From Rhabdothermincola sediminis (GTDB lineage Bacteria > Actinomycetota > Acidimicrobiia > Acidimicrobiales > Acidimicrobilacustridaceae), in the NCBI RefSeq assembly GCF_014805525.1, contig NZ_JACFSZ010000007.1, forward strand, positions 1-64,000: DNA of 64,000 nt, given 5' to 3'. The notes under the pieces were generated by a model. The model was not told the DNA's origin. It saw only the letters and a program-made list of their open reading frames with translations, and searched no databases. Position 1 is the first letter of the stretch. Each line of letters opens with the position of its first letter. The translations under genes were made by a program, and so were the position numbers. This document shows positions 1-64,000 of this stretch, piece by piece.

Positions 1-327
1 AGCACTGCCCGGCGCCGCCGCGGCGGCGACGAGCCCCTGCAGGGTCTCCTCCCACCCGTCGGGGCGGTCGACGAACACCCAACCGGCCTCGCCCACCAGC
101 CCCGGATCGGCCGCGGCCACCTCACGGACCCGGGTGCGCAGTGCCTCGTCGCCGTCGAGCACCCGGCGAACCACGACCAGGGCCGGGTCAGGGAGCTTCG
201 CGAACCGGAAGAACCGCCGCAGCGCCGGCGGGGCGGGCACCTTCGGCTCGGCCACCTCGCCCATCCTCGCCACCACCACCGCAGTCTCGAGCACGGGCCG
301 CAGCAGGGCCAGCTCGACCCGGTTCAG
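1..327 (-). CDS. Conserved actinobacterial protein, N-terminal part (cut by window edge)
   Basis: The open frame runs off the left edge of the window, so only about 109 N-terminal residues are visible and the C-terminus is missing. The translation is Ala/Val/Arg rich with conserved-looking stretches (LLRPVLETAVVVARMGE, PAPPALRRFFRFAKLPDPAL, GWVFVDRPDGWEE). It resembles the N-terminal region of actinobacterial proteins that carry a C-terminal NYN/YacP-type RNase domain, but that domain lies outside the window, so this is recollection and inference. No ATG, GTG or TTG is found at the expected N-terminus. A CTG at 327 overlaps the stop of the upstream zinc-ribbon gene (CTGA) and would give translational coupling; an internal GTG is the alternative start. 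Confidence 0.55.
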   Translation of the reverse strand, partial: MNRVELALLRPVLETAVVVARMGEVAEPKVPAPPALRRFFRFAKLPDPALVVVRRVLDGDEALRTRVREVAAADPGLVGEAGWVFVDRPDGWEETLQGLVAAAAAPGSA

Positions 328-575
328 GTGGTGGCCTCCCGCTGTGTGGCCGCGGCCTCGGCGTCGGTGAGCTCGACGACGTGCTCCCCCGTCCCGCACC
401 AACGGCAGGAGACCTCCTCGACCTGCTCCGCCAGCACCTCCGCGTCCTCCACCTCGAGCTCCCCCCCCACCGTGTAGTGGTGGTAGGCGCGGGTGCGCCG
501 GGTGCTGGTCACGTCGAAGCGGGTCAGGTTGCCGCAGGCGGCGCATCGGTAACGGCGGGCTGGCACGGCCGGCAT
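324..575 (-). CDS. Small zinc-ribbon protein
   Basis: This 83-residue protein has two CxxC pairs, YRCAAC near residue 12 and SCRWC near residue 59, spaced as in a single zinc ribbon. Between them lies a basic, Thr/Arg-rich strand region (FDVTSTRRTRAYHHYT) and an acidic linker. No catalytic motif is visible, so nucleic-acid or protein binding is the most that can be inferred. The ATG at 575 was chosen because it lies just before the first conserved segment; the open frame extends upstream but only antisense to the exonuclease gene. The gene overlaps the start of the next gene on the same strand, suggesting a two-gene operon. The molecular function is unknown. Confidence 0.7.
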   Translation of the reverse strand: MPAVPARRYRCAACGNLTRFDVTSTRRTRAYHHYTVGGELEVEDAEVLAEQVEEVSCRWCGTGEHVVELTDAEAAATQREATT

Positions 576-632
576 CGTACCGCCGGGTCGAGATGCTTGA
601 CCACGAACACCTGTTCGACTACGTAAGGGCGT

Positions 633-2294
633 GTGCAGCAGCGGAGCTTCGACGACCTGGGCACCCCCCTGGCGGAGGTGACCTTCTGCGCGGTGGACCT
701 CGAGACCACCGGAGCATCGGTGCAGAGCTGCGGGATCACGGAGGTCGGAGCGGTCAAGGTGCGCGGCGGCGAGTGCCTCGGCACCTTCCAGACCCTCGTC
801 AACCCGGGCTCGGCGATCCCACCGGAGATCACGGTGCTCACCGGCATCACCGAGGCCATGGTGCTGCCCGCGCCTCGCATCGAGGCCGTGCTGCCCGCGC
901 TCCTCGAGTTCGCGGGCGATGCCGTGCTCGTGGGGCACAACCTGCGCTTCGACCTCGCCTTCCTCGACGCCGCGCTCGAGCGCAGCGGCCGGCCCCGGCT
1001 GTGCAACCGGGCCATCGACACCCTGGCACTCGCCCGCAGGCTGGTCCGAGACGAGGTGCCGAACCTCAAGCTCGCCACCCTCGCCTCCCGGCTGCGCCTC
1101 GACCACCCGCCGAGCCACCGGGCGCTCGACGATGCCCTCGCCACCGCCGACCTGCTGCACCTGCTGCTGGAGCGAGCAGCGGGGCTCGGGGTCACCGGCC
1201 TCGACGACCTGCTGGCGCTGCCCACCATGGCCGGCCACGCCCAGGCGGCCAAGCTCAAGCTCACGGCCCGCCTGCCACGATCGCCGGGGGTGTACCTCTT
1301 CCGCGACCGTGCCGGGCGCGTCCTGTACATCGGGAAGGCCACGAACCTCCGAGCTCGGGTGCGCAGCTACTTCTCCACCGAGACCCGCCGCAAGGTCGGC
1401 TCGCTGCTGCGGGAGACCACCCATATCGACCACGTCGTCTGCCGGCACCCGCTCGAGGCCGCGGTGCGGGAGGTCCGGCTGATCCACGAGCTCCGCCCTC
1501 CCTACAACCGGCAGGCCCGCGACTGGGAGCGCTACGTGTACCTGAAGCTGACCGACGAGACCTTCCCCCGTCTGTCGGTAGTCCGCACGCTGCGCCCCGA
1601 CGACGGCTTCTACCTGGGGCCGTTGCCGTCCACCCGCTTCGCCAGGCGGGTGGCGGAGGCCATCGAGACCGCCGTGCCGCTGCGGCGCTGCACCGAACGG
1701 CCGGGCTCGGTACCGCGCCGGGCACCGTGCGCGCCCGCGCAGCTGGGGGTGGCCGCCTGCCCCTGCGCGGGCACCACCAGCGCGGCCGAGTACGCGGCCA
1801 TCGTCGAGCGGGCCCGGCGGGGGCTGACCTGCGAGCCGGAGCTGCTCCTGGAGCCCCTGCGAGACCGGATGACCGCGCTCGCTGCCGCCGAGCGCTACGA
1901 GGAAGCCGCCGACGTGCGGGATCGCTGCGAGGCCCTGGCACAGGCCCTGCGCCGCCAGCGGCGCATGGAGCTCCTGCGGGCCGCGGGCCGGCTGGTCGTG
2001 GAGTTGCCGGGCCAGGGCGGAGCCGAGCTGGCGGGTGGTCGCCTGGTGCGGTCCTGGGGGTGCTCGGAAGACCCCCGCGAGCCGGTGCTCACGTTCGATC
2101 CCGGCACGACACCACCGGATGGGTCACCCGAGGCCGCCGTTCCCCGGGAGCTGGCCGACGAGCTGCTCTGCGTCGCCCGCTGGCTCGAGCAGGAGGCCGG
2201 GCGCATCCGCCTCGTGCACGCCGAGAGCGGCTTGGCCTCGCCGCTCCCGGCGCTGCCCTCCTTCGCCCCCCGGCGAACCGCGCCCGCCCGGTAG
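633..2294 (+). CDS. DnaQ-like exonuclease fused to UvrC-type GIY-YIG nuclease domain
   Basis: This 553-residue protein joins two nuclease folds. Residues about 18-180 form a DEDD 3'-5' exonuclease: ExoI AVDLETTG (D22, E24), ExoII GHNLRFDLAFL, ExoIII SHRALDDALATADLL, with H and D in place. Residues about 215-300 form a GIY-YIG domain as in UvrC/Cho (PGVYLFRDRAGRVLYIGKA). A UVR-like segment (ERYEEAADVRDRCEAL) follows near residue 415. This fused architecture is widespread in Actinobacteria and is thought to act in DNA repair, cutting near a lesion and trimming, but the exact role is not settled. The start is a GTG. The downstream coiled-coil membrane gene begins 9 nt after the stop, suggesting co-transcription. 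Confidence 0.9.
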   Translation: MQQRSFDDLGTPLAEVTFCAVDLETTGASVQSCGITEVGAVKVRGGECLGTFQTLVNPGSAIPPEITVLTGITEAMVLPAPRIEAVLPALLEFAGDAVLVGHNLRFDLAFLDAALERSGRPRLCNRAIDTLALARRLVRDEVPNLKLATLASRLRLDHPPSHRALDDALATADLLHLLLERAAGLGVTGLDDLLALPTMAGHAQAAKLKLTARLPRSPGVYLFRDRAGRVLYIGKATNLRARVRSYFSTETRRKVGSLLRETTHIDHVVCRHPLEAAVREVRLIHELRPPYNRQARDWERYVYLKLTDETFPRLSVVRTLRPDDGFYLGPLPSTRFARRVAEAIETAVPLRRCTERPGSVPRRAPCAPAQLGVAACPCAGTTSAAEYAAIVERARRGLTCEPELLLEPLRDRMTALAAAERYEEAADVRDRCEALAQALRRQRRMELLRAAGRLVVELPGQGGAELAGGRLVRSWGCSEDPREPVLTFDPGTTPPDGSPEAAVPRELADELLCVARWLEQEAGRIRLVHAESGLASPLPALPSFAPRRTAPAR

Positions 2295-2303
2295 CCTGGG
2301 CGG

Positions 2304-2966
2304 GTGCGCTCGTTCCTGATCTGGTCGGCGGCCTTCCTCGTCACCTGGATCGCCCTGCTGACCTTGGCCTTCGCGGTGCTGCGCTGGCGCCTGGAGCGGG
2401 CCAACCGGGTGAGCCCGGCGATGCGCAGCCCCGCTCCGCTCCTGTGGCTGTGGTGGCCCTCGCATCCGGCGCGGCTGCACCGCCGCCTGCGCACCGCCAC
2501 CGCGCACGTGCGCCTCGCACCGGCGCATAAGCGCCACGGGCCGTCGTTGTCGGTCGACGAGCTCCGTCGGGAGCTCGAGTACCAGGCGGTGGAGCTCGAC
2601 CACCACGTCGTGGCCGCGGCTCGCCACCCTCGCCCGCACCGGCAGGCACTGCTGCGCCAGCTCGAAGGGCAGGTCTCCGAGGTGGAGCGGCTGTCGGTCC
2701 GCCTGTCCCGGCTGAGTCGGCCCGCCGGCACCCCGGCGAGCGGTTGGGACGCAGGACCACCCGAGGTCCTGGCGCGCATCTCGCACCAGCTCGACCTGCT
2801 CGACCAGGCCCAGGCCGAGCTGGCCGAGATCGAGCGGGCGACCGGGCTGGTGGACGTTGACGCGCTCCTGGCACCCACCCACCGGCCGGTCGCCGCTCCC
2901 CAACCGCCTCCGGCCGGGGGTCCGATCCTCAGCGATCCGCGGCGCCGCTCGACGCGACGTCGATGA
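2304..2966 (+). CDS. Membrane-anchored coiled-coil protein of unknown function
   Basis: The 220-residue product begins with one hydrophobic segment (FLIWSAAFLVTWIALLTLAF, residues 4-23), followed by a basic stretch and then a mostly helical cytoplasmic region. Heptad-like segments occur around residues 90-135 (SVDELRRELEYQAVELDHHV, LLRQLEGQVSEVERLSVRLS) and 160-185. The tail is Pro/Arg rich. This predicts a single-pass membrane protein with a coiled-coil domain. No enzymatic motif is visible. It starts with GTG 9 nt after the exonuclease gene, so the two are probably one operon. Its 3' end overlaps the convergent trpD by 38 nt. Confidence 0.75.
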   Translation: MRSFLIWSAAFLVTWIALLTLAFAVLRWRLERANRVSPAMRSPAPLLWLWWPSHPARLHRRLRTATAHVRLAPAHKRHGPSLSVDELRRELEYQAVELDHHVVAAARHPRPHRQALLRQLEGQVSEVERLSVRLSRLSRPAGTPASGWDAGPPEVLARISHQLDLLDQAQAELAEIERATGLVDVDALLAPTHRPVAAPQPPPAGGPILSDPRRRSTRRR

Positions 2967-3990
2967 GCCGCGCCAACACCTGGCGGACCTGACCAGCGTC
3001 GATCGCGCCACGAGCACGGTCGAGGCCTGCGGCCAGGTCGTCCACCTCCCCTGCGACCCACAGACCCGCAGCCGCGTTGAGGGTGACGATGTCGCGATAG
3101 GGACCCTGCTCGCCGGCCAGCACCCGCTGGGCGATGGCGGCGTTCTCCTCCGGCGTCCCGCCCTTGACCTGCTCGGCGTCGACCACCTCGAGACCCAGGT
3201 CGCGCGGATCCAGCTCGAAGGTGCGCACCCTCCCCTGGTGCAGCTCGAACACGGTGGACGGCCCGGTGGTGGTGAGCTCGTCCATCCCGTCGGAGCCGTG
3301 CACCACCAGAGCACGCGGCGCCTGCCGAGCCTCGAGCACGCCGAGCACCGTCGCCGCCACCCGCGGGTCGCTCACCCCGATCACCTGCCTGACGACCCGC
3401 GCCGGGTTCGACAGTGGCCCGAGGACGTTGAACACCGTCGGCACACCCAGCTCGGCCCGCACCGGTCCGGCGTGCCGCATCGCCGGGTGGAAGGCGCGGG
3501 CAAAGCAGAACCCGACCCCCGCCTCTCGCACGCAACGGGCGACCGTTGGGCCGTCGAGGTCGATGGGCACCCCGAGCGCGTCGAGCAGGTCGAACGAGCC
3601 GCTGGTGGAGGAGGCCCGGCGGTTGCCGTGCTTGCACACCCGGGCCCCTGCCCCGGCGGCCACCAGGCTGGCCATGGTGGAGACGTTCAGCGCGTGGACC
3701 CGCCGGGTGGGCGCGCCGCCGGTGCCGACGATGTCGATGGCCGATGCTGCGAGCTCGCCGAGCTCGACGGGCGCCGCGGCGGCGAGCATGGCCTCGACCA
3801 TGCCGACCATCTCGTCGACGGTTTCGCCCTTCATGCGCAGGGCGACGATGAAGCCGGCGATCTGCACCGGTGTGGCCTCGCCGGAGAGGATCTGGCCCAT
3901 CGCCGCTGATGCCTCGGAACGGGTCAGGTCGCGGCCATCGACCAGGGTGCCGAGGATGCCCCGCCAACCTCCCAGCTCGTCGAAGACCAT
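2929..3990 (-). CDS. trpD: Anthranilate phosphoribosyltransferase
   Basis: TrpD transfers the phosphoribosyl group of PRPP to anthranilate, the second step from chorismate to tryptophan, in the cytoplasm. The 353-residue protein matches the family in length. The N-terminal helical bundle is followed by the PRPP-binding loop DIVGTGGAPTRRVHALNVST, then CKHGNRRASSTSGSFDLLDALG, which holds the anthranilate-binding region, and LGPLSNPA near the C-terminal half. The ATG at 3990 is chosen because MVFDELGGWRGILGTL matches the normal N-terminus. No other trp genes are adjacent, so it is probably transcribed alone or with the upstream whiB, whose stop lies 14 nt before this start. Confidence 0.96.
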   Translation of the reverse strand: MVFDELGGWRGILGTLVDGRDLTRSEASAAMGQILSGEATPVQIAGFIVALRMKGETVDEMVGMVEAMLAAAAPVELGELAASAIDIVGTGGAPTRRVHALNVSTMASLVAAGAGARVCKHGNRRASSTSGSFDLLDALGVPIDLDGPTVARCVREAGVGFCFARAFHPAMRHAGPVRAELGVPTVFNVLGPLSNPARVVRQVIGVSDPRVAATVLGVLEARQAPRALVVHGSDGMDELTTTGPSTVFELHQGRVRTFELDPRDLGLEVVDAEQVKGGTPEENAAIAQRVLAGEQGPYRDIVTLNAAAGLWVAGEVDDLAAGLDRARGAIDAGQVRQVLARLIDVASSGAADR

Positions 3991-4004
3991 GGGCCGGTCG
4001 CCCC

Positions 4005-4241
4005 TCAGGCCGTCCGCCGGCGCTGGCGGATGATCCGCCGGCGCTCCCGCTCGGTGGCTCCGCCCCAGATCCCTTCCTTCTCCCGGTAGCCGAGCGCGTG
4101 CTCCAGGCACGGCTCGCGCACCGGGCACTCGGCGCAGACCGCCTTGGCGGGTGCTGCGTCCTCCTCCTCGTCACTGACTGGGTAGAAGATCTGCGGATCG
4201 AGGCCTCGGCACGCTGCCTTGGCCCGCCAGGGCTGCTTCAT
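4005..4241 (-). CDS. WhiB-family iron-sulfur transcriptional regulator
   Basis: This 78-residue protein has the full WhiB signature: four cysteines (C11, C36, C39, C45) to hold a 4Fe-4S cluster, then GIWGG (57-61) and a basic C-terminal DNA-contact tail (ERERRRIIRQRRR). WhiB proteins occur only in Actinobacteria and their phages, act with the housekeeping sigma factor and respond to redox or nitric oxide. The short acidic N-terminal segment resembles WhiB1/WhiB2 more than the longer WhiB3/WhiB7, but subtype cannot be fixed here. The start is ATG. trpD follows closely downstream on the same strand, which may be co-transcription without functional link. Confidence 0.95.
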   Translation of the reverse strand: MKQPWRAKAACRGLDPQIFYPVSDEEEDAAPAKAVCAECPVREPCLEHALGYREKEGIWGGATERERRRIIRQRRRTA

Positions 4242-4363
4242 CGGGGGGATTCGGCTCCCACGTGGACGGACGGACGATCGGAAACGGTCGAGTATCGTCG
4301 TCGGCTTCCCCGACTGTCCAACCCCGCCGCTCCTCGCGGGTCCCGGCCGCGCCAGGCTCGTGC

Positions 4364-4969
4364 TCAGGGGCGCAGATCGGTGAGCAGCTCCTCGCGGGTC
4401 TCGTCGGTGAGGCGCTGCTCGTGGGTGTAGGCGGGGTGGTCGATCACCACGGTGACCGGCCCGGCGGCGAAGCGCTCGATCTGGCTCGGGTCGAGGCTGA
4501 ACCGCACGTAGTGCACCGACGCGGTGACCTCCTCCCGGGTGAGCTGCTTCTCGTGGTCGGGGTCGACCTGGCACCGCACGTCCTCGGCGCCCTCGCCCTC
4601 CCCGATCCGCAGGACCACGGACCGCTCGATGCCCACCAGCCGGGGCAGCCACTCGCGTAGCTCGTCCTCGCTGGTCAGCTCGATGAACAGGGTGGCGCTG
4701 AGGTGACCGGGCTCGGGGATGAGCGGGTTGTAGATGCCGAGCTCGGTCTCGATCCCCTCGTCGGAGAGGATGCGCTCGGCGCGTGCCATCTCCTGGATCT
4801 GGAACCGGATGGTGTCCCGGTTCTCGAACACCAGGGTCACGAACGGCCCGACGTGGACCCGGCGACGCTTCTTCAGCGCGATGATCCGCGCCCGGAAGTC
4901 CTCGCGCTCCCGCTCGTAGGCCCGCAGGTCGGCGATGTCGTCCAGGGTGAGCTTGCGCTGGGAGGTCAT
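4364..4969 (-). CDS. DUF3501 family protein
   Basis: The 201-residue product ([20 protein letters not shown]...) matches the DUF3501 family, whose members sit beside Fe-S oxidoreductases and rubrerythrins. It is soluble, highly charged, and lacks cysteines at likely metal positions other than one; a central conserved-looking segment is [13 protein letters not shown]. The biochemical role is unknown. Its ATG overlaps the stop of the upstream Fe-S gene (ATGA, 4966-4969), so the two are translationally coupled and probably function together. It is the last gene of the fur - rubrerythrin - Fe-S - DUF3501 operon. Confidence 0.88.
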
Positions 4970-6288
4970 GGTCGTCGGTCCTCCTCGGGGATGCCGTAGG
5001 CCCGGGCCACGATCGAGATCGGGTGCACGGGCCGGGTGCCGGTCTCTTGCAGGATCCCCCCGTTTGCGAGATGGCAGTCACCGGCGACGACGTCGTTGCC
5101 GGCCTTGGTGATGGCGGCCGCCATCTTCCGGGCCACCTTCCGCGAGTCCTCGTAGTGCTGCTCACGGTAGCCCCAGGTGCCGTCGATGGCGCTGCACTCG
5201 GCCACCACCGTGACCCGGGCGCCGGTCAGGGCCATGAGATCACGGCTCTTGAGCCCGATGTTCTCGGCCCGCAGGTGGCACGGCGCGTGATAGGTGACGG
5301 CGTCGGGGATCGAACCGGAGAACTCGGTGTCGAGGGCCATGCCGTCGTCGGCGTGCACCTTCATGAGATACTCGGCCGCGTCGTAGGTGTTGGCGGCGAC
5401 CAGCTCGGCATCGGGGCCGCCGAGGTAATCGACGTAGTCGTGCTTGAGGACGTAGCCGCAGGTCGGCTGCGGCACCACGATGTCGTGACCCTGGCGTACC
5501 GCGTCGGCGAGCACCTTCACGTTCTTGCGGGCCTGGCCAACGAACCGGTCGACGTCGCCGCTGTGCAGCCACGGAGCTCCGCAGCACACCTGCCCGGCGG
5601 GCAGATCGCAGCTGATGCCGTTGCGCTCGTACACCCGCACCAGGTCCTTGCCGATCTGGGGGCTCTGGTACTCGACCAGGCAGGTGGCGAAGACGGCGAC
5701 CCGGCCCTGGTCCCGCCCGACGGTGGCCGGCTCGGGCGCGCGGCGACGCGCGAACCAGGTGCTGAAGCGTTGCCGAGCGTAGGGGGGCAGGACCCGCTGG
5801 GCGGCGATCCCCACGGTCTTCTCCATCAGCCGGCGGGTGAGCGTGCCGGTGGAGCCGATGGCCCGGTTGGCAAGAGGCGCGAGCGCGGTGTTCACCTTTC
5901 CCGCCAGGTCGGTGCGGGCCAACGCCTGGTTCTGCAGGCGTTCCTTGACGGAGAGGCGGCGGTTGCGCACCTTCACCTGCTCGGCCCGCATCATCAGCCG
6001 GGGGAAGTCGAGGTTCCAGTCGCTCTGGCCCGGGATGTAGGGGCAGTTGATGTAGCAGAGCTTGCACTGGAAGCACTCGTCCACGACCCGGTCCTGCTCG
6101 GCTGCGGTCAGCTTGGCCGCGTCCTGGTCCTCGTGGCGGTCGATGAGCTCGAACAGCGTGGGGAACGACGTGCAGAACTTGAAGCACAGCCGGCACCCGT
6201 GGCACAGGTCGAAGACCCGCACCAGCTCCTCGCGCATGTCGGCCTCGTCGAAGTACTTGGGATGGAACGGGTCGTAGGTGGTGGTCAT
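4966..6288 (-). CDS. GlpC/HdrD-like iron-sulfur oxidoreductase with two 4Fe-4S motifs and CCG domains
   Basis: This 440-residue protein carries two N-terminal 4Fe-4S ferredoxin motifs ([11 protein letters not shown] and [13 protein letters not shown], about residues 24-75) and two later cysteine-rich CCG-type domains ([13 protein letters not shown] and [13 protein letters not shown]), as in GlpC, HdrD and related oxidoreductases. It has no predicted membrane helices, so it is probably a cytoplasmic electron carrier. The ATG at 6288 gives the N-terminus [20 protein letters not shown]. It overlaps the DUF3501 start by 4 nt and follows rubrerythrin by about 150 nt. In this setting it may feed electrons to rubrerythrin for peroxide reduction; that pairing is inferred from neighbourhood. 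Confidence 0.88.
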
Positions 6289-6443
6289 GGGGACCTCGGC
6301 GGAGGCGCTCCGAACGTAGGACGGGCGCAGGACGGGCGAATGACGGTCGCAGGACGGGCGTGATGCGACGAGGGGGGACGGTCTCCCGTCCCCCCCCTCA
6401 CGACGGTCACCAGCGCAGGCGCGCTGGTCGGTCGGGAAGCCGG

Positions 6444-6855
<412 letters not shown>

Positions 6856-6863
<8 letters not shown>

Positions 6864-7347
6864 GCGCGTCTGCGCCTCCTCGTGCGTGTCGGTGTTGTTC
6901 GTCGATGACCACTTCGCCACCACGGTCGATCTCGGCCTGGCAGGTCGGGCACAGGCCGCGGAAGACGATCTCGGTGGCCGACACCAGGTACCCGTGGTCG
7001 TTGCCCTCGGGCACGTGGACGTCGGTGAAGTCGGCATAGATGTCGTGCACCTCCCCGCATCGATCGCACACCAGGTGATGGTGGGGATCGAGGTTCGGGT
7101 CGAAGCGGGCCGACCCGGTGCCGAGCTCGAGCTGGACCAGCTCACCCATGGCCGCGAGATCGTTGAGCGTCTGGTAGACGGTCCGCAGCGAGATGGTCGC
7201 CATCTCGGCCCGGACCTGCTCGTAGACCGACTCGGCGGTGGGGTGCGCCTCGTTCCCGGCGAGGGCGCGGAAGATGCACTGCCGCTGCGGCGTGATCTTC
7301 AGGCCCTGCTGCCGGAACAGCTCGGTGAGCTCGGCTGGCGACTTCAC
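6856..7347 (-). CDS. Fur-family metal/peroxide-responsive repressor (PerR/FurA-like)
   Basis: The protein has the Fur layout: an N-terminal winged helix ([40 protein letters not shown]) and a C-terminal dimer/metal domain with the regulatory site [18 protein letters not shown] and a second CxxC (GLCPTCQ), for structural zinc. The genes behind it (rubrerythrin, Fe-S oxidoreductase, DUF3501) point to a PerR/FurA-type peroxide sensor over an iron-uptake Fur. Start choice is open: GTG at 7347 (used here, 163 residues), GTG at 7356, or TTG at 7374. The 5' region is unusually AT rich and probably contains its own operator. Confidence 0.9.
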
Positions 7348-7359
7348 GGCCGCCACTCT

Positions 7360-7395
7360 AGCAGTACTTTTCAACGATTGTTACCTAGCCATAGC
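7360..7395 (-). promoter_or_regulatory. AT-rich promoter/operator region of the fur operon
   Basis: Between the fur start and the glpD gene lies a short AT-rich stretch (AGTACTTTTCAACGATTGTT and CTAGCCATAGCTGAG) in otherwise very GC-rich DNA. Fur/PerR proteins bind AT-rich inverted repeats and usually repress their own gene, so this is the most likely autoregulatory site. Only a loose dyad is visible (TTGAAAA toward GATTGTT), so the exact box cannot be named. Confidence 0.4.
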
Positions 7396-7556
7396 TGAGA
7401 TTTTTGTCTCCGCACCGCCCCTGCCCCGAACGTGTGGTGCTCGACTGCCGCTGAGGCCACCGTTCACCGCGGTGTTCGGGGCAGGCCAGGCCGCCCGCCC
7501 CGCGCCGCGAGCGCCAGTACCATGACGCGGCCCGTCCCCCTCGCTCAGGAGAGCCC

Positions 7557-9248
7557 ATGCCCGCCGCCTTCGACCGCCCCGACGTGCTGAGGCGGCTGGC
7601 CAGCACCCACTTCGACGTCCTGGTCATCGGTGGGGGCATCACCGGTGCGGGGTGCGCGCTGGACGCGGCATCACGGGGGTTGCGGACCGCGCTGGTGGAG
7701 CGCGACGACTTCGCTTCGGGCACGTCGTCGAAGTCCTCGAAGCTGGTCCACGGGGGCTTGCGCTACCTGCAACAGGGCGACGTCCGGCTGGTGTACGAAG
7801 CCCTCCACGAGCGCCAGCGGCTCCGTCACAACGCGCCGCATCTGGTCAGGATCCTGCCGTTCCTGCTCCCGGTGTTCGCCGGCAAGGGCGGCGTGGTGCC
7901 CAAGAAGCTGTCCCGGGCGCTCGGGTCCGCCATGTGGATGTACGACCTCACGGGCGGCTACCGCATCGGCAAGCTCCACAAGCGCATCTCGCCCCGCGAG
8001 GCGCTCGAGCACATGCCGACCCTGCGCACGGACCGTCTGGCCGCGTCGTACCTCTACTACGACGCGCAGGCCGACGACGCCCGGCTGACCCTCACCGTGG
8101 CCCGGACCGCAGCCCTCGACTTCGGCGCCGCGGTGGCCAACGGGGTGGGGGTGCTCGAGATCCTGAAGGACTCGGCCGGCCGGGCCCGCGGGGTACGAGC
8201 CGCCGCCGACGACGAGGAGCTCGAGATCCGCGCCGACGCGGTGGTGAACGCCGCGGGGGTGTGGGCCGACGAGGTACGAGCGCTCGACGAGGGGGCTGAT
8301 CCCCACACCATCCGGCCCGCCAAGGGGGTCCACATCACCGTGCCGTGGGCCAAGGTGCGCAACGACATCGCCGCGGTGGTGCCGGTCCCGAAGGACAAGC
8401 GCTCGGTGTTCGTGGTGCCCTGGGGGGCGTTCACCTACATCGGCACGACGGACACCGACTACGACGGGCCCCTCCACGACCCGCAGTGCACCCGCGACGA
8501 CATCGACTACCTGCTGCGGGCCATCAACTTCTCGGTCACCTCGGAGATCACCGAGCGGGACATCACCGGCACCTGGGCCGGTCTGCGCCCGCTGGTGCGC
8601 GACGCCGCCAGCGAGCGCACCGCCGACCTGTCCCGGCGCCACCAGGTGCAATGGTCGCCGAGTGGGGTGGTGACCATCACCGGGGGCAAGCTCACCACCT
8701 ACCGCGAGATGGCCGCCGAGACCATCGACGAAGTGCTCGAACACGTGCTCGGGGCCAAGGTGCTCGAGCGAGCCCAACGCCACAGCCGCACCAAGCGACT
8801 CCGGTTGCGTGGGGCCGCCGGCTACGAGGAGCTGCGCTCATCGGAGCTCGAGGCGGCGAAGGTCGGCCGGGCCACCCTCGAGCACCTCGCCGACCGCTAC
8901 GGCGGGGAGGCCCGCACGCTGCTGGCCATGATCGAGCGTGACCCCGGGCTGTCCCGACCGCTGGTGGAGGGCCTCCCGTACCTGCGAGCCGAAGCGGTGT
9001 ACGCCGCCCGCTACGAGATGGCCCGCACCCTCGACGACATCCTGTCGCGCCGCACCCGGGCACGACTGCTCGGTCGTGATGCCTCGGCGGCGGCAGCGCC
9101 CGAGGTGGCGGCGCTCGTGGCCCCCGACCTCGGATGGGATCGAACGGAGCAGGCCCGACAGGTGGACGACTACCGCCAGCAGGTCGAGCACGAGCGGCAC
9201 GTGCCCGACCTCCCCGAGACCGCCCTCGACGCCGCGATGGGAGCATGA
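7557..9248 (+). CDS. glpD: Glycerol-3-phosphate dehydrogenase (FAD)
   Basis: GlpD oxidises sn-glycerol 3-phosphate to dihydroxyacetone phosphate and passes electrons to the respiratory chain. The 563-residue protein has the FAD dinucleotide fold at residues 22-50 (DVLVIGGGITGAGCALDAAS), the GlpD signature SSKLVHGGLRYL near residue 62, a second FAD segment VVNAAGVWADEV, and the C-terminal region TITGGKLTTYREMA. Length and domain order fit the family. It heads a same-strand block with an AGPS-like flavoprotein 1 nt downstream, a small membrane protein and a GlpK-like kinase, which together suggest glycerol or glycerolipid use. Confidence 0.95.
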   Translation: MPAAFDRPDVLRRLASTHFDVLVIGGGITGAGCALDAASRGLRTALVERDDFASGTSSKSSKLVHGGLRYLQQGDVRLVYEALHERQRLRHNAPHLVRILPFLLPVFAGKGGVVPKKLSRALGSAMWMYDLTGGYRIGKLHKRISPREALEHMPTLRTDRLAASYLYYDAQADDARLTLTVARTAALDFGAAVANGVGVLEILKDSAGRARGVRAAADDEELEIRADAVVNAAGVWADEVRALDEGADPHTIRPAKGVHITVPWAKVRNDIAAVVPVPKDKRSVFVVPWGAFTYIGTTDTDYDGPLHDPQCTRDDIDYLLRAINFSVTSEITERDITGTWAGLRPLVRDAASERTADLSRRHQVQWSPSGVVTITGGKLTTYREMAAETIDEVLEHVLGAKVLERAQRHSRTKRLRLRGAAGYEELRSSELEAAKVGRATLEHLADRYGGEARTLLAMIERDPGLSRPLVEGLPYLRAEAVYAARYEMARTLDDILSRRTRARLLGRDASAAAAPEVAALVAPDLGWDRTEQARQVDDYRQQVEHERHVPDLPETALDAAMGA

Positions 9249-9249
9249 C

Positions 9250-10785
9250 GTGACCGAAGACCCGCGAGCGACCGACGACCAGCTCGGCCCGGGCGCACCG
9301 ACCGCCCCCATCGAGCTCGCCGGCGGCCCTGCCTCGGCGGCGGCTCGCCTCGGGTTGCCGTTCGTCGAAGTCGACGACGCGATGCTGGATCGGCTCCGCG
9401 GGGTGTGTGCGTCCGTGACCCGCGACGCCGCCGAGCTCGCCGAGGCCAGCCGCGACTGGTGGCCGCTGGCGATGACCTGGGCCCTGGACGGCCAGGTGGC
9501 CTCCCTCGCCGCCGCGGTCGCCCGGCCCACCACCCCTGCCGAGGTGGCGGAGGTGGTGCGGGTCTGTGATGCGGCGGGCGTGCCGGTGACCGCCGCGGCC
9601 GGTCGCAGTGGGGTGTGCGGTGGGTCGATCCCCCTCTACGGCGGGGTGGTACTCGACCTGTGCGGGCTGTCGGGCATCCGCGACGTCGACGACGCGTCGC
9701 TGGTCGTCGACGTCGCGCCAGGGACCTTCGGCGACCACTTCGAGTACGAGCTGCGGTCCGGGCACGGGCTCACGGTCGGGCACTGGCCGCAGTCAATGGC
9801 CCTCTCCACGGTCGGCGGCTGGCTGGCCTGTCGCAGTGCCGGGCAGCTGTCCACCCGGTACGGCAAGATCGAGGACTTGGTCGTCGGCCTCGACGTGGTG
9901 CTCGCGGATGGCCGCACCATCCACACCGGCGGCCACGCCCGCCAGGCATCCGGTCCCGATCTCAACCAGCTCTTCGTCGGCTCCGAGGGGACCTTGGGGA
10001 TCATCGTGGGGGTCCGGCTGCGCGCCCGGCCCGTCCCGCCCCACACTCGGCACGCGGCGTTCGGTTTCAGCTCGTTCGAAGACGGCCTCGACGCCTGCCG
10101 GCGGATCCTGCGGCGAGGGGCGACCCCTGCGGTGCTTCGCCTCTACGACCCGGTCGAGGGGGAGCGGAACTTCGGCACCGGTGAGCTCGCGCCGCTGCTG
10201 GTGTACGACGAGGGCGACGGGCAGCTCGTGGACCCGACCCTCGAGATCGTGGAGGAGGAGTGCGAAACCGCGCTGGCGCTCGACGCCGGTCTGGTCGACC
10301 GCTGGATGGCCCACCGCAACGACGTGTCCGCTCTGGAGGCCCTCATCTCCCGGGGCTACGTGGTGGACACGATGGAGGTGACCGGCCCGTGGGCGGCCCT
10401 GCCCCGCATCTACCGTGACACCCTCGCGGCCATCGGCTCGGTGGAGGGCACGCTGGTGGCCAGCGCCCACCAGTCGCACTCGTACCCCGACGGCGCCTGC
10501 CTCTACTTCACCTTCGCCGGCAAGCCCGAACCGGGCGACAAGGACCGCTTCTATCGCGCCGTGTGGGATGCCGGCACCCGGGCGGTGCTCGCCGCGGGCG
10601 GATCCCTCAGCCACCACCACGGCGTGGGGGTGAACCGCGGGCGGTTCATGCGCGAAGCGCTCGGCGGGGGCTTCGACGTGCTGGCAGCGGTCAAGCACGC
10701 CCTGGACCCCAACGGCATCCTCAACCCCGGCAAGCTCGGCCTGCCCAGCCCGTTCGGGCCCGATCCGCTCATCGGGCCGAACTGA
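9250..10785 (+). CDS. FAD-linked oxidase, alkyldihydroxyacetonephosphate synthase (AGPS)-like
   Basis: This 511-residue flavoprotein has a VAO-type FAD domain (VTAAAGRSGVCGG, GHWPQSMALSTVGG, SAGQLSTRYGKIEDLVVGLD) and a C-terminal cap ending in SLSHHHGVGVNRGRFM. The HHHGVG motif and the RxAGQxSxxYGxIED pattern are typical of alkyl-DHAP synthases, which exchange an acyl for an alkyl chain on DHAP, although bacterial relatives are often uncharacterised oxidases. It starts with GTG one base after the glpD stop, so the two are co-translated. Because GlpD makes DHAP, a role in ether- or acyl-DHAP chemistry is plausible but unproven. Confidence 0.87.
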   Translation: MTEDPRATDDQLGPGAPTAPIELAGGPASAAARLGLPFVEVDDAMLDRLRGVCASVTRDAAELAEASRDWWPLAMTWALDGQVASLAAAVARPTTPAEVAEVVRVCDAAGVPVTAAAGRSGVCGGSIPLYGGVVLDLCGLSGIRDVDDASLVVDVAPGTFGDHFEYELRSGHGLTVGHWPQSMALSTVGGWLACRSAGQLSTRYGKIEDLVVGLDVVLADGRTIHTGGHARQASGPDLNQLFVGSEGTLGIIVGVRLRARPVPPHTRHAAFGFSSFEDGLDACRRILRRGATPAVLRLYDPVEGERNFGTGELAPLLVYDEGDGQLVDPTLEIVEEECETALALDAGLVDRWMAHRNDVSALEALISRGYVVDTMEVTGPWAALPRIYRDTLAAIGSVEGTLVASAHQSHSYPDGACLYFTFAGKPEPGDKDRFYRAVWDAGTRAVLAAGGSLSHHHGVGVNRGRFMREALGGGFDVLAAVKHALDPNGILNPGKLGLPSPFGPDPLIGPN

Positions 10786-10787
10786 AG

Positions 10788-11180
10788 GTGAGCACCCTCG
10801 ACGACACCCTCGACCTCAGGGCCATCGGCGCGGGCCTGCTGGTGGCGATGGTGATCGCCACGCCGGTCGTCGTCGCCGCCCGGGTGGCCAGCGGCGGCGA
10901 GCGCGGCGGCGCTTCGGCGTGGTCGGCGGCGGTGGCCGTGGCCAGCCTGGTCGCGGCAGGCGCCGGTGGCTTGGTCGCCGGTAGGCGCCAGGGCGACTGG
11001 CCGGCGCTGAACGCGGCCGCCACCGGGGCGACCCTCTACGCCGCGGTCCGGCTGCTGTGGGCCCTGCTCGGCGGGTCCGTGCCCAATGTGCTGTCGCTGA
11101 TCCTGGTAACCATCCTCTACGCGTCCGTCGGGGCGGTGGGCGGCGCGATCGGATCGATGCGAAAGGTGCGTGACCCGTGA
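10788..11180 (+). CDS. Small integral membrane protein
   Basis: The 130-residue product is almost entirely hydrophobic, with about four predicted membrane segments: GAGLLVAMVIATPVVVAARV, AAVAVASLVAAGAGGLVAG, AAATGATLYAAVRLLWALLG, and VLSLILVTILYASVGAVGGA. No charged catalytic motif is present. GTG at 10788 lies 2 nt after the AGPS-like stop, and its own stop overlaps the GTG of the kinase gene (GTGA, 11177-11180), so it is embedded in the glycerol operon. A role in membrane passage of glycerol or a lipid is conceivable only from context; it does not look like an aquaporin (no NPA motif). Confidence 0.75.
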   Translation: MSTLDDTLDLRAIGAGLLVAMVIATPVVVAARVASGGERGGASAWSAAVAVASLVAAGAGGLVAGRRQGDWPALNAAATGATLYAAVRLLWALLGGSVPNVLSLILVTILYASVGAVGGAIGSMRKVRDP

Positions 11181-12616
11181 GCTTCCTGGTCATCGACGTG
11201 GGCACCAGCGGGGTGCGAGCGGCGATCGTCGATCCCGACGCCCGCATCACCCGCGACGCCTACCGCGAGGTGCTCCCCTCCTCCCCCGCGCCCGGCCTGG
11301 TGGAGTTCGACCCCGTGGCGATGGCCGGCGCGGCGCTGGCGTGCGCGACCGAGGTGCTCGCCGGCGAGGTGGTGGAGGCGGTGGGGATCACCAACCAGCG
11401 GGCCTCGACCATCGTGTGGGACCGGGCCAGCGGGGAGCCGGTCGGCCCCGGCATCGGCTGGCAGGACCTACGCACGGTGGGTGACTGCCTGGTCCTGCAA
11501 GCCGAGGGCCTGCGGCTGGCTCCCAACCAGTCGGCCACCAAGCTCGTCCACCTGCTCGACCAACACGATCCCGATCGCTCCCGAGAGCTGTGCTTCGGCA
11601 CGGTCGACACGTGGATCGCCTGGCAGCTCTCCCAGGGCGCGCTCCACGTCACCGACCTCTCCAACGCCGCGGTGACCGGCCTGGTGGATCGTGACGGCAG
11701 CGGCTGGGACCGCCGAGTGCTCGAGGTCCTGCGGATCCCGGCCGAGATCCTGCCGGCGATCGTCGATTCCACCGGGGTCGTGGGACACGCCACCGCGCTG
11801 CCCGGGGCGCCGCCGATCGCGGCGCTGGTGGGCGACCAGCAGGCTTCTCTCGTCGGGCAAGGCTGTGTCGCCCCGGGACCGGCGAAGATCACCTTCGGCA
11901 CCGGCGCGATGCTCGACGCGGTCTACGGGCCGACCCGACCCGGCTTCGAGACCCGGGGCGGCGGTGGGACGTTTCCCATCGTGGCCTGGCGGCGCGACGG
12001 CCGGGCCACCTGGGGCATCGAGGCGATCATGCTCTCGGCGGGCACCAACGTGGAGTGGCTGCGGGACGACCTGGGGGTGATCGCCACCGCCGAGGAGTCC
12101 CATACCGTCGCCGCCCGGTGCGCGCACACCGACGGGGTGGTGTACGTCCCCGCCCTGCTGGGGCTCGGCACCCCCTACTGGGACTACGGGGCTCGGGGAG
12201 CGCTGCTCGGCCTCACCCGGGGGACGGGGCGCCCGCAGCTGGTGCGGGCCGTGCTCGAGGGGGTGGCGCAGCGGGGGGCCGATCTGGTGGAGGCCGCGGA
12301 GCTCGACGGGGAGACGCCGATCCGGTCGTTGCGGATCGACGGGGGGATGAGCCGCAACCCCACGTTCGTGCAAGCCCTGGCCGACGCCTGCGGGCGACCG
12401 GTGGAGGTCTCGCCGGTGGTGGAGGCCACGACGCTGGGCGCCGCGCTGCTCGCCGGGCTGAGCACGGGCGCCTGGGGAAGCTGGGACGAGGTCGCCGGCA
12501 CCTGGCAGCCCCGGGAGGTGGTCGAACCCACCGGCACCCTCGACCGGGACCGCTGGCGGGACGCCGTGGAGCGGGCGAAGGGCTGGCACGCCGACCTGTC
12601 GGCGCTGGACTTCTGA
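11177..12616 (+). CDS. FGGY-family kinase, probable glycerol kinase
   Basis: The 479-residue protein has the two-domain actin-like FGGY fold: N-terminal phosphate loop FLVIDVGTSGVRAAIVD, substrate loop IVWDRASGEPVGPGIGWQD followed by LRT, central ALVGDQQASLVGQGC, and the C-terminal signature LRIDGGMSRNPTFVQALAD. The WQDLRT segment and GDQQ loop resemble glycerol kinases more than xylulokinases. It would phosphorylate glycerol to feed GlpD at the head of the operon. It is somewhat shorter than canonical GlpK (about 500) and the N-terminus deviates (GTSGVR for GTTSTR), so a related polyol substrate is possible. GTG start, overlapping the previous gene. Confidence 0.86.
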   Translation: MSFLVIDVGTSGVRAAIVDPDARITRDAYREVLPSSPAPGLVEFDPVAMAGAALACATEVLAGEVVEAVGITNQRASTIVWDRASGEPVGPGIGWQDLRTVGDCLVLQAEGLRLAPNQSATKLVHLLDQHDPDRSRELCFGTVDTWIAWQLSQGALHVTDLSNAAVTGLVDRDGSGWDRRVLEVLRIPAEILPAIVDSTGVVGHATALPGAPPIAALVGDQQASLVGQGCVAPGPAKITFGTGAMLDAVYGPTRPGFETRGGGGTFPIVAWRRDGRATWGIEAIMLSAGTNVEWLRDDLGVIATAEESHTVAARCAHTDGVVYVPALLGLGTPYWDYGARGALLGLTRGTGRPQLVRAVLEGVAQRGADLVEAAELDGETPIRSLRIDGGMSRNPTFVQALADACGRPVEVSPVVEATTLGAALLAGLSTGAWGSWDEVAGTWQPREVVEPTGTLDRDRWRDAVERAKGWHADLSALDF

Positions 12617-12644
12617 GCACCATGACCACGGGACACGCCCATCG

Positions 12645-13058
12645 ATGAGCCGATCCCCCATCCGTCGCCGGCCCGGCGGCTCGGACCTCTCCCCGAGTGG
12701 AGCAGCCTGGGTGGCCTCAGCGGCTCTCGGGTGCGTCGCCGTGGCGGCGCTGCTGGCCGGGTGCGACACCCGCTCGCCAGGTTCGGCTGGCTCAGCACCT
12801 CAGGCCCGGGAAGCCACGGTGGTGATCGAGGATCACCGCCTCACCCCGAAGGAGATCGCGATCCCCCGGGGCGGGTCGGTGCACTGGGAGAACCGGGACG
12901 ACACCCGCCACCGGCTCGTGGCCACGGTGCCGAATGTGCTCGACACGGGCGAAATCGGCAAAGCTCAGAGCTTCACGCAGACCTTCGACCGGCCCGGCAC
13001 CTACCGCTACTACTGCAAGATCCACAACTACATGAAGGGCACCGTGGACGTCCGCTGA
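12645..13058 (+). CDS. Cupredoxin-domain lipoprotein (plastocyanin-like)
   Basis: This 137-residue exported protein has a signal segment with lipobox LLAGC (C40), a short Ser/Gly linker and one cupredoxin domain. The type-1 copper ligands are visible: His in DDTRHRL, then Cys, His and Met in YYCKIHNYMKG. Such blue-copper lipoproteins carry electrons outside the membrane. It precedes two exported ferritin-like genes on the same strand, a grouping that suggests extracytoplasmic copper/iron redox handling. Start is ATG at 12645, 28 nt after the kinase gene. Confidence 0.9.
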   Translation: MSRSPIRRRPGGSDLSPSGAAWVASAALGCVAVAALLAGCDTRSPGSAGSAPQAREATVVIEDHRLTPKEIAIPRGGSVHWENRDDTRHRLVATVPNVLDTGEIGKAQSFTQTFDRPGTYRYYCKIHNYMKGTVDVR

Positions 13059-13098
13059 GGCTGTCGGCCGGTGCCCCGCACGGAAGGGACGAGACGAG

Positions 13099-13842
13099 AT
13101 GAGCATCCGCCGTCTGGTGGCCCAGGTTGACGACCAGCACCGGGAGGCGATGAGGACGATCGCCGACGACCTGGCCGAGCAGCGCGCCGCGACCCGCCCG
13201 GCGGCGGTGGACGAGTCGCGCCGCCGCTTCGTCCGCCGGCTCGGCCTGGGGGGCGCGGTGGCGCTCGGTGCGGCCGCGGTCCCGGCCGCGGTCCTCTCGG
13301 GCGCAGCGCACGCCGCGGAGACCCAGGGAGCCGGCTCGGCTGGAGGCGCCACGACGAAGCTCCCGGCATCCGATGTGTCCCTGGTGGCCTTCGCCGTCGG
13401 GCTGGAGCTGGCGGCTCGCTCTGCCTACGAGGTGGCACTCAACACCAAGTTCCTCTCTCCGGCCGAGGCCCAGCTGTGCCGCACGTTCGCCGGGCATCAC
13501 CTCGACCATGCGAACGCGCTGGCGGTGCTGGCCGGCGAGGACGACGCCTCGACCAGCTCACCGAACGCCAGCGTGGTGGCGGCCGTGCAGCCCCAGCTCG
13601 CCCGGGCCACCGATGCCCGCGGGCTGCTGCAGGCGCTGTACTCGGTGGAAGAGCGGGCGGCCGCGACCTACGAGGCCGCACTGGGGCTGCTCGAGTCCCC
13701 GGCAGCCGCGGGGCCCGCGGCCAGCATCCTGCCGGTCGAGGGTCAGCACGCGGTGGTGCTCGGCCAGTTGCTGGAGCTGTCCCCCGGCGAGTGGATGCCG
13801 GCGTTCCAGACCACCGACGACGCGTTCGACTACACCCGCTGA
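13099..13842 (+). CDS. Tat-exported ferritin-like domain protein
   Basis: The 247-residue protein has an N-terminal amphipathic stretch, then a twin-arginine signal (SRRRFVRRLGLGG, followed by a hydrophobic run to about residue 73) and a four-helix ferritin-like region. Potential metal ligands lie in GLELAARSAYE, FAGHHLDHANAL, SVEERAAATYEAALG and VEGQHAVVLGQ, giving the alternating Glu and ExxH/HxxH spacing of this family. Export through Tat fits a folded metalloprotein. It is paired with a second ferritin-like lipoprotein 23 nt downstream; the two probably form an operon and possibly a heteromer. No function in the family is established. Confidence 0.82.
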   Translation: MSIRRLVAQVDDQHREAMRTIADDLAEQRAATRPAAVDESRRRFVRRLGLGGAVALGAAAVPAAVLSGAAHAAETQGAGSAGGATTKLPASDVSLVAFAVGLELAARSAYEVALNTKFLSPAEAQLCRTFAGHHLDHANALAVLAGEDDASTSSPNASVVAAVQPQLARATDARGLLQALYSVEERAAATYEAALGLLESPAAAGPAASILPVEGQHAVVLGQLLELSPGEWMPAFQTTDDAFDYTR

Positions 13843-13865
13843 ATCTGAGCGGGAGAGGAGTGACG

Positions 13866-14735
13866 ATGGAGTTCAGCCGAGACGAGGTCCGCCGCCAGCT
13901 CGCAGCGGCCGAGCGCGAGCACACCGAGGCGCTGCCCCGCTGGCGGGAGGTGCTCAGCCGGGTGTTCGATCCCGATGCCGACACGTCGCCGGGAGTCAAG
14001 GCCGCGCTGGTGGGCCTCCCCGACCGCCGGGGTTTCCTGCGCCTCGGTGGGGCGACGGTGGCGTTCTCCGCGGTGCTGGCGGCCTGCGGCAAAGAGAAGA
14101 CGAAGCAGGTCCCCGTCACCGGCACCACGCCCAGTACCACCCCGGAGGAAGCGACCCAGCTGTTCGAGCTGGGCCAGGAGCTCAACCTCGACCTGCTGCG
14201 CACCGCCCAGTCGATCGAGGAGCTCGCGGTCCAGACCTACCAGAAGGCGCTCGACTCGGGCCTGGTGACCACCACCTCGGTGGCCGACGCCCTCCGCCTG
14301 TTCCAGGCCCAGCACCGCGACCACGCGGGCACGCTGGCGACCACCACCGAAGACAGTGGCGGCACCCCTTACGCCCAGCCCAACCGCTACCTGGACGAGC
14401 AGGTCGTGGGCCCGGCGGTGGCGGCGCTGACCGACGAGGCGTCGGTGGTGGCGTTGGCGCTCACCCTGGAGACGACGGCCGCGCAGACCTACGTGTTCGC
14501 CACCGAGCTGCTCAGCACCCCGGAACTGCGCCAGACGGTGATGCGGATCGGCGGGGTCGAGGCCCGGCACATGGCCGTGCTGTTCGGGTTCCAGGAGCAG
14601 CCGCAGGTGCCGTACCCGTTCATGCCGAGGCGGGGGCACATCGACGAGAAGGGCTTCGTCGGTGCCGGCTCGTTCACCCCGCAGCCCGCACAGGAGACCA
14701 CGACCACCACCACGCCGACCACCACCGCTCGCTGA
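13866..14735 (+). CDS. Ferritin-like domain lipoprotein (Tat-type signal)
   Basis: This 289-residue protein has an unusual layout: about 55 cytoplasmic N-terminal residues, then DRRGFLRLGGATVAFSAVLAACG, a combined Tat and lipobox signal. A Thr/Pro linker and a ferritin-like helical domain follow (IEELAVQTYQKAL, LFQAQHRDHAGTL, LETTAAQTYVFATELL, GGVEARHMAVLFG), carrying paired Glu and His ligands. The tail ends in a Thr-rich run. An AGGAG ribosome site 5 nt before ATG 13866 decides the start. It is the second of two adjacent ferritin-like genes. Confidence 0.82.
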   Translation: MEFSRDEVRRQLAAAEREHTEALPRWREVLSRVFDPDADTSPGVKAALVGLPDRRGFLRLGGATVAFSAVLAACGKEKTKQVPVTGTTPSTTPEEATQLFELGQELNLDLLRTAQSIEELAVQTYQKALDSGLVTTTSVADALRLFQAQHRDHAGTLATTTEDSGGTPYAQPNRYLDEQVVGPAVAALTDEASVVALALTLETTAAQTYVFATELLSTPELRQTVMRIGGVEARHMAVLFGFQEQPQVPYPFMPRRGHIDEKGFVGAGSFTPQPAQETTTTTTPTTTAR

Positions 14736-14862
14736 GCGTCGACGCCGGCAAACCACGGGCGCCGGTGCGGTCGCGGGTCCGGCGGCAGAACGGTCGCGGT
14801 GCGACCGGTCCCGGGCCCCGTCGCGGTCGTCCACGGCGGAGGCATGGCACACTGGGAGCGAC

Positions 14863-15244
<382 letters not shown>

Positions 15245-15499
15245 GTCGCACCCTCGGGCCGGGGCGCGGCCCAACCAGCAGCCGTCCCAGATGGTGATGA
15301 CCGGGATCCCGGAGGGTGTCACTGGGCCTCCTTACCATCGAGCGATGACCACCGTCGCCAACCGCACTGATCCGACCCCGCCGAGGAGCTCCCCCGGCTT
15401 GACGACCGCGGCTCCTGTACCCTGGCCCAGCACCTCGCCTGACGGGAGCCGCGACCAGGCCGCCCACGACCGATCACCGCGTCGCGAGTACCGGGCGGC

Positions 15500-16128
15500 G
15501 TGCCCGCCAGCCCCCTACCCGACACCACCGACTGGACGTTCGAGGTGTCCGACTGGCCCAACCACCGCGAGGACCCGCTGATGAACGCCTTCGAGGATCT
15601 CGTCGCCCGCCTGCTCCGCCGGGAGGGGTACTGGACCCGCCAGAGCTCCAGAACTACAAGGTGAATATCAGCACCGCCGACAAGGTCAGGATCGGCCTGC
15701 ACTCGATGCCGCGCCCTGACGTGGACATCGTCGCCTACCAGGCCGTCACGAACACCGTGGCGTGGGTCGAGTGCAAGTCCTACCTCGACTCCACCGGCGT
15801 GCAGATGTCCGCCTTCGACGGCTCGAACCCGAAGTTCGCGAAGCGCTTCCGCGTGTTTACCGACCCCACCTTCCGCGAGGTGGTCACCGACGCCCTGGTG
15901 CGCCAGATGGTCGAGGAACGCCTCGCCCGACCGAAGCCGAAGGCCGAGTACTGGCTCGTGGCCGGGAAGATCGCCGGGTCGAGCCAGGACGCCGTCGCCG
16001 CCCACTTCGAGGCGAACGGCTGGACCCTTCGCGATCGCGGGTGGGTCACCGCCGCCCTACAGGAGGTCGCAGGTGACGGCTACGAGGACGACGTGGTCAC
16101 CATGGCAGCGAAGTTGCTCCGGCCGTGA
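15500..16128 (+). pseudogene. Mrr-like PD-(D/E)XK restriction-endonuclease-type gene, frameshifted
   Basis: Two frames together encode about 205 residues of one protein. Frame one (GTG 15500) reads PLPDTTDWTFEV...NAFEDLVARLLRREGYWTRQS. Frame two (from about 15656) reads YKVNISTADKVRIG and then PDVDIVAY...VAWVECKSYLDS, a PD-(D/E)XK nuclease core with catalytic D and ECK. The shift is explained by an 8-bp near-perfect tandem duplication at 15640-15655; removing one copy restores a continuous reading frame. As written, the gene makes only the first fragment. Its stop overlaps the next gene by 4 nt. The function was probably DNA cleavage, with no methylase visible nearby. A sequencing error is possible. 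Confidence 0.7.
15640..15655 (+). repeat. 8-bp imperfect tandem duplication that breaks the nuclease gene
   Basis: CCAGAGCT (15640-15647) is followed directly by CCAGAACT (15648-15655). The extra 8 bases shift the frame by two, exactly the change seen between the two halves of the nuclease gene. Confidence 0.7.
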
Positions 16129-16959
16129 GCGGTGCCACCGTCCGACCGCTCGCGGTCCCCTACCGGACCGACTCCGAGCGCTACTTCGGCATCTACTTGA
16201 ACCGCCGCCGACTCCCGTTCGAGCACGAGCGGCCAGTGGGACCGAAGCCACCCGACTTCTTCGTCGAGCACCCGACCGCGGGACCGATCGTGGTCGAGGT
16301 GCACGAGTTCGAATACGTCTCACCCCCGAGAGTCGGCGTGGCTGACCCCTACGGGCACATCCGCACCGCGATCAAGCAGAAGCGCGCAGGGACGAGGCGC
16401 CAAGGGCAAGTACCCCTTTGTTCTCGCCCTCTACTCGCATGGCTGGCCGATGATCGACGTGCGCACGGTAACGGGCGCGATGTTCGGCAACATCGCCGCA
16501 CGGATTCCCTTCAGCAGCGTGCCGGGGGCAACCAACGGGAACGTGAAGCTGATCTTCGGCCACGGCGGCAAGATGATCCACGCCCGACCGGGTCAGGTCA
16601 GGGTGCAGAACACGACGTTCAGCGCGGTGGCCATCCTCAGGATGTTCAACCCGACCAAGGTCAGGCTCGATCGGGGGTACGCCTCGATCCCCGACGGCCT
16701 CAACCCGGTCGATCACCTCACGCGCCGCATCGAGGTGAAAGAGGAGGACGTCCGCACGGGCCTCTACCGCCCGGACTTCGACATCCCACGACTCATCGTC
16801 TGCCACAACCCAGTTGCGGCCGTCCCGCTGCCACTCGACGCCTTCGGAGGCCCCCACGATGAACAGTGGGCCATCGCTCCCGATGACGGGCGTCTCCACC
16901 TCGCGGCCACCGGACTCGGCTACCACGAGGTGCCCAGCAATGGGAGCGATCGCGGGTGA
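16125..16959 (+). pseudogene. Nuclease-like protein gene with internal frameshift
   Basis: The gene starts with GTG overlapping the previous stop (GTGA). Its first 88 residues include YRTDSERYFGIYLNRRRLPF, HERPVGPKPPDFFVE and GPIVVEVHEFEY, which looks like a PD-(D/E)XK core (D, then ExH). Near 16385-16400 the sense reading moves to another frame: GKYPFVLALYSHGWPMIDVR, TVTGAMFGN, and so on to RLIVCHNPVAAVPLP and a stop at 16959. The total would be about 278 residues. The shift is by one base; no perfect duplication explains it. It forms a tandem with the upstream Mrr-like pseudogene, suggesting one inactive two-gene system. I do not recognise a named family. Confidence 0.6.
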
Positions 16960-17087
16960 CGGAGCACGAACACCACGCAGTCGAGTTGAAGCGAGAGTAC
17001 GACTGACGCGGACCCCGGTGGGGCGTTGTTGGTTGCCTGAGCCTGCGGGCTTGGGGATGCTGGTCGCTCTGAACCTCGAGGAGAGGG

Positions 17088-17190
17088 ATGAGCGAGAAGA
17101 GGAATGGGCTGCGACCCTTCCTGACGAGATTACCTGCAAAAACAGAACACTCGTTCCATATTTGCTTGCTAATCAAGTAGCCTCACGGTG
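17088..17190 (+). promoter_or_regulatory. AT-rich upstream region with -10-like box of the MNT/HEPN operon
   Basis: DNA from about 17130 to 17180 is markedly AT rich compared with its surroundings (for example TACCTGCAAAAACAGAACAC and CATATTTGCTTGCTAATCAA). TAATCA at 17170-17175 could be a -10 box, 15 nt before the GTG start, implying a very short or absent leader; no clear -35 is seen. A 30-codon open frame (17088-17180) preceded by GAGGAGAGGG also fits here but has no recognisable product. The composition suggests recently acquired DNA. Confidence 0.4.
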
Positions 17191-17813
17191 TGGACTTCGT
17201 CCGACCTATCGAGGCCATCGTGCCGGGCGCCCAGGGGCGAGTACTCGCCGTTCTGGCGGAGACCACGGTTGAGCTGAATCTGCGGACCATCGCACAGCTC
17301 GCCGGGATCAGCCAGGCCCAGGCATCCCGTCTGCTGCCCAATCTGGTTGCGCTCGGTGTCGTCGAGCGACGGGAGGTGCCGCCGGCATCCCTCTTCCGGC
17401 TCGTGCCCGAGCACGTCGCAGCCCGGGCGCTGCTCGCCCTCGCCCGCTCGACCGACACCGTGCTCGACGAGATGGGTCGACTGGCCAAAGCGCTCCCCCA
17501 GCCGCCGGTCAGCGTGATCGTCTTCGGATCGTTCGCCCGGCGCGAAGCCGATGCCGACAGCGACATCGACGTCGTCGTCATACGACCCACCGATATCGAC
17601 GAGGACGACGACACGTGGTCGGCTTCGCTCGAAGCCTGGCGCCGTGACGTGCGTCGACTTACCGGCAACCCGGTCGAGGTCCTCGAAGTGAGCGCGGACG
17701 AGGCGGCCACGAAGCTCGCGAGCCGCGCCCAGGTGTGGGCCGACATCCGGCGAGACGGCCGTGTGGTCCAGGGCCTCAGCATCGATGAGCTCCGGGCGGT
17801 ACGCAGTGGCTAA
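17190..17813 (+). CDS. Winged-helix plus minimal nucleotidyltransferase (MNT) antitoxin-like protein
   Basis: The 207-residue protein has an N-terminal helix-turn-helix (residues 30-60: LNLRTIAQLAGISQAQASRL then LPNLVALGVVERRE) and a nucleotidyltransferase domain with the pol-beta signature GSFARREADADSDIDVVV (GSF 113-115, D125 and D127). MNT proteins of this kind partner HEPN toxins, which they inactivate by adding nucleotides (established for MntA/HepT); the extra DNA-binding domain suggests it also represses its own operon. The HEPN gene overlaps its 3' end by 8 nt. GTG start. Confidence 0.86.
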   Translation: MDFVRPIEAIVPGAQGRVLAVLAETTVELNLRTIAQLAGISQAQASRLLPNLVALGVVERREVPPASLFRLVPEHVAARALLALARSTDTVLDEMGRLAKALPQPPVSVIVFGSFARREADADSDIDVVVIRPTDIDEDDDTWSASLEAWRRDVRRLTGNPVEVLEVSADEAATKLASRAQVWADIRRDGRVVQGLSIDELRAVRSG

Positions 17814-18213
17814 ACCAGGTCGCACCAGGCCGGTGTCGGCCGCGCAGGTCCGCGCCTACGCCGCCAAGGCCGAGGAGTTCGCCGAGGCCGCGACCAGCGA
17901 ACTCGAAGCCGGCCGCAACATCGCTGCCACGAGCCTCGCCATCCACGCCGGCATCAACTCCGCCGACGCCGTCTGCGGCGCTCGCCTCGGCAAGCGAGCC
18001 GCCGGCGAGGACCACGACCAGGTGCTCGACCTGCTCGGCCAGGCAGGCCCCGACGGCGCCGAGGTCGAGCGCAACCTGCGCTGGCTCCTGCCACTCAAGA
18101 CGAAGGCCGAGTACGAGCCCGACAACATCGCACCATCCGTCGCCGCTAAGGCGGTCGAGCGTGCTCAGCGGTGCGCCGCCGTAGCCCGGCGGGTGGCGGA
18201 GACGGCGCGGTAG
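17806..18213 (+). CDS. HEPN-domain protein, putative toxin partner
   Basis: This 135-residue helical protein resembles small HEPN proteins encoded beside nucleotidyltransferases (NIAATSLAIHAGINSADAVC). It contains R64-AAGED-H70, matching the R-x4-6-H catalytic motif of HEPN ribonucleases, so it may be an active RNase toxin. The GTG at 17806 overlaps the MNT gene by 8 nt, typical of toxin-antitoxin coupling with the antitoxin first. It lies directly after two broken nuclease-like genes, in what reads as a small defence island. The toxic activity itself is inferred. Confidence 0.82.
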   Translation: MAKPGRTRPVSAAQVRAYAAKAEEFAEAATSELEAGRNIAATSLAIHAGINSADAVCGARLGKRAAGEDHDQVLDLLGQAGPDGAEVERNLRWLLPLKTKAEYEPDNIAPSVAAKAVERAQRCAAVARRVAETAR

Positions 18214-18548
18214 ACGTCAGCCGACCAACGACTGACTGTGCTCGGTTGCCGCAAGTACCACCCGCCGCGCCGCCGACCTGGCCCGCATCAGAACGGGTAG
18301 GTGCGGTTCCGCGTGGCGAAGAAGACCGAGCTGAGCGGCTCGGGGCCGACCTTCGTCACCTCTGGCGGCTATCGGAGCACCTCGGGCGTGATGGCGGTCG
18401 CTGAGATCGTTCAGCGGTCCTACATGTTGTTGACCGGGCCATTCCTCGCGACCTTGACCCCGGTCATCCAGCAGGACTGGAAGGGGCCGTTCCGTACGCC
18501 GTTGTTCTGACGAACCGACCACACGGGCTACGCGTGCGATGATGGCGC
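18214..18548 (+). other. Intergenic stretch, no supported gene
   Basis: These 335 bases between the HEPN gene and the DUF3089 lipoprotein gene hold only a 69-codon open frame (18301-18510, ending DWKGPFRTPLF) and longer antisense frames, none with a ribosome site or recognisable motif. Composition is a little less GC rich than the flanks. It may be leftover DNA from the same acquired island. The promoter of the next gene must lie near 18500-18548, but no clear boxes were found. Confidence 0.4.
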
Positions 18549-19766
18549 ATGCCCACCCGGACTCGTGCAAACCCCGCCCGGCCGTTGATGCTGGTCGTCG
18601 TCGCGGCCTCTCTCGCCGCCACGGCCTGCAGCTCGGGTGGGACCACCACCGCCGCGCCGGGCACCGAGGCGCCGACGACCACCGCCCGCGCCGCGCCGTC
18701 GATCCCTCCCTACACGAGTGAGGTGTACGCCGACCCGGCCCACTGGCTGTGCCGGCCCGACCTGCCCGACGACGTCTGCCACCAAGACCTCGACGCCACC
18801 GTCGTGCACGCCGACGGCACGCTCGAAGTCCAGCGCCACGTCGCCGACCCCGACGCCCCGATCGACTGCTTCTACGTCTACCCGACCATCAGCGCCGACC
18901 AGAGCCCCAACTCCGACCTGGTGCCCAGCGACGCCGAGAAAGGCTCGGTGCTCACCCAGGCCGCCCGGCTGAACAGCCAGTGCCGGGTCTTCGCCCCCGT
19001 GTACCGCCAGATGACCCTGCCCGCGCTGCTCGGCAGCGTCCCTGCCGATCGCCTCGCCGCCAGCCAGGTCGCCTACGCCGACGTGCTCGACGCCTGGCAC
19101 CACTACCTGGCCAACGACAACGGCGGCCGGGGGGTGGTGCTCATCGGCCACTCGCAAGGGGCGAGCCACCTCAACCGCCTCGTCCGGGAGGAGATCGACC
19201 CGAACCCCGAGCTGCGATCGCTGCTGGTGGCCGCCTACCTGATCGGCTCCACCGTGCGGGTGCCCGACGGGGCCGACGTCGGCGGGGACTTCGCCAACAT
19301 CCCGCTGTGCCGCAGCCAGGACCAGATCGGCTGTGTGGTGTCCTACGCCTCCTTCCGCTCCACCTCCCCGCCGCCGGCGAACAGCTTCTTCGGCCGGGTG
19401 CGCGGCGGCGACGGGGTGGCGGCCTGCGTGAACCCCGCGGCCCCGGCCGGCGGCCGGGCGTCACTCACCCCGTACTTCGCCACCGGCGATTGGGTGCTGC
19501 CCGGGGCCGGCGCGGACCGCGCCATCACCACCCCGTTCGTGACCCTGCCGGACCTGCTCGATGCCGAGTGCGTGCAGCGCGACGGGTTCAGCTACCTCGA
19601 GGTGTTCGTGAACCGCGACCGGGCGGGCCGGCGAGCGCAGGACATCACCGGGGACCTGACCCCGGAGTGGGGGCTGCACGTGGTGGACGTGAGCATCGCC
19701 ATGGGTGACATCGAGCGGATGGTGGGACAGCAGGCCGCGGCGTTCACAGGTGCGCCACCTCGTTGA
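18549..19766 (+). CDS. DUF3089 family lipoprotein (alpha/beta-hydrolase type)
   Basis: The 405-residue protein has a lipoprotein signal (LVVVAASLAATACSS, Cys near residue 27), a Thr/Ala linker and a DUF3089 domain. That domain is an alpha/beta-hydrolase fold: CFYVYPTISADQSPNSDL near residue 112 and the nucleophile elbow VLIGHSQGASHLNRL near residue 200 (Ser in GHSQG). The natural substrate is unknown; extracellular esterase or lipase activity is likely. The 3' end overlaps the convergent histidine phosphatase gene by 23 nt. Several cysteines in the mature part could form disulfides, as expected outside the cell. Confidence 0.88.
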   Translation: MPTRTRANPARPLMLVVVAASLAATACSSGGTTTAAPGTEAPTTTARAAPSIPPYTSEVYADPAHWLCRPDLPDDVCHQDLDATVVHADGTLEVQRHVADPDAPIDCFYVYPTISADQSPNSDLVPSDAEKGSVLTQAARLNSQCRVFAPVYRQMTLPALLGSVPADRLAASQVAYADVLDAWHHYLANDNGGRGVVLIGHSQGASHLNRLVREEIDPNPELRSLLVAAYLIGSTVRVPDGADVGGDFANIPLCRSQDQIGCVVSYASFRSTSPPPANSFFGRVRGGDGVAACVNPAAPAGGRASLTPYFATGDWVLPGAGADRAITTPFVTLPDLLDAECVQRDGFSYLEVFVNRDRAGRRAQDITGDLTPEWGLHVVDVSIAMGDIERMVGQQAAAFTGAPPR

Positions 19767-20310
19767 AGGTGTGCAGCACCGGCCCCCGATCGCCCAGAGC
19801 GATGCGGGTCAGCGACGCCGGAGCCACGAAGAGCCGCCAGGTCACCTCGTCGCCGACACCCAGCGCCCAGGCCACCGCGGCCTTGATCGGCGACACGTGC
19901 GACACCACCACCACCGTCTCCGACCGGGCCCGCTCCGCCAGCGTCTCCAGCGACGAGCGCACCCGCTCCCCCAGGGCGGCGATCGACTCCCCGCCGGGCG
20001 GGACGAACTGCGGGTCCCGGCGCCAGGCGGACCACACCTCCGCCGGCACGTGCTGCAGCGGCGTGCCGTCGTAGTCGCCGTAGTCCAGCTCGATCCAGCG
20101 CTCGTCGACCTCGACGGGAGCCCCGAACGCGGCCGCGGTCTGCCGGGCCCGGGTCAGTGGGCTCGACACCACCCGGTCGACGGGGCCGACCGCGGTGGCG
20201 AGCCGGGCCGCCTGCCGCTCCCCCTCCTCGTCGAGGGGGACGTCCAGCCGGCCGAGCAGCAGCCCGCTGGCGTTCGCCGCGGTGCGGCCGTGGCGCACGA
20301 TCACCAGCAC
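19744..20310 (-). CDS. Histidine phosphatase family protein
   Basis: This 188-residue protein has the RHG motif at the N-terminus (VIVRHGRTAANASG), the second phosphate-binding Arg region (VVSSPLTRARQTA), the catalytic Glu region (GGESIAALGERV) and the second His (VVVVSHVSPIKAAV). It belongs to the phosphoglycerate mutase-like branch. Substrates across the family vary (phosphoglycerate, cobalamin precursors, sugar phosphates), so none is assigned. It follows a small membrane-protein gene whose stop abuts its start and probably shares its transcript. Confidence 0.92.
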   Translation of the reverse strand: MLVIVRHGRTAANASGLLLGRLDVPLDEEGERQAARLATAVGPVDRVVSSPLTRARQTAAAFGAPVEVDERWIELDYGDYDGTPLQHVPAEVWSAWRRDPQFVPPGGESIAALGERVRSSLETLAERARSETVVVVSHVSPIKAAVAWALGVGDEVTWRLFVAPASLTRIALGDRGPVLHTFNEVAHL

Positions 20311-20796
20311 CTAGCTCACCAGGTCCCGGCTGAGATGACCGGTACGCACGAACAGCTCGCGCCGGTCCCGGTCGGCGAAGCCGAACGTGTGCCAGCACCA
20401 CACCAGCGCCCCCAGACCCGCGACCTCCAGCAGGGCGATGACCGCCGGTGACCGATCCAGCTCCGGCAGCCCGGCCGTGTCGAAGCCCACACCGAGGAAC
20501 GGCCACCAGAACACCCCGGCGTTCGTCCAGATCCCATCCAGCACCAGGTGCATCAGCATGCCGATCGGCAGGCTGATCCATCGCCGGCGCACCAGCCGCC
20601 GACGTTGGGTGGCGAGCATCACCACCGCCAGCAACGCCACCGAGGCGACCAGGGTGTGGGCCAGCCTCGGGCCGCCGAACACCACCTCCCCCAGCGGCAG
20701 GACCGCGCCGAGCATCACCAGCCGGTAGTCGAGCGCGGGGCTGCGGAACACCAGCCACACGAACGCGAAGCTCACGCCGGCGAACCAGAGGAACAT
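20311..20796 (-). CDS. Integral membrane protein, conserved hypothetical
   Basis: The ATG at 20796 gives 161 residues with about four membrane segments (MFLWFAGVSFAFVWLVF, YRLVMLGAVLPLGEVVFGG, LAHTLVASVALLAVVMLAT, and AVIALLEVAGLGALVWCW). An internal loop has RRRWISLPIGMLMHLVLDGI, with a His/Asp pair reminiscent of membrane-bound metal-dependent hydrolases, but the match is weak. It lies in a minus-strand run with the zinc-ribbon protein upstream and the histidine phosphatase immediately downstream, so co-transcription is likely. Confidence 0.72.
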   Translation of the reverse strand: MFLWFAGVSFAFVWLVFRSPALDYRLVMLGAVLPLGEVVFGGPRLAHTLVASVALLAVVMLATQRRRLVRRRWISLPIGMLMHLVLDGIWTNAGVFWWPFLGVGFDTAGLPELDRSPAVIALLEVAGLGALVWCWHTFGFADRDRRELFVRTGHLSRDLVS

Positions 20797-20807
20797 CGGA
20801 CGGCCCC

Positions 20808-21521
20808 CTAGCGGACCAGCAGCCGGCCGCACTCCTCGCAGTGCACCAGTGCATCGGGCGGTTCGTGCTTGATGCGGTCGAGCTCCACCGCGGACAGGCT
20901 GAGGTGGCACCCGCCGCACTGGCTGCCCACCAGGCGGGCCACCGCGATGCCCTGCAACCGCCGGCGGAGCTGCTCGTAGTGGTCGAGCAGCTCGGTCGGC
21001 ACCACCGCGGCGATCTCGGCCCGCTCGGCCTGCACCGTCGCCAGCTCGGCGGCGATCGCGGCCTCCGCCTCGGCCAGCGCGGCCTCCAGCGCGGCGCCCT
21101 GGCGGTCCAGCTCGGCCCGCTCGGAGGCGCGGGTGTCGAGCTCCCGGTCCACCGGCTCGAGCTGCTCCATCAGTTCGAGCACCTCGTCTTCCAGCTGGCG
21201 TTGCCGCCGGCGCAGCGAGTCCAGATCGTCCTGCAAGGCCTGCAACTCACGCGGTGAGGTGACCGAACCCGAATACAGCTTCGTGTCGACCTCATCGGCC
21301 TTGGCGCTGATGTTCGCCACTTCGTCCTCCAGCCGGCGCTGGGCGCGGGCCAGCTCGTCGCGCCTGTCGTTCACCTCGGCGGTCGTTGCATCATGCTCGG
21401 CCACCCGGTCGAGGTGTGCGTCACGCGCCGCTCGCTCCGGAAGGGTGTCGAGCCGGTGGCGGAGTTGGTCGACTCTGGTGTCGTGCTCCTGCAAGCGCAA
21501 CAGGTCGTCGAATGCGTTCAT
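20808..21521 (-). CDS. Coiled-coil protein with C4 zinc ribbon
   Basis: The 237-residue protein is a long coiled coil (residues 1-170, e.g. EVNDRRDELARAQRRLEDEV) ending in a four-cysteine zinc ribbon: GSQCGGCHLSLS and VHCEECGRLLVR. This is the layout of the widespread bacterial C4-type zinc-ribbon proteins (zf-RING_7 family), thought to bind nucleic acid or act in surface or cell-cycle functions; the role is not settled. Its ATG overlaps the PBP stop by one base (TGATG), so translation is coupled to the class A PBP gene. Confidence 0.88.
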   Translation of the reverse strand: MNAFDDLLRLQEHDTRVDQLRHRLDTLPERAARDAHLDRVAEHDATTAEVNDRRDELARAQRRLEDEVANISAKADEVDTKLYSGSVTSPRELQALQDDLDSLRRRQRQLEDEVLELMEQLEPVDRELDTRASERAELDRQGAALEAALAEAEAAIAAELATVQAERAEIAAVVPTELLDHYEQLRRRLQGIAVARLVGSQCGGCHLSLSAVELDRIKHEPPDALVHCEECGRLLVR

Positions 21522-23728
21522 CACCCTCCAGATGGGCCCGGGGTGCTCGGCGGTGGCCCATTGCCCGGCGGGGGCCCGGGTTCGGGGCTCGTGGTCGCCG
21601 GAGGCGAGGATGTCGACGAGCTGCTGGGCGTGGTCGTGGTCGTGGTCGTGGTCGATCGCGAGGTACCCGAACCGGGCACCGTCCCGAAGATCGGCTTGCC
21701 GTCGGGGCCGATCCGCACCCCGTTGAGCGCGTTGTCCCCCCGGCCGACGACCGGGCGCCCGGCTCGGTCGGGCTTGGGGCACGGGGGGAACGTCCCCACC
21801 GGGCGATCAGCATGGACCGCCTCGTTGAACGCCCGCCAGAGCATCGCCGGGTAGGTGCCGCCGAAGTTCGCCACCCCACCCAAGTTCGCCATCGAGATGT
21901 CCTGGTCGGGATTGCCCATCCACACCGCGGTGGTGAAGTAGGGCGTGAACCCAACGAACCAGGCGTCGAAGTTCTCCTCGGCGGTCCCCGTCTTGCCGCC
22001 CGCTGGTTGGCGCGACAGCCGCGCCCTGGTGCCCGTCCCGCTCTTCACGACCTCCTGCAGGATGTCCCGCGCATAGCAGGCCGACCGTTCGCTCACCGCC
22101 TGCTCCCCCGCGCTCTCGTGCTCGAGCAACACCTTGCCATCGCGATCCTCGACCCGTTCGATGAAGTAGGGCGGCATGCGCACCCCGCTGTTGGGGATGG
22201 CCGAGACCGCGGACGCCATCTCGAGCGGGGTGATCTCTCGGGGTCCCAGGGTCAACGCCGGCACCGGTGGCAGCTCGCTGGTCACCCCCAGCTTGCGGGC
22301 GGTCTCGACCACGTTGGGGATACCCAGCACCTGCGCCAGCCGCACGAACGCGCCGTTGGAGGACCTGGCCGTCACCGAGGTGAGGGTGCCTCCGGCGCCG
22401 GAGACCACGTAGGGGTTCTTTGAACACCCGGGGCACTTGAACGCACCACCTCCGCCGATGGTGTCGTTGGGCTGGTTGCCCTGTTCGAGAGCGGTGAGCA
22501 GCGTGAAGACCTTGAACGCGGAGCCGGTCGGCTGGCCGGGCGGGTGGGTGGCGATGTCGTACTTGTAGGAGTCGTAGCCGGGACCGCCCACGAGTGCCCG
22601 GACCGCGCCCGTCGAGTTCTCGACCGTGACCATCGCCGCGGTGACGCCCTTGTCGTTCTTGGGGACGCCCTGCGCGTGGGCCAGCTCGGCGGCGAACTGC
22701 ATCCTCGGGTCGAGCGTGGTGTAGATGCGCAGCCCTCCCCCGAACACCCGCTCGATGCGCTCGTCGCGGGTGGCACCCAGCCGTGGGTCGTCGAGCAGCT
22801 GCTGCTTCACGTTCTCAACGAAGTAGTCATCGGGTGGGGGCAGCTCGATCTCGTCGCGACAGCCCGCCGGCCGGGGAGTGCCCGTGCTGCAGCGGTCGAC
22901 CGGCAGGGGCGCGCTCCCGTAGCGGGTGGCGTCCTCCTGGCTGATCGTGCCGAGGCTCACCAACCGCTCGAGCGCGGCCCGGCGCTGCTCGTAGGCCCGC
23001 TCCGGATGGCGGATCGGGTCGTACTGCACGGGGTTGGAGATCAACGCCGCCAGCAGCGCACCCTCGGCGTAACCGAGCTGCTCCACGTCGACCCCCCAGT
23101 AGGTCTCGGCCGCGGCCTGCACCCCGTAGGCGCCCGATCCGAAGTAGACCGCGTTGAGGTACTTCTCGAGGATCTCGTCCTTGCTGAGCTGCTGCTCGAG
23201 GCGCAGTGCCAGGGGGATCTCCTTGGTCTTGCGATCGAGGTCTCGGGAGGAGTCACGCAGCAGGGCGTTCTTCACCAACTGCTGGGTGATGGTGGAGCCA
23301 CCCTGCTCCACTCCGCCCGCGGCGACGTTCTCCGACAGCGCCCGCCCGATGGCCCGGAAGTCCACCCCGTTGTGCCGGTAGAAGTTCGCGTCCTCGACCG
23401 CCAGGATGGCGTCGATCACCGGCTGGGGCACCCGCGACAGCGGGACGGGCTCGCGGTTCTCGGGGCCGTGGAGGGTCGCCAGCAAGCTGCCGTCCGAGGC
23501 GTACACCCGGGAGCGCACCGCGAAGTCGTCGAGCGCCGCCAGGTCGATCTCCTGGGCTTGTGCGTGCACCGAGCTGGCCAGCTCGCCCGCGGATGGCACG
23601 AGCGCGACCAGCGAGCCCGCCAGCACCACGCCGGTGGCGCAGATCGTCACGACGAGGAGCACGAACTTCCGCACGCGCGCACGACGATACTCAGCCAGGT
23701 CATCGGTTAGCGTGCCGCGATGGCCCAT
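21521..23728 (-). CDS. Class A penicillin-binding protein (transglycosylase/transpeptidase)
   Basis: This enzyme polymerises and cross-links peptidoglycan outside the membrane. After a cytoplasmic N-terminus and one membrane helix (VLLVVTICATGVVLAGSLVA) come the GT51 transglycosylase motifs VEDANFYRHNGVDFRAIGRA and QGGSTITQQLVKN, then the transpeptidase domain with S403-AF-K406 (SxxK), ARSSNG (SxN) and GGKTGT (KTG). The C-terminus is a Thr/Ser/Pro-rich tail beginning SRSTTTTTTTT. ATG at 23728 was preferred (735 residues); an upstream in-frame ATG at 23755 would push further into the divergent LLM gene, which starts at 23720. Either way the two genes overlap head to head. Confidence 0.93.
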   Translation of the reverse strand: MGHRGTLTDDLAEYRRARVRKFVLLVVTICATGVVLAGSLVALVPSAGELASSVHAQAQEIDLAALDDFAVRSRVYASDGSLLATLHGPENREPVPLSRVPQPVIDAILAVEDANFYRHNGVDFRAIGRALSENVAAGGVEQGGSTITQQLVKNALLRDSSRDLDRKTKEIPLALRLEQQLSKDEILEKYLNAVYFGSGAYGVQAAAETYWGVDVEQLGYAEGALLAALISNPVQYDPIRHPERAYEQRRAALERLVSLGTISQEDATRYGSAPLPVDRCSTGTPRPAGCRDEIELPPPDDYFVENVKQQLLDDPRLGATRDERIERVFGGGLRIYTTLDPRMQFAAELAHAQGVPKNDKGVTAAMVTVENSTGAVRALVGGPGYDSYKYDIATHPPGQPTGSAFKVFTLLTALEQGNQPNDTIGGGGAFKCPGCSKNPYVVSGAGGTLTSVTARSSNGAFVRLAQVLGIPNVVETARKLGVTSELPPVPALTLGPREITPLEMASAVSAIPNSGVRMPPYFIERVEDRDGKVLLEHESAGEQAVSERSACYARDILQEVVKSGTGTRARLSRQPAGGKTGTAEENFDAWFVGFTPYFTTAVWMGNPDQDISMANLGGVANFGGTYPAMLWRAFNEAVHADRPVGTFPPCPKPDRAGRPVVGRGDNALNGVRIGPDGKPIFGTVPGSGTSRSTTTTTTTTPSSSSTSSPPATTSPEPGPPPGNGPPPSTPGPSGG

Positions 23729-24658
23729 GACCGACCGTTTCGCTTCGGGATCCAACTCTCGACCGCTCCTTCGGGCGCCGAGTGGGCGGCGCTCGCCCGC
23801 AAAGCGGAGGACCTCGGCTATTCCACCTTGTTCCTACCCGACCATTTCGGTGACCAGCTCGCGCCTCTCCCGGCCATGCAAGCCGCCGCCGACGCCACCA
23901 CCGAGCTGCGGGTGGGCGCCCTGGTGTTCGACAACGACTTCAAACATCCGGTGGTGCTGGCCAAGGAGATCGCCACCGTCGACGTGCTCTCCGGTGGCCG
24001 GGTCGAGCTCGGCCTCGGTGCCGGGTGGATGACCACCGACTACGAGCAGTCCGGCATCCCCCACGATCCCCCGGCCGTGCGGGTGAGCCGTATGGAGGAG
24101 AGCATCGCCGTGCTCAAGGGGCTCTTCGCCGAAGGCGCGCTCGACTTCGCCGGTGAGCACTACACGATCACCAGCCTGGACGGTCGGCCCAAGCCGCTGC
24201 AGCGACCGCATCCGCCGCTGCTGGTCGGTGGCGGTGGCCGCCGGGTCCTGCGCATCGCGGCCCGCGAAGCCCAGATCGTGGGCATCAACCCATCCCTGCG
24301 CAGCGGGCGGATCGACGCCGAGACGGCCGCCGATGCCACGGCAGCGGCCACCGACCGCAAGCTGGCGTGGGTGAGGGAGGCGGCCGGGGCGCGGTTCCCG
24401 GAGCTCGAGCTGAGCTGCCTGCTGTTCGCGGTGGTCGAGACCACCGACACCGCGGGGACGGCGGAGATGATGGCAGGCGTCTTCGGCATCCCGGCGGAGG
24501 AGGTGCGGGAGGTACCGCACGCCCTGATCGGGACGGTCGAGGAGATGTGCGACCTGCTCGAAGCCCGGCGGGAACGCTGGGGGCTGTCCTACATCGTGGT
24601 CCAGGGCGACGCCATGGACACCCTGGCCCCGGTCGTCGCCCGCCTCGCCGGCCACTGA
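23720..24658 (+). CDS. F420-dependent LLM-class oxidoreductase (TIGR03621 type)
   Basis: The 312-residue protein is a luciferase-like TIM-barrel enzyme: FRFGIQLSTAPSGAEWAALA, GYSTLFLPDHFGDQLAPLPA, LSGGRVELGLGAGWMTTDYE and GRPKPLQRPHPPLLVGGGG. This pattern matches the TIGR03621 branch, whose members use coenzyme F420 in Actinobacteria. The substrate is unknown. Its 5' end overlaps the divergent PBP gene by 9 nt. A Gfo/Idh/MocA-type oxidoreductase follows 4 nt downstream, so the pair is likely an operon. Confidence 0.9.
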   Translation: MAHDRPFRFGIQLSTAPSGAEWAALARKAEDLGYSTLFLPDHFGDQLAPLPAMQAAADATTELRVGALVFDNDFKHPVVLAKEIATVDVLSGGRVELGLGAGWMTTDYEQSGIPHDPPAVRVSRMEESIAVLKGLFAEGALDFAGEHYTITSLDGRPKPLQRPHPPLLVGGGGRRVLRIAAREAQIVGINPSLRSGRIDAETAADATAAATDRKLAWVREAAGARFPELELSCLLFAVVETTDTAGTAEMMAGVFGIPAEEVREVPHALIGTVEEMCDLLEARRERWGLSYIVVQGDAMDTLAPVVARLAGH

Positions 24659-24662
24659 GGAG

Positions 24663-25685
24663 GTGACCACGGTCGCGTTCGCCGGCGCGGGCCCGCTCAC
24701 CGCGGTGCACGGACTCGCCGCGCAGGCGCTTGGGTTGCGGGTCAGCCACGTCGCCGCCGGCACCGCCGAGCAGGCCGCCGAGCGGGCCAGCCAGCTCCGG
24801 GCCCGACCTTGCACGTACGAGGACCTGCCGGCCGGCGCGGACCTGGTGATCGTCACCGCGCCGCCGGCCATGCGGGCGAGCGAGGTGCTCCGCTCGGTGC
24901 GCGCCGGCACCGCGGTGCTGGTGGAGCCGCCGCTGGCGGCGACGCTCGCCGGCGCGGACGCCATCGTCGATGCCGCGGCCCGAGCAGCCGCACCGGTGCT
25001 CTACGGCGAGAGCCTGCTGCACGCACCGGTGGTGCGTACCGCGCTCGATCGGGTGCGGATGATCGGCCCGATCGATCGCATCGAGGTGCGGGCGCAGCAC
25101 ACCCCGGGGGATCGCCGAGTCGGGGCCGAGCCGGGTGTCGAGACTGGGGCCCTGGCCGAGGTGGGCACCCGCGCGCTGGCGGTCGCCCTGGCGGTGGCCG
25201 AACCGGCCGAGCCGGTGGCGGTGCAGGCCCGGCTCGAGTACGCCGGCCCGGGGCAGACCGACGACTGGGCCGAGGTCACGCTGCGCTTCGCGGGCGGGGC
25301 GGTGGCCACGGTCGTGGCCAGCCGGCGGGAGCCCGAGCCCGCTGCGGTGTGGGACCTGCAGGTGTCGAGCCCCACCGGGGTGGTCCGCGCCGAGCTGGCC
25401 CCGACACCGTCGCTCGAACACGACGGTGAGCCGGTGCCGGTCGTCGCCACGCCGGCCGCCGGCGACGTCCCCCAGCTCGAGCAGTTCGGCTACCTCCAGC
25501 AACTCCGAACGGCGGCTGCGGCCGCGGGGCGGGCCCACGACCTGCGGGGTCCGATCCTCGGGAGGAAGGTGCTCGAGGTGCTGTGCGGGGCGTACGCCGC
25601 GGCGGCAGACAGCGGCTCGTGGCACCCGCTGCCCTTCGCCGGGCCGCGGGATCGCCCGCCGCTGGCGGGCTGGGCCACCCCGTAG
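24663..25685 (+). CDS. Gfo/Idh/MocA-family oxidoreductase, divergent
   Basis: This 340-residue protein begins with a dinucleotide fold (VAFAGAGPLTAVHGLAAQAL), then DLVIVTAPPAMRASEVLRSV and the family-typical VEPPLA in place of EKPLA. The C-terminal half is a beta-sheet domain typical of these NAD(P)-dependent sugar or cyclitol dehydrogenases. The usual catalytic Lys of EKP is changed to Pro (VEPP), so the enzyme may be inactive or work on an unusual substrate. GTG start, 4 nt after the LLM gene. Confidence 0.8.
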   Translation: MTTVAFAGAGPLTAVHGLAAQALGLRVSHVAAGTAEQAAERASQLRARPCTYEDLPAGADLVIVTAPPAMRASEVLRSVRAGTAVLVEPPLAATLAGADAIVDAAARAAAPVLYGESLLHAPVVRTALDRVRMIGPIDRIEVRAQHTPGDRRVGAEPGVETGALAEVGTRALAVALAVAEPAEPVAVQARLEYAGPGQTDDWAEVTLRFAGGAVATVVASRREPEPAAVWDLQVSSPTGVVRAELAPTPSLEHDGEPVPVVATPAAGDVPQLEQFGYLQQLRTAAAAAGRAHDLRGPILGRKVLEVLCGAYAAAADSGSWHPLPFAGPRDRPPLAGWATP

Positions 25686-25746
25686 CCGGCAGGTGCTCCC
25701 GCTCACCTCCGCTCGTGGCGCCCGTTGCGCGGACCCTGCACGGGTG

Positions 25747-25782
25747 GTTACGGTTAGTAACAGTGACCGCTGGTAACAGTGA
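25747..25782 (+). promoter_or_regulatory. Repeated GTAAC motifs, probable TetR operator
   Basis: GTTAC-N5-GTAAC (25747-25761) forms an inverted repeat and the decamer GTAACAGTGA occurs twice, at 25757-25766 and 25773-25782, one turn and a half apart. The second copy lies inside the first codons of the TetR gene, whose start codon is at 25763. Such spacing fits an autoregulatory TetR operator. Confidence 0.5.
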
Positions 25783-26443
25783 TCCGCCGCGCCGCCTGGA
25801 CCGAGCCCGCCGCGACCGAGCCGCGGGCCTGACTGCGGACCGCGAGCGCCGCCGCCAAGAGCTGCTCGACGCGGCTGTGGCGCTGGTGCGCCGCGAGGGT
25901 CCGTACGCGTCAATGGAGCAGATCGCCGCCGAGTGCGGCATCACCAAGCCGATCCTCTACCGCCACTTCGGCCACCGCCAAGGGCTGATCATGGCCGTCG
26001 CCGAGGGATTCGTGAGCGACCTCATCGCCGAGCTCGCACCGTCGCTGGTCAGCACCGAGCCACCCCGGCGGATCCTCGAGCGCACCATCGACGCCTACCT
26101 GGGGCTCATCGAGCGGGACACGAACCTGTATCGCTTCCTGTCGGCCCACGCCGATCCGGGCAAGCGCGACCTGCTCACCGCCCTGATCGCGGAGGAGATT
26201 GCCATCGTCTTCGAGCGCCTCCTGGCCGAAACCGGCCTCGACCCCGCCGACGGCAAGCCGTGGGCCTACGGGGTCGTCGGCATGGTGCACCTCGCGGGTG
26301 ACTGGTGGGTGGAGAGCCGCGCCCTGTCCCGCCATCGGCTCGTCGACCGACTCACGACCCTGCTGTGGTCCGGCTTCGAGGGCATCGGCGTGCCCGACCG
26401 GCGGCCGGCCGTCGCCCCTCATACCCCGTCCCCGGAGGAGTGA
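25763..26443 (+). CDS. TetR-family transcriptional regulator
   Basis: The 226-residue protein has an N-terminal helix-turn-helix (RRQELLDAAVALVRREG, then MEQIAAECGITKPILYRHFG) and a C-terminal ligand-binding helical domain with a TetR_C-like segment (ILERTIDAYLGLIERDTNLY). The recognition helix ITKPILYRHFG is close to that of mycobacterial lipid-metabolism TetR regulators. It precedes a diiron oxygenase-like gene by 4 nt with a strong GGAGGAG ribosome site, so it probably controls that gene and itself. GTG at 25763 is used as start. Confidence 0.88.
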   Translation: MTAGNSDPPRRLDRARRDRAAGLTADRERRRQELLDAAVALVRREGPYASMEQIAAECGITKPILYRHFGHRQGLIMAVAEGFVSDLIAELAPSLVSTEPPRRILERTIDAYLGLIERDTNLYRFLSAHADPGKRDLLTALIAEEIAIVFERLLAETGLDPADGKPWAYGVVGMVHLAGDWWVESRALSRHRLVDRLTTLLWSGFEGIGVPDRRPAVAPHTPSPEE

Positions 26444-26447
26444 ACCC

Positions 26448-27458
26448 ATGACCCGTACCCTGCTCGACGTCGGCGCGGCCGTGACCACCCGCTTCACCTG
26501 GAATTACGTGCAGGACCGACCCGCGCTCACCAAGCTCTACGAGAAGGGCAAGGTCTCCCAGTGGAACGCCACCACCGACATCGACTGGACACCCGAGGTC
26601 AACTTCGGTGACCCGGACCCGGACCTGACCGACGAGGACCGGGCGATGATCGACGGGTTCATGGGCTTCGACCAGCCCGATTCCCCGTTCTACGGCTTGA
26701 ACCAGGCAGAGCGGACCGCGATCGCCTGGGAGTTCCAGAGCTGGATGGTGAGCCAGTTCATGCACGGCGAGCAGGGCGCGCTGGTCGCCACCGCCCGCTT
26801 GGTGGAGACGGTGCCGGACATCGACGCCAAGTACTACGCCGCCAACCAGGTCGCCGACGAGGCCCGACACGTCGAAGCGTACGCCAAGTACCTCAACGAG
26901 AAGCTCGGCCAGCACTACGAGATCAGCCGACCGCTCGAGTCGCTGCTGATCGACATCATGACCGAGCGGCGGTGGGACATCACCTACCTCGGCATGCAGA
27001 TCATGGTGGAGGGGTTGGCGCTGGCCGCGTTCGGTCTCGGCAACGTGCTGTTCCGCGACCCGGTGATCAAGCAGATCACCGACTACGTCATGCGCGACGA
27101 GGCCCGCCACGTGGCCTTCGGTGTGCTCTCGCTCCAGGATTTCCTCCCCCAGCTCAGCGCGGCTGAGCTCGCGGACCGGGAGGAGTTCCTCCTGGAGGCC
27201 ACCGATCTCATGTACCAGCGCTTCCTGCTCGAACAGGTGTGGGAGAAGGTCGGCATCGACGTCGAGGAGGGCAAGCGCTTCGCCGCCACCAATCCTCTGA
27301 TGGTCATCTTCCGCCAGATGCTGTTCTCGAAGATCGTGCCCAACGTGAACAAGCTCGGTCTCCTCACCCCGAAGGTGCGGGAGCGCTTCGAGTCGCTGCA
27401 GGTCATGCAGTTCGCGGGCGCGCCGGACTCCGCCAGCGAGGTCCTGGCCTCGACGTGA
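26448..27458 (+). CDS. Ferritin-like / AurF-type diiron oxygenase-like protein
   Basis: The 336-residue protein carries a full diiron ligand set in a four-helix bundle: Glu in FMHGEQGALVA, ExxH in VADEARHVEAY, Glu in MIVEGLALAAFG-like MVEGLALAAF, and ExxH in RDEARHVAFG. This spacing matches ribonucleotide-reductase-R2-like and p-aminobenzoate N-oxygenase-like proteins. It could be an oxygenase or a desaturase-like enzyme; no reductase partner is adjacent. GGAGGAG lies 7 nt before the ATG. The TetR gene immediately upstream is the likely regulator. Confidence 0.85.
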   Translation: MTRTLLDVGAAVTTRFTWNYVQDRPALTKLYEKGKVSQWNATTDIDWTPEVNFGDPDPDLTDEDRAMIDGFMGFDQPDSPFYGLNQAERTAIAWEFQSWMVSQFMHGEQGALVATARLVETVPDIDAKYYAANQVADEARHVEAYAKYLNEKLGQHYEISRPLESLLIDIMTERRWDITYLGMQIMVEGLALAAFGLGNVLFRDPVIKQITDYVMRDEARHVAFGVLSLQDFLPQLSAAELADREEFLLEATDLMYQRFLLEQVWEKVGIDVEEGKRFAATNPLMVIFRQMLFSKIVPNVNKLGLLTPKVRERFESLQVMQFAGAPDSASEVLAST

Positions 27459-27564
27459 CCTGCCTCACCCACCGAGCTGAGCATCCGCACCCCTGGGCCG
27501 CCGCCGCTCTAGGCTCACGCCACCAGGTCCGTGGGCCAGGGCGGAGAGCAAGGGCAGAACGACG

Positions 27565-27795
27565 ATGCAGCACGTGCTCCAGTTGGCCGAGCCGGTCGAG
27601 TTCGGCGATATCCGGTTGGCCCCCACCAGTGAGCTCGCCGGCCTGGCCGAGCTGAGCCGCCTCCGCGATCACGACAGCATGCTGGATGCCGTCGTGCGGA
27701 TCGCGGCCACGATCAAGGCCGAGGACGACGAGCGCCAACGCGTGGCCGCCCTGCGCGCCGCCTCCGACGCGGTCGCCCTCCCGCGGCGCCGCTGA
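27565..27795 (+). CDS. Small hypothetical protein
   Basis: A 76-residue soluble protein (MQHVLQLAEPVEFGDIRLAP...) with a helical central part rich in charged residues and a tail ending DAVALPRRR. Upstream purines (GGGCGGAGAGCAAGGGC) could serve as a weak ribosome site. It has no recognised domain. The next small gene on the same strand ends with a very similar LPRRR tail, which suggests the two share an origin or that the tail is a binding element. An in-house gene family of Acidimicrobiia is possible, but I cannot verify it. Confidence 0.55.
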   Translation: MQHVLQLAEPVEFGDIRLAPTSELAGLAELSRLRDHDSMLDAVVRIAATIKAEDDERQRVAALRAASDAVALPRRR

Positions 27796-27884
27796 CCGGT
27801 CGGCGCGGGTCCACCAACGTGCCGCGAGCGACATCTAACCTGACCGCACGTACTCGTTCGGGCGGAGGACGAAAGCAGGAGATC

Positions 27885-28094
27885 GTGAACGACCACCCCC
27901 AGCACGTCGATCTGGTCACCCTCGAAGAGGTGCAGCGCCTGCTGCGCGACACCGAGTTCGCGACAGCCGACGATCTCCGCGCCAGCGTGTCGCCGGCCGA
28001 TCTGGCCCGGGTGGTCGATGCCGCGCCCGCCCCGGCTTCCCGCGTCGAGCCCGCAGGTGCCGACGCGCTGGCCCCCCTGCCCCGCCGCCGTTGA
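27885..28094 (+). CDS. Small hypothetical protein
   Basis: GTG at 27885, preceded by AGGA at 27877-27880, gives 69 residues: an N-terminal segment with an HVDLVTLEEVQRLLRDTEF helix, then an Ala/Pro-rich half ending ALAPLPRRR. No known domain is recognised. Its stop overlaps the TTG start of the following gene (TTGA, 28091-28094), so the two are translationally coupled. The C-terminal LPRRR resembles that of the gene 90 nt upstream. Confidence 0.5.
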   Translation: MNDHPQHVDLVTLEEVQRLLRDTEFATADDLRASVSPADLARVVDAAPAPASRVEPAGADALAPLPRRR

Positions 28095-28312
28095 CCGTCG
28101 AGTCGTTCGCAGGAGCCGCGGCAGTGGCACCAAAGCCGGCGGGCACCGCAGGCGCCGACGGGCGCGACCAGGTGATCGACCTCACCACCATCCGCATCGA
28201 CCGCGGCGTCGACCCGTTGACGAAGCTGAGCCCTGAGGAGCGGATGCGCCTGCTCGTGCGGGTGCTCTGCGAGCTGGTCGCCTACGGCGAGCTGGAGCCC
28301 GCCGAACCGTGA
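28091..28312 (+). CDS. Small protein with VRVLC motif
   Basis: A TTG start overlapping the previous stop gives 73 residues. The C-terminal third, EERMRLLVRVLCELVAYGEL, is nearly repeated in the protein encoded convergently at 28364-29497 (ERRRVIVRVLCLLVARSEEE). The shared motif, ER-R-x(2)-VRVLC-x-LVA, is not one I can name. The rest is a low-complexity Ala/Gly N-terminus. It is the last of three small plus-strand genes. Function unknown. Confidence 0.5.
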   Translation: MTVESFAGAAAVAPKPAGTAGADGRDQVIDLTTIRIDRGVDPLTKLSPEERMRLLVRVLCELVAYGELEPAEP

Positions 28313-28363
28313 ACGCCTGACCGTTCGCCCGTCGAGGATCGCCTCCCCCAGCTGCAGGTCGGC

Positions 28364-29497
28364 TCAGCGTCGTGCCCGGGCCAGACGACGGCGGGCAGGA
28401 AGGTCGTCGAGGTCGTCGTTCACGGGCAGCGGCCAGCTGCGGGCTGGCCGGGGCCCGGGGTCGTGGGAATCCGCAGGAGCCGGATCGCCAGCTCGCTCCT
28501 CCTCGGAACGGGCGACGAGCAGGCACAGGACCCGCACGATGACCCGTCGGCGCTCCAGGTCGGGCAGGTTCGCGAAGTGCGTGAGCTGCCCGGGACGCTG
28601 CGGAACCTGGTCCGAGAAGAGGATGAGCTCCTCGACGGGCTCTGGACCCCGACGATCCGAGCGCTCGACGAGGTCGCTGAGCGCGTGGACCACCTCGCCC
28701 TCGTCGATGTCCTCGCGCTCCACGACCTCGGCCGCCACCTCGGCCGCGTCCTGCTCGCTGACACCGAGTCGCTGGATGAGCGCCTGCAGGACCTCGTCGA
28801 CGTCGGCATCGAGGCCAGCATCGACGTCATCATCGACCGACGCCCCCGCAGGATCGGGCGGATCGAGCGCTGCGTCCTCGAGCACGACGATCGGTTCCCC
28901 GGCGTCGAGCACGATGATCGGCTCCGCGGCACCCTCGCCGCCGTCCACCCCGACAGCCTCGGTCGCGGCGGGTGCGGTCCGGTCCGGTGCCGCGGGTTGC
29001 GGGTCCGCCGGCATGACCGCGGCGGTGGGCTCTACGGCCGGCTCGACGACCGGCTCGACGACCGGCCCTGGTACCGACTCCGGTGCCGGCACCACGGGCG
29101 ATTCGACCGCAGCCGGCGCCTCCGGCACGCGGGGCGCCGATGGCTCAACCAGGTGTGCCGGCTTGCGGGGCACGGTCGGCTGGTAGGCCGGCGCGCTGTG
29201 GCGTACCCGCTGACCGGGGGCACGGAAGCGGTCCACCGCCGGCTCATCCTCGTCGCCGACTGGATCGCCGCCGTGTGCCCTGCCGTTCTCGTCGCCCTGG
29301 CGGTCCGTGCCACTCCCGGCGTCGGCTCGGTCGAGCGGTGAGGCCTGGGGCGCCGGCGCGGCACCGGTTCCCTGGAGGCGACTGGACACGTCGACCAGAT
29401 CATTCCGATCATCGACAGGAGTGACCCGCGAACGCAGCACGACGAACGTGACGACACCTGCCACCGCCAGCACCGCCACCAACGCGACTGCGACCAT
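28364..29497 (-). CDS. Membrane-anchored, Pro/Ala-rich acidic protein of unknown function
   Basis: The 377-residue product has an N-terminal membrane segment (VALVAVLAVAGVVTFVVL), then about 200 residues of low-complexity Pro/Ala/Glu/Asp sequence (e.g. PVVEPVVEPAVEPTAAVMPA) and a C-terminal folded part. That part contains ALIQRLGVSEQDAAEVAAEV and LPDLERRRVIVRVLCLLVAR; the latter shares its VRVLC-x-LVA motif with the small convergent protein at 28091-28312. It looks like an anchored linker displaying a helical domain. The start could also be GTG nearby. No enzyme motif is seen. Confidence 0.65.
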   Translation of the reverse strand: MVAVALVAVLAVAGVVTFVVLRSRVTPVDDRNDLVDVSSRLQGTGAAPAPQASPLDRADAGSGTDRQGDENGRAHGGDPVGDEDEPAVDRFRAPGQRVRHSAPAYQPTVPRKPAHLVEPSAPRVPEAPAAVESPVVPAPESVPGPVVEPVVEPAVEPTAAVMPADPQPAAPDRTAPAATEAVGVDGGEGAAEPIIVLDAGEPIVVLEDAALDPPDPAGASVDDDVDAGLDADVDEVLQALIQRLGVSEQDAAEVAAEVVEREDIDEGEVVHALSDLVERSDRRGPEPVEELILFSDQVPQRPGQLTHFANLPDLERRRVIVRVLCLLVARSEEERAGDPAPADSHDPGPRPARSWPLPVNDDLDDLPARRRLARARR

Positions 29498-29614
29498 CTG
29501 TCACCCGATCCGAGATCGGGAAGCATCGCTCTCGCGACACGCTTCCGCCCGACTGATGGGCTCCTTTCTAGCGCAGCCGGGCCGGCTCGGCCATGCACAC
29601 GCCCCCGCGCCGGC

Positions 29615-29875
29615 TCAACCGGCCTGGGCCCGCAGCTTGTCCTTGAGCTCCTCCCAGCGCTGCGGGCTCCCGCCTCCGGCGGTGAACAGCTCGAGCGCTT
29701 TCCACTCGGGCGCCTCGTAATCCTTCTGCACGGTGTCGACGGGCACCTCGGTCCCGTCCAGCGCCACCTGCAAGCACGGCCAGGCAGCAGGATCGTCCCC
29801 GCGGCGTAGGAAGATACGGATCTGTTCCGCTTCGCCCTGCTCGTCGGCCAGGATCAGAAAGGTCCACCGCTCCAT
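29615..29875 (-). CDS. Small hypothetical protein
   Basis: An 86-residue soluble protein, MERWTFLILADEQGEAEQIR, with alternating strand and helix potential and a short Gly-rich loop (LFTAGGGSP) before a C-terminal helix (RWEELKDKLRAQ). No cysteines other than one, no recognised domain. It is 16 nt downstream of the next gene on the minus strand, with GAGAGGAGC before its ATG as a ribosome site. The three minus-strand genes from 30209 to 28364 may form one transcript. Confidence 0.55.
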   Translation of the reverse strand: MERWTFLILADEQGEAEQIRIFLRRGDDPAAWPCLQVALDGTEVPVDTVQKDYEAPEWKALELFTAGGGSPQRWEELKDKLRAQAG

Positions 29876-29891
29876 GAGCGCTCCTCTCGCG

Positions 29892-30209
29892 TCAGCGGCG
29901 CATGCCGATCGGGAACTCGATGGTGTCGGCGATGTGGCGCATGAGCTCGGCGAGCCCGTTCACCAGCAGCTGCGGCTCGCCGCCGTTCGCCGCGACCTCG
30001 CGCAACACCGGGCGAACCTGGGTGCTGATGAAGTCACCGAAGACGGCGACGAACCCGGCGGAGATCTGCCGCCCTTCCTCGGAGTCGTTCAGCACGGCCC
30101 GCTCGATCTCGATCGGGTCGAGGTCCAGCGGGGCCAGATCGGCAGCGTCTTCTTCGTCGCCCACACGAACCTTGTCGGCCCTCGCCGAGCCCGATTCAAG
30201 CTCCGTCAC
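29892..30209 (-). CDS. Small hypothetical protein
   Basis: A 105-residue acidic protein. The N-terminal half is disordered and Asp/Glu rich (VGDEEDAADLAPLDLDPIEI); the C-terminal half is helical (ISAGFVAVFGDFISTQVRPV, LVNGLAELMRHIADTIEFPI). No known domain is recognised. It begins a minus-strand run and is divergent from the PAS histidine kinase gene, 85 nt apart, so the promoters of both lie in 30210-30294. Confidence 0.55.
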   Translation of the reverse strand: MTELESGSARADKVRVGDEEDAADLAPLDLDPIEIERAVLNDSEEGRQISAGFVAVFGDFISTQVRPVLREVAANGGEPQLLVNGLAELMRHIADTIEFPIGMRR

Positions 30210-30294
30210 GGAAAATCCCCCACCGATCCTGCTCAGGCGAGCCGACCGTTAGGCTTCGTGACGCCGACACGGTGCGCTCCCGAGGCAGGAACCA

Positions 30295-32217
30295 GTGGCA
30301 GACGAGCAACCAGCATCCCCCGGCCACACGATGACGGCGGTGAGCGGGGAGACATCGTCGCGGCCCTACCCGGCGATGGTTGAGGAGCTCAGCGGTGACT
30401 TCGCCTGGGCGGTCGTGGAGGTCGCACCGGACGGCATCCTGATCACCGACGACGCCGGCACCATCGTGCTCGCCAACCATCGAACGGAGGAACTGTTCGG
30501 CTACGCGCCGGGAGAGCTGCTGGGCCGACCGGTCGAGATACTGCTCCCCGACGAGTCGCGCAGCGTGCACCGCGCACACCGCACCCGCTACCGAGCCGAG
30601 CCCCGGACTCGGGCGATGGGGTCGGGACTGGACCTGCGAGGGCGCCGCCGGGACGGCACTGTGTTCCCGGTGGAGATCAGTCTGAGCCCGCTCTCCCAGG
30701 ACGGTGAGCTGCGGGTGATCGCGGTGATCCGAGACATCAGCGACCGGATCGCGGCCGAAGAGGAGAACCGCCGGATCCGCGCCACCCTCGATGCGACGCA
30801 CGACGGGGTCTTCATCTTCGATCCGGTGACCCTTCGTCACTCATACGTGAACCTCGGGGCGATCGAGCAGACCGGTTACACGGAAGCCCAACTGCTGGAG
30901 ATGACACCGGTACATCTCAACCCGGAGCTCGACGAGCGAGCCTTCCGCGAGGTGCTCGCCCCGCTGCTGTCCGGCGAGGTCTCGGCCCGCACGCTCACCA
31001 CGGTGCACCGCCGATCCGACGGCACCGACGTGCCGGTAGAGGTGCTGGTGCAATACCCACCGGTCCAGAACGAGTCCTCCCGTCCGGTCGTGGCGATCGT
31101 GCGCGACATCTCCGACCGCATGGAGGCCGACCGCGCCATCCGCCAGAGCGAGGAGCGCATGCGCACCCTCTACCGGGTCGCGTCCGAGCTGCGTATCGGT
31201 TCCGACGAACAATTCCGTGAGACGGTCCACGCGGCGGCCGTGCTGCTCGGCGTCGACGGCGGGTTCCTCGCCCGCATCGAAGAGGGAACGCCCCGGGTCT
31301 TGCAGTCCTGGGACGCCTGCGATCCCGCCCCTTCCGACCTCCCCACCGAGCTGGTGGCGCTGTCCCTGCAGACGGTCGCCGCGAACGACGTGACGGTACG
31401 CGACGGATCGAGCAGTTTCATCGGGGCCCCGATCGAGGTGGACGGCAACCCGTTCGGGGTCATCGCCTTCTACCGGGCCACCCCACGTGAGGAGCCGTGG
31501 TCGGTCGCCGACCGAGACTTCGTCCGCTTGCTCGCCAACTGGTTGGCACGCACGATCGAGCGCAACCTCACCGAGGACGCACTCCTCCTGGCTCAGCAGG
31601 ACCTCGCCGTCACGGAAGACCGCGAGCGCATCGCCAGAGACCTCCACGACACGGTGATCCAGCGCCTGTTCGCTGCGGGGATGGGCTTGCAGAGCACGAT
31701 CAGCAGGGTCGCTGATCCGGGCGCCCGGGAGCGCCTGGAGCAGGCCGTCGACGATCTCGATGAGACCATTCGAGAGATCCGCACCGCCATCTTCGGGCTC
31801 CAGGCTCCACCCGACGGGGGCCCGGGGCTCCGAGGCGACATCGTGCGCATCACCAACGGGGCGAGGGAGGCGTTGGGCTTCTCCCCGCGGGTGCAGTTCA
31901 GCGGAGCGATCGAGAGCATCCCGGCCAGAGTGGCCGAACACCTGCTGCCGACGCTGCGGGAGGCGCTCACCAACGTCGCCAAGCACGCGCAGGCCAGCGC
32001 CGTGCGGGTGTCGATCGAGGTCGACCGGGAGGTACGCCTCCGGGTGACCGATAACGGCGTCGGGCCGGGAGAGGACGTCGCCGGTGGGCACGGGGTGCCG
32101 AACCTGCGCGCCCGGGCCGAGGAACTCGGCGGCACGTTCTCCCTCGGCTCGGCGCCCACGGGCGGCACACTCCTGGAGTGGTGCGTACCCGTCGAGCGTG
32201 ACGGCGACGGAACCTGA
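30295..32217 (+). CDS. PAS-PAS-GAF sensor histidine kinase (NarL/DevS type)
   Basis: The 640-residue protein has PAS 1 (about 30-150, DGILITDDAGTIVLANHRTE), PAS 2 (about 155-285, ATHDGVFIFDPVTLRHSYVN), a GAF-like domain (about 300-430), a HisKA_3 dimerisation helix with phosphoacceptor H451 in RIARDLHDTVIQRLFAAGMG, and a HATPase_c domain with TDNGVGPGEDVAGGHG (N and G boxes). The H-box is almost that of mycobacterial DevS/DosT. No membrane segment is present, so it is probably cytoplasmic. No cognate response regulator is adjacent, and the signal is unknown. Start is GTG. Confidence 0.92.
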   Translation: MADEQPASPGHTMTAVSGETSSRPYPAMVEELSGDFAWAVVEVAPDGILITDDAGTIVLANHRTEELFGYAPGELLGRPVEILLPDESRSVHRAHRTRYRAEPRTRAMGSGLDLRGRRRDGTVFPVEISLSPLSQDGELRVIAVIRDISDRIAAEEENRRIRATLDATHDGVFIFDPVTLRHSYVNLGAIEQTGYTEAQLLEMTPVHLNPELDERAFREVLAPLLSGEVSARTLTTVHRRSDGTDVPVEVLVQYPPVQNESSRPVVAIVRDISDRMEADRAIRQSEERMRTLYRVASELRIGSDEQFRETVHAAAVLLGVDGGFLARIEEGTPRVLQSWDACDPAPSDLPTELVALSLQTVAANDVTVRDGSSSFIGAPIEVDGNPFGVIAFYRATPREEPWSVADRDFVRLLANWLARTIERNLTEDALLLAQQDLAVTEDRERIARDLHDTVIQRLFAAGMGLQSTISRVADPGARERLEQAVDDLDETIREIRTAIFGLQAPPDGGPGLRGDIVRITNGAREALGFSPRVQFSGAIESIPARVAEHLLPTLREALTNVAKHAQASAVRVSIEVDREVRLRVTDNGVGPGEDVAGGHGVPNLRARAEELGGTFSLGSAPTGGTLLEWCVPVERDGDGT

Positions 32218-32241
32218 CCAGCGTTCCCCCGGCCCGGTGAG

Positions 32242-33012
32242 ATGATCGGTCGCATGGCGCCGTGGCCCTCGTTCGTCTTCGCCGGCATCGTGGTCGGTCT
32301 GCTGATGGGGGTGTTCGGGGTCGGTGGCTCCTCCGTCGCCACACCTGTGCTCGCGATCCTCGGGGCACCCGGCCTGATCGCGGTCGCATCCCCGCTGCCG
32401 GCCACCATCCCCTCCGCACTGGTGGCCGCTGCGCCGTACGTACGATCCGGTGAGAGCCGGCCCCGAGCAGCCGCGTGGTCGCTGGTAGGAGGTGTGCCGG
32501 CCGCCATCGTGGGAGGGCTCCTCTCTCAGGTCATCGGCGGTCCCGTACTGCTCGTCCTGTCGGGCATCGTGTTGATCGTCATCGGGATCCGGGTGCTGTT
32601 CCCCATCAGTGAAGCCACGCGCACAGCGGGCACCGCCCGGCGGCAGAACCGCCCCTTGCTCGTCGCGACCATGGCGGGCATCGGTCTGTTCACCGGGCTG
32701 CTCGCCAACGGCGGGGGCTTCCTGCTGGTGCCGGTCTACCTGTTCCTGTTCGGCTTGCGGATGCGCCAGGCAGTGGGCACGAGCCTGCTGGTCATCGCCG
32801 TGATGTCGATACCGACCCTGGGCACCCACATGGCGCTCGGACACATCGACTGGACGGTTGCGGGGACCTTCGCCGCGGGGTTGCTGCCCGGGGCCGCGAT
32901 CGGTGCGCGCCTCGCACACCGCCTGGAAGGCCCCACGATCCGCCGAGCGTTCGGGTGGTTCCTCGTCGTCTTCGGTATCGCCTTCACGCTCTACCGGCTA
33001 TCCCGGGCCTGA
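32242..33012 (+). CDS. TauE/SafE family transporter (sulfite exporter type)
   Basis: The 256-residue membrane protein contains two repeats typical of TauE/SafE: GIVVGLLMGVFGVGGSSVAT at the start and GIGLFTGLLANGGGFLLVPV in the second half, with about eight helices. Family members export sulfite, sulfoacetate or other organic sulfonates, or other anions; the substrate is unassigned here. Start is uncertain between ATG 32242 and ATG 32254; no convincing ribosome site is visible for either. It follows the histidine kinase gene by 24 nt and may be its co-transcribed target. Confidence 0.85.
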   Translation: MIGRMAPWPSFVFAGIVVGLLMGVFGVGGSSVATPVLAILGAPGLIAVASPLPATIPSALVAAAPYVRSGESRPRAAAWSLVGGVPAAIVGGLLSQVIGGPVLLVLSGIVLIVIGIRVLFPISEATRTAGTARRQNRPLLVATMAGIGLFTGLLANGGGFLLVPVYLFLFGLRMRQAVGTSLLVIAVMSIPTLGTHMALGHIDWTVAGTFAAGLLPGAAIGARLAHRLEGPTIRRAFGWFLVVFGIAFTLYRLSRA

Positions 33013-33089
33013 GCGCCCGCCCGAGTCGCCCCTGCGGTTGAACCCCGCGGGCCAGTCATGAGCGTTTCCACCATCGCGGAGAAGGGAGC

Positions 33090-33522
33090 GTGAAGCCGCT
33101 AGCACAGCAACCCTCACCGACGCCGCCAAGGCCCTGCTAGCCGAACCGGTGATCGCCAACCTGGCCACGATCAGCCCCGACGGGAGCCCACACGTGACGC
33201 CGGTGTGGATCGACGTCGAGGGTGACGACCTGGTCATGAACACCGCCGACGGTCGAGCCAAGGTCGACAACCTGCGCCACCGACCCTGCGCCACCGACCG
33301 AAGGTGGCGATCTCGGTGGTCGACCCTCACGACCCGTATCGGGTGCTCGCCGTGCAAGGCGTGGTGACCGAAATCACCGACCAGGGCGCGGACGCGCACA
33401 TCGACCGCCTGGCCCGCAAGTACCTCGGGGTCGCCACCTACCCGATGCGCAGACCAGGTGAGCGGCGACTCAAGGTCCTCATCAAGCCCGAACGGATCCT
33501 CATGCAACCCACCGACGGCTGA
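33090..33522 (+). pseudogene. PPOX-fold F420-dependent reductase gene, disrupted by a 14-bp duplication
   Basis: Three reading frames together give one PPOX-type protein: TLTDAAKALLAEPVIANLAT, ISPDGSPHVTPVWIDVEG, RAKVDNLRHRP, then KVAISVVDPHDPYRVLAVQG to the C-terminus. This resembles F420-binding PPOX proteins (TIGR03618 type). The middle break is caused by a perfect 14-bp tandem duplication (33271-33298); deleting one copy joins the frames as VDNLRHRPKVAISVVD. A second shift separates the GTG at 33090 from the TLTDAAK frame, so the 5' end is also damaged or the start lies elsewhere. The product as written would be short and inactive. Confidence 0.75.
33271..33298 (+). repeat. 14-bp perfect tandem duplication inside the PPOX pseudogene
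   Basis: CCTGCGCCACCGAC occurs twice in a row (33271-33284 and 33285-33298). Fourteen is not a multiple of three, so this alone accounts for the downstream frameshift. Confidence 0.93.
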
Positions 33523-33566
33523 GGGGCGCCCTGGTACCAGGCAGCAGCGCTCGCGAGCGATTCGGC

Positions 33567-34865
33567 TCACACCGCCGTGCCTTCCACGGCGTGTCGGCCA
33601 CCCCGGCGGCCGAGGACCTCGAGGGTCCCGAGCACGACGAGCGCCACGAGCAGGATGCCGAAGACCACGGTAGCGGTCGGCTGGTACCAGGCGATGAGCA
33701 CGACGACCGCGATCACCCCGGTCGCGACCCGCAGCGCGGCGAGGTTGCGGGCCACGAACGCGCCCACCGGACCGAAGTCCATCCCACGCTCACCGGCCTC
33801 CTCCCCGACGCGGCCCAGCACGCCCGACACCGTCCGGCGCAGCCGCTGCGCCGCATCGGAGGGCCCGAGCACCGCAGCGCCGGCGAACACGATCACCGAG
33901 AGGGCGAGCACGGCACGAGCGCTCTGGCGGAGGAAGCGAATGATGGTGTCGAAGAACGCGGCCGCCGCATCCGGTGGCAGGACGCTCGATGGCATCGCCG
34001 CCAGGTACACCGTTCGACCGACGGTGATCAGCAGCAGGAACACGACCATGGCGGCGGTGATGCCCCCGCCAGCCCACAGCAGCCCTCGACGCCGATCCGG
34101 CATGGCCACCACACCGGCCGTGAGCACCAACACGGTCAGCCAGGGCAACACGTTCGCGACCTTGTCGAAGGTGTCGAACGCGAGCTGGGCGCGAGCGATG
34201 TCATCGGAGCGGAAGACCTCGATGGTGAGTGCGTCGTCGGGCAGCCGCACGCTGGCGAACAGATCGATTCCTGCGGCCTGCAACCGCCGGTTCACCTCGT
34301 TGAGGATCCCCGACAGGTCCACGGAAACCGCGCCGTCCCGGGCCTGGAGCGCGGCGCTCCCCCGGCCCGTCAGGACCGCGACGAGCTGGTCGTGCGCGAA
34401 GCGGTTGGCCTGCACCCACACCAGCTCGAACTGCTCGCTCGCCAGCACCCCTTCGACCGCCTGCCGCACGGTCTGCTCGATCGCCGACGTGAGCGGGCCA
34501 GCGAGGAACTGCGCCCGCTCGGGGAGCGATTCCGCCACCAGCCGGGGGACGTCGACCTGCGCGAACAGGGCCTGCGTGATCCGGTCGGCCACCACCGCCT
34601 GGATGGCCGGATCCGAGGCGAGGGGGGCCACGGTCCGGACGTAGCGATCGGTGTCGGCGATCTGGTTCCGAGTCCACACCGCGAGCACCGAGATCGGGGC
34701 GAGCAGGCTCCCCACGGCGAACAGCGCCACCGCGGCGAGAACCCTGCCGCTGCGACGGCGATCAGCGCGCGGTCGCGACGCCAAGGCCGCTTCGAGCTCG
34801 GCGTTCCGGCGGCGCAGCCGTTCGACCTCCCGCACCAGGGCGTCTGGATCGCCGGTGGAGCTCAC
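33567..34865 (-). CDS. Conserved integral membrane protein with long extracytoplasmic loop
   Basis: The 432-residue protein starts with a short coiled coil (ALVREVERLRRRNAELEAAL), a membrane helix (VLAAVALFAVGSLLAPISVLA), a roughly 180-residue soluble loop (residues 70-250) and then several helices (LPWLTVLVLTAGVVAM, GGGITAAMVVFLLLITVG, ALSVIVFAGAAVLG, ATGVIAVVVLIAWY). The loop contains VADRITQALFAQVDVPRLVA and similar amphipathic segments. Similar proteins are common in Actinobacteria but unassigned. Its start is at an ATG close to the divergent-side boundary with carbonic anhydrase, 39 nt from that gene's stop. Confidence 0.8.
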   Translation of the reverse strand: MSSTGDPDALVREVERLRRRNAELEAALASRPRADRRRSGRVLAAVALFAVGSLLAPISVLAVWTRNQIADTDRYVRTVAPLASDPAIQAVVADRITQALFAQVDVPRLVAESLPERAQFLAGPLTSAIEQTVRQAVEGVLASEQFELVWVQANRFAHDQLVAVLTGRGSAALQARDGAVSVDLSGILNEVNRRLQAAGIDLFASVRLPDDALTIEVFRSDDIARAQLAFDTFDKVANVLPWLTVLVLTAGVVAMPDRRRGLLWAGGGITAAMVVFLLLITVGRTVYLAAMPSSVLPPDAAAAFFDTIIRFLRQSARAVLALSVIVFAGAAVLGPSDAAQRLRRTVSGVLGRVGEEAGERGMDFGPVGAFVARNLAALRVATGVIAVVVLIAWYQPTATVVFGILLVALVVLGTLEVLGRRGGRHAVEGTAV

Positions 34866-34904
34866 GGGCGCCGAGCGTACCTGGCGTCCCCCGATGGGAG
34901 CCGG

Positions 34905-35399
34905 TCAGCGGTCGATCGGTCCCAGCGCGCCCGTGTGCACGTCGAACAGGAACCCTCCGACCACCAGACCGGGGGGGAGCTGCTCGCAGGCCCGCAGTCG
35001 GCGGAGATCCGCCTCGAACGCCTCGCGGTGATCCGGGAAGGTCAACAGCTCGATGGTCGACGCGTCGGCACCGGAGCGCTCGGTGAGCGTACGTCGCAAC
35101 TCGCTCTCGTCGTCACGCCGCATGGCGCAGTCCGTGTGATGCACGATGCAGACCCGCTCGACGCCCAGGAGGTTGGCGGCGAGCACCAACGAGCGGAGTG
35201 CGTCATCGGTGACCCGGGCACCCGCGTTGCGGATGATCTTCGCATCGCCGGGCTTCAACCCGAGCATGGCCAGCGGGTCGATGCGGGAGTCGATGCACGT
35301 GAGCACGGCCAGGCCACGCGCTGCTCGGCCGGGCTGCCCGGAATCCACGAACGAACGTTGGTACGCCTCGTTGGCGGCGAGAAGGTCGTCGAACACCAT
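34905..35399 (-). CDS. Beta-carbonic anhydrase (short type)
   Basis: Carbonic anhydrase interconverts CO2 and bicarbonate. The 164-residue protein has the beta-class zinc site C35-x-D37-S-R39 (LTCIDSRID) and H88-x-x-C91 (VHHTDCAM), with all three zinc ligands and the Asp-Arg dyad in place. Its small size and the KPGDAKIIRNAGARVTDDAL segment fit the Cab-type subgroup. ATG at 35399 is the first start giving the conserved N-terminus; upstream sequence is the promoter region of the divergent PPOX gene. Confidence 0.92.
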   Translation of the reverse strand: MVFDDLLAANEAYQRSFVDSGQPGRAARGLAVLTCIDSRIDPLAMLGLKPGDAKIIRNAGARVTDDALRSLVLAANLLGVERVCIVHHTDCAMRRDDESELRRTLTERSGADASTIELLTFPDHREAFEADLRRLRACEQLPPGLVVGGFLFDVHTGALGPIDR

Positions 35400-35465
35400 T
35401 CCGAGTTCTACCGCGCCACGGTGCCCACTCGCCCACCCGCTCCTCGGTGGGCCAGGCTGGTCACC

Positions 35466-35948
35466 ATGGCTGCCTGGGAAGATGTCTGCCGCTCCAGCCC
35501 CGAGCTCGCGCCAGCGGTGCAGCGCCGCTTCGAGGCCCACGGCCTCGGATTGCTCGCCACCATCCGCACCGACGGCTTCCCCCGCGTCAGCGGTGTCGAG
35601 CCCCTCTTCACCCGAGGCGAGCTGTGGCTGGGCATGATGCCCGAGTCGCGCAAGGCTCTCGACCTGCAACGCAACGATCGTCTCTCCCTGCACAGTGCCA
35701 CGACGGACAAGGAGCTGACCGAGGGCGACGCCAAGGTGACCGGCCGGGCGGTGGAGGTGAAGGATGAGACGACGAAACAGCAGTTCCTCCGGTGGTTCGC
35801 GGAGGAGAACGGCCACGCCCCGGATGGACCCTTCCACCTCTTCCGGGTCGACGTCACCGAGCTGGCACTCATCAGGCCCGGTGGCGATCACCTGGTGATC
35901 GAGTCCTGGCGGCAAGGACGGGGGACGAGGCGGATCGAACGCCGTTGA
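35466..35948 (+). CDS. Pyridoxamine-5'-phosphate-oxidase-fold protein
   Basis: The 160-residue protein has the split-barrel FMN/F420-binding fold: HGLGLLATIRTDGFPRVSGV, ELWLGMMPESRKALDLQRND, RLSLHSA and KVTGRAVEV. These are typical of the general PPOX family rather than true PdxH (no characteristic PLP-site motif). Substrate and cofactor are open; F420 is plausible given the host. Divergent from carbonic anhydrase (66-nt gap). The GNAT gene follows with a 14-nt gap. Confidence 0.87.
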   Translation: MAAWEDVCRSSPELAPAVQRRFEAHGLGLLATIRTDGFPRVSGVEPLFTRGELWLGMMPESRKALDLQRNDRLSLHSATTDKELTEGDAKVTGRAVEVKDETTKQQFLRWFAEENGHAPDGPFHLFRVDVTELALIRPGGDHLVIESWRQGRGTRRIERR

Positions 35949-35962
35949 ACGAAGATGCGGGC

Positions 35963-36532
35963 ATGACCGGCGGTGCGCTCCACCCTCCTGATCCTCCCCT
36001 CACCGACGGCACCGTCACGCTACGGCGCTTCACCGATGCCGACATCGAGCAGATCACCGCGTCGTGCCAGGATCCTGAGATCCAGCGTTTCATCCCGGTC
36101 CCCCAGCCGTACCAGCGCGCCGACGCCGAGGCCTACGTTCGGCGCACCGAGCGCCAGTGGGCCGAGGGCACCAAGGCGGCGTTCGCCATCGTCGACGCAA
36201 ACGATCCCGGGATGCTGCTCGGCGCCATCAACGTGGCGATCAACGGCGCGGTGGGCAACTCGGGCTACTGGGTGGCCCCCCAGGCGCGGGGACGCGGGGT
36301 CGCCGGTCGGGCACTGCGCCTGCTCACCGACTGGGCGTTCTCCTCGGTCGGCCTCGGCGTGATCCTGCTCGAGATCCGGCCCGAGAACGCCGCGTCGATC
36401 GCGGTCGCCACCCACTGCGGGTACCACCGGGCGGGCGAGATCGACATCAACGTCGAGACCGGCAAACGCAATGGCCTCATCTTCTCCCGGCTGGCGTCGG
36501 ACCACGCCAGCAGTGGTGAGGCGCCGGTCTGA
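35963..36532 (+). CDS. GNAT-family N-acetyltransferase (RimJ/RimL type)
   Basis: The 189-residue protein has VTLRRFTDADIEQITASCQD at the N-terminus and the acetyl-CoA pyrophosphate loop VAPQARGRGVAGRALRLLTD (R/QxxGxG), followed by LLEIRPENAASIAVATHCGY. This is the RimJ/RimL-like subgroup that acetylates N-termini of proteins or small molecules. ATG at 35963 is used; a TTG at 35945 overlapping the previous stop is possible. It is likely co-transcribed with the PPOX gene. Confidence 0.9.
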   Translation: MTGGALHPPDPPLTDGTVTLRRFTDADIEQITASCQDPEIQRFIPVPQPYQRADAEAYVRRTERQWAEGTKAAFAIVDANDPGMLLGAINVAINGAVGNSGYWVAPQARGRGVAGRALRLLTDWAFSSVGLGVILLEIRPENAASIAVATHCGYHRAGEIDINVETGKRNGLIFSRLASDHASSGEAPV

Positions 36533-36571
36533 CCTCCGCTGCTGTGAGGTGGCTCCTACCATGGAACGGTT

Positions 36572-38188
36572 GTGACGGCGCACGCGTTCAGAGTCGGCGG
36601 CCACGAGTACCCGGTGGTCCTCCCGACGCTTCGCGACCCGAGGATGCACCTGGCTTCGGTGATCATCACCGTCCAGATCCTGGGCCAGACCGTGCTGGGC
36701 TTCGAGCTGTCGATCGCCCAGATCCTCGTCTCCCTGGGAACCGCCGCCGCCCTCGAGCTGGCAATCGTGTTCCACCGCCAGCGGGCCGTCGTATGGCCGG
36801 GCAGCGCGCTCCTCACCGCGAACGGGGTGGCCCTGATCCTGCGAGTGCCGGGCACCGAGCACGGCGACTGGTGGAGTCTGCACGGTTGGTACTACTACGC
36901 GGGCATCTCAGCTGCGTCGTTGCTGTCCAAGTACCTGATCCGCTACCGCGGGCACCACGTGTTCAATCCAAGCAACATCGGCCTGGTGGTCGCGTTCCTG
37001 CTCCTGGGGAGCAACCGCATCGAGCCACTCGACTTCTGGTGGGGGCCGATGTCCCCGGGCATCGCGGCCGCCACCGCAGTGATCCTGGTGGGGGGGTTCA
37101 CCATCACCTCCCGCCTCGACCTGCTGGGGATGGCCGCCGGGTTCTGGATCACCTTCGCGCTCTCGCTCGGCATCGTGGCCTCGACCGGCCACTGCATGAC
37201 CGCCACCTGGCATCTCGGGCCGATCTGCGGCGCATCGTTCTGGTGGGTGCTGGTCACCTCTCCCGAGGTGCTCATCTTCCTCTTCTTCATGATCACCGAC
37301 CCCAAGACCACCCCGACCGGGCGGGTCGCCCGGGTGGTCTTCGGGATCTGCGTCGGGTTCCTCGCAGCCTTGCTGGTCGCGCCGCAGACCACCGAGTTCG
37401 CGTCCAAGGTGGCGGTACTGGGCAGCCTGGCGATCATGTGCGTCGCCCGCTACCCGCTGGCGCGCGTCGTGCCGGCCGCGGGCAGCGACGACGACCACCT
37501 CCGGCGCTGGCTGACCCGATCTCTGCGAGACAGGGGGGACCACGAGGGCGCGTCCGGGGCCCACCTCCGTCCCCGGCTGGGGACCGTCGGCGGCGGCCTG
37601 ACCGCCGCAGGGATCTGCGTGCTGGCGCTGGTGTTCGCCGGGACACCGGCGCGCGAGCCCACCGTTCACCTGCGCCCCGACGGCACGGTCGGCTCCCAGC
37701 GCGATCTGGCCGTCGACGAGTCGACCCTGCCGCCGGTGACCATCAGCGACGCGATGCGCGAGCTGAGCCCGAGGCTGAGCGACCGGACCGCTCGGCTGAT
37801 GGCCGCCGACGTGCTGGCCGATCTGGCCTCGGAGCGCCGGGCCCGCCTCGATCTGGATGACACCGCGGCGACCGAGGGCTCGGTCTTCAGCCGCCTGCAG
37901 GACCTCGAAGGCGAGATCGCCAGCGTCCAAGCCGGAGGCCAGATCGTAGTGCCGGACTACACGATCGACCGCATGGTCATCGTGCCCGTCTACGACCCCA
38001 AGAACGCGCAGGCCGGGCCGCAGTTCGGAGTCGAGGTGCACGGCACGGTGACCTACACGACCTACGGGGGGACACCGCCGACGACCGGGGTGCCGTCGCT
38101 GCCGGAGCCCTACGAACGGGTGTTCGCGCTGTTCCTGTCGGGCGACCGCTATCTGCTGGCCGCGGACTACCCGCCCGGAGTGGAGTGA
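36572..38188 (+). CDS. RnfD/NqrB-related membrane protein with extracytoplasmic C-terminal domain
   Basis: The 538-residue protein has about nine N-terminal membrane helices (e.g. ILVSLGTAAALELAIVF, SALLTANGVALILRVPG, GIAAATAVILVGGFTITS) with NQR2/RnfD-family features: YRGHHVFNPSNIGLVVAFLL and FFMITDPKTTPTGRVARVVF. A final helix (TAAGICVLALVFAG) leads to a 190-residue extracytoplasmic domain unrelated to RnfD (VTISDAMRELSPRLSDRTAR, VDLDDTAATEG-like acidic helices). No other Rnf/Nqr subunit is near, so it is unlikely to work as a standard ion pump; a membrane flavin/electron-carrier role is possible. GTG start. Confidence 0.82.
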   Translation: MTAHAFRVGGHEYPVVLPTLRDPRMHLASVIITVQILGQTVLGFELSIAQILVSLGTAAALELAIVFHRQRAVVWPGSALLTANGVALILRVPGTEHGDWWSLHGWYYYAGISAASLLSKYLIRYRGHHVFNPSNIGLVVAFLLLGSNRIEPLDFWWGPMSPGIAAATAVILVGGFTITSRLDLLGMAAGFWITFALSLGIVASTGHCMTATWHLGPICGASFWWVLVTSPEVLIFLFFMITDPKTTPTGRVARVVFGICVGFLAALLVAPQTTEFASKVAVLGSLAIMCVARYPLARVVPAAGSDDDHLRRWLTRSLRDRGDHEGASGAHLRPRLGTVGGGLTAAGICVLALVFAGTPAREPTVHLRPDGTVGSQRDLAVDESTLPPVTISDAMRELSPRLSDRTARLMAADVLADLASERRARLDLDDTAATEGSVFSRLQDLEGEIASVQAGGQIVVPDYTIDRMVIVPVYDPKNAQAGPQFGVEVHGTVTYTTYGGTPPTTGVPSLPEPYERVFALFLSGDRYLLAADYPPGVE

Positions 38189-38189
38189 G

Positions 38190-38741
38190 TCAGGACATCG
38201 CGTCGATCGAGCCGACGTAACCGTGCTCGACGATCACTGCGGCGCTGTTGTCGTAGAGCTCCTGCTCGTCGGGCGCCCAGGTGGCGAGACCGTCGACGTA
38301 ACGGTTGTACATGCAGAACGCAGCCGCGATGAGCACGGTGTCGTGGATCTCCACGTCGGTGGCGCCCTCGGCCCGCGCCGCCGCTATGTCGGCCTCGGTG
38401 ACGTTCGAGCCGCTCTGCTGGACCTTGGCCGCGATGGCGAGCAGCGCCTTCATCTTGTCGCTGATCGGAGCGGTGGACGGGTCGGCCTTGACGGCATCGA
38501 CGACAGACCAGCCATCCTCGAGCTGTACGGCAGCGAACGTGTTGTGCGATCGCGAGCAGAACGTGCAATTGTTGAGCCACGACACGTAGCCGGCGATGAG
38601 TTCCCGCTCCCCGCGGGACAGGGAGTGGTCACCTCGCAGGAGCACCTCAGCGAGCTCGTTGAGCGGCTTGGCCGTCTCGGGCCTGAACATCATCGGCCCG
38701 ATGATGCCGGGCACGCCCTCGGGCAACTCGATGTGTGGCAT
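38190..38741 (-). CDS. AhpD/carboxymuconolactone-decarboxylase-fold peroxidase-like protein
   Basis: The 183-residue protein contains the AhpD active site WLNNCTFCSRSHN (C59, C62, H66), used for alkylhydroperoxide reduction with a CxxC disulfide. The fold and length match peroxidase-related AhpD-like proteins. It is convergent with the RnfD-like gene (1-nt gap) and divergent from the ABC transporter, so its neighbours say little about its electron donor. Confidence 0.9.
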   Translation of the reverse strand: MPHIELPEGVPGIIGPMMFRPETAKPLNELAEVLLRGDHSLSRGERELIAGYVSWLNNCTFCSRSHNTFAAVQLEDGWSVVDAVKADPSTAPISDKMKALLAIAAKVQQSGSNVTEADIAAARAEGATDVEIHDTVLIAAAFCMYNRYVDGLATWAPDEQELYDNSAAVIVEHGYVGSIDAMS

Positions 38742-38970
38742 GGCTGCTCTCCTCGCATCTGCCGGCTGAGAGCGGCGATGGTACCGCCGCCTCGACCGAC
38801 TTGGCAGGGGGCCGGACGACCCATGATGGGATCCTGTTCGTGGACGCCGTCTACTCGGCTAGCACGCTCGCCGCTCCGCCGCTGCCCATGACCTCGACAT
38901 CCCGGATCATCCATGGCTTGCCGCCAAGCAGAGGTTGCTCGCGCCCGGCGATGAACCAGCGGAGGTGGCG

Positions 38971-40704
38971 ATGACCCGGCCGACCTTCGGCGCGTTCCGC
39001 TCGTCGCTGGCCCGCCGACGGCCGAGTGGTGCGGACGTGGCCGTGTTCCTGGCGATCGCCGTGGTGCTCTACACGATCGGCCGGGTGGCGCCCGACACGA
39101 CGGTGTCGCTGCTCCCGAACCAGTACACCGACATCGACACGGACCCGGCACGCCTCCCCTACTACGCGGTGCGCAGCCTCCTCCGCATGTTCGTGGCGCT
39201 GGCCCTCTCCTACGCATTCACCTTCGTCTACGGCTACGCCGCGGCACGGAGCCGTCGGGCCGAACGGGTGCTCATCCCCGCACTCGACATCCTGCAATCG
39301 GTTCCGGTGCTCGGCTTCCTGTCGATCACCGTGGTGGGGTTCGTCGCGCTGTTCCCCGGCTCGCTGCTCGGGCTGGAGTGCGCCGCGATCTTCGCCATCT
39401 TCACCTCACAGGTCTGGAACATCACCTTCGGCTTCTACCAGTCGCTGATCACGCTGCCTCGCGAGTTCGACGAGCTGTCACGCCTGCACCGCCTCAGCCG
39501 ATGGATGCGCTTCTGGCGCATCGAGGTGCCGAGCAGCGCCATCGGCCTGGTGTGGAACGGGATGATGAGCATGGGCGGGGGATGGTTCTTCCTCGTGGCC
39601 TCCGAGGCCATCACGGTCAACAACAACGAGACGGTGCTGCCCGGGGTCGGCTCCTACGCCGGAGCGGCGATCGACGCTGGCGACCTCCCCGGCGTCGGCT
39701 GGGCCATCGTGACCATGCTGATCCTGGTGCTCGGGGTGAACGTCTTGTTCTGGCGGCCGCTCACCGCCTGGGTCGAGAGGTTCCGCAACGAGCAGTCCGA
39801 GGCTTCCGACGTGCAGCGCTCGTTCGTCCTCGAGCTGTGGCGGCGCTCCCGGTTCCCATGCCTCACGCGCCGGGTACGGCGGTGGGCCACCGAGCCGGTC
39901 AACCGAGCGGGACGCATCCTCGGCGTGGACCGCCGGCCGTTGGTCGTGGACACCCGGCGCCGGCGCATCGGTGACCTCGCCTTCTTCGCCACGGTCGGCA
40001 GCCTCCTCGCCTGGGGCGCCTACGAGCTGCTCGCCTACATCACCCGGGAGGAGGGTCCGGGGATCTTCCTCCGGCCGATCCAGCTCGGGGTCTGGACCAT
40101 GATCCGGGTGGCAGTGGTTGTCGTCGCCTCCACCCTGCTCTGGGTTCCCGTCGGGGTGCGCATCGGCCTCGATCCTCGGTTGGCACGGATCGCGCAGCCG
40201 CTCGTACAGGTCTTCGCCAGCTTCCCCGCCAACTTCCTGTTCCCGCTGGTGGTCGTGGTCCTGCTCCACACCGGGATCAGCCTCGACGTCGGAGGGATCG
40301 TGCTCATGGCGCTCGGCGCCCAGTGGTACATCCTGTTCAACGCCATCGCCGGCGGAATGGCCATCCCCACCGATCTCCGGGAGGCGATGACCGACATCGG
40401 CGTGACGGGATGGCAGCGCTGGAAGCGGCTGTACCTCCCGGCGATCTTCCCGTCGTACGTGACCGGCGGGATCACCGCCTCGGGCGGAGCGTGGAACGCG
40501 TCGATCGTCGCTGAGGTGGTCACCTACGGCGGGAACACGCTCACCGCAGTAGGCCTCGGCGCGTTCATCGCCGAGTCCACCGCGGCCGGCGACTTCCCCC
40601 GCACCCTCGCGGGAGTGATGGTCATGAGCGCCTACGTCGTGCTCGTCAACCGACTGCTGTGGCGCCGTCTCTACCGCGTCGCCGAAGCCCGCTACCACCT
40701 GTGA
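38971..40704 (+). CDS. ABC transporter permease, two permease domains fused (NitT/TauT/SsuC type)
   Basis: This 577-residue protein is a tandem fusion of two binding-protein-dependent permease domains. The first (residues about 20-270) includes LILQSVPVLGFLSITVVGFV-like DILQSVPVLGFLS and the EAA-like loop YQSLITLPREFDELSRLHRL. The second (about 330-575) includes QPLVQVFASFPANFLFPLVV and the EAA loop DLREAMTDIGVTGWQRWKRL. Such fusions form both halves of the channel of NitT/TauT-type importers. RBS GGAGG precedes ATG 38971. The ATPase gene follows 10 nt downstream. No substrate-binding protein gene is nearby. Confidence 0.92.
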   Translation: MTRPTFGAFRSSLARRRPSGADVAVFLAIAVVLYTIGRVAPDTTVSLLPNQYTDIDTDPARLPYYAVRSLLRMFVALALSYAFTFVYGYAAARSRRAERVLIPALDILQSVPVLGFLSITVVGFVALFPGSLLGLECAAIFAIFTSQVWNITFGFYQSLITLPREFDELSRLHRLSRWMRFWRIEVPSSAIGLVWNGMMSMGGGWFFLVASEAITVNNNETVLPGVGSYAGAAIDAGDLPGVGWAIVTMLILVLGVNVLFWRPLTAWVERFRNEQSEASDVQRSFVLELWRRSRFPCLTRRVRRWATEPVNRAGRILGVDRRPLVVDTRRRRIGDLAFFATVGSLLAWGAYELLAYITREEGPGIFLRPIQLGVWTMIRVAVVVVASTLLWVPVGVRIGLDPRLARIAQPLVQVFASFPANFLFPLVVVVLLHTGISLDVGGIVLMALGAQWYILFNAIAGGMAIPTDLREAMTDIGVTGWQRWKRLYLPAIFPSYVTGGITASGGAWNASIVAEVVTYGGNTLTAVGLGAFIAESTAAGDFPRTLAGVMVMSAYVVLVNRLLWRRLYRVAEARYHL

Positions 40705-40714
40705 GAGGATCAGC

Positions 40715-42046
40715 ATGACCACCATCAGCACCCGACCGGTGCTGGTCTCCGCCACCGGCATCACCAAGTCCTTCACCACCCCCGACGGCCAACCACTGCC
40801 CGTGCTCGAGGGCATCGACCTCGAGGTGAGGGAAGGCGAGATCCTGGCGCTGCTCGGTCGCTCCGGGAGCGGCAAGTCCACGCTGCTGCGCTGCCTCGCC
40901 GGCCTCATCGGGCCGACGACAGGTCAGGTCCGCTACCGGGGTGAACCGCTCACCGGTGCCAACCCCGGCACCGCGATGGTGTTCCAGAGCTTCGCGTTGC
41001 TGCCGTGGCTCACCGTGCAGGAGAACGTCGAGATCGGCCTGGAGGCCCGCGGCCTGCCCCCCGCCGAGCGAGCCGAGCGCGCCCGCGCCGCCATCGACCT
41101 CATCGGCCTCGACGGCTTCGAGAACGCGTATCCCAAGGAGCTCTCGGGGGGCATGCGCCAGCGCGTCGGGTTCGCCCGAGCGTTGGTAGTCGAGCCCGAC
41201 GTGCTGCTCATGGACGAACCGTTCTCCGCCCTCGACGTCCTCACCGCCGAGAACCTCCGTGGCGAGCTCCTCGAGCTGTGGCAACGAGCTGAGTTCCCCA
41301 CCAAGGCCATCGTGCTGGTCACGCACAACATCGAAGAAGCCGTCCTGCTCGCCGACCGGGTGGTGATCCTCGGCTCCAACCCCGGCCGCATCCGCACCAG
41401 CCTCGACATCACCTACCCGAGACCACGGAACCGCCAGGACCCCGACTTCGAGGAGATGATGGACCTCATCTACGTGATCATGACCGGGCGCCACGAAGAC
41501 GAAGCCATGAAGGTTCGGCACGAGCACCCGGTCGGGCGCATCACCCCCGGTGAGCTCCCGCTGCCGGGTGCCACCGTCGACGCGCTCTCCGGCCTGGCGG
41601 AGATCCTCCACCGCCTCGACGACCGCATCGACCTGGCGGATCTTGCGGAGGACCTCGTCCTCGAGGTGGATGATCTCCTGCCCCTCGTCGACGCGCTCGA
41701 GCTGCTCGGCTTCGTCACCGTGCGGGCCGGCGAGGTGCGGCTCACGCCCGAGGGTGTCGGCTTCGCCGGTGCCGACATCCAGCAGTCCAAGGAGATCTTC
41801 GCCCGCGCAGCCCTGGCCAACGCACCGCTGGTCGCCGCGATCACGAAAGGGCTCGAGAACAGCCTCGATGGTTCGCTCCCCATCGGCTTCTTCCGTGATG
41901 TCCTACGCCGCTCGTTCAGCGAAGCCGAGACGGACCGCCAACTGGACATCGCCCTGGACTGGGGCCGCTATGCCGAGCTCTACGACTACGACGCCGCGCG
42001 CCGGCAGCTCCGCCTCGACGAGGAACGGCTGGCGACCCGGCCCTGA
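40715..42046 (+). CDS. ABC transporter ATP-binding protein with C-terminal AAA-associated domain
   Basis: Residues 1-250 are an ABC ATPase: Walker A GRSGSGKST (K54), Q-loop FQSFALLPW, signature LSGGMRQRVGFA, Walker B VLLMDEPFSALD, H-loop VLVTHNIEEA. It resembles the SsuB/TauB/NrtC group. The remaining 190 residues (GATVDALSGLAEILHRLDDR onward) form the AAA-associated domain found in some nitrate/sulfonate-type ATPases, with a winged-helix-like part, possibly sensing substrate. It pairs with the fused permease. Substrate unknown; nitrate, sulfonate, taurine and bicarbonate are all conceivable. Confidence 0.93.
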   Translation: MTTISTRPVLVSATGITKSFTTPDGQPLPVLEGIDLEVREGEILALLGRSGSGKSTLLRCLAGLIGPTTGQVRYRGEPLTGANPGTAMVFQSFALLPWLTVQENVEIGLEARGLPPAERAERARAAIDLIGLDGFENAYPKELSGGMRQRVGFARALVVEPDVLLMDEPFSALDVLTAENLRGELLELWQRAEFPTKAIVLVTHNIEEAVLLADRVVILGSNPGRIRTSLDITYPRPRNRQDPDFEEMMDLIYVIMTGRHEDEAMKVRHEHPVGRITPGELPLPGATVDALSGLAEILHRLDDRIDLADLAEDLVLEVDDLLPLVDALELLGFVTVRAGEVRLTPEGVGFAGADIQQSKEIFARAALANAPLVAAITKGLENSLDGSLPIGFFRDVLRRSFSEAETDRQLDIALDWGRYAELYDYDAARRQLRLDEERLATRP

Positions 42047-42072
42047 ACGAGCGAGATCAGAGCACCCAGACC

Positions 42073-43005
42073 GTGGATCGCGCCATCGACAACGTGACCG
42101 CCATGGTCCCTGCACTGCTCTTCCTGTGTGCAGGAGTCCCGTTGGCATCACTGCTCGACCGGCTGGAGTTCTTCGAAGCACTCGCCATCACGATCGACCG
42201 CCGCTTCGAACACCTCCAGGTGGCGGTGCTGTGGTGGCTGGCAGGGGCGAGGACGGTGGTGCTGAACCTCGATACCACCGTGGTGCTCCTCACTCCCCTC
42301 TACGTGCGCCTCGCCCGCCGAGCCGGTGTCGACCCGCTGCCGCTCGCGCTGATCCCGCTCCTGCTGGCCAGCTTCGCGTCGTCGGTGCTGCCCGTGTCGA
42401 ACCTCACGACGCTCATCGCCGTGGAGCGGTTCGACCTGCCGGTGAGCGAGGTGTTCGTCCACCTGGCACCGGTGAGCGCCGTGGCCTGCATCGCCGGTTG
42501 GCTGGCGTACCGCCGCCGGCACCCGACCGCCCTGCCCGGCGGCCGCTCCGAGCCGGTCGATCGCCGAGCGGTGATCGTCGGCGGGAGCGTGGTGACCGGT
42601 GCACTCATCGGCTTCGTGGCCGGCCCGAGCGCCGGCGTGTCCCCGTGGATGGTGGCGGTGGCCGCCGATCTGGTGCCGATCGCGGCGACGGCTGCCCTCG
42701 GCGGCATCACCTTGTTGAGTACCGCAGCGGCAGGCTTGGTGAACAACCTGCCGACGCTGCTGGTCGCGCTGGAGGGCGCCCGATCGATGAGCGGGGGGAT
42801 GTGGGCGTGGCTGGCCGGGGTCAACACCGGCGCGGTCGTGGTGCCGCTGGGCGCGCTGGCCAACCTCCTGTGGTGGCGGCTCGTTCGGGAGGAAGGCATA
42901 GAGCTGACCGTGCGCGGCTACCTGGGGATGGTCGCCCCCATCGCCCTGCCGGCCGTGCTGCGCGCGGCGGCCGCGATGGCCGGGACTCGGCTGATCGCCG
43001 GATGA
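42073..43005 (+). CDS. ArsB/NhaD-superfamily transporter (short)
   Basis: The 310-residue membrane protein has about nine helices and ion-transporter superfamily motifs ARTVVLNLDTTVVLLTPLYV, VLPVSNLTTLIAVERFDLPV and the symmetric AAAGLVNNLPTLLVALEGAR. This arrangement of two inverted halves matches ArsB/NhaD-like proteins, but it is shorter than typical ArsB (about 420), so one or two helices are missing at the N-terminus. The substrate (arsenite, Na+/H+ or organic anion) cannot be set. GTG start, and the stop overlaps the ATG of the GDT1 fragment (ATGA, 43002-43005). Confidence 0.8.
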   Translation: MDRAIDNVTAMVPALLFLCAGVPLASLLDRLEFFEALAITIDRRFEHLQVAVLWWLAGARTVVLNLDTTVVLLTPLYVRLARRAGVDPLPLALIPLLLASFASSVLPVSNLTTLIAVERFDLPVSEVFVHLAPVSAVACIAGWLAYRRRHPTALPGGRSEPVDRRAVIVGGSVVTGALIGFVAGPSAGVSPWMVAVAADLVPIAATAALGGITLLSTAAAGLVNNLPTLLVALEGARSMSGGMWAWLAGVNTGAVVVPLGALANLLWWRLVREEGIELTVRGYLGMVAPIALPAVLRAAAAMAGTRLIAG

Positions 43006-43598
43006 CGGGTTGGACGGACCAAGCCGACGTCCCGGGGCGGGCCGGTCCGGCGAGCCGATCGCCCACGCGCTACCCGGCGATCCCGGTCCTGCTGGGCATC
43101 ACCCTCGCCACCGCGCTGGTGCACGCGGTCTCCGTGATCGTCGGTGCCGCGGTCGGCGCCGCCATCCACACCACTGCGATCACCGTGGCGGCGGCCATTG
43201 CGTTCGTGGGTTTCGGGCTCTGGACGTTGCGCGGGGACGAGCTCAGCGAGGACGAGGAGGAACGGCCGCCCGCCCGGCGAGTCGTTGGGCCGATGACACC
43301 GTGCCACACACCCCACCTCGATGGTCCAGCGAGCGGCTGCCACGGCTTCAGTGCGCGTGACGATGGTGCAGGTCGGGGACGTGGGGGTGCGCGTGCTGGA
43401 CCGGCTCGTGGCGGTGCCGATGGGTGTGGCTGCCGGACACGCTCTCCGGATGGGTGTGGCGGTGATGGCCGTCGTCGTGGCGATGCTCGTGGTCGTGCTC
43501 GAGCACCTCGTGGACGTGGGGATGGTCGTGGGCGGTCCGCAACGACAGCCCGACGCCGGCCGCGGCGAGGGGAATCGCGAGCAGTTGCACGGCGGTGA
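43002..43598 (+). pseudogene. Truncated GDT1/TMEM165 (UPF0016)-like gene
   Basis: Only the first 90 or so residues resemble the UPF0016/GDT1 family of Mn2+/Ca2+ transporters: IPVLLGITLATALVHAVSVI, AVGAAIHTTAITVAAAIAFV and GLWTLRGDELSEDEEE. The family's ExGDK(T/S) metal motif in the first helix is missing, as is the second repeat. The open frame continues to 43598 but that part is low-complexity Gly/Arg/Ala and overlaps the opposite-strand EamA gene by 250 nt. It is therefore probably a broken remnant, although a one-repeat protein cannot be fully excluded. Its ATG overlaps the upstream transporter stop. Confidence 0.6.
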
Positions 43599-44388
43599 TG
43601 GGCTCGCCGAGCACGGTCCACGACAGCGCCGCCCCGAGGAACGGTGCTAGGGCGAAGATGACCTGCGCCCGGGCCGCCCCGAGATCGCGGGCCCCCGTGA
43701 CCCACAGGGCGATCGACGCGCCATAGCCGAACGCCCCGATGACCAGTGCGACGACGATCGCTCGGGCATCGACCTGCCAGGAACCGGCGATGGCGATCCC
43801 GAGCACCACATTGACCGTCCCGGCCACCGCGCCCTTCACCAGGGTGATCTGCTCCGGACCGAGCTGGTCGAGACGGGCGGTGACGTTGTTGTCGATGCCC
43901 CATGCGATGCAGGCGCCGATGATGAACAACGCATTCAGGTCGAATCTGGCGCCCGGTTCCCAGACGAGCAGGGCCCCCGCGAGGGTGACCAGGCCGGCGG
44001 CGACGAGGAGCCGGCGACCCAGGTGTTCACGGAACAGGACTCCGGCCAGTCCGATGGTGGCGACGAGCTCGACGTTCAGCAGCAGCGATGCCGTGGCCGC
44101 CGGAAGGCGCTCGAGCCCGGCGACGAGCAGTACGGGGCCGATCGCGCCCCCGAACACCACCGCGAGCGCGAGGGAGCGGGCTCCGCTGTGCATCGCGCTC
44201 ATCGTCGGGCGTTGACGGACCGCGCCAGGAAACACCACCAGCGCGGCACTGAGGTAGAGCAGGCCTGCCAACACCAGGGTCGGCATACCCCCGGCGAGCA
44301 CGGAGGCGGCCGGCGCAGAGCTCCCGAACAGCACCGCGGCGACCAGAGAGCGCAGCGCCCCGCGACCGGCGGGAGCGATGCCCATCAC
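43348..44388 (-). CDS. EamA/DMT-family transporter with long His-rich tail
   Basis: The 346-residue protein has ten membrane helices in two EamA repeats (LFGSSAPAASVLAGGMPTLV in repeat 1 and CIAWGIDNNVTARLDQLGPE in repeat 2, ending ALSWTVLGEPITAVQLLAIP). The last 60 residues form a hydrophilic tail with some 20 histidines (HDHPHVHEVLEHDHEHRHDD, HRHTHPESVSGSHTHRHRH, HAHPHVPDLHHRHAH), likely a metal-binding or metal-sensing element. Together with the nearby copper genes this suggests a metal transporter rather than a metabolite exporter, though classical DMT exporters do not carry such tails. Start chosen at ATG 44388. Confidence 0.9.
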   Translation of the reverse strand: MMGIAPAGRGALRSLVAAVLFGSSAPAASVLAGGMPTLVLAGLLYLSAALVVFPGAVRQRPTMSAMHSGARSLALAVVFGGAIGPVLLVAGLERLPAATASLLLNVELVATIGLAGVLFREHLGRRLLVAAGLVTLAGALLVWEPGARFDLNALFIIGACIAWGIDNNVTARLDQLGPEQITLVKGAVAGTVNVVLGIAIAGSWQVDARAIVVALVIGAFGYGASIALWVTGARDLGAARAQVIFALAPFLGAALSWTVLGEPITAVQLLAIPLAAAGVGLSLRTAHDHPHVHEVLEHDHEHRHDDGHHRHTHPESVSGSHTHRHRHEPVQHAHPHVPDLHHRHAH

Positions 44389-44406
44389 GCCGCGCTCCGT
44401 CGTCGA

Positions 44407-45084
44407 TCAGGTCGGGGGCGACAGCAGCGCCCTCATCTGGTCGATCTCGGCCTGCTGGGCGGCGATGATGGCGCGGGCCAGGTCCTTGGCCGGCGGGTAC
44501 TTGCCGTCGGTGAGTTCCTGTTGGGCCATCTGGATCGCCCCCTCATGGTGCCGGATCATCATCTCCAGGAACATCCGGTCGAACTCCGCACCACTGGCCG
44601 CGCCGAGGCGGGCCATGTCGTCGTCGGACATCATCCCGAACATCATCATGCACCCTGAGCTGGTGGAGTCGTGACCCATCGGAGCGTTGCGGTCCGGCAC
44701 GGGCTGCCCCCAGGCTTCGAGCCAGCTCGCCATGAGGGTGATCTCGGGATCCTGGGCTGCCTTGACCTTCTCGGCGAGCGCCCGGACGGTCGGGTCGGTG
44801 GAGATCGCGAGGGCCAGCTCCGCCATCTCCACGGCTTGGGCGTGGTGCGGGATCATGCCCTGGGCGAAGGCGACGTCGATGGCGTTGAACGCGGCGTCGG
44901 CGGGCACGCTGATCGTGGAGGTCGAGCCCGTCATGCCGGCACCCATGTCGTCGTGGGGCATGGACGATCCCGGCAGGTCATCACCTGACCCCATGTCCAT
45001 GTCACCGTGGTCGTTCGAGGAGCACGCGGCGGCGGTGAGAGCGGAGACGGCCGCGATGGTGACGATGGCGAGGCGTAGGCGCAC
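44407..45084 (-). CDS. DUF305 family lipoprotein
   Basis: The 225-residue product has a lipoprotein signal (VSALTAAACSS) and a Met/His-rich mature N-terminus (DHGDMDMGSGDDLPG). It contains two copies of the DUF305 motif, FAQGMIPHHAQAVEMAELAL and FLEMMIRHHEGAIQMAQQEL, plus SGCMMMFGMMSDDDM. DUF305 proteins are associated with copper and other metal resistance; their His/Met motifs suggest metal binding. GTG at 45084 follows GGAGGTCC. A BlaI-type palindrome lies 28 nt upstream, so it is probably controlled by the BlaI repressor encoded in this locus. Confidence 0.92.
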   Translation of the reverse strand: MRLRLAIVTIAAVSALTAAACSSNDHGDMDMGSGDDLPGSSMPHDDMGAGMTGSTSTISVPADAAFNAIDVAFAQGMIPHHAQAVEMAELALAISTDPTVRALAEKVKAAQDPEITLMASWLEAWGQPVPDRNAPMGHDSTSSGCMMMFGMMSDDDMARLGAASGAEFDRMFLEMMIRHHEGAIQMAQQELTDGKYPPAKDLARAIIAAQQAEIDQMRALLSPPT

Positions 45085-45111
45085 GGGTGGGACCTCCTGG
45101 ATGGCGAGAGC

Positions 45112-45150
45112 ACCGACTGATCTACGACAGTATGTCGTAGATCAGTCGGT
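45112..45150. promoter_or_regulatory. 39-bp perfect palindrome with BlaI-type core upstream of the DUF305 gene
   Basis: Left arm ACCGACTGATCTACGACA (45112-45129), spacer GTA, right arm is its exact reverse complement (45133-45150): 18-bp arms with a 3-bp gap. The core CTACGACA-N3-TGTCGTAG is shared with two other sites in the locus. It ends inside the stop codon of the upstream gene (45142) and sits 28 nt from the DUF305 start, so it could be operator, terminator, or both. Confidence 0.8.
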
Positions 45151-45405
45151 CTCGGAGGTCGGTCCGTCGGCGCGCGGCCGCGACTGCCGGTCGCGGCTCA
45201 TCACGGCCGCGCACACGCCCGCCGCGGTGACGCCGACCGCGGCCGCGACGGCGCTCCCCAGCGTCAGACCGAGCATCGCGCTGGTGAGCACGATCACGGT
45301 CATCGGTACCACGCAGCACACGGCGAGGGCGATGAGCATGCCACGTTCGACCCTGGCGTGATTCGAATGACTCGCGCCATCGGGCCGCTCCTCCTCACAG
45401 GACAT
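45142..45405 (-). CDS. Small membrane protein in the metal locus
   Basis: An 87-residue protein with a short charged N-terminus (MSCEEERPDGASHSNHARVE), then two membrane segments (MLIALAVCCVVPMTVIVL and LGSAVAAAVGVTAAGVCAAV) and a basic tail. Two Cys in the first segment (CC) and one more could take part in metal binding, but this is weak. The start overlaps the 3' end of the multicopper oxidase gene by 11 nt, so it is co-transcribed with it. A translation start at the internal ATG (MLIALAV) would give a 65-residue protein. Function unknown. Confidence 0.62.
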   Translation of the reverse strand: MSCEEERPDGASHSNHARVERGMLIALAVCCVVPMTVIVLTSAMLGLTLGSAVAAAVGVTAAGVCAAVMSRDRQSRPRADGPTSETD

Positions 45406-46942
45406 ACGACAGGACCATCGCCATGCCGCGTTCCAGGTGGTACGTGTTGTGGCAGTGGGTCATCCACTGACCGGGGTTGTCCGCATCGAACTCGACGACC
45501 ACGGTCTCACCCGGGAGGACGTTGACCGTGTCCTTGCGTGGCCCCGCAGGGTCGGTGCCGACACGAAAGGTGTGGCCGTGCAGGTGGATCGGGTGCCACA
45601 TCGACGTGGTGTTCTCGAATCGCAGCCGGACCCGTTGACCCTGGCGAATGCCCATCGGCGGTCGCTCCGGGTGTGGGAGACCATCGAACGCCCACACGTA
45701 CGGCATCATCGAGCCCGTCAGGGTCACCGTCTCGGAGACATCGACGTCACGGGGCCCGAGCCGGACCCCCTCGGCTGCTCGGAGGTCCGCGTAGCCGAGC
45801 AGCCGGCCGTCGAGCTCCGGTGGGCGCAGGTCAACCGGCGGCTCTGCGGCCGTAGAGCCTCTGGTGCGCAAGACCAGGCTGGCGGTCTGGTCCTTACCTT
45901 CGGCCAAGGCCACGAAGGGCCATGCGCCATCGGAGAGGGTGACCAGCACGTCGTAGCGCTCACCCATGCCGATGAGCAGCGCGTCCACCTCGACCGGCTC
46001 GACCGGGAACCCGTCGGCGTGGGTGACCGTCAGGCGATGACCACCGATCGCCACCCGGTACGCGGTGTCGGAGCCGGCGTTGATCACGCGCAGCCGAGCT
46101 CGACCACGGGAGGGAACCTCGATCGTCGAGCGGTCCACGGAAGCACGTCCGTTGATGAGGTGCAGGGGATAGCCGACGTCTCCGGCGTCGCCACCCAGGA
46201 GCGTCGAGCGGAACATGCCCATCCCACCCCCCATCCCTCCCATCTCCCCGGAGCCGCCCATGCCCCCCATACCGTGGCCGCCACCCATCCCCATCGACGT
46301 GAGCTGCTCGTACGCGCGATCCGGGGTGGTGCCGAGTCCGTCGAGCCAGTCGTCGAGCACGATGACCTCATCGACGTCGTAGGCGCCAGGCTCGTCCGGT
46401 TCGTCGATCACCAGTGGTGCGTACAGCGCTCGGTCGAGCTGGAGGCCCATGTGCGGATGGAACCAGTACGTGCCCGCGTGAGGAGCGGTGAAGCGGTAGG
46501 TGAAGGTGTCGCCGGGGTGGATCGGGGGCTGGGTCAGGTCGTGCACCCCGTCCATGTCGTTGCGCAAGGCCAGGCCGTGCCAGTGGACGGTGGTGTCTTC
46601 GGGCAGGTCGTTGCGCAGCACGACCTCCACGGTGTCGCCCACCACCGCACGCAGCGTCGCTCCGGGGGCGGCTCCGTCGTAGGCCCAGGTCTCGACTCGC
46701 CGGTTGCCCACCTCCAGCGTGGCGGGAGCCGCGCGCAGCTCGCGACGCACGACGGTCCCCGTCTTCGGCCGGGCCGCCTCCACGGCCGCGACGGCCGGGT
46801 CGGTCGGTCCGATGGTGGCAGGGGGCGCGGAGGGTGCCGATCGCGAACGACTCCCCGATGTGGAGCAGCCAGCGGCGGCGGCGAGCGCGGTCGCGCCGGC
46901 GGCGACCAGGAACCGACGGCGATCGAGCGGGTGGCCCGTCAT
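45395..46942 (-). CDS. Tat-exported multicopper oxidase (CueO-like)
   Basis: The 515-residue protein has a Tat/lipobox signal (LDRRRFLVAAGATALAAAAG then C), followed by three cupredoxin domains with the four conserved copper motifs: TVHWHGLAL, YWFHPHMG, WHPIHLHGHTF and MTHCHNTYHLERGM. Between domains 1 and 2 lies a Met/Gly-rich insert (SMGMGGGHGMGGMGGSGEMG), like the Met-rich region of CueO that binds Cu(I). It probably oxidises toxic Cu(I) or phenols in the cell envelope. An ACGACA-N3-TGTCGT palindrome sits 14 nt upstream of the ATG, so BlaI control is likely. Confidence 0.95.
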   Translation of the reverse strand: MTGHPLDRRRFLVAAGATALAAAAGCSTSGSRSRSAPSAPPATIGPTDPAVAAVEAARPKTGTVVRRELRAAPATLEVGNRRVETWAYDGAAPGATLRAVVGDTVEVVLRNDLPEDTTVHWHGLALRNDMDGVHDLTQPPIHPGDTFTYRFTAPHAGTYWFHPHMGLQLDRALYAPLVIDEPDEPGAYDVDEVIVLDDWLDGLGTTPDRAYEQLTSMGMGGGHGMGGMGGSGEMGGMGGGMGMFRSTLLGGDAGDVGYPLHLINGRASVDRSTIEVPSRGRARLRVINAGSDTAYRVAIGGHRLTVTHADGFPVEPVEVDALLIGMGERYDVLVTLSDGAWPFVALAEGKDQTASLVLRTRGSTAAEPPVDLRPPELDGRLLGYADLRAAEGVRLGPRDVDVSETVTLTGSMMPYVWAFDGLPHPERPPMGIRQGQRVRLRFENTTSMWHPIHLHGHTFRVGTDPAGPRKDTVNVLPGETVVVEFDADNPGQWMTHCHNTYHLERGMAMVLSYVL

Positions 46943-46955
46943 GCACCACTCCTTT

Positions 46956-46974
46956 CTACGACAATGTGTCGTAG
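46956..46974. promoter_or_regulatory. BlaI-type palindrome upstream of the multicopper oxidase
   Basis: CTACGACA-ATG-TGTCGTAG lies 14 nt before the oxidase start, in the 59-nt gap to the M56 gene. It shares its core (TACGACA-N3-TGTCGTA) with the site at 45121-45140 and, more loosely, with 48283-48297. Its position over the ribosome site or promoter suggests repression. Confidence 0.85.
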
Positions 46975-47001
46975 ATGCTAGCTGACCCCTCCCGGAACAG
47001 G

Positions 47002-47883
47002 TCAGCGGCAGGCGTGGTCGAGGAAGAAGACGAGGTGGTGAAGCTGGACGGAGGATCCGGCGAGGGTCGTCACGATCGTCATCGTCGAGGCCGCCGCGGG
47101 CAGGGTGAGCCGGACCGGGGTGGACGGACGCAGGAGGGCCTCGACCCGGGCGGCGGCACTCAGCGACCGGAACCCCAGCACGCCGGGGGCCGGGCTGGGT
47201 GCGCCGAGGAGGGCGACCCGGGCGATCGCCCGGGCCACCAGGGTGCGGGAACCGACCGCGCTCGCCGCGGTCTCATCAGCCCACCGTTCGGTGTTGAAAC
47301 GGACCTGGCGGGCGAGGGGCACGAGGAAGGGGAACGCGGCAGCGCAGGTCTCCACAGCGTGGACGTAACGGTGGTGGCCGTGATCGAGGTGGGCGTGCTC
47401 GTGCGCGATCACCGCCTGGCGCTCGTCCCGGCTGAGGGTGCGGACCAGCTCATCACCGAGGATGACCCCGCCGGGTGAGCCAGGCACCGCGAACGCCACT
47501 GCCCCCGCGGCGGCGATCACCTCCACACCCTCGACGGCCGCGAACGCCGCCATCTCCGCTCGGCTCCGGCTGAGGTAGCGCCGTGCCCGGCGGGCGGCGA
47601 CCACCAGCAGCGCCGCGGCGAGTGCACCGGCCCATGGCGCGGCGCCGTGGTCGCCGGGGTAGAGCGCGTCGCACCAGCCGAGCCACGACGACACGTCGTG
47701 CAGCTCCGACGCACCGGCCAGCACCACCAGGGCCAGCGCGGCAGCCACCCCGGCGGCAGCCACGACGGTCGCCACGGTGAGCACCCGAACGCTCGAAGCC
47801 GGCGACGTCACCCGCGGCAAGAACCATCCCGCGGCCACACCGGCGACGACGAGCAACAGCGGGGCGACGAGCAGCACGTTCAC
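47002..47883 (-). CDS. M56-family (BlaR1-like) membrane metallopeptidase
   Basis: The 293-residue protein has two or three N-terminal membrane segments (VAPLLLVVAGVAAGWFLP, TVATVVAAAGVAAALALVVL, AGALAAALLVVAA) and a zinc-protease site ERQAVIAHEHAHLDHGH (HExxH with a later His/Glu). It is a BlaR1-like protease domain without a penicillin-binding sensor domain. By analogy with BlaR1, it should cleave the BlaI repressor encoded directly upstream when a signal arrives; the signal cannot be beta-lactam recognition by a PBP domain, because none is present. Its GTG overlaps the repressor stop by 4 nt. Confidence 0.88.
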   Translation of the reverse strand: MNVLLVAPLLLVVAGVAAGWFLPRVTSPASSVRVLTVATVVAAAGVAAALALVVLAGASELHDVSSWLGWCDALYPGDHGAAPWAGALAAALLVVAARRARRYLSRSRAEMAAFAAVEGVEVIAAAGAVAFAVPGSPGGVILGDELVRTLSRDERQAVIAHEHAHLDHGHHRYVHAVETCAAAFPFLVPLARQVRFNTERWADETAASAVGSRTLVARAIARVALLGAPSPAPGVLGFRSLSAAARVEALLRPSTPVRLTLPAAASTMTIVTTLAGSSVQLHHLVFFLDHACR

Positions 47884-48239
47884 CCGTCCAGCCCCTCGAG
47901 TGCGGCGCGCAGCGCAGCGGCCTCCTTGGCCGACAGCCCGTCGACGAAACGGCTCATGGTCTCGATCCGATCGGTGCTGGCCGCCAGCGCGGACCGCATC
48001 CGAGCCGCGGTGAGCTCGGCCTCGGTGACCGTCGCGGCGTACGTGTAGCCACGACCCCGGCGGGCCCGGCGCACCAGGCCCTTGTCGACCAGGCGGGTCA
48101 GGATGGTGGCGATCGTGGTGTAGGCGAGCTCCCCACCTACACGCTCGCGCACCTCGGCCGGGGTCACCGGCCCGTCCGATCGCCACAGGATCTCGAGGAT
48201 GTCGGCCTCGAGGCTGCCCATCGGGCGACGCTGAGCCAT
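47880..48239 (-). CDS. BlaI/MecI/CopY-family transcriptional repressor
   Basis: The 119-residue protein matches BlaI/CopY: winged-helix N-terminus (GSLEADILEILWRSDGPVTP, AYTTIATILTRLVDKGLVRR) and a dimerisation C-terminus. It lacks the CxCx4CxC copper motif of CopY, so it should respond through proteolysis by the M56 partner rather than by metal binding. ATG at 48239 (8 nt after GGGAG) was preferred over GTG 48245. It overlaps the M56 gene. A palindrome 44 nt upstream (48283-48297) suggests autoregulation; two more copies lie in front of the oxidase and DUF305 genes. Confidence 0.93.
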   Translation of the reverse strand: MAQRRPMGSLEADILEILWRSDGPVTPAEVRERVGGELAYTTIATILTRLVDKGLVRRARRGRGYTYAATVTEAELTAARMRSALAASTDRIETMSRFVDGLSAKEAAALRAALEGLDG

Positions 48240-48282
48240 GGTCACACTCCCGGTCGATCGAACCTCTCGGGTGAACCGAATG

Positions 48283-48297
48283 ACGACAGTCTGTCGT
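48283..48297. promoter_or_regulatory. BlaI-type palindrome upstream of blaI
   Basis: ACGACA-GTC-TGTCGT (15 bp, perfect arms) lies 44 nt before the repressor start. It matches the core of the two other palindromes in the locus and is the expected autoregulatory operator. Confidence 0.8.
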
Positions 48298-48447
48298 ATC
48301 CGATGACGGGATGCCCGGCGGGAAGCAGCCAGGTCCGGGCGCTCCCCCTACGCGGAAGCGGAAGACGATCCTGCGCTTCCCAGTCGCATAGGAGGAGCAC
48401 AGCCACCTCTCCCTCGCAGCCCCGAACCCGAAGCTGGCAGGGACGGC

Positions 48448-50214
48448 TCAGCCGCTGGCGGGGTGACCAGATGAGGACGTCGCCGGCAGGCGGAGACGAG
48501 AGCTGGAAGCGACGGTGTTCACCGACGCATCGGCGGGAGGCGCGTGCCTGAAGCCCATCATCGCCGGCGCCGTGCCTCCTCGATCGTCACTGGTCAGGGT
48601 CAGGCGGATCCGATGGTGTCGCGCGAAGCGCCGGGCATTCGGGACCAGGGGGATGCGGTAGGTGACGAGCGAGTTCGACGGGACGGGCTCCGCGCTCGTG
48701 AGCGCGAGCACCGGTCGTCCAGGTCTGCTCGCCTCCTCGTCCACGGCCCGCAGGCTGGCTCGCAGCCAACCCGCGGTCACGTCCTCGGCCTGGTCGTCCT
48801 CGTCGACGTCCTGGAGGGTGACCAGCCAGTGGGTGTCCAGCGCGCTGATCCGGGCGTCGAGGACGAGCTCCATCTCGCCCACCACGTCGAGAGCGTTCGC
48901 GAGCGGAGGACTCTCCCATGCCAGCATCGACGGCAGCACCGGCTCGGGAGCCCCCCTCGGCCGTTCGGCGCCGTCGGGAACGAACAGGTAGCGGCGCTCG
49001 CCCGGCGAAGGGTCCGTCGGCGCGAGGGTGCCGTCGGAACGGAGCGCGTAGTCGATGATCGTGGCGTCGGGTGGCGGCCACGTCTCGGCGGTGCGGAACT
49101 CCTCCGCGCCGGGCATCCAGTAACGCACCGGTGGACCGTCGAGCACGCCGGTGTCCACGCCCTTCAACCAATGATCGAACCACGCCAGCGCCTCCACGTG
49201 CATGCTCTCCCACGGCCAGGTGAGCCCGTTCTTCCCGAGCAGGCCCATGCGCAGCGGCACCCGACCCTCGAGCGACTCCCAGAGGGTGAAGGTGCTGGGA
49301 AGATGGAGCGGGACGTTCTCCCAGTCGCAGAACAGGTAAACGGGCACCGAGATCCGCCTCGCCGCCTCCGCAAGGTTGCGATCCTGCCACCAGCCATCGC
49401 GCACGGGGCGGCTCACCGCCTCGGTCCAGAGCCGGTCGAAGGGATCGCTGGGATACGAAGCCCTCATCACCGCCCCCAGCGCGGAGACCGCCGCCTCACC
49501 GTTGAGATGCTCGAACCGTTGGTGGACCGCCGGGCTCTTCAACACCTCCTCGACGACATCGACGACCCGGTTGCGGAACAGGTGCTCCTTCTTGCCGGCG
49601 AGGATCCCCACCCCGGCCAGCCACGCCGATGCGAAGGTCGAGCTCAGCACACCGTGGTGCCAGATCGCCTCGTACAGCTCGGCGGTGGCCGCGCCGGGGA
49701 AGATCGCCTTGAGATGGGGCGGGCAGTGCCCGGCCGCCGCGAGCTGGGTCATGCCGAAGTAGCTGATGCCGATCATGCCGACGTTCCCGTCGCACCACGG
49801 CTGGCCGGCCACCCACTCCACCACGTCCGCGAGGTCCCGCTGCTCCTCCGGGCCGAGCATGGTGTAGGTCCCGCCTGATCCGCCCGTGCCGCGCACGTCG
49901 ACGATCACGTGCCCGTAGCCGCGGGGAACCCAGAAGTCCGAGGCGCCGGCTTCGACGAACCCGAGTGGTGCACCGCTGTTCTGGATCTCCCGCGGGTAGC
50001 ACGACGCCGCCACCAGCGCCGGCACGGGTTCGGGGGCATCGGGCCGAAGCACGTCCGCCAGCAACACCGTCCCGTCGCGCACGACGATCTCCGTGTCGAA
50101 CTCCTCGATGATGCCGTACGCGGGCGGCGAGAGGTTGCGGTAGCTCCGCCCGGTCGTCTGGGGGCCGTTGAGCCGCCGTTGTCCCGGCTCGGTCCCCGCT
50201 GCGCTCACCGCCAT
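48448..50214 (-). CDS. CocE/NonD family alpha/beta hydrolase (X-Pro dipeptidyl-peptidase-like)
   Basis: The 588-residue protein has an alpha/beta-hydrolase core with the CocE nucleophile motif GMIGISYFGMTQ (Ser in GISYFG), oxyanion region DVRGTGGSGGTYTML, and a C-terminal jelly-roll domain (ARISALDTHWLVTLQDVDED and RRFARHHRIRLTLTSDDRGG) typical of cocaine-esterase/X-prolyl-peptidase relatives. It likely hydrolyses esters or amides of unknown kind. Start is ATG 50214 with GGAGGG upstream. It is divergent from a TetR gene and shares a palindromic operator region. Confidence 0.9.
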   Translation of the reverse strand: MAVSAAGTEPGQRRLNGPQTTGRSYRNLSPPAYGIIEEFDTEIVVRDGTVLLADVLRPDAPEPVPALVAASCYPREIQNSGAPLGFVEAGASDFWVPRGYGHVIVDVRGTGGSGGTYTMLGPEEQRDLADVVEWVAGQPWCDGNVGMIGISYFGMTQLAAAGHCPPHLKAIFPGAATAELYEAIWHHGVLSSTFASAWLAGVGILAGKKEHLFRNRVVDVVEEVLKSPAVHQRFEHLNGEAAVSALGAVMRASYPSDPFDRLWTEAVSRPVRDGWWQDRNLAEAARRISVPVYLFCDWENVPLHLPSTFTLWESLEGRVPLRMGLLGKNGLTWPWESMHVEALAWFDHWLKGVDTGVLDGPPVRYWMPGAEEFRTAETWPPPDATIIDYALRSDGTLAPTDPSPGERRYLFVPDGAERPRGAPEPVLPSMLAWESPPLANALDVVGEMELVLDARISALDTHWLVTLQDVDEDDQAEDVTAGWLRASLRAVDEEASRPGRPVLALTSAEPVPSNSLVTYRIPLVPNARRFARHHRIRLTLTSDDRGGTAPAMMGFRHAPPADASVNTVASSSRLRLPATSSSGHPASG

Positions 50215-50249
50215 GCCGCCCTCCACGAATTCCTTCTGGACGGCGTAAT

Positions 50250-50287
50250 TTCATCATATATTGAAATTGAATTCAATGCATGATGAA
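50250..50287. promoter_or_regulatory. Nested palindrome between the CocE and TetR genes
   Basis: Outer arms TTCATCAT (50250-50257) and ATGATGAA (50280-50287) flank an inner perfect palindrome ATTGAATTCAAT (50266-50277). The element covers the divergent promoter region of the hydrolase and the TetR gene and is far more AT rich than the surroundings, fitting a TetR operator controlling both. Confidence 0.6.
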
Positions 50288-50292
50288 GCGCG

Positions 50293-50907
50293 ATGAGCAA
50301 ACGAAACCGGCCGGGGTCCGGCCACGGACCCAGGGAGAGCCGAGGGGTGGTCCTCGACCGGATCGTGGCGGCCGCGCGGCGATCGTTCTCCGAGAACGGC
50401 TGGGCCGGCACCTCGATGCGAGCGGTCGCCCACGACGCCGGCGTGGACCCCGCCCTCGTCCACTACTACTTCTCCGGCAAGGACGCGCTGCTCGACGCGT
50501 GCCTCCAACCTCCCGAGGGGTTTCTCGAGTCCATCACCGCCGCCCAGACCACGCCGATGCGTGCTCGGGGTGCGGCCCTTGTGAACCTGCTGCTGGACAC
50601 CTGGGAGGATCCGGCTGCCGCGCAGGTGCTGCGCTCGATCCTGCTCACTGCGGCCCACGAGCCCGTCGCCCGGAGCCGGCTGGAGTCGCTGATCGCGCAG
50701 GCCATGGTGGGGGCGGTGGCCGAGCGCCTCGACAGTGACGACCGGCACTATCGGGCCTGCCTCGCGAGCAGCCAGCTCGTCGGGCTCGCCTTCCTCCGGT
50801 ACGTCTGGTGCGTCGAGCCGCTGGCCTCGACGGCGAGAGAGAAGGTCACGGCCGCGATCGGACCGACCATCCAGCGCTACCTCAACGGGCCGCTCGAGCC
50901 CCGGTAG
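50293..50907 (+). CDS. TetR-family transcriptional regulator
   Basis: The 204-residue protein has the HTH segment RIVAAARRSFSENGWAGTSM then RAVAHDAGVDPALVHYYFSG at residues about 20-60, and a TetR_C ligand-binding domain. The DPALVHYYF recognition helix resembles regulators of hydrolase or efflux genes. ATG 50293 lies 6 nt after the palindrome, so it is almost certainly autoregulated and controls the divergent CocE hydrolase. A MFS transporter follows 51 nt downstream and could be a third target. Confidence 0.9.
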   Translation: MSKRNRPGSGHGPRESRGVVLDRIVAAARRSFSENGWAGTSMRAVAHDAGVDPALVHYYFSGKDALLDACLQPPEGFLESITAAQTTPMRARGAALVNLLLDTWEDPAAAQVLRSILLTAAHEPVARSRLESLIAQAMVGAVAERLDSDDRHYRACLASSQLVGLAFLRYVWCVEPLASTAREKVTAAIGPTIQRYLNGPLEPR

Positions 50908-50958
50908 CCGACCCGAGCCGCAGGCGACCCTTGCACCGTCCCGGTTCCGTTTAGGTTC

Positions 50959-52227
50959 GTGGGCGTGAGCGACGAGCCAGCGACCACACCGGCCCGACGA
51001 GTCCCGCGCCTGAGCCGCAACGTGTACGTCGTCTCCGCGGTGTCGTTCTTCCAGGACACGGCGTCGGAGCTGCTCTACCCGATCCTGCCGTTCTTCGTGA
51101 CCGGGGTGCTCGGCGCACCCCCGGCCGTCCTCGGGTTGATCGAAGGCTTGGCGGATGGCACGGCGTCAGCCATGAAGGCCGCGTCGGGCCGGCTGGCGGA
51201 TCTCCGCCACCGCCGGCCGCTCGTGGCCGCCGGCTACGGCATCTCCGCGCTCGGCAAGGCGCTGCTCGCCCTCGCCGGGGCATGGCCGATGGTGCTCGCT
51301 GCCCGGTTCACCGACCGGGTCGGCAAGGGCCTGCGGGGGCCACCGCGCGACGCCATCATCGCCGACGACACCACCCCCGCGAACCGGGGCCGGGCGTTCG
51401 GCTTCCACCGCGCCGCCGACACCGCCGGCGCCGTCGTCGGTCCCCTCATCGGCTTGGGCCTCTTCGAGCTCGTCGACGGGGACTTCCGGCCGCTGCTGTG
51501 GGTCGCCGTGATCCCCGCGGTGCTCAGCGTGACCCTCGTGTTCCTGGTCCGGGAGCGCCCCCACCCGGGCCTGGGTAGCCGCCGAGCCTGGTCGCTGCGG
51601 GGCCTCCCCCGCCGGTACTGGCGGGTCATCACCCTGATCGGTCTGTTCGCGCTGGTGAACTTCCCCGACACCCTGCTGCTGCTGCGCGCCGACGAGCTCG
51701 GCTACGGCTTCGCTGGGGTGGTGGCGCTCTACGTTCTCTACAACCTCGCCTACGCGGTGCTGTCCTACCCCGCCGGTCTCGGCTCCGACCGCCGCAGCCG
51801 CCGGATCGTGTTCGCCGCCGGCCTCGGCCTGTTCGCCGTCGCCTACCTCGGGTTCGGCCTGGCCGGGACCCCGGGGTGGTTGTGGGTGCTGTTCCCGATC
51901 TACGGCGGGTACACCGCGCTCACCGACGGCATCAGCCGCGCCTGGGTCGCGGACCTCGCCCCGGCCGACAACCGGGGCACGGCGCTCGGCATCCACGCCG
52001 CCATCTCCGGTGTGGGGCTGCTCATCGCCGGGGTGTGGGCGGGCCTCGCCTGGGGCGACAACGGGCGCATCCCGTTCCTCATCTCCGGCACCGTCACCGC
52101 CATCCTGGCGGTGATCCTGCTCACCGCCCGGCGGCTGTTCGCCTCGGCGGACCTGCGCCCGCGGGCAACCGGCGTCGCCCCGAGCCCGACCAGAGTTCTG
52201 CCCCAGACGCCAGAAAACCCCTGCTGA
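50959..52227 (+). CDS. MFS transporter
   Basis: The 422-residue protein has twelve predicted helices and the MFS loop motif SGRLADLRHRRPLVAAGYGI (GxLaDrxGxrxxl type) plus DRVGKGLRGPPRDAIIADDT and SYPAGLGSDRRSRRIVF. The set is typical of actinobacterial drug or metabolite efflux carriers. The start is GTG 50959 or GTG 50965; no clear ribosome site is seen, so a leaderless message is possible. The 3' end reaches a stem-loop before tRNA-Val. Confidence 0.87.
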   Translation: MGVSDEPATTPARRVPRLSRNVYVVSAVSFFQDTASELLYPILPFFVTGVLGAPPAVLGLIEGLADGTASAMKAASGRLADLRHRRPLVAAGYGISALGKALLALAGAWPMVLAARFTDRVGKGLRGPPRDAIIADDTTPANRGRAFGFHRAADTAGAVVGPLIGLGLFELVDGDFRPLLWVAVIPAVLSVTLVFLVRERPHPGLGSRRAWSLRGLPRRYWRVITLIGLFALVNFPDTLLLLRADELGYGFAGVVALYVLYNLAYAVLSYPAGLGSDRRSRRIVFAAGLGLFAVAYLGFGLAGTPGWLWVLFPIYGGYTALTDGISRAWVADLAPADNRGTALGIHAAISGVGLLIAGVWAGLAWGDNGRIPFLISGTVTAILAVILLTARRLFASADLRPRATGVAPSPTRVLPQTPENPC

Positions 52228-52234
52228 ACAGGGG
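52211..52234 (-). terminator. Stem-loop terminator for tRNA-Val
   Basis: On the minus strand CCCCTG-TTCAG-CAGGGG forms a 6-bp GC stem followed by TTTT (52217-52214), a rho-independent terminator placed 11 nt after the tRNA 3' end. It overlaps the end of the convergent MFS gene and may also serve it. Confidence 0.7.
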
Positions 52235-52244
52235 CTTCTCCGGG

Positions 52245-52318
52245 TGGGCGATGGGGGACTCGAACCCTCGACCTCTGCCGTGTGAAGGCAGCGCTCTAGC
52301 CGTCTGAGCTAATCGCCC
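52245..52318 (-). tRNA. tRNA-Val (anticodon CAC)
   Basis: The minus-strand sequence folds into a 74-nt cloverleaf: acceptor GGGCGAT/ATCGCCC with discriminator A, D-arm GCTCAGACGGCTAGAGC, anticodon arm TGCCTTCACACGGCA (CAC, reading GUG) and T-arm AGGGTTCGAGTCCCC region. CCA is not encoded. The Val assignment follows from the anticodon. Confidence 0.96.
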
Positions 52319-52379
52319 GCTGGAACGGGTCACTCTAGCGAAGGGCCTCCCACCCCGCCCACCGGCCGCCCGGCCACGC

Positions 52380-53087
52380 TCAATCCGCGACCGGCTCGGG
52401 ACGCCACACCGGCTTCGCCCCGTGCGCGCCCGTCGGCCCGCCGGCGACCAGCCGCTTGATGACCCGGGCCGGGGCGCCGACCGCCACGGAGTGGTCCGGC
52501 AGGTCCCCGGTCACCACGCTGTTCGCCCCCACCACCACGTGGCGGCCGATGCGTGCCCCGGGCAACACCACCACCCCGTGCCCCAACCACGACCCGTCAC
52601 CGATCGTCACGGGGGCCTCCGGCTGGTGCTGGCGGGAGATCGGCACCGAGAGGTCCTCGTAGCCGTGGTTCATGTCCGTGATGTGCACGTGGTAGCCGGT
52701 CCACACGTCGTCGCCGATCTCGATGGACCGGTGCGCCACGATGCTGCTTCCCCGCCCGATGAGACAGCGGTCCCCGATCGACAGCACCCGCGATGCCAGC
52801 CCTGGCTGGTCCGGCATCCACCCTGCGGACAGCGTCACCCCCGGGTTCACCACCGTGCCCGCGCCCAGGTGGATGGCGTGCAAATTGACGTGCGAGCCGA
52901 ACGGGAAGCACACGATCGTCCCGTCACCGAAGGACCCGAACCGCCGAGCGGTCGGGGTCCGTGGCCCGATCGCGCCCGCCGCGCACACCACCCGCCACGA
53001 CCAGCGCACGAGCTCGCCGGTCACGGTCAGCAGGTCGCTGTAGAGCCGGTTGCGCCACGTCGGCGGCAGGGGGTCCCGATCGAGCAT
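52380..53087 (-). CDS. Hexapeptide-repeat acyltransferase (left-handed beta helix)
   Basis: The 235-residue protein consists mainly of hexapeptide repeats (GAGTVVNPGVTLSAGW, IGRGSSIVAHRSIEIGDD, IGDGSWLGHGVVVLPGARIG and ANSVVTGDLPDHSVAVG), the signature of trimeric O- or N-acyltransferases. It contains the catalytic-type His in TDMNHGYEDLSVPISRQHQP, as in maltose/galactoside acetyltransferases. The acceptor is probably a sugar or lipid of the cell surface. It lies near the glycan locus but is separated from it by several unrelated genes. Confidence 0.9.
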   Translation of the reverse strand: MLDRDPLPPTWRNRLYSDLLTVTGELVRWSWRVVCAAGAIGPRTPTARRFGSFGDGTIVCFPFGSHVNLHAIHLGAGTVVNPGVTLSAGWMPDQPGLASRVLSIGDRCLIGRGSSIVAHRSIEIGDDVWTGYHVHITDMNHGYEDLSVPISRQHQPEAPVTIGDGSWLGHGVVVLPGARIGRHVVVGANSVVTGDLPDHSVAVGAPARVIKRLVAGGPTGAHGAKPVWRPEPVAD

Positions 53088-53179
53088 CGCCGCACGCTAC
53101 TTCCCGCCACCGGTGGGGCGCCCCCGACGCCCAGGCCAGCGGCACGAAGCCCGCCGAGACCACCGAGCGAACCCGCCGG

Positions 53180-53554
53180 TCAGTAGCTGCGCAGTTCGAC
53201 CACGTTGCCGTCGGGGTCCCGCACGTACAGCAGCGCCCGGGCCACACCTCGAGCCCCCCAGCGGTCGTCCGGCCCGTCGACCACCTCGAACCGCCCCGAC
53301 GCGGCCAGCGCGTCGAGGTCGGTGCCCGCCTCGAGCACCAGGCACAGATGGTTCACGTTCTCGCCCGAGCGCTCGACCTTCAGGAGATCGATGACCGTGC
53401 TCTCGTCCACCCGCACCGACGGGAAGAGGACCTCCCCGCGCTCCCACTCCTCGACCCGCACCGGCTCCAGGCCGAGCTCACCGGCGTAGAACTCGAGGGC
53501 CCGCCTGGGGTCGGCGACGTTCAGCGCGATGTGGTCCAACCCCACGACCTTCAC
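53180..53554 (-). CDS. VOC-family protein (glyoxalase/bleomycin-resistance fold)
   Basis: The 124-residue protein begins VVGLDHIALNVADPRRALEF and has metal-site-like His/Glu positions in DHIAL, VNHLCLVLEAG and DPDGNVVELRS. This vicinal-oxygen-chelate fold covers glyoxalase I, dioxygenases and antibiotic-binding proteins, so no substrate can be named. It stands alone on the minus strand between the acyltransferase and the J-domain gene. Confidence 0.88.
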   Translation of the reverse strand: MKVVGLDHIALNVADPRRALEFYAGELGLEPVRVEEWERGEVLFPSVRVDESTVIDLLKVERSGENVNHLCLVLEAGTDLDALAASGRFEVVDGPDDRWGARGVARALLYVRDPDGNVVELRSY

Positions 53555-53611
53555 CCGAGCCAGGGTAGGCGGCGCGCCGGGCGCAGCCCACAGACACGCC
53601 GTTCGCGCCGG

Positions 53612-54292
53612 TCACGCCTGCAGGCACAGGCGCAGCTTGTCGCTCTGCAGGTCGAACGGCGTGCTGCCCGCCGGGCAGGGCCGGCCGAGATCGGTGACCG
53701 CGGTGATCCGGCTCGCCCCCTGCTGGTCGCACGAGCCGGCCGGCACCGGCAGCAGCCGGCCCCCAGCGGAGACGATCAGCACGCACTGGCCGGCCTCGAA
53801 GCGCACCGCGCTGGCTCCGGTCTCCACCGCTACCCCGGGATCCGCCACCTGTGGGTCCCGACCCCGGTTCGCGTAGGCGGTGATGACCAGCACCGCCAGC
53901 AGCACGATCCCGAGCACCACGACGGGACCGAAGCGCACGAGCGGGGCGTGGCGCGCCGGGACCTCGAAGCCCGGCGCGGCGAACGGCAAATCCTCACCCG
54001 CCCGGATGGTCGTGGTGCGCGCCGGTCGCGGCGGGCCACTGGCGCGCCGCTCCCACACCGGCCGATCCCCACGCAGCTCCGCGTCGTACGCCGCCCGCCG
54101 GGCCGGGTTGCGCAACACCTCCCACGCGGCGTTGACCTCCTGCATGCGGAACGCTGCCGCCTCCCGCTCCGCCGGCGGCGAGGAAGCGTGACGGTCGGGG
54201 TGGTAGCGCAGCGCCCGCTCCACGTAGGCCCGCTTGATCTCGTCGTGGCTGGCGTCCGCCCGGACTCCCAGGACCTCGTAGTGGGTGGCCGT
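53612..54292 (-). CDS. Membrane J-domain protein with atypical start
   Basis: The N-terminal J-domain is complete when read from upstream of any canonical start: THYEVLGVRADASHDEIKRA, then LRYHPDRHA with the HPD motif, and VNAAWEVLRNPARRAAYDAE. A Pro/Arg linker and one membrane helix (GPVVVLGIVLLAVLVITAY) follow, with an extracytoplasmic C-terminal domain containing several cysteines. From the stop at 54316 to the J-domain no ATG, GTG or TTG exists; ACG at 54292, 6 nt after GGAGAGGAG, is the best-placed candidate, while the first canonical start (GTG 54223) would cut off half the J-domain. J-domain proteins stimulate DnaK; the membrane anchor places this one at the envelope. Confidence 0.72.
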   Translation of the reverse strand, partial: TATHYEVLGVRADASHDEIKRAYVERALRYHPDRHASSPPAEREAAAFRMQEVNAAWEVLRNPARRAAYDAELRGDRPVWERRASGPPRPARTTTIRAGEDLPFAAPGFEVPARHAPLVRFGPVVVLGIVLLAVLVITAYANRGRDPQVADPGVAVETGASAVRFEAGQCVLIVSAGGRLLPVPAGSCDQQGASRITAVTDLGRPCPAGSTPFDLQSDKLRLCLQA

Positions 54293-54321
54293 GGTCGCCT
54301 CCTCTCCGGCCGGTCACGCCC

Positions 54322-55356
54322 TCAGAACAGCTCGATGTCGCCGAGAACCACATACCACTGCTCGAGCGGCGGCATCTCCGTCTGGCACACCGAGCGCCAG
54401 GTCAGGATCGGGCCCTGCCGGGGTAGCGGCACGAAGCGGTGCCGCGGCAGCCAGCCCCGCTCGATGCGGATGAGGTAGTCGGCGCCGCTCACCCGCTCCA
54501 GCTCAGCGAGCAACTCCCGCTCCGCCCGCCGATCGCCCGGAGGCACCAGCAATTCGGCCACCACCGCCTCGACCGCCGCGCCCCGCGGTCGCAGCCGGTA
54601 CACCGCCAACCCCTCGCCCGGCGAGGAGCCACGCAGGAGCACCCGGTACTGCAGCGAGTCCAGCCCGTACCGCCAGGCGAGGAACCCCGGGCTGCGGTTC
54701 GTGGTCATCCCGGGCGCCGGGGGCTGGGCGTCGACCAGCCCGGCGACCGACCGGTCGGCGAACACCGCGGCGGGCTGCTCCCCCGCCGGCGCGGGCAGCG
54801 ACCACTTCCCCGCCGGCACCCGGGCCCGCGCCATTCGCACCAGCGCTGCCGGACTCGACGGGCGCACCTTGACCGGTGGCCGGCCCACCACCTGCCAACC
54901 CATCTTCAGGTAGCCGGGGCGGCTCTGGGAGTTGGGGGTGTTGTAGACGAAGTCGACCCCCTCCTCCCGCAGCTCGGCCAGCGCGCCGAGCGTGAGGGTG
55001 GTGAAGATCCCCCGCCCCTGGAACTCGGGATGGGTGGCGGTGTCGACGGCGCGCACCGCCCGGGCCACCGAGCCGTCGGCACGGCAGAACTCCCAGCGCA
55101 GGAAGGTCCGGAACCCCGCCAGGCGTCCCCCGACCTCGGCCACCCACATCGGCGAGCGACCGAACGGGTTGTCCAGGTGCTTCCACCGGAACAGCGCCTC
55201 GTTCGGCTCCCCGGCCCGCCAGCCCAGCGCGGCCGAAGCCAGCTCGATGACGGCCCCGAGCTCCTCGTCGCGGGCCCGACGCACGAGGACCTCATTGTTC
55301 ACCGCTTCCTTCGCGGTGTCCTTCACGGTCTCCTTCGCGGACTCGGCCGGGCTCAC
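54322..55356 (-). CDS. GNAT-family N-acetyltransferase (large)
   Basis: The 344-residue protein has an N-terminal Ala/Lys-rich segment (AKETVKDTAKEAVNN), then a GNAT domain with acetyl-CoA loop THPEFQGRGIFTTLTLGALA and downstream NSQSRPGYLKMGWQVVG. The C-terminal 200 residues extend beyond the usual fold, as in other large actinobacterial GNAT proteins with a second domain. GTG at 55356 is used. It is divergent from the PqqD gene. Substrate unknown; acetylation of a surface glycan precursor would fit the neighbours. Confidence 0.83.
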   Translation of the reverse strand: MSPAESAKETVKDTAKEAVNNEVLVRRARDEELGAVIELASAALGWRAGEPNEALFRWKHLDNPFGRSPMWVAEVGGRLAGFRTFLRWEFCRADGSVARAVRAVDTATHPEFQGRGIFTTLTLGALAELREEGVDFVYNTPNSQSRPGYLKMGWQVVGRPPVKVRPSSPAALVRMARARVPAGKWSLPAPAGEQPAAVFADRSVAGLVDAQPPAPGMTTNRSPGFLAWRYGLDSLQYRVLLRGSSPGEGLAVYRLRPRGAAVEAVVAELLVPPGDRRAERELLAELERVSGADYLIRIERGWLPRHRFVPLPRQGPILTWRSVCQTEMPPLEQWYVVLGDIELF

Positions 55357-55422
55357 GAACCCATCTTCGCAGGCTCGCGCCGCGGCGGAGGCCGCCCGAG
55401 GCCGGCCACTACACTGCCGCCG

Positions 55423-55740
55423 ATGTCGACCCGACCCGCCGGGCGCTGGGTCCGGTCCGAGGATGTGCTCTGGCGTCACCTGCCTGACGGCGTGCTGCTG
55501 CTCACGGCCCTCCTCCCCGAGCCACTCGCGGTGCGCGGTTCGGCCGCAGCTCCGGTCTGGGAGCACCTGGCGGAACCGGCCCGGGCAGAGGATCTGGTGG
55601 CCGCGGTGGTGGCCGAGGCAGCCGCGAGAGCCGAAGGGGTGGCGCCGCTCGCGGTCGACCCGGCGACCGTCGCCGCCGACGTGGACCAGCTGCTCGATTC
55701 GCTGATCGGCTGCGGTGCCGTCATGCCGGCGGGCCGATGA
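55423..55740 (+). CDS. PqqD-family peptide-chaperone-like protein
   Basis: This 105-residue winged-helix protein resembles PqqD/RRE domains that bind precursor peptides of RiPPs: RSEDVLWRHLPDGVLLLTAL, APVWEHLAEPARAEDLVAAV and VDQLLDSLIGCGAVMP. Its stop overlaps the ATG of the next gene (ATGA, 55737-55740). A second PqqD-like domain occurs two genes downstream fused to an HprK-like domain. No precursor peptide gene is seen nearby. The pairing suggests recognition of a peptide or protein substrate, inferred from family and context. Confidence 0.82.
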   Translation: MSTRPAGRWVRSEDVLWRHLPDGVLLLTALLPEPLAVRGSAAAPVWEHLAEPARAEDLVAAVVAEAAARAEGVAPLAVDPATVAADVDQLLDSLIGCGAVMPAGR

Positions 55741-56858
55741 CCCCGAGCGCCGGCCCGGCCGACCTCCTGCTCGACGCGCTGGCCGCGTACGGGCTGGCCG
55801 CGTACGGGCTGGCGGAGCGGCACCCGGCCACGCCCGTCGCCCCTCTCGACTCCAGAGCGTGGACGGAGCTGCTCTCCGGGGCCCGGGCCGAGCGGCTCGA
55901 CCCGGTGCTGGCATGGGCGATCGCCCTGGGCGACTTCCCGGCCACCGTCGAGCAGCGAGAGCAGGCCTACGAACGCCATCGCAGCTCCATGGCCTCGGCC
56001 CTGGCGCTCGAGCGGCTCCTGCTGGAGCTCCACGCGGTGTTCACCTGCGAGGGGATCGAGCACCGGGTCCTCAAGGGCCCGGCCCTCGCCCACCTCGACG
56101 GCCCGGACCCCTCGTGGCGGGCGTTCGGGGATCTCGACCTGCTCGTCCCGCCAACGCAGCTCGCCCTCGCTGGCAGGGTGCTCGCCGATCGGGGCGGGCG
56201 GCGGCGGTACCCGGAGCCCCGTCCGGGCTTCGACCGGCGATTCTCCAAAGGGATGGCTTTCGTGCTGCCGGACGGACACGAGATCGACCTGCACCGCACC
56301 CTCTGCCAGGGCCCGTTCGGGCTCACCATCGACCCCGACGAGCTGCTCGACGGCACCGAGACCTTCACCGTCGCCGGGGTGGCCCTGCCGGCCCTCGACC
56401 GGCCTCGCCGGTTCCTGCACGCCTGCATCCACGCGGTGCTCGGCCAACCCTCGCCGCGCCGCAACCAGCTCCGTGACGTGGCCCTCACCTGCCCCCGCTC
56501 GGCGGGGAGGCTCCTCGACGCTCTGGCCCTGGCCGAGCGCTGGCAGGTCGGCACCGTGGTGGCCGCTGCGGTCGACGAGACGAGCGCCCGGCTGGGCTGG
56601 ATGCCTCCCGCGGCACTCCGTGCCTGGCGCGCCGCCGCCCACCCCTCCCGCCAGGACCGCTGGCGTCTCGAGGGCTACCGCGACACCCCTCGGGCGCCGG
56701 TGCTGCGGGCGCTCACCTCGATGGCCGCGCTCCCCGGGGTGCGCGACAAGCTCGCCTACGGCCTGGCGGTCGCCGCCCCCCACGACGCTCGCGGCACGAA
56801 CGTCCAGGATCGGGCCCGCCGAGCGCTGCGAGCCCTGACCGGCCACCCCCGGAGTTGA
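55737..56858 (+). CDS. Nucleotidyltransferase-fold protein (NTP_transf_5 type)
   Basis: The 373-residue protein has the nucleotidyltransferase motif LLELHAVFTCEGIEHRVLKG then PALAHLDG and FGDLDLLVP (metal-binding D-x-D), followed by EIDLHRTL (third carboxylate). It is not a DNA polymerase; this family is common in glycan and peptide-modification loci. A 15-bp in-frame tandem duplication at the 5' end doubles the AAYGL segment. It overlaps PqqD upstream and runs into the PqqD/HprK gene, so three genes form a tight operon. The transferred nucleotide and acceptor are unknown. Confidence 0.82.
   Translation: MTPSAGPADLLLDALAAYGLAAYGLAERHPATPVAPLDSRAWTELLSGARAERLDPVLAWAIALGDFPATVEQREQAYERHRSSMASALALERLLLELHAVFTCEGIEHRVLKGPALAHLDGPDPSWRAFGDLDLLVPPTQLALAGRVLADRGGRRRYPEPRPGFDRRFSKGMAFVLPDGHEIDLHRTLCQGPFGLTIDPDELLDGTETFTVAGVALPALDRPRRFLHACIHAVLGQPSPRRNQLRDVALTCPRSAGRLLDALALAERWQVGTVVAAAVDETSARLGWMPPAALRAWRAAAHPSRQDRWRLEGYRDTPRAPVLRALTSMAALPGVRDKLAYGLAVAAPHDARGTNVQDRARRALRALTGHPRS
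55778..55807 (+). repeat. 15-bp in-frame tandem duplication at the 5' end of the nucleotidyltransferase gene
   Basis: GCTGGCCGCGTACGG occurs twice in a row (55778-55792 and 55793-55807), adding five residues (AAYGL twice). The reading frame stays open. Confidence 0.9.
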
Positions 56859-56863
56859 GCACC

Positions 56864-58069
56864 ATGCCGGCACCACCGCGACCGGACCTGCGCGAGCTGC
56901 GCGTCGATGGGCATCTGGTGCTCTACGACCCCATCGAGCGGGTCAGCCACCTGCTGAACGAGACCGCCACCGCCATCTGGACCGCGTGGCGTGACGCGCC
57001 CGACGACCCCGGCGCGCTCGCCGAGGCGCTCGCTGACCGCTACGGCGCCCCGGTCGCGCAGGTGCGTCGGGATGTCGATGCCGCGCTGGCCGGCTTCGAG
57101 GAGCTCGGCCTGCTCGGCGACCCGCCCTCGGCGACGTTCCGGCCCCCGCAGTGGGGCCACGCCGAGGACGCGGAGCCGGCAGTGCCCCGGCCCGACGCCG
57201 CGGCCACGACGCTCGCCGGCCGGTTCGCCGCCCTGGACCACCGCTTCGAGGTGGCCACGACCGACCCGGCGCTGGCCACGGCCGTACACGCCGCCCTGGC
57301 CGAGATGGCCGACGAGGAGCCCGGCAGCCAGCAGGCCGTGACCTGCCCGCGCTACGAGCTGGTGACCGAGGGTGACCGGGTGTCGGTGCTGCTCGACGGG
57401 CGGGTGCTGCGAGCCGCAGCCGGGCCGGACGAAGCGATGGCGTTCCTCTTCTGGCACGTGCACCGCCAGGCGCTGCAACGAACCGATCGGCTCGTGCGGT
57501 TGCACGCCTCGGCGATCCGGGTGGGCGAGGTGGTGGTGGCGCTGCCCGCCCCGCCCGAGTCCGGCAAGTCCACGCTGGTGGCTGGGCTGGTCCGCCGCGG
57601 CTACCGCTACGTGACCGACGAAGGGGTGGCGTTCGACCCCGCCACCCTCGAGGTGACGCCGCTGCCCCTGCCCATCACCCTCGACGAGGGGTCCTGGCCC
57701 CTGTTCCCCGAGGTCCGCCAGCCACCGTCCACCGCAGCGGGCTCGATGGCCGTCGAACCCGGCCGCCTGCAGCCCCGAGCGCAGCAGCCGGGCGGCGATG
57801 ACCGGTCACCGGCCCGGCTGGGGATCTGTGTGTTCCACCGGTTCCGTCCCGGGGCCGCCACGGAGCTGCGCCGGGTCGAGCCGCCCGAAGCACTGGTGCT
57901 GCTGCTCGAGAACGCCTTCGGGCTCGACGACGCCGACGACGCACGCTTCGAGGCGATGATCAGAGTGGCCCGCACGGTGCCGTGCTGGGCACTCGAACAC
58001 GGCGGGCTGGACCAGGCGATCAGCGCCGTCGAGAACGTGATCGCGATGCTGGACCGCGAGCCGCGCTGA
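56864..58069 (+). CDS. PqqD-like domain fused to HprK-like P-loop domain
   Basis: Residues 1-90 form a PqqD/RRE-like winged helix (YDPIERVSHLLNETATAIWT). After a variable middle, residues 205-270 resemble HPr kinase/phosphorylase: VRLHASAIRVGEVVVALP, P-loop APPESGKSTLVAGLVRRGYR (K235) and YVTDEGVAFDP, equivalent to the HprK Asp/Glu motif. This arrangement is found in actinobacterial peptide-modification and surface-glycan gene sets, where the HprK-like part could phosphorylate a Ser/Thr of a small protein or a sugar. ATG at 56864 was chosen; an overlapping TTG at 56855 is possible. Target unknown. Confidence 0.84.
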   Translation: MPAPPRPDLRELRVDGHLVLYDPIERVSHLLNETATAIWTAWRDAPDDPGALAEALADRYGAPVAQVRRDVDAALAGFEELGLLGDPPSATFRPPQWGHAEDAEPAVPRPDAAATTLAGRFAALDHRFEVATTDPALATAVHAALAEMADEEPGSQQAVTCPRYELVTEGDRVSVLLDGRVLRAAAGPDEAMAFLFWHVHRQALQRTDRLVRLHASAIRVGEVVVALPAPPESGKSTLVAGLVRRGYRYVTDEGVAFDPATLEVTPLPLPITLDEGSWPLFPEVRQPPSTAAGSMAVEPGRLQPRAQQPGGDDRSPARLGICVFHRFRPGAATELRRVEPPEALVLLLENAFGLDDADDARFEAMIRVARTVPCWALEHGGLDQAISAVENVIAMLDREPR

Positions 58070-58092
58070 CCAGCGACGGCCAGGCGACCCGC

Positions 58093-58596
58093 TCAGGTGA
58101 TCTCGGCCCGGCGGCGCTTCCGTTCGGCGAGCAGGAGCAGGCCGCCGATCGCCACCAGACCGAGGCCGATCTTCACGAAGCCCAGCACGTCCGCACCCGT
58201 TCGGGGCAACGGGCCGGGCTGCGGGCGCAGGGTGATGGGTGTGGTGCTGGTGATCGTGAGCAGGTTGCTCATGATCACCCCACCGCACTTCACGATCACC
58301 GTGTACTCACCGGCCGGCAGCGGCGGGATCTGGGCCGCGAACTGGAAGGGGCCGTCCTTGTCGTTCTTCACCATGCCGCTGCCGATGAAGATCTCCTGAC
58401 CGCCGACCAGGATGAAGCCCTCGACCGGGACGTTCGGCGGACACCCCACTCCGCTGATCGTGGTGCTCCCCCCGGTGTCGGGGAGGGTCGCCGGGTCGAG
58501 CAGGAAACCAGGCTGACCCGGCGGGTACTGCGCGTGGGCAACGGCACCGGTCGCCAGGACCAGGGCCAGTGCCAGAACCACTATCCGTCGTGCCAC
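58093..58596 (-). CDS. LPXTG-anchored surface protein
   Basis: The 167-residue protein has a signal peptide (VLALALVLATGAVAHAQ) and a mature beta-rich domain with one Cys pair (SGVGCPPN and VIVKCGGV). The C-terminus is a textbook sorting signal: LPRTG at about residue 132, hydrophobic helix VKIGLGLVAIGGLLLLA and positive tail ERKRRRAEIT. It should be covalently linked to the cell wall by a sortase encoded elsewhere. It is convergent with the PqqD/HprK gene (23-nt gap) and may be its physical or functional partner. GTG start. Confidence 0.88.
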   Translation of the reverse strand: MARRIVVLALALVLATGAVAHAQYPPGQPGFLLDPATLPDTGGSTTISGVGCPPNVPVEGFILVGGQEIFIGSGMVKNDKDGPFQFAAQIPPLPAGEYTVIVKCGGVIMSNLLTITSTTPITLRPQPGPLPRTGADVLGFVKIGLGLVAIGGLLLLAERKRRRAEIT

Positions 58597-58973
58597 GCTT
58601 CTCCCTCCGCCAAGCGAGTTGAGAGTGCCAGTCTGGCGCACCACCGACCACGAATCCAGGATCACCGGCCCACCCGGCGCAGCCGGCGACGACCCGTAGC
58701 GTAGTGCACAGTGTTCGGCCAGGCCATCACCTTGTGACCGAAGGGTCCCGCGACCCACCGGGTCCCGGTCTCGAGACCCATCCGGAGCTGCCACGGTCGG
58801 GGCCGTCCGACCCATCTCGGATCTGTCCTGGGTCGGGCGCGGGCGCCCGTCCCGGCACCGACGGCCCAGCTCCGCGACCCTGGTTCGCCTACACGCTGCA
58901 CGGTCGAGCGGCTACTGTTCGACTCCGACACGAACGGGGGCTGACCGGGGCTGGCGACCCCGGCCGTCGGGGC
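58597..58973. promoter_or_regulatory. 377-bp divergent promoter region of the LPXTG protein and the glycan operon
   Basis: No gene is supported here. On the plus strand TACTGT (58912-58917) is a possible -10 box for the dehydratase gene; on the minus strand the sequence before 58596 has no clear box. GC-rich inverted repeats such as GGGTCCCGCGACCCACCGGG occur near 58745-58765, with possible regulatory or terminator-like structure. The length is larger than other intergenic gaps in the window. Confidence 0.45.
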
Positions 58974-60845
58974 ATGGGAGGAGCGACGTCGGTGGGACCG
59001 CAGGTGGGTCACTTCCTCGAACGCCACCGCACCGCGGTACAGGTCGCGCTCGACTGCCTGGCATGGGCCGTCGCCGTTCCTTTGGCGCTGGTTCTGCGCT
59101 ACGAGTTCGAGACCACGTCCAACGAATGGGGGCCCTTCACCCCGTCGGGTCTGCTGGCCCAGGTCCTGCTGGCGTGCGCCATCCAGTGCGCGCTCGGGTT
59201 GGCGTTCGGCCTGTACCGGGGGCTCTGGCGCTACGGCTCCTTCGACGAAGTTGCCCACCTCGCCCGCTCCACCGTCGTCGTGACGGTGTGCCTGGCGGTG
59301 ATCAACGCCATCCTCGCACACCAGCTGGTTCCCATGAGCGTGGTCTTCTTCTCCGGCGTCATCGCCCTCGTGCTGATGGCCGCCGTGCGCTACCTGTGGC
59401 GGCTGTCGCTCGAGCGGCGGAACCGTCCGAAGGAGGCCGACGCGGCGCCGGTGCTCGTCTTCGGGGCCGGTGAGGGTGCCGTGCAACTGCTCACCTCGAT
59501 GCTGCGCAACCCGAGCAGCCCCTACCTGCCCGTCGGGTTACTCGACGACAACCCGAGCAAGCGCAAGCTGCGCATCATGGGTGTGCCGGTGCTCGGCAAC
59601 CGCTCCACCATCGCGGAGGCCGTCCGCCGCACCGGTGCCACCACCCTGATCCTGGCGGTGCCCAGCGCGGGCCCGGAGCTGGTCCGCGAGCTGAGCGAGG
59701 TGGCCTTGGACCTCGGGGTGGACTTGAAAGTCCTGCCCCCGATCGACGAGCTGCTGGACGGGGTCGTCGGCCTGGGCGACCTGCGCCCCGTCTCCGAAGC
59801 GGACCTGCTCGGCCGACACCTCATCGACACCGACGTCGATGCCATCGCCGGCTACCTCACCGGCCGGCGGGTACTGGTCACGGGGGCGGGTGGTTCCATC
59901 GGCTCGGAGCTGTGCTTCCAGATCGCACGGTTCGCGCCCGCCGAGCTGGTCATGCTCGACCGCGACGAGTCCGCGCTGCACGCGCTGCAGCTCCGCCTCG
60001 AAGGCCGGGCCATGCTCGACACCCGGAACCTGGTGGTCTGCGACATCCGTGACCGCGACGCGCTCGACGCCGCCTTCCGTGAGCACCGACCCGAGGTGGT
60101 GTTCCACGCCGCGGCCCTCAAGCACCTGCCGCTGCTCGAGATGCACCCCAAGGAAGCCGTCAAGACCAACGTCTTCGGCACTCGCAACGTCCTCGAGGCG
60201 GCTCTCGCGCACCGGGTGAGCCGGCTCATCAACATCTCCACGGACAAGGCGGCCGACCCGGTGAGCGTGCTCGGATACAGCAAGCGGATCGCCGAACGGT
60301 TGACCGCGGAGGTCGCAGCGAGAACGGACCTGCCCTACGTGAGCGTGCGATTCGGCAACGTCCTCGGCAGCCGGGGATCGGTGCTCACCGCCTTCCGCGC
60401 CCAGCTCGAATCGGGCGGCCCGATCACCGTCACCCATCCCGAAGTCACCCGCTACTTCATGATGGTCGAGGAAGCCGTCCAGCTCGTGATCCAGGCCGGC
60501 GCGATCGGTCGTCCCGGTGAAGCGCTGGTCCTGGACATGGGCGAACCGGTACGCATCGACGACGTGGCCCGCCGCCTGGCCGCGCAGGCGCCTCGGCCGG
60601 TCGAGATCGTCTACACGGGGTTGCGCCCGGGCGAGAAGCTCCACGAGGTGCTCCGCGGCGCCAACGAGGCGGACGAACGGGTCGCGCACCCCTTGATCTC
60701 GCACGTGCCCGTCCCGCCGCTCGAGGCTTCCGCCGTCGAGGCGCTGGCCGCCGACCTCCCCGACGTCGAGGTGGTGGCCAGCTTGGTCACGCTGTGCACC
60801 ACCGCACCGCAGTCGGCGCCCGGCACCACCACCGAGCCACGCTGA
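58974..60845 (+). CDS. FlaA1/CapD-type nucleotide-sugar dehydratase (long, membrane-bound)
   Basis: The 623-residue protein starts with four membrane helices (AVQVALDCLAWAVAVPLALV, LLAQVLLACAIQCALGLAFG, STVVVTVCLAVINAILA, VFFSGVIALVLMAAV), then a CoA-binding-like Rossmann fold (APVLVFGAGEGAVQLLTSML) and a C-terminal SDR domain (RRVLVTGAGGSIGSELCFQI, FHAAALKHLPLLEMHPKEAV, ISTDKAADPVSVLGYSKRIA). This is the long type of UDP-GlcNAc 4,6-dehydratase that makes precursors of rare surface sugars. The catalytic tyrosine position is Leu (LGYSK), as in several long relatives where Met or Leu replaces Tyr. ATG 58974. Confidence 0.93.
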   Translation: MGGATSVGPQVGHFLERHRTAVQVALDCLAWAVAVPLALVLRYEFETTSNEWGPFTPSGLLAQVLLACAIQCALGLAFGLYRGLWRYGSFDEVAHLARSTVVVTVCLAVINAILAHQLVPMSVVFFSGVIALVLMAAVRYLWRLSLERRNRPKEADAAPVLVFGAGEGAVQLLTSMLRNPSSPYLPVGLLDDNPSKRKLRIMGVPVLGNRSTIAEAVRRTGATTLILAVPSAGPELVRELSEVALDLGVDLKVLPPIDELLDGVVGLGDLRPVSEADLLGRHLIDTDVDAIAGYLTGRRVLVTGAGGSIGSELCFQIARFAPAELVMLDRDESALHALQLRLEGRAMLDTRNLVVCDIRDRDALDAAFREHRPEVVFHAAALKHLPLLEMHPKEAVKTNVFGTRNVLEAALAHRVSRLINISTDKAADPVSVLGYSKRIAERLTAEVAARTDLPYVSVRFGNVLGSRGSVLTAFRAQLESGGPITVTHPEVTRYFMMVEEAVQLVIQAGAIGRPGEALVLDMGEPVRIDDVARRLAAQAPRPVEIVYTGLRPGEKLHEVLRGANEADERVAHPLISHVPVPPLEASAVEALAADLPDVEVVASLVTLCTTAPQSAPGTTTEPR

Positions 60846-60856
60846 CCGCGCTCCCC

Positions 60857-61735
60857 GTGGGGGTCGAGTTCGACGCGTTCAATCCCCGGGACGCGCTCGC
60901 CGGTGCCGCCGCCGGTGCGGTGGCGGTCGCGCTGGTGGCGATCCCGTGGCGACGGCCGTCGCTCGCGATCGCCGGGTTCGGGGTGCTGACCTCTCTGGCA
61001 CTGGTCTGGCGGGACCTCGGCGAGGCGCGCCTGGCGCTCGCGACCGGTGTGGGAGCGGTGGCCGGTTCCGCCGCCCCGCGGTGGCCTGCCCAGCTGGCCG
61101 TGCTGGGGGTGCTGGGCGCGGTGACCGCCACCGTGCCAGCCGGTGTGCCGATCGGGGCCCGGTTCGTGCTGGCGGCCATGGTGGTCCTGCTCGGGTGGGG
61201 GTTCGAGGCACTCGGCAGCCGAGCTCCCCGCTGGACCATGGCGCTGGTGGCGCTGGCCGGGGTGGGGGGCATCTGGGCCGCGGTCCCCGACACCGAGGCC
61301 CCGGTGCTGGTGCTGGGCGCCACCGCCGTCGCCGCCCTGGCGTGCGTGCCGCGCCCGGCTGAGCCCCTCGGCCCTGTTCCCGCCGCAGTGTGGGGGGCCG
61401 CGGCGCTCCCCGCGCTCTGGGCGGCGGCATGGGGTGCCCCCGGCAGGCCCGCCGCGCTGTGGGGAGCGCTGGCCGGCGCGGCGGTACCGATCACCGTCGG
61501 GGCGATCGCGTTGGTCGGGTGGCGGCGCTCGCCGGCGGACGGGCGCCCCGCCACCTGGCCTGGACAACTCGCCACCGCCGTCGCGGCTGTGCAGGTCGCC
61601 TGCGCCCTCGCCGGCGCCCGGTGGGCTGCTCGCACCGCGGCGCTCGCCACCGGCGCGTGGCGGGCCGGCCTCATCACCGTGGTGGGGGCCGCAGCGACGA
61701 TCCTGCTGCTGCGGCGGGCGCGTCAGCTCAGGTAG
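60857..61735 (+). CDS. Integral membrane protein, unassigned
   Basis: The 292-residue protein is almost wholly hydrophobic with about ten helices (ALAGAAAGAVAVALVAIPW, LALATGVGAVAGSAAP, FVLAAMVVLLGWGFEALG, WTMALVALAGVGGIWAAV, ITVGAIALVGW and others). It has no signature of flippase (MviN/Wzx) or polymerase (Wzy) families that I can name, though its place in the glycan cluster would suit one. GTG 60857 was chosen; an upstream in-frame start near 60794 is possible. It overlaps the convergent sulfotransferase by 13 nt. Confidence 0.6.
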   Translation: MGVEFDAFNPRDALAGAAAGAVAVALVAIPWRRPSLAIAGFGVLTSLALVWRDLGEARLALATGVGAVAGSAAPRWPAQLAVLGVLGAVTATVPAGVPIGARFVLAAMVVLLGWGFEALGSRAPRWTMALVALAGVGGIWAAVPDTEAPVLVLGATAVAALACVPRPAEPLGPVPAAVWGAAALPALWAAAWGAPGRPAALWGALAGAAVPITVGAIALVGWRRSPADGRPATWPGQLATAVAAVQVACALAGARWAARTAALATGAWRAGLITVVGAAATILLLRRARQLR

Positions 61736-62364
61736 CGGTTGTGGCGAACCTCGAGCTCCGCCAGGGCGGCGTCGAGATCACCCTCCGCTCCGATGCGATG
61801 CCAGAGCCGCTTGACGTCATCGGCGAAGGACTCGACCGCCACGTGCTCCACGTTGGGCTTGCCGGCCAAGAACCCCTCGATGTTGTCCTCGACCGTCTGG
61901 ACGAACAGCTCGCACACCTGCCGGCGGTCCTCCTCGCTGAACACCCCGGGCCTGATGATGACCTCCCGACCGAGTCCCCGCACGATCGAGGGATAGCGGG
62001 TCGACTCGGGGTCGCGCAGCCACCGCCGCGCCCGGCCGGCCAGCATCCGAGGATGGCGGAGCAGCCACGCTGGCCGGCTGCGGGCCACCGCGGCGTTCCA
62101 GCGCGCCAGGTGGCTCTCGACCACCGCCCGGCGGTCCCGGGTCAGGTGAACGTAGAGCGGGTCGTCCCCGTAGAGGCGCTCGAGTGTCCCGAGGAACCAC
62201 ACCAAGCGGTTGTCGGCCTCGATGTGCTGATCCGGGTACTCGCAGCGGGCCACGAGCCGATCAGCCCGGCTCTCGTGACCGGCGGTGAAGTTCGTCGCAT
62301 GGCCGAACGCCCGGATGATGGTGGTGGAGCCGGTTCGACCGGCGCACAGGATGAAGACTCGCAC
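61723..62364 (-). CDS. Sulfotransferase-family protein
   Basis: This 213-residue protein has the 5'-phosphosulfate-binding loop at the very N-terminus (VRVFILCAGRTGSTTIIRAF), followed by YVHLTRDRRAVVESHLARWN, the 3'-phosphate-binding R/S region. It transfers sulfate from PAPS to a hydroxyl, here presumably a sugar or protein in the surface layer. GTG at 62364 was preferred because it places the loop directly at the start. It is divergent from a second sulfotransferase 138 nt away. Confidence 0.87.
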   Translation of the reverse strand: MRVFILCAGRTGSTTIIRAFGHATNFTAGHESRADRLVARCEYPDQHIEADNRLVWFLGTLERLYGDDPLYVHLTRDRRAVVESHLARWNAAVARSRPAWLLRHPRMLAGRARRWLRDPESTRYPSIVRGLGREVIIRPGVFSEEDRRQVCELFVQTVEDNIEGFLAGKPNVEHVAVESFADDVKRLWHRIGAEGDLDAALAELEVRHNRYLS

Positions 62365-62502
62365 GGTTGTCTCCCGACCGACGGCAGCGGCAGCCTGCAC
62401 GGTCCGCCGAAGCGACCGACCCTACTAGAGTCGCCCGGACCCGACCCCGGCAGCCCGCGCCGCCGTCGCGACGCCAGCGGTCCTCGCCCTGACGAGAGCC
62501 CG

Positions 62503-63216
62503 ATGATCGTCTCCCACCAGCACAAGTTCATCTTCGTGAAGACCCGAAAGACCGCGGGCACCAGCATCGAGGTCTTCCTCTCGTCCCTGGCCGGCCCCGA
62601 CGCGGTCGTGACCCCCTTCACGGTCAGCGAAGGCATCGACCACCACCCCCGCAACTGGCACCGGCGGTTCAACCCGTGGCCCGAGGTAGCGGGCCGGCTC
62701 CGCCGCACACGCTCGCTGCGAGGCAGCGGAGCCCGGGGCACGCTGGCTGACCTGCGGGCCGGGCGAGCGTTCTACAACCACATGCCCGCCCGGCTCATCA
62801 TCGCCCGCCTGGGCCGGCGGGTGTGGGAGGAGTACTTCACCTTCTGCTTCGAGCGCGATCCGTGGGAGAAGACCGCGTCCTGGTACTGGTTCGCCACCCG
62901 CGACGACCCCGACCGCCCACCGTTCGACCGGTGGGTCAGGACGGCGGAGCTGCCGAGCGACTGGGGTCTCTACACCATCGACGATCGGGTGGCCGTCGAC
63001 TTCGTCGGCCGCTTTGAATCCCTCCAGGCCGACCTTGAGGGCGTGCTGTCCATCCTCGGCCTGGACGTCCCGGTCGAGCTGCCACGGGCCAAGGGTGGCT
63101 TCCGACCGCAGGGAGATCCCGTGCAGTTCGATGCTGGCGCGAACCGGCGCATCGCCGCGGTGTTCGCCCGCGAGATCGAGACGTTCGGCTACCCCGACCG
63201 CTCTGCCGCGGACTGA
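62503..63216 (+). CDS. Sulfotransferase family 2 protein
   Basis: The 237-residue protein begins with VSHQHKFIFVKTRKTAGTSI, a phosphosulfate-binding loop (KTAGTS), and continues with FYNHMPARLIIARLGRRVWE and YFTFCFERDPWEKTASWYW (3'-phosphate site R/D/W). The pattern is that of the Sulfotransfer_2 family, which includes carbohydrate sulfotransferases. Together with the divergent sulfotransferase it implies a sulfated polysaccharide. ATG at 62503 lies 138 nt from the divergent gene. Confidence 0.88.
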   Translation: MIVSHQHKFIFVKTRKTAGTSIEVFLSSLAGPDAVVTPFTVSEGIDHHPRNWHRRFNPWPEVAGRLRRTRSLRGSGARGTLADLRAGRAFYNHMPARLIIARLGRRVWEEYFTFCFERDPWEKTASWYWFATRDDPDRPPFDRWVRTAELPSDWGLYTIDDRVAVDFVGRFESLQADLEGVLSILGLDVPVELPRAKGGFRPQGDPVQFDAGANRRIAAVFAREIETFGYPDRSAAD

Positions 63217-63223
63217 CCGCCGA

Positions 63224-63862
63224 TCAGCGCCGATCCCCGATCGGCCGGGCCGGCACCCCCACCACCGTCTCCCCGGCACCGACGTCTTCGGTGACCACGG
63301 CGCCTGCGCCGATCACCGCGCCGTCGCCGACCTGCACCCCGGGCAGCACGATGGACCCCGTCCCCAGGAAGACCCCGTCGCCCAACCGGACGTTGCCGTT
63401 GACCAGCGCCCCCGGACTCAGCGTGACGTAGTCGCCCACCACGCAGTCGTGCGACACCACCGCGTTGACGTTCAGGTGGGTGTGACGCCCCAGGGTCACG
63501 TTGGTCGTCAGCCGCGCCCCCGCGGCGAGAATCACCCCCGGCGCCAGCCGCAGGTCCGACCCGAGCGACGCCAGCGGGTGCACCAGCACCACCGCCTCCC
63601 GCCCACTCGCGCTGGCGGCCTCGTCCAGCCGCCGCCGGGCGGCAGGGGCGCCGATGCCGATCACGAACGCCGCGTCGTTGGCCTCCAGCCAGCCCGGCGG
63701 CCCGAGCACCCGCGCGCCGCGGCGCCCCACCAGCTCCCCGTCGGCCTCGTCCGCGAGGAACCCGAGGAACTCGTAGCTCGGTTCGACCGCGTTGACGGCC
63801 TCCACCACGTCGAGGGTCTCGCGACCGTGGCCGCCGGCTCCGATGATGACCAGGGGCTGCAT
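63224..63862 (-). CDS. NeuD/PglD-type sugar O-acyltransferase
   Basis: The 212-residue protein starts with a Rossmann-like PglD domain (QPLVIIGAGGHGRETLDVVE) and continues with hexapeptide repeats (LAPGVILAAGARLTTNVTLG, HLNVNAVVSHDCVVGDYVTL with the catalytic His region, and GVFLGTGSIVLPGVQVGDGA). Members acetylate sialic, legionaminic or bacillosamine-type sugars. It follows the sugar transferase gene at the window edge and probably belongs to the same operon. Near the CapD-type dehydratase, it may act on a 4-amino sugar made from that product. Confidence 0.92.
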   Translation of the reverse strand: MQPLVIIGAGGHGRETLDVVEAVNAVEPSYEFLGFLADEADGELVGRRGARVLGPPGWLEANDAAFVIGIGAPAARRRLDEAASASGREAVVLVHPLASLGSDLRLAPGVILAAGARLTTNVTLGRHTHLNVNAVVSHDCVVGDYVTLSPGALVNGNVRLGDGVFLGTGSIVLPGVQVGDGAVIGAGAVVTEDVGAGETVVGVPARPIGDRR

Positions 63863-63884
63863 CGACCGTGTCCCGAGCGGACCG

Positions 63885-64000
63885 TCACCCCGCGGCCGGC
63901 GGCTCGGGTGACGGCGCCGCCAGCGGGTCGTCGGTGGGATGCCCTTCGGCTCCTTCCCCGGAGAGCATCACCCACAGGGTCCGCCCGATGATCCGCAGGT
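63885..64000 (-). CDS. Bacterial sugar transferase, C-terminal end (cut by window edge)
   Basis: Only 37 C-terminal residues are visible: LRIIGRTLWVMLSGEGAEGH followed by a Pro/Asp-rich tail. The DLRIIxRTxWVM pattern is the usual C-terminus of PglC/WcaJ-type phosphoglycosyl transferases that place the first sugar on undecaprenyl phosphate. It ends 23 nt before the NeuD-type gene, so the two would be translated together. The catalytic part lies outside the window. Confidence 0.7.
   Translation of the reverse strand, partial: LRIIGRTLWVMLSGEGAEGHPTDDPLAAPSPEPPAAG

Follow-up and report, generated by a model that had tools for sequence, protein, structure and literature searches.

Pairs of a BlaI-type repressor and an M56-type membrane protease occur in bacteria without adjoining beta-lactam genes, and the signal that these pairs sense is, to our knowledge, mostly unknown. 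One such pair is encoded in the stretch of 64,000 nucleotides of the Rhabdothermincola sediminis genome analyzed here (hereinafter, the window), and the question is which genes it controls and what it responds to. At this locus, a control pair of the penicillin-resistance kind appears to switch on copper-defence genes, with copper as the likely inducer. It is probable that the BlaI-type repressor and the BlaR1-type membrane protease run a copper-response regulon in which the M56-type protein senses envelope copper. A literature search of incomplete coverage (most subscription papers were outside it) found no BlaI-M56 copper switch.

Genes and palindromes of the locus

The genes of the cluster and the palindromes, which are considered to be operators, are the following.

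47880-48239, minus strand: blaI, encoding a BlaI/MecI-type winged-helix repressor (PF03965) of 119 amino acids from the ATG
47002-47883, minus strand: M56-type membrane protease with the HEHAH motif, Cys72 in loop 2 and the C-terminal tail QLHHLVFFLDHACR
45395-46942, minus strand: multicopper oxidase (MCO), with PF07731, PF07732 and PF00394 above cut-offs
45142-45405, minus strand: small membrane protein with a CC-x-x-PM motif, adjoining the MCO
44407-45084, minus strand: DUF305/CopM-type gene with a GTG start (PF03713, 182 bits)
43348-44388, minus strand: EamA-type transporter (PF00892) with a His-rich C-terminal tail, 18 nt after the DUF305 gene
45112-45150: operator 1, upstream of the DUF305 gene, a perfect 39-bp palindrome whose two 18-bp arms flank a 3-base centre
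46956-46974: operator 2, CTACGACA-ATG-TGTCGTAG, 13 nt upstream of the MCO start codon
48283-48297: operator 3, ACGACA-GTC-TGTCGT, its 15-base core lying 43 nt ahead of the start codon of blaI

The MCO scores 266 bits against TIGR01480, under the cut-off of 479, and its N terminus, when read by eye, seems to combine a twin-arginine signal with a lipobox-like motif. The DUF305 protein passes the NCBIfam CopM model (125.7 bits, cut-off 90) and matches the solved CopM chains 5ffa and 5fej; its N terminus likewise looks lipobox-like to the eye. The small membrane protein has no Pfam match over the cut-off, and its relatives adjoin CopC, CopA or MCO. The EamA-type transporter is possibly encoded by the last gene of the operon. 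The absence of beta-lactam genes claimed in the preliminary description is borne out at the locus: a Pfam scan of 10 proteins in and around the cluster detected no beta-lactamase or penicillin-binding domain, on which ground a beta-lactam function of the locus is rejected.

The palindrome ACGACA-N3-TGTCGT, placed by the same description upstream of the blaI, MCO and DUF305 genes, is indeed present at all three places, 13-43 nt ahead of the start codons, and the genome-wide motif scan that it had suggested yields exact matches at this locus only: three in 3,293,621 bases, all inside the 3.2-kb stretch 45112-48297 (cores at 45124-45138, 46958-46972 and 48283-48297). The chance expectation for the exact core in the genome is about 0.2, as estimated from a reversed-pattern control (147 matches at up to 2 mismatches, 631 letter combinations). 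Degenerate cores are enriched neither in the window (26 at up to 3 mismatches, with 26.5 expected) nor in the genome (138 with no more than 2 mismatches, the reversed pattern giving 147), so that the signal is carried by the exact copies only. The 19-base form CTACGACA-N3-TGTCGTAG has two exact matches in the genome, both at the locus, none with one mismatch and three with two mismatches, all of the latter within long open frames. Operator 3, the putative autoregulation site of blaI, is the weakest of the three, with 3 mismatches to the 19-mer located in the flanks. The GTG start of the DUF305 gene lies 37 nt downstream of the 19-base form of operator 1, which also contains the stop codon of the small membrane protein gene and, as RNA, makes a strong hairpin (fold -46.1 kcal/mol, z -8.0). 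All three copies have the core GACA-N3-TGTC; the 10-base BlaI/MecI operator core TACANNTGTA (TACA-N2-TGTA), given in the accessible text of PMC7253601, is absent from them.

The repressor and the membrane protease

The repressor belongs to the BlaI/MecI (Penicillinase_R) family, scoring 87.9 bits against PF03965 (cut-off 22.6), and is the only match to this model in the genome at E 0.001; its open frame (P0002) is one residue longer upstream than the 119-residue ATG form. The preliminary description held that the CopY-type CxC motif is missing, and in fact there are no cysteines anywhere in this protein, so that CxC-type sensing is excluded by sequence and direct copper sensing by BlaI is rejected; the score against the CopY model TIGR02698 (35.9 bits) is also far under the cut-off of 121.95. 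The nearest solved chain is 2g9w (E 6.4e-13), which we take to be M. tuberculosis BlaI. An x-Phe pair is retained in the C-terminal part of the protein, with Phe99 aligned to a Phe of 2g9w. The staphylococcal BlaI is cleaved at an Asn-Phe site, and the Phe99 pair is compatible with a cleavage site of this type, cleavage here being predicted by analogy. The blaI stop codon overlaps the GTG start of the M56 gene.

The M56-type protein (294 amino acids) scores 16.4 bits against Pfam M56 (PF05569), under the cut-off of 31, and 38.3 bits against Pfam M48, over the cut-off of 20.3. It contains hydrophobic segments and the HExxH zinc-protease motif (HEHAH, residues 162-166), in which H, E and H are invariant in a 14-row branch alignment. 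The protein ends about 13 residues past the last hydrophobic segment, and a C-terminal extracellular penicillin-sensor domain is absent from the 294-residue sequence. In a structure comparison with a largely helical, low-confidence AlphaFold model (built on 4 rows, mean pLDDT 59), the top three matches are all BlaR1 (Z 9.2, 8.4 and 7.4, the next row being at 3.6), the best one aligning model residues 4-246 with residues 3-291 of S. aureus BlaR1; the model is unusable in its loop-2 and tail regions, where pLDDT is under 50. Foldseek alone gave no significant match, the best one being BlaR1 (E 2.3), and in a sequence-profile search of solved structures, BlaR1 was not among the matches listed, of which the two best were M48-type proteases.

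What is new here, at the level of sequence, is the combination of a loop-2 cysteine with a C-terminal QxHH tail that is common to the M56 proteins of the window's branch. In the 14-row alignment, W71, C72, Q281 and H283 show no variation and H291 hardly any; loop 2 and the tail are both predicted to lie outside the membrane from the charge pattern. It is proposed that the two elements constitute a copper sensor in place of the penicillin-binding domain.

Copper genes and operators in related loci

Related loci were kept when an M56 match of at least 45 bits was accompanied by a BlaI match within 2.5 kb, which gave 64 rows at 63 loci (L059, with no M56 match, was excluded); the blaI-M56 pairing is the condition for keeping a row and thus is not countable as evidence in these relatives. 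Copper genes are present in 20 of the 25 loci from the M56 branch to which the window belongs (the window itself counted), in 8 of the 38 other BlaI-M56 loci and in none of 20 random regions, which supports the copper reading of the target genes offered in the preliminary description. At up to 2 mismatches, CTACGACA-N3-TGTCGTAG occurs 24 times in 327 kb from 24 branch loci (the window not counted), 21 times in 531 kb of other BlaI-M56 loci and not once in the 370 kb of the 20 random regions; the operator is common to the wider BlaI-M56 family of the host's class. The gene order DUF305-blaI-M56, often with MCO, CopC/D or CopA, recurs in related genomes, where operators are found directly upstream of MCO, DUF305, CopC/D, CopA, cupredoxin and blaI genes; some CopA-type ATPases of relatives carry a CPCALGLATPTA motif. 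The 13-nt spacing between operator and MCO start is identical in two relatives (L043 and L044), and in the genome G124 an operator precedes a DUF305 gene that is unlinked to the pair. Lgt paralogues, peptidoglycan hydrolase, rhodanese and cytochrome c genes are also found under operators in relatives, suggesting a wider envelope response, and some operators precede genes without a copper link, such as those for Rieske, ferredoxin-type and histidine-kinase proteins. At up to 2 mismatches, four loci (L045, L046, L048 and L049) lack an operator; in L045, L046 and L049, one with 3 mismatches is located ahead of a copper gene.

The rows were picked by similarity to mostly copper-linked ones, so that common descent and selection inflate the following Fisher tests: the loop-2 Cys combined with a QxHH/QFHQ tail, a pattern chosen post hoc, is copper-linked in 19 of the 24 proteins that have it and in 4 of the 40 that do not (p 2.7e-8), which leaves five tail-bearing proteins in which the rule applied detects no copper marker, and four copper-linked proteins without the tail; the loop-2 Cys by itself is weakly associated with copper genes (21/48 vs 2/16, p 0.034), and the tail Cys alone is not (15/41 with, 8/23 without, p 1). 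The two cysteines tend to occur together (40 rows with both, 15 with neither, 8 with the loop Cys only and 1 with the tail Cys only; p 4e-8, if the rows are independent). On the M56 tree, the copper-gene label is clustered (13 changes, compared to a shuffled mean of 18.9, with none of 500 shuffles as low) and is not confined to one clade; a tree-corrected association test had only 3 usable pairs and is underpowered.

The exact ACGACA-N3-TGTCGT sequence is found at 12 sites in 10 chosen relatives. Four of these sites are ahead of plausible target genes (blaI, small membrane protein-CopC and DUF305 in G124; rhodanese in G040), one (G003 C22) precedes a gene for an ABC1 kinase, located some 7 kb away from the pair, and seven have no evident target gene by eye within 1.5-kb flanks (G034, G020, G003 C21, G040 C122, and G124 at 559136, 566785 and 617530). 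The extended palindrome TACGACA-N3-TGTCGTA has a match in 6 of 148 genomes; in three of these, G041, G105 and G140 (L035, L037 and L038), by-eye translation places it inside an apparent clpP gene, and these matches are rejected as coding coincidence. Of the 396 genomes covered by a phylum-wide search, 10 have strong matches (E below 1e-35): three belong to the window's own order, its own genome among them, and seven to one other genus. In the class, 321 of 395 genomes match at E 0.001, most of the matches listed being weak, short and limited to the protease motif. A search of viral contigs detected no relative; a scan of genome contigs yielded two Streptomyces and one Actinospica as the only named relatives, all three distant.

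Proposed mechanism, alternatives and known systems

In BlaR1/BlaI systems, the protease removes or inactivates the repressor when the signal arrives. At this locus, with no excess of copper, a BlaI dimer would occupy the three palindromes and silence the operon that encodes it, that of the MCO and the small membrane protein, and the DUF305 gene. Excess copper outside the cytoplasmic membrane would be felt by the M56 protein via Cys72 of the loop and, in the tail, His283, His284, His291 and Cys293, the predicted copper ligands, whereupon the cytosolic HExxH protease would, by analogy, remove or inactivate BlaI. The MCO, the DUF305/CopM protein and the small membrane protein would then handle envelope copper; cytosolic copper is probably the province of a separate CsoR-family regulator that adjoins a CopA-like ATPase elsewhere in the genome. 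A bolder formulation can be advanced only tentatively: the M56 protein would be a direct envelope copper receptor, in which a copper site formed by Cys72 and the QxHH...HxC tail replaces the penicillin-binding domain of BlaR1; this would be the first metal-sensing protease-repressor switch, and the branch with the common operator would run envelope copper defence in many genomes of the class. Given a conserved copper branch, a clear operator, defined targets and a short candidate sensor tail, what BlaI-M56 pairs sense becomes directly testable. If true, the copper reading would add a further way of surface copper sensing to two-component systems and cytosolic metal repressors, and the short tail would show how the gating of a BlaR1-type protease can dispense with a large receptor domain.

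The main rival to copper binding, although unlikely, is a redox-sensing disulfide: the M56 protein would sense redox stress or envelope damage, a bond between the loop-2 and tail cysteines would gate the protease, and the copper genes would respond to damage caused by copper. The joint occurrence of the two cysteines is what a disulfide would produce, the pair is also present in distant M56 branches that lack the HH tail, and the Lgt, peptidoglycan hydrolase, rhodanese and cytochrome c genes under operators in relatives point in the same direction; however, L045-L049 and L103 retain the loop-2 Cys without the tail Cys, the invariant part of the tail in the 14 branch rows is His283, and the identified targets are mainly copper-handling genes. 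Slightly less probable again is the scenario in which BlaI responds to a ligand in the cytosol or a different protease removes it, so that the copper genes are still regulated and the M56 protein only tunes the response rather than senses the signal. Cleavage of BlaI by the M56 protein is a prediction here, and the accessible text of PMC5874750 links M. tuberculosis BlaI to the ATP synthase operon, both of which favour this scenario. The overlap of the blaI stop with the M56 start in the window and the lack of cysteines in BlaI argue against it. DUF305 proteins and multicopper oxidases can act beyond copper, and operators are found before Rieske, ferredoxin-type and histidine-kinase genes, so that a regulon serving another metal (silver, gold or zinc) or general antimicrobial or envelope stress can be envisaged; this is improbable considering that CopC, CopD, CopA-type ATPases, cupredoxins, CopM-type DUF305 proteins and MCO jointly indicate copper. 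Finally, that the palindromes are terminator or mobile-element hairpins is very improbable: the copy at the DUF305 gene does lie at the end of a gene and folds, as RNA, into a very strong hairpin, but a search for a terminator-like T run found none, the palindrome stands a fixed 13 nt ahead of MCO start codons in three loci, and the 20 random regions contain no near match (up to 2 mismatches).

Under the preferred reading, in which the pair runs a copper response, the system resembles the BlaR1-BlaI and MecR1-MecI pairs of staphylococcal beta-lactam resistance in the adjacency of the genes for a winged-helix repressor and a BlaR1-like membrane protease, in the inverted-repeat operator before repressor and target genes and, as far as the low-confidence model indicates, in the structural match to BlaR1 residues 3-291; it differs in having a His/Cys tail of about 13 residues instead of a penicillin-sensor domain, copper target genes and a distinct operator core. 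The two-component systems CusRS and CopRS sense copper outside the cytosol and turn on envelope copper proteins, which is the same task as the one proposed here, but their signal passes by phosphate transfer whereas here it would pass by repressor proteolysis. M. tuberculosis BlaI, presumably Rv1846c paired with Rv1845c, provides the closest solved chain, as indicated above. It is described in connection with the ATP synthase operon in the accessible parts of PMC5874750 and PMC7924339, in which no copper regulon of this protein was found. CopY/CopR of Firmicutes belong to the same repressor superfamily and likewise govern copper genes; unlike the cysteine-free, protease-paired BlaI, CopY itself binds Cu/Zn via CxC motifs, according to the available text of PMC7253601. 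In Listeria and Enterococcus, the lgt2-lit2 operon is copper-induced and a second Lgt gene is tied to copper defence, as stated in the accessible portion of PMC8275575; in contrast, no Lgt gene is found among the 10 scanned proteins of the window's cluster, and the likeness resides in the relatives, whose Lgt paralogues are under the same operator.

A probable copper gene cluster and its palindromes

The genes on the minus strand downstream of blaI probably form, together with blaI itself, a copper regulon run by the BlaI repressor and the M56 protease. The cluster includes the following genes:

ATG at 48239, minus strand: blaI, first in minus-strand order
47002..47883, minus strand: M56-type membrane protease (294 aa), after blaI; its GTG start overlaps the blaI stop
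Downstream of the M56 gene, minus strand: multicopper oxidase (MCO)
45142-45405, minus strand: small membrane protein P0004 (small CC protein), with an invariant CC-x-x-PM motif and a later Cys, between the MCO and DUF305 genes
After P0004, minus strand: DUF305 protein, CopM-type
43348-44388, minus strand: EamA transporter with a very His-rich C-terminal tail, 18 nt downstream of DUF305

The EamA transporter gene may be part of the metal operon that includes DUF305. The component proteins are members of known families; P0004, which matches no Pfam family above the cut-off, may represent a new type of membrane protein linked to copper. A profile search detected P0004 homologues in 6 of 99 genomes, its own included (four of them with E below 1e-20), and its relatives, two copies in locus L042 and also L043 (L denotes DNA stretches fetched from related genomes), are encoded beside CopC or CopA. 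The BlaI family has a single detected match in the genome of R. sediminis. The system appears to be a variant form of, and kin to, BlaR1-BlaI. A BlaI-M56 pair dedicated to copper was not found in the literature searched, the coverage of which is incomplete, nor in the available portions of accounts of CopY, the M. tuberculosis BlaI and the haloarchaeal BlaI/MecI/CopY gene.

Putative BlaI operators are located 43 nt before blaI (15-base core, ACGACA-N3-TGTCGT) and, in the longer 19-base form CTACGACA-N3-TGTCGTAG, upstream of MCO (by 13 nt) and of DUF305 (by 37 nt). The genome-wide scan proposed in the preliminary description, which had defined the regulon by three copies of the core, yielded exactly these three copies, all at this locus. 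The 19-base form is found twice in the genome, both times at this locus; sites with one mismatch are absent, and the three sites with two mismatches each fall inside a long open frame. Weaker genomic matches (up to three mismatches) are at background (29 vs 45 for the reversed control), as are degenerate core matches within the window (26 vs 26.5 expected). Because exact copies occur only here and weaker matches do not exceed background, the regulon in this genome appears to be confined to this locus. The operator in front of DUF305 forms a perfect palindrome of 39 bp, within which lies the P0004 stop codon. At 45085-45160 (minus strand), the palindrome, this stop codon and the ribosome-binding site of DUF305 overlap within a single hairpin of very high predicted stability in the read-through RNA (28 pairs, -46.1 kcal/mol, z -8.0), with the DUF305 Shine-Dalgarno sequence in its base. 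This hairpin might shield DUF305 from the transcript of MCO.

Copper genes and operators in related loci

The search with the M56 protein detected homologues in 30 of 148 genomes, own included. In a separate scan, the named relatives of this protein came from Streptomyces and Actinospica alone, which points to an actinobacterial host. Of the first 20 fetched stretches, 19 surround M56 matches or represent adjoining DNA and one surrounds a motif match; 39 more came from further matches of the same search and from a profile search that covered 395 genomes from this class. The DUF305, blaI and M56 genes are adjacent in eight loci (L043-L049 and L055). L043, L045-L047 and L049 also have CopC/D upstream of them, and L043 has an MCO and a CopA-type ATPase downstream.

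Each fetched stretch was scored over its whole length for copper markers, namely DUF305, MCO, CopC/D, the small CC protein and CopA (above 800 bits). Proteins scoring over 200 bits against an M56 profile and carrying Cys at position 72 were assigned to one branch, which is thus defined by likeness to the window, given that the 14 rows behind the profile were hand-picked among the best matches. At least one marker is present in 20 of the 25 branch loci (window included) vs 8 of 38 other BlaI-M56 loci and none of 20 stretches taken at random from seven of these genomes; the contrast with the latter is conservative because they exceed the other stretches in length (18.5 kb vs a mean of about 13.9 kb). 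No marker was found in the fetched stretches of the branch loci L051, L058, L101, L102 and L110, of which L051 and L101 encode a cupredoxin. The branch is not strictly copper-only: the copper label requires at least 13 changes on the M56 tree.

At up to two mismatches to the 19-base form, the branch loci (327 kb, window left out) contain 24 sites and the other BlaI-M56 loci (531 kb) 21; the 370 kb of random stretches contain none, and four at three mismatches. The operator is thus common to the wider BlaI family of the class, the copper branch being one user.

Among the genes with a start codon just 3' of a site (up to three mismatches in branch loci, up to two in others)
MCO: L043, L044, L105
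DUF305: L043, L044, L049, L104, L138
CopC/D: L045, L046, L047, L108
Small CC protein, then CopC: L042
CopA: L122
Cupredoxin: L101
Rhodanese-domain protein: L044, L051
Cytochrome c: L052; L058 by likeness
blaI: L042, L105, L115, L117
Lgt (prolipoprotein diacylglyceryl transferase) paralogue, directly under site: L052, L058, L109, L126, L138
M23 peptidoglycan hydrolase: L102, L111

In the window, L043 and L044 alike, 13 nt separate the site from the start codon of MCO. In the related genome G124, an exact site also occurs on the contig at a distance of 2.39 Mb from the BlaI-M56 pair; it lies between a DUF305 gene, whose start is about 100-170 nt away, and a divergently oriented gene. A scan of L049 revealed no strong operator; 7 of the 12 exact core copies, counted in 10 chosen relatives, lack an evident target; and, in other BlaI loci, sites also precede Rieske, iron-sulphur and histidine-kinase genes, which have no copper link. 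TACGACA-N3-TGTCGTA in L035, L037 and L038 falls inside apparent clpP genes, a codon coincidence and a trap for motif scans. Rhodanese-domain proteins are encoded in the copper/BlaI neighbourhoods of L044, L051 and L151. An NlpC/P60 gene adjoins the cluster in L044; this gene and the M23 genes of L102 and L111 hint at a wider envelope response. The Lgt paralogues are reminiscent of the lgt2-lit2 operon of Listeria and Enterococcus, which is copper-induced (PMC8275575).

The M56 protein as a candidate sensor

In Pfam, the protease scores above the cut-off for M48 (38.3 bits) and under that for M56 (16.4 bits; cut-off 31). The closest structural matches of its predicted model are three S. aureus BlaR1 entries (Z 9.2, 8.4 and 7.4; next row 3.6), with model residues 4-246 aligned to residues 3-291 of BlaR1, which backs the fold without proving it because the model is weak (mean pLDDT 59) and largely helical. 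Of the four membrane segments indicated by hydropathy, the third is weak. The protease-motif loop contains 20 Lys/Arg residues, loop 2 none and the tail its last residue alone, so that the former should be inside and loop 2 and the tail outside.

Besides the HExxH site, W71 and C72 of loop 2 and Q281 and H283 of the tail are invariant in the 14-row alignment, H291 nearly so, and His284 and Cys293 are present in most rows. Among 64 BlaI-paired M56 proteins, a copper marker accompanies 19 of 24 with Cys72 and a QxHH/QFHQ tail vs 4 of 40 without (p 2.7e-8), 20 of 31 with the loop-2 Cys and at least two tail His vs 3 of 33 (p 4.5e-6) and 21 of 48 with the loop-2 Cys vs 2 of 16 (p 0.034), in tests inflated by common descent, sample choice and pattern choice, whose tree-corrected version amounts to three pairs. 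In the same 64 proteins, the tail Cys alone shows no association with copper genes (15/41 vs 8/23, p 1). Tentatively, the M56 protein could be a direct envelope copper receptor that employs the loop 2/tail site. A disulfide between the two cysteines would fit as well and is compatible with their co-occurrence (40 proteins with both, 8 with the loop Cys only, 1 with the tail Cys only, 15 with neither), but retention of the loop-2 Cys without the tail Cys in L045-L049 and L103 speaks against this being its sole role.

Proposed mechanism and copper layers

In the most likely scheme, BlaI would block its three promoters; copper outside the membrane would alter the M56 protein via the loop 2/tail site; the cytosolic protease part would then remove BlaI; and MCO, the CopM-type DUF305 protein and the small membrane protein would be produced upon BlaI loss.

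The R. sediminis genome also encodes a CsoR-family protein (C2:224968-225213) next to a convergent CopA-like ATPase gene (C2:223023-224930), and a second one on C16. In L043, what we take, by eye, to be a CsoR-like box (TACCCC-TATGGGGTA) stands in front of the genes for the small CC protein and CopA, unlike MCO and DUF305, which are under a putative BlaI-type operator. The CsoR genes and this split suggest two layers of copper control, with CsoR serving the cytosol and BlaI-M56 the envelope. In L109 (3843-3922), a CsoR-like TACCCCTATGGGGT box, read by eye, comes no more than about 60 bases after a BlaI-type operator, possibly reflecting dual control.
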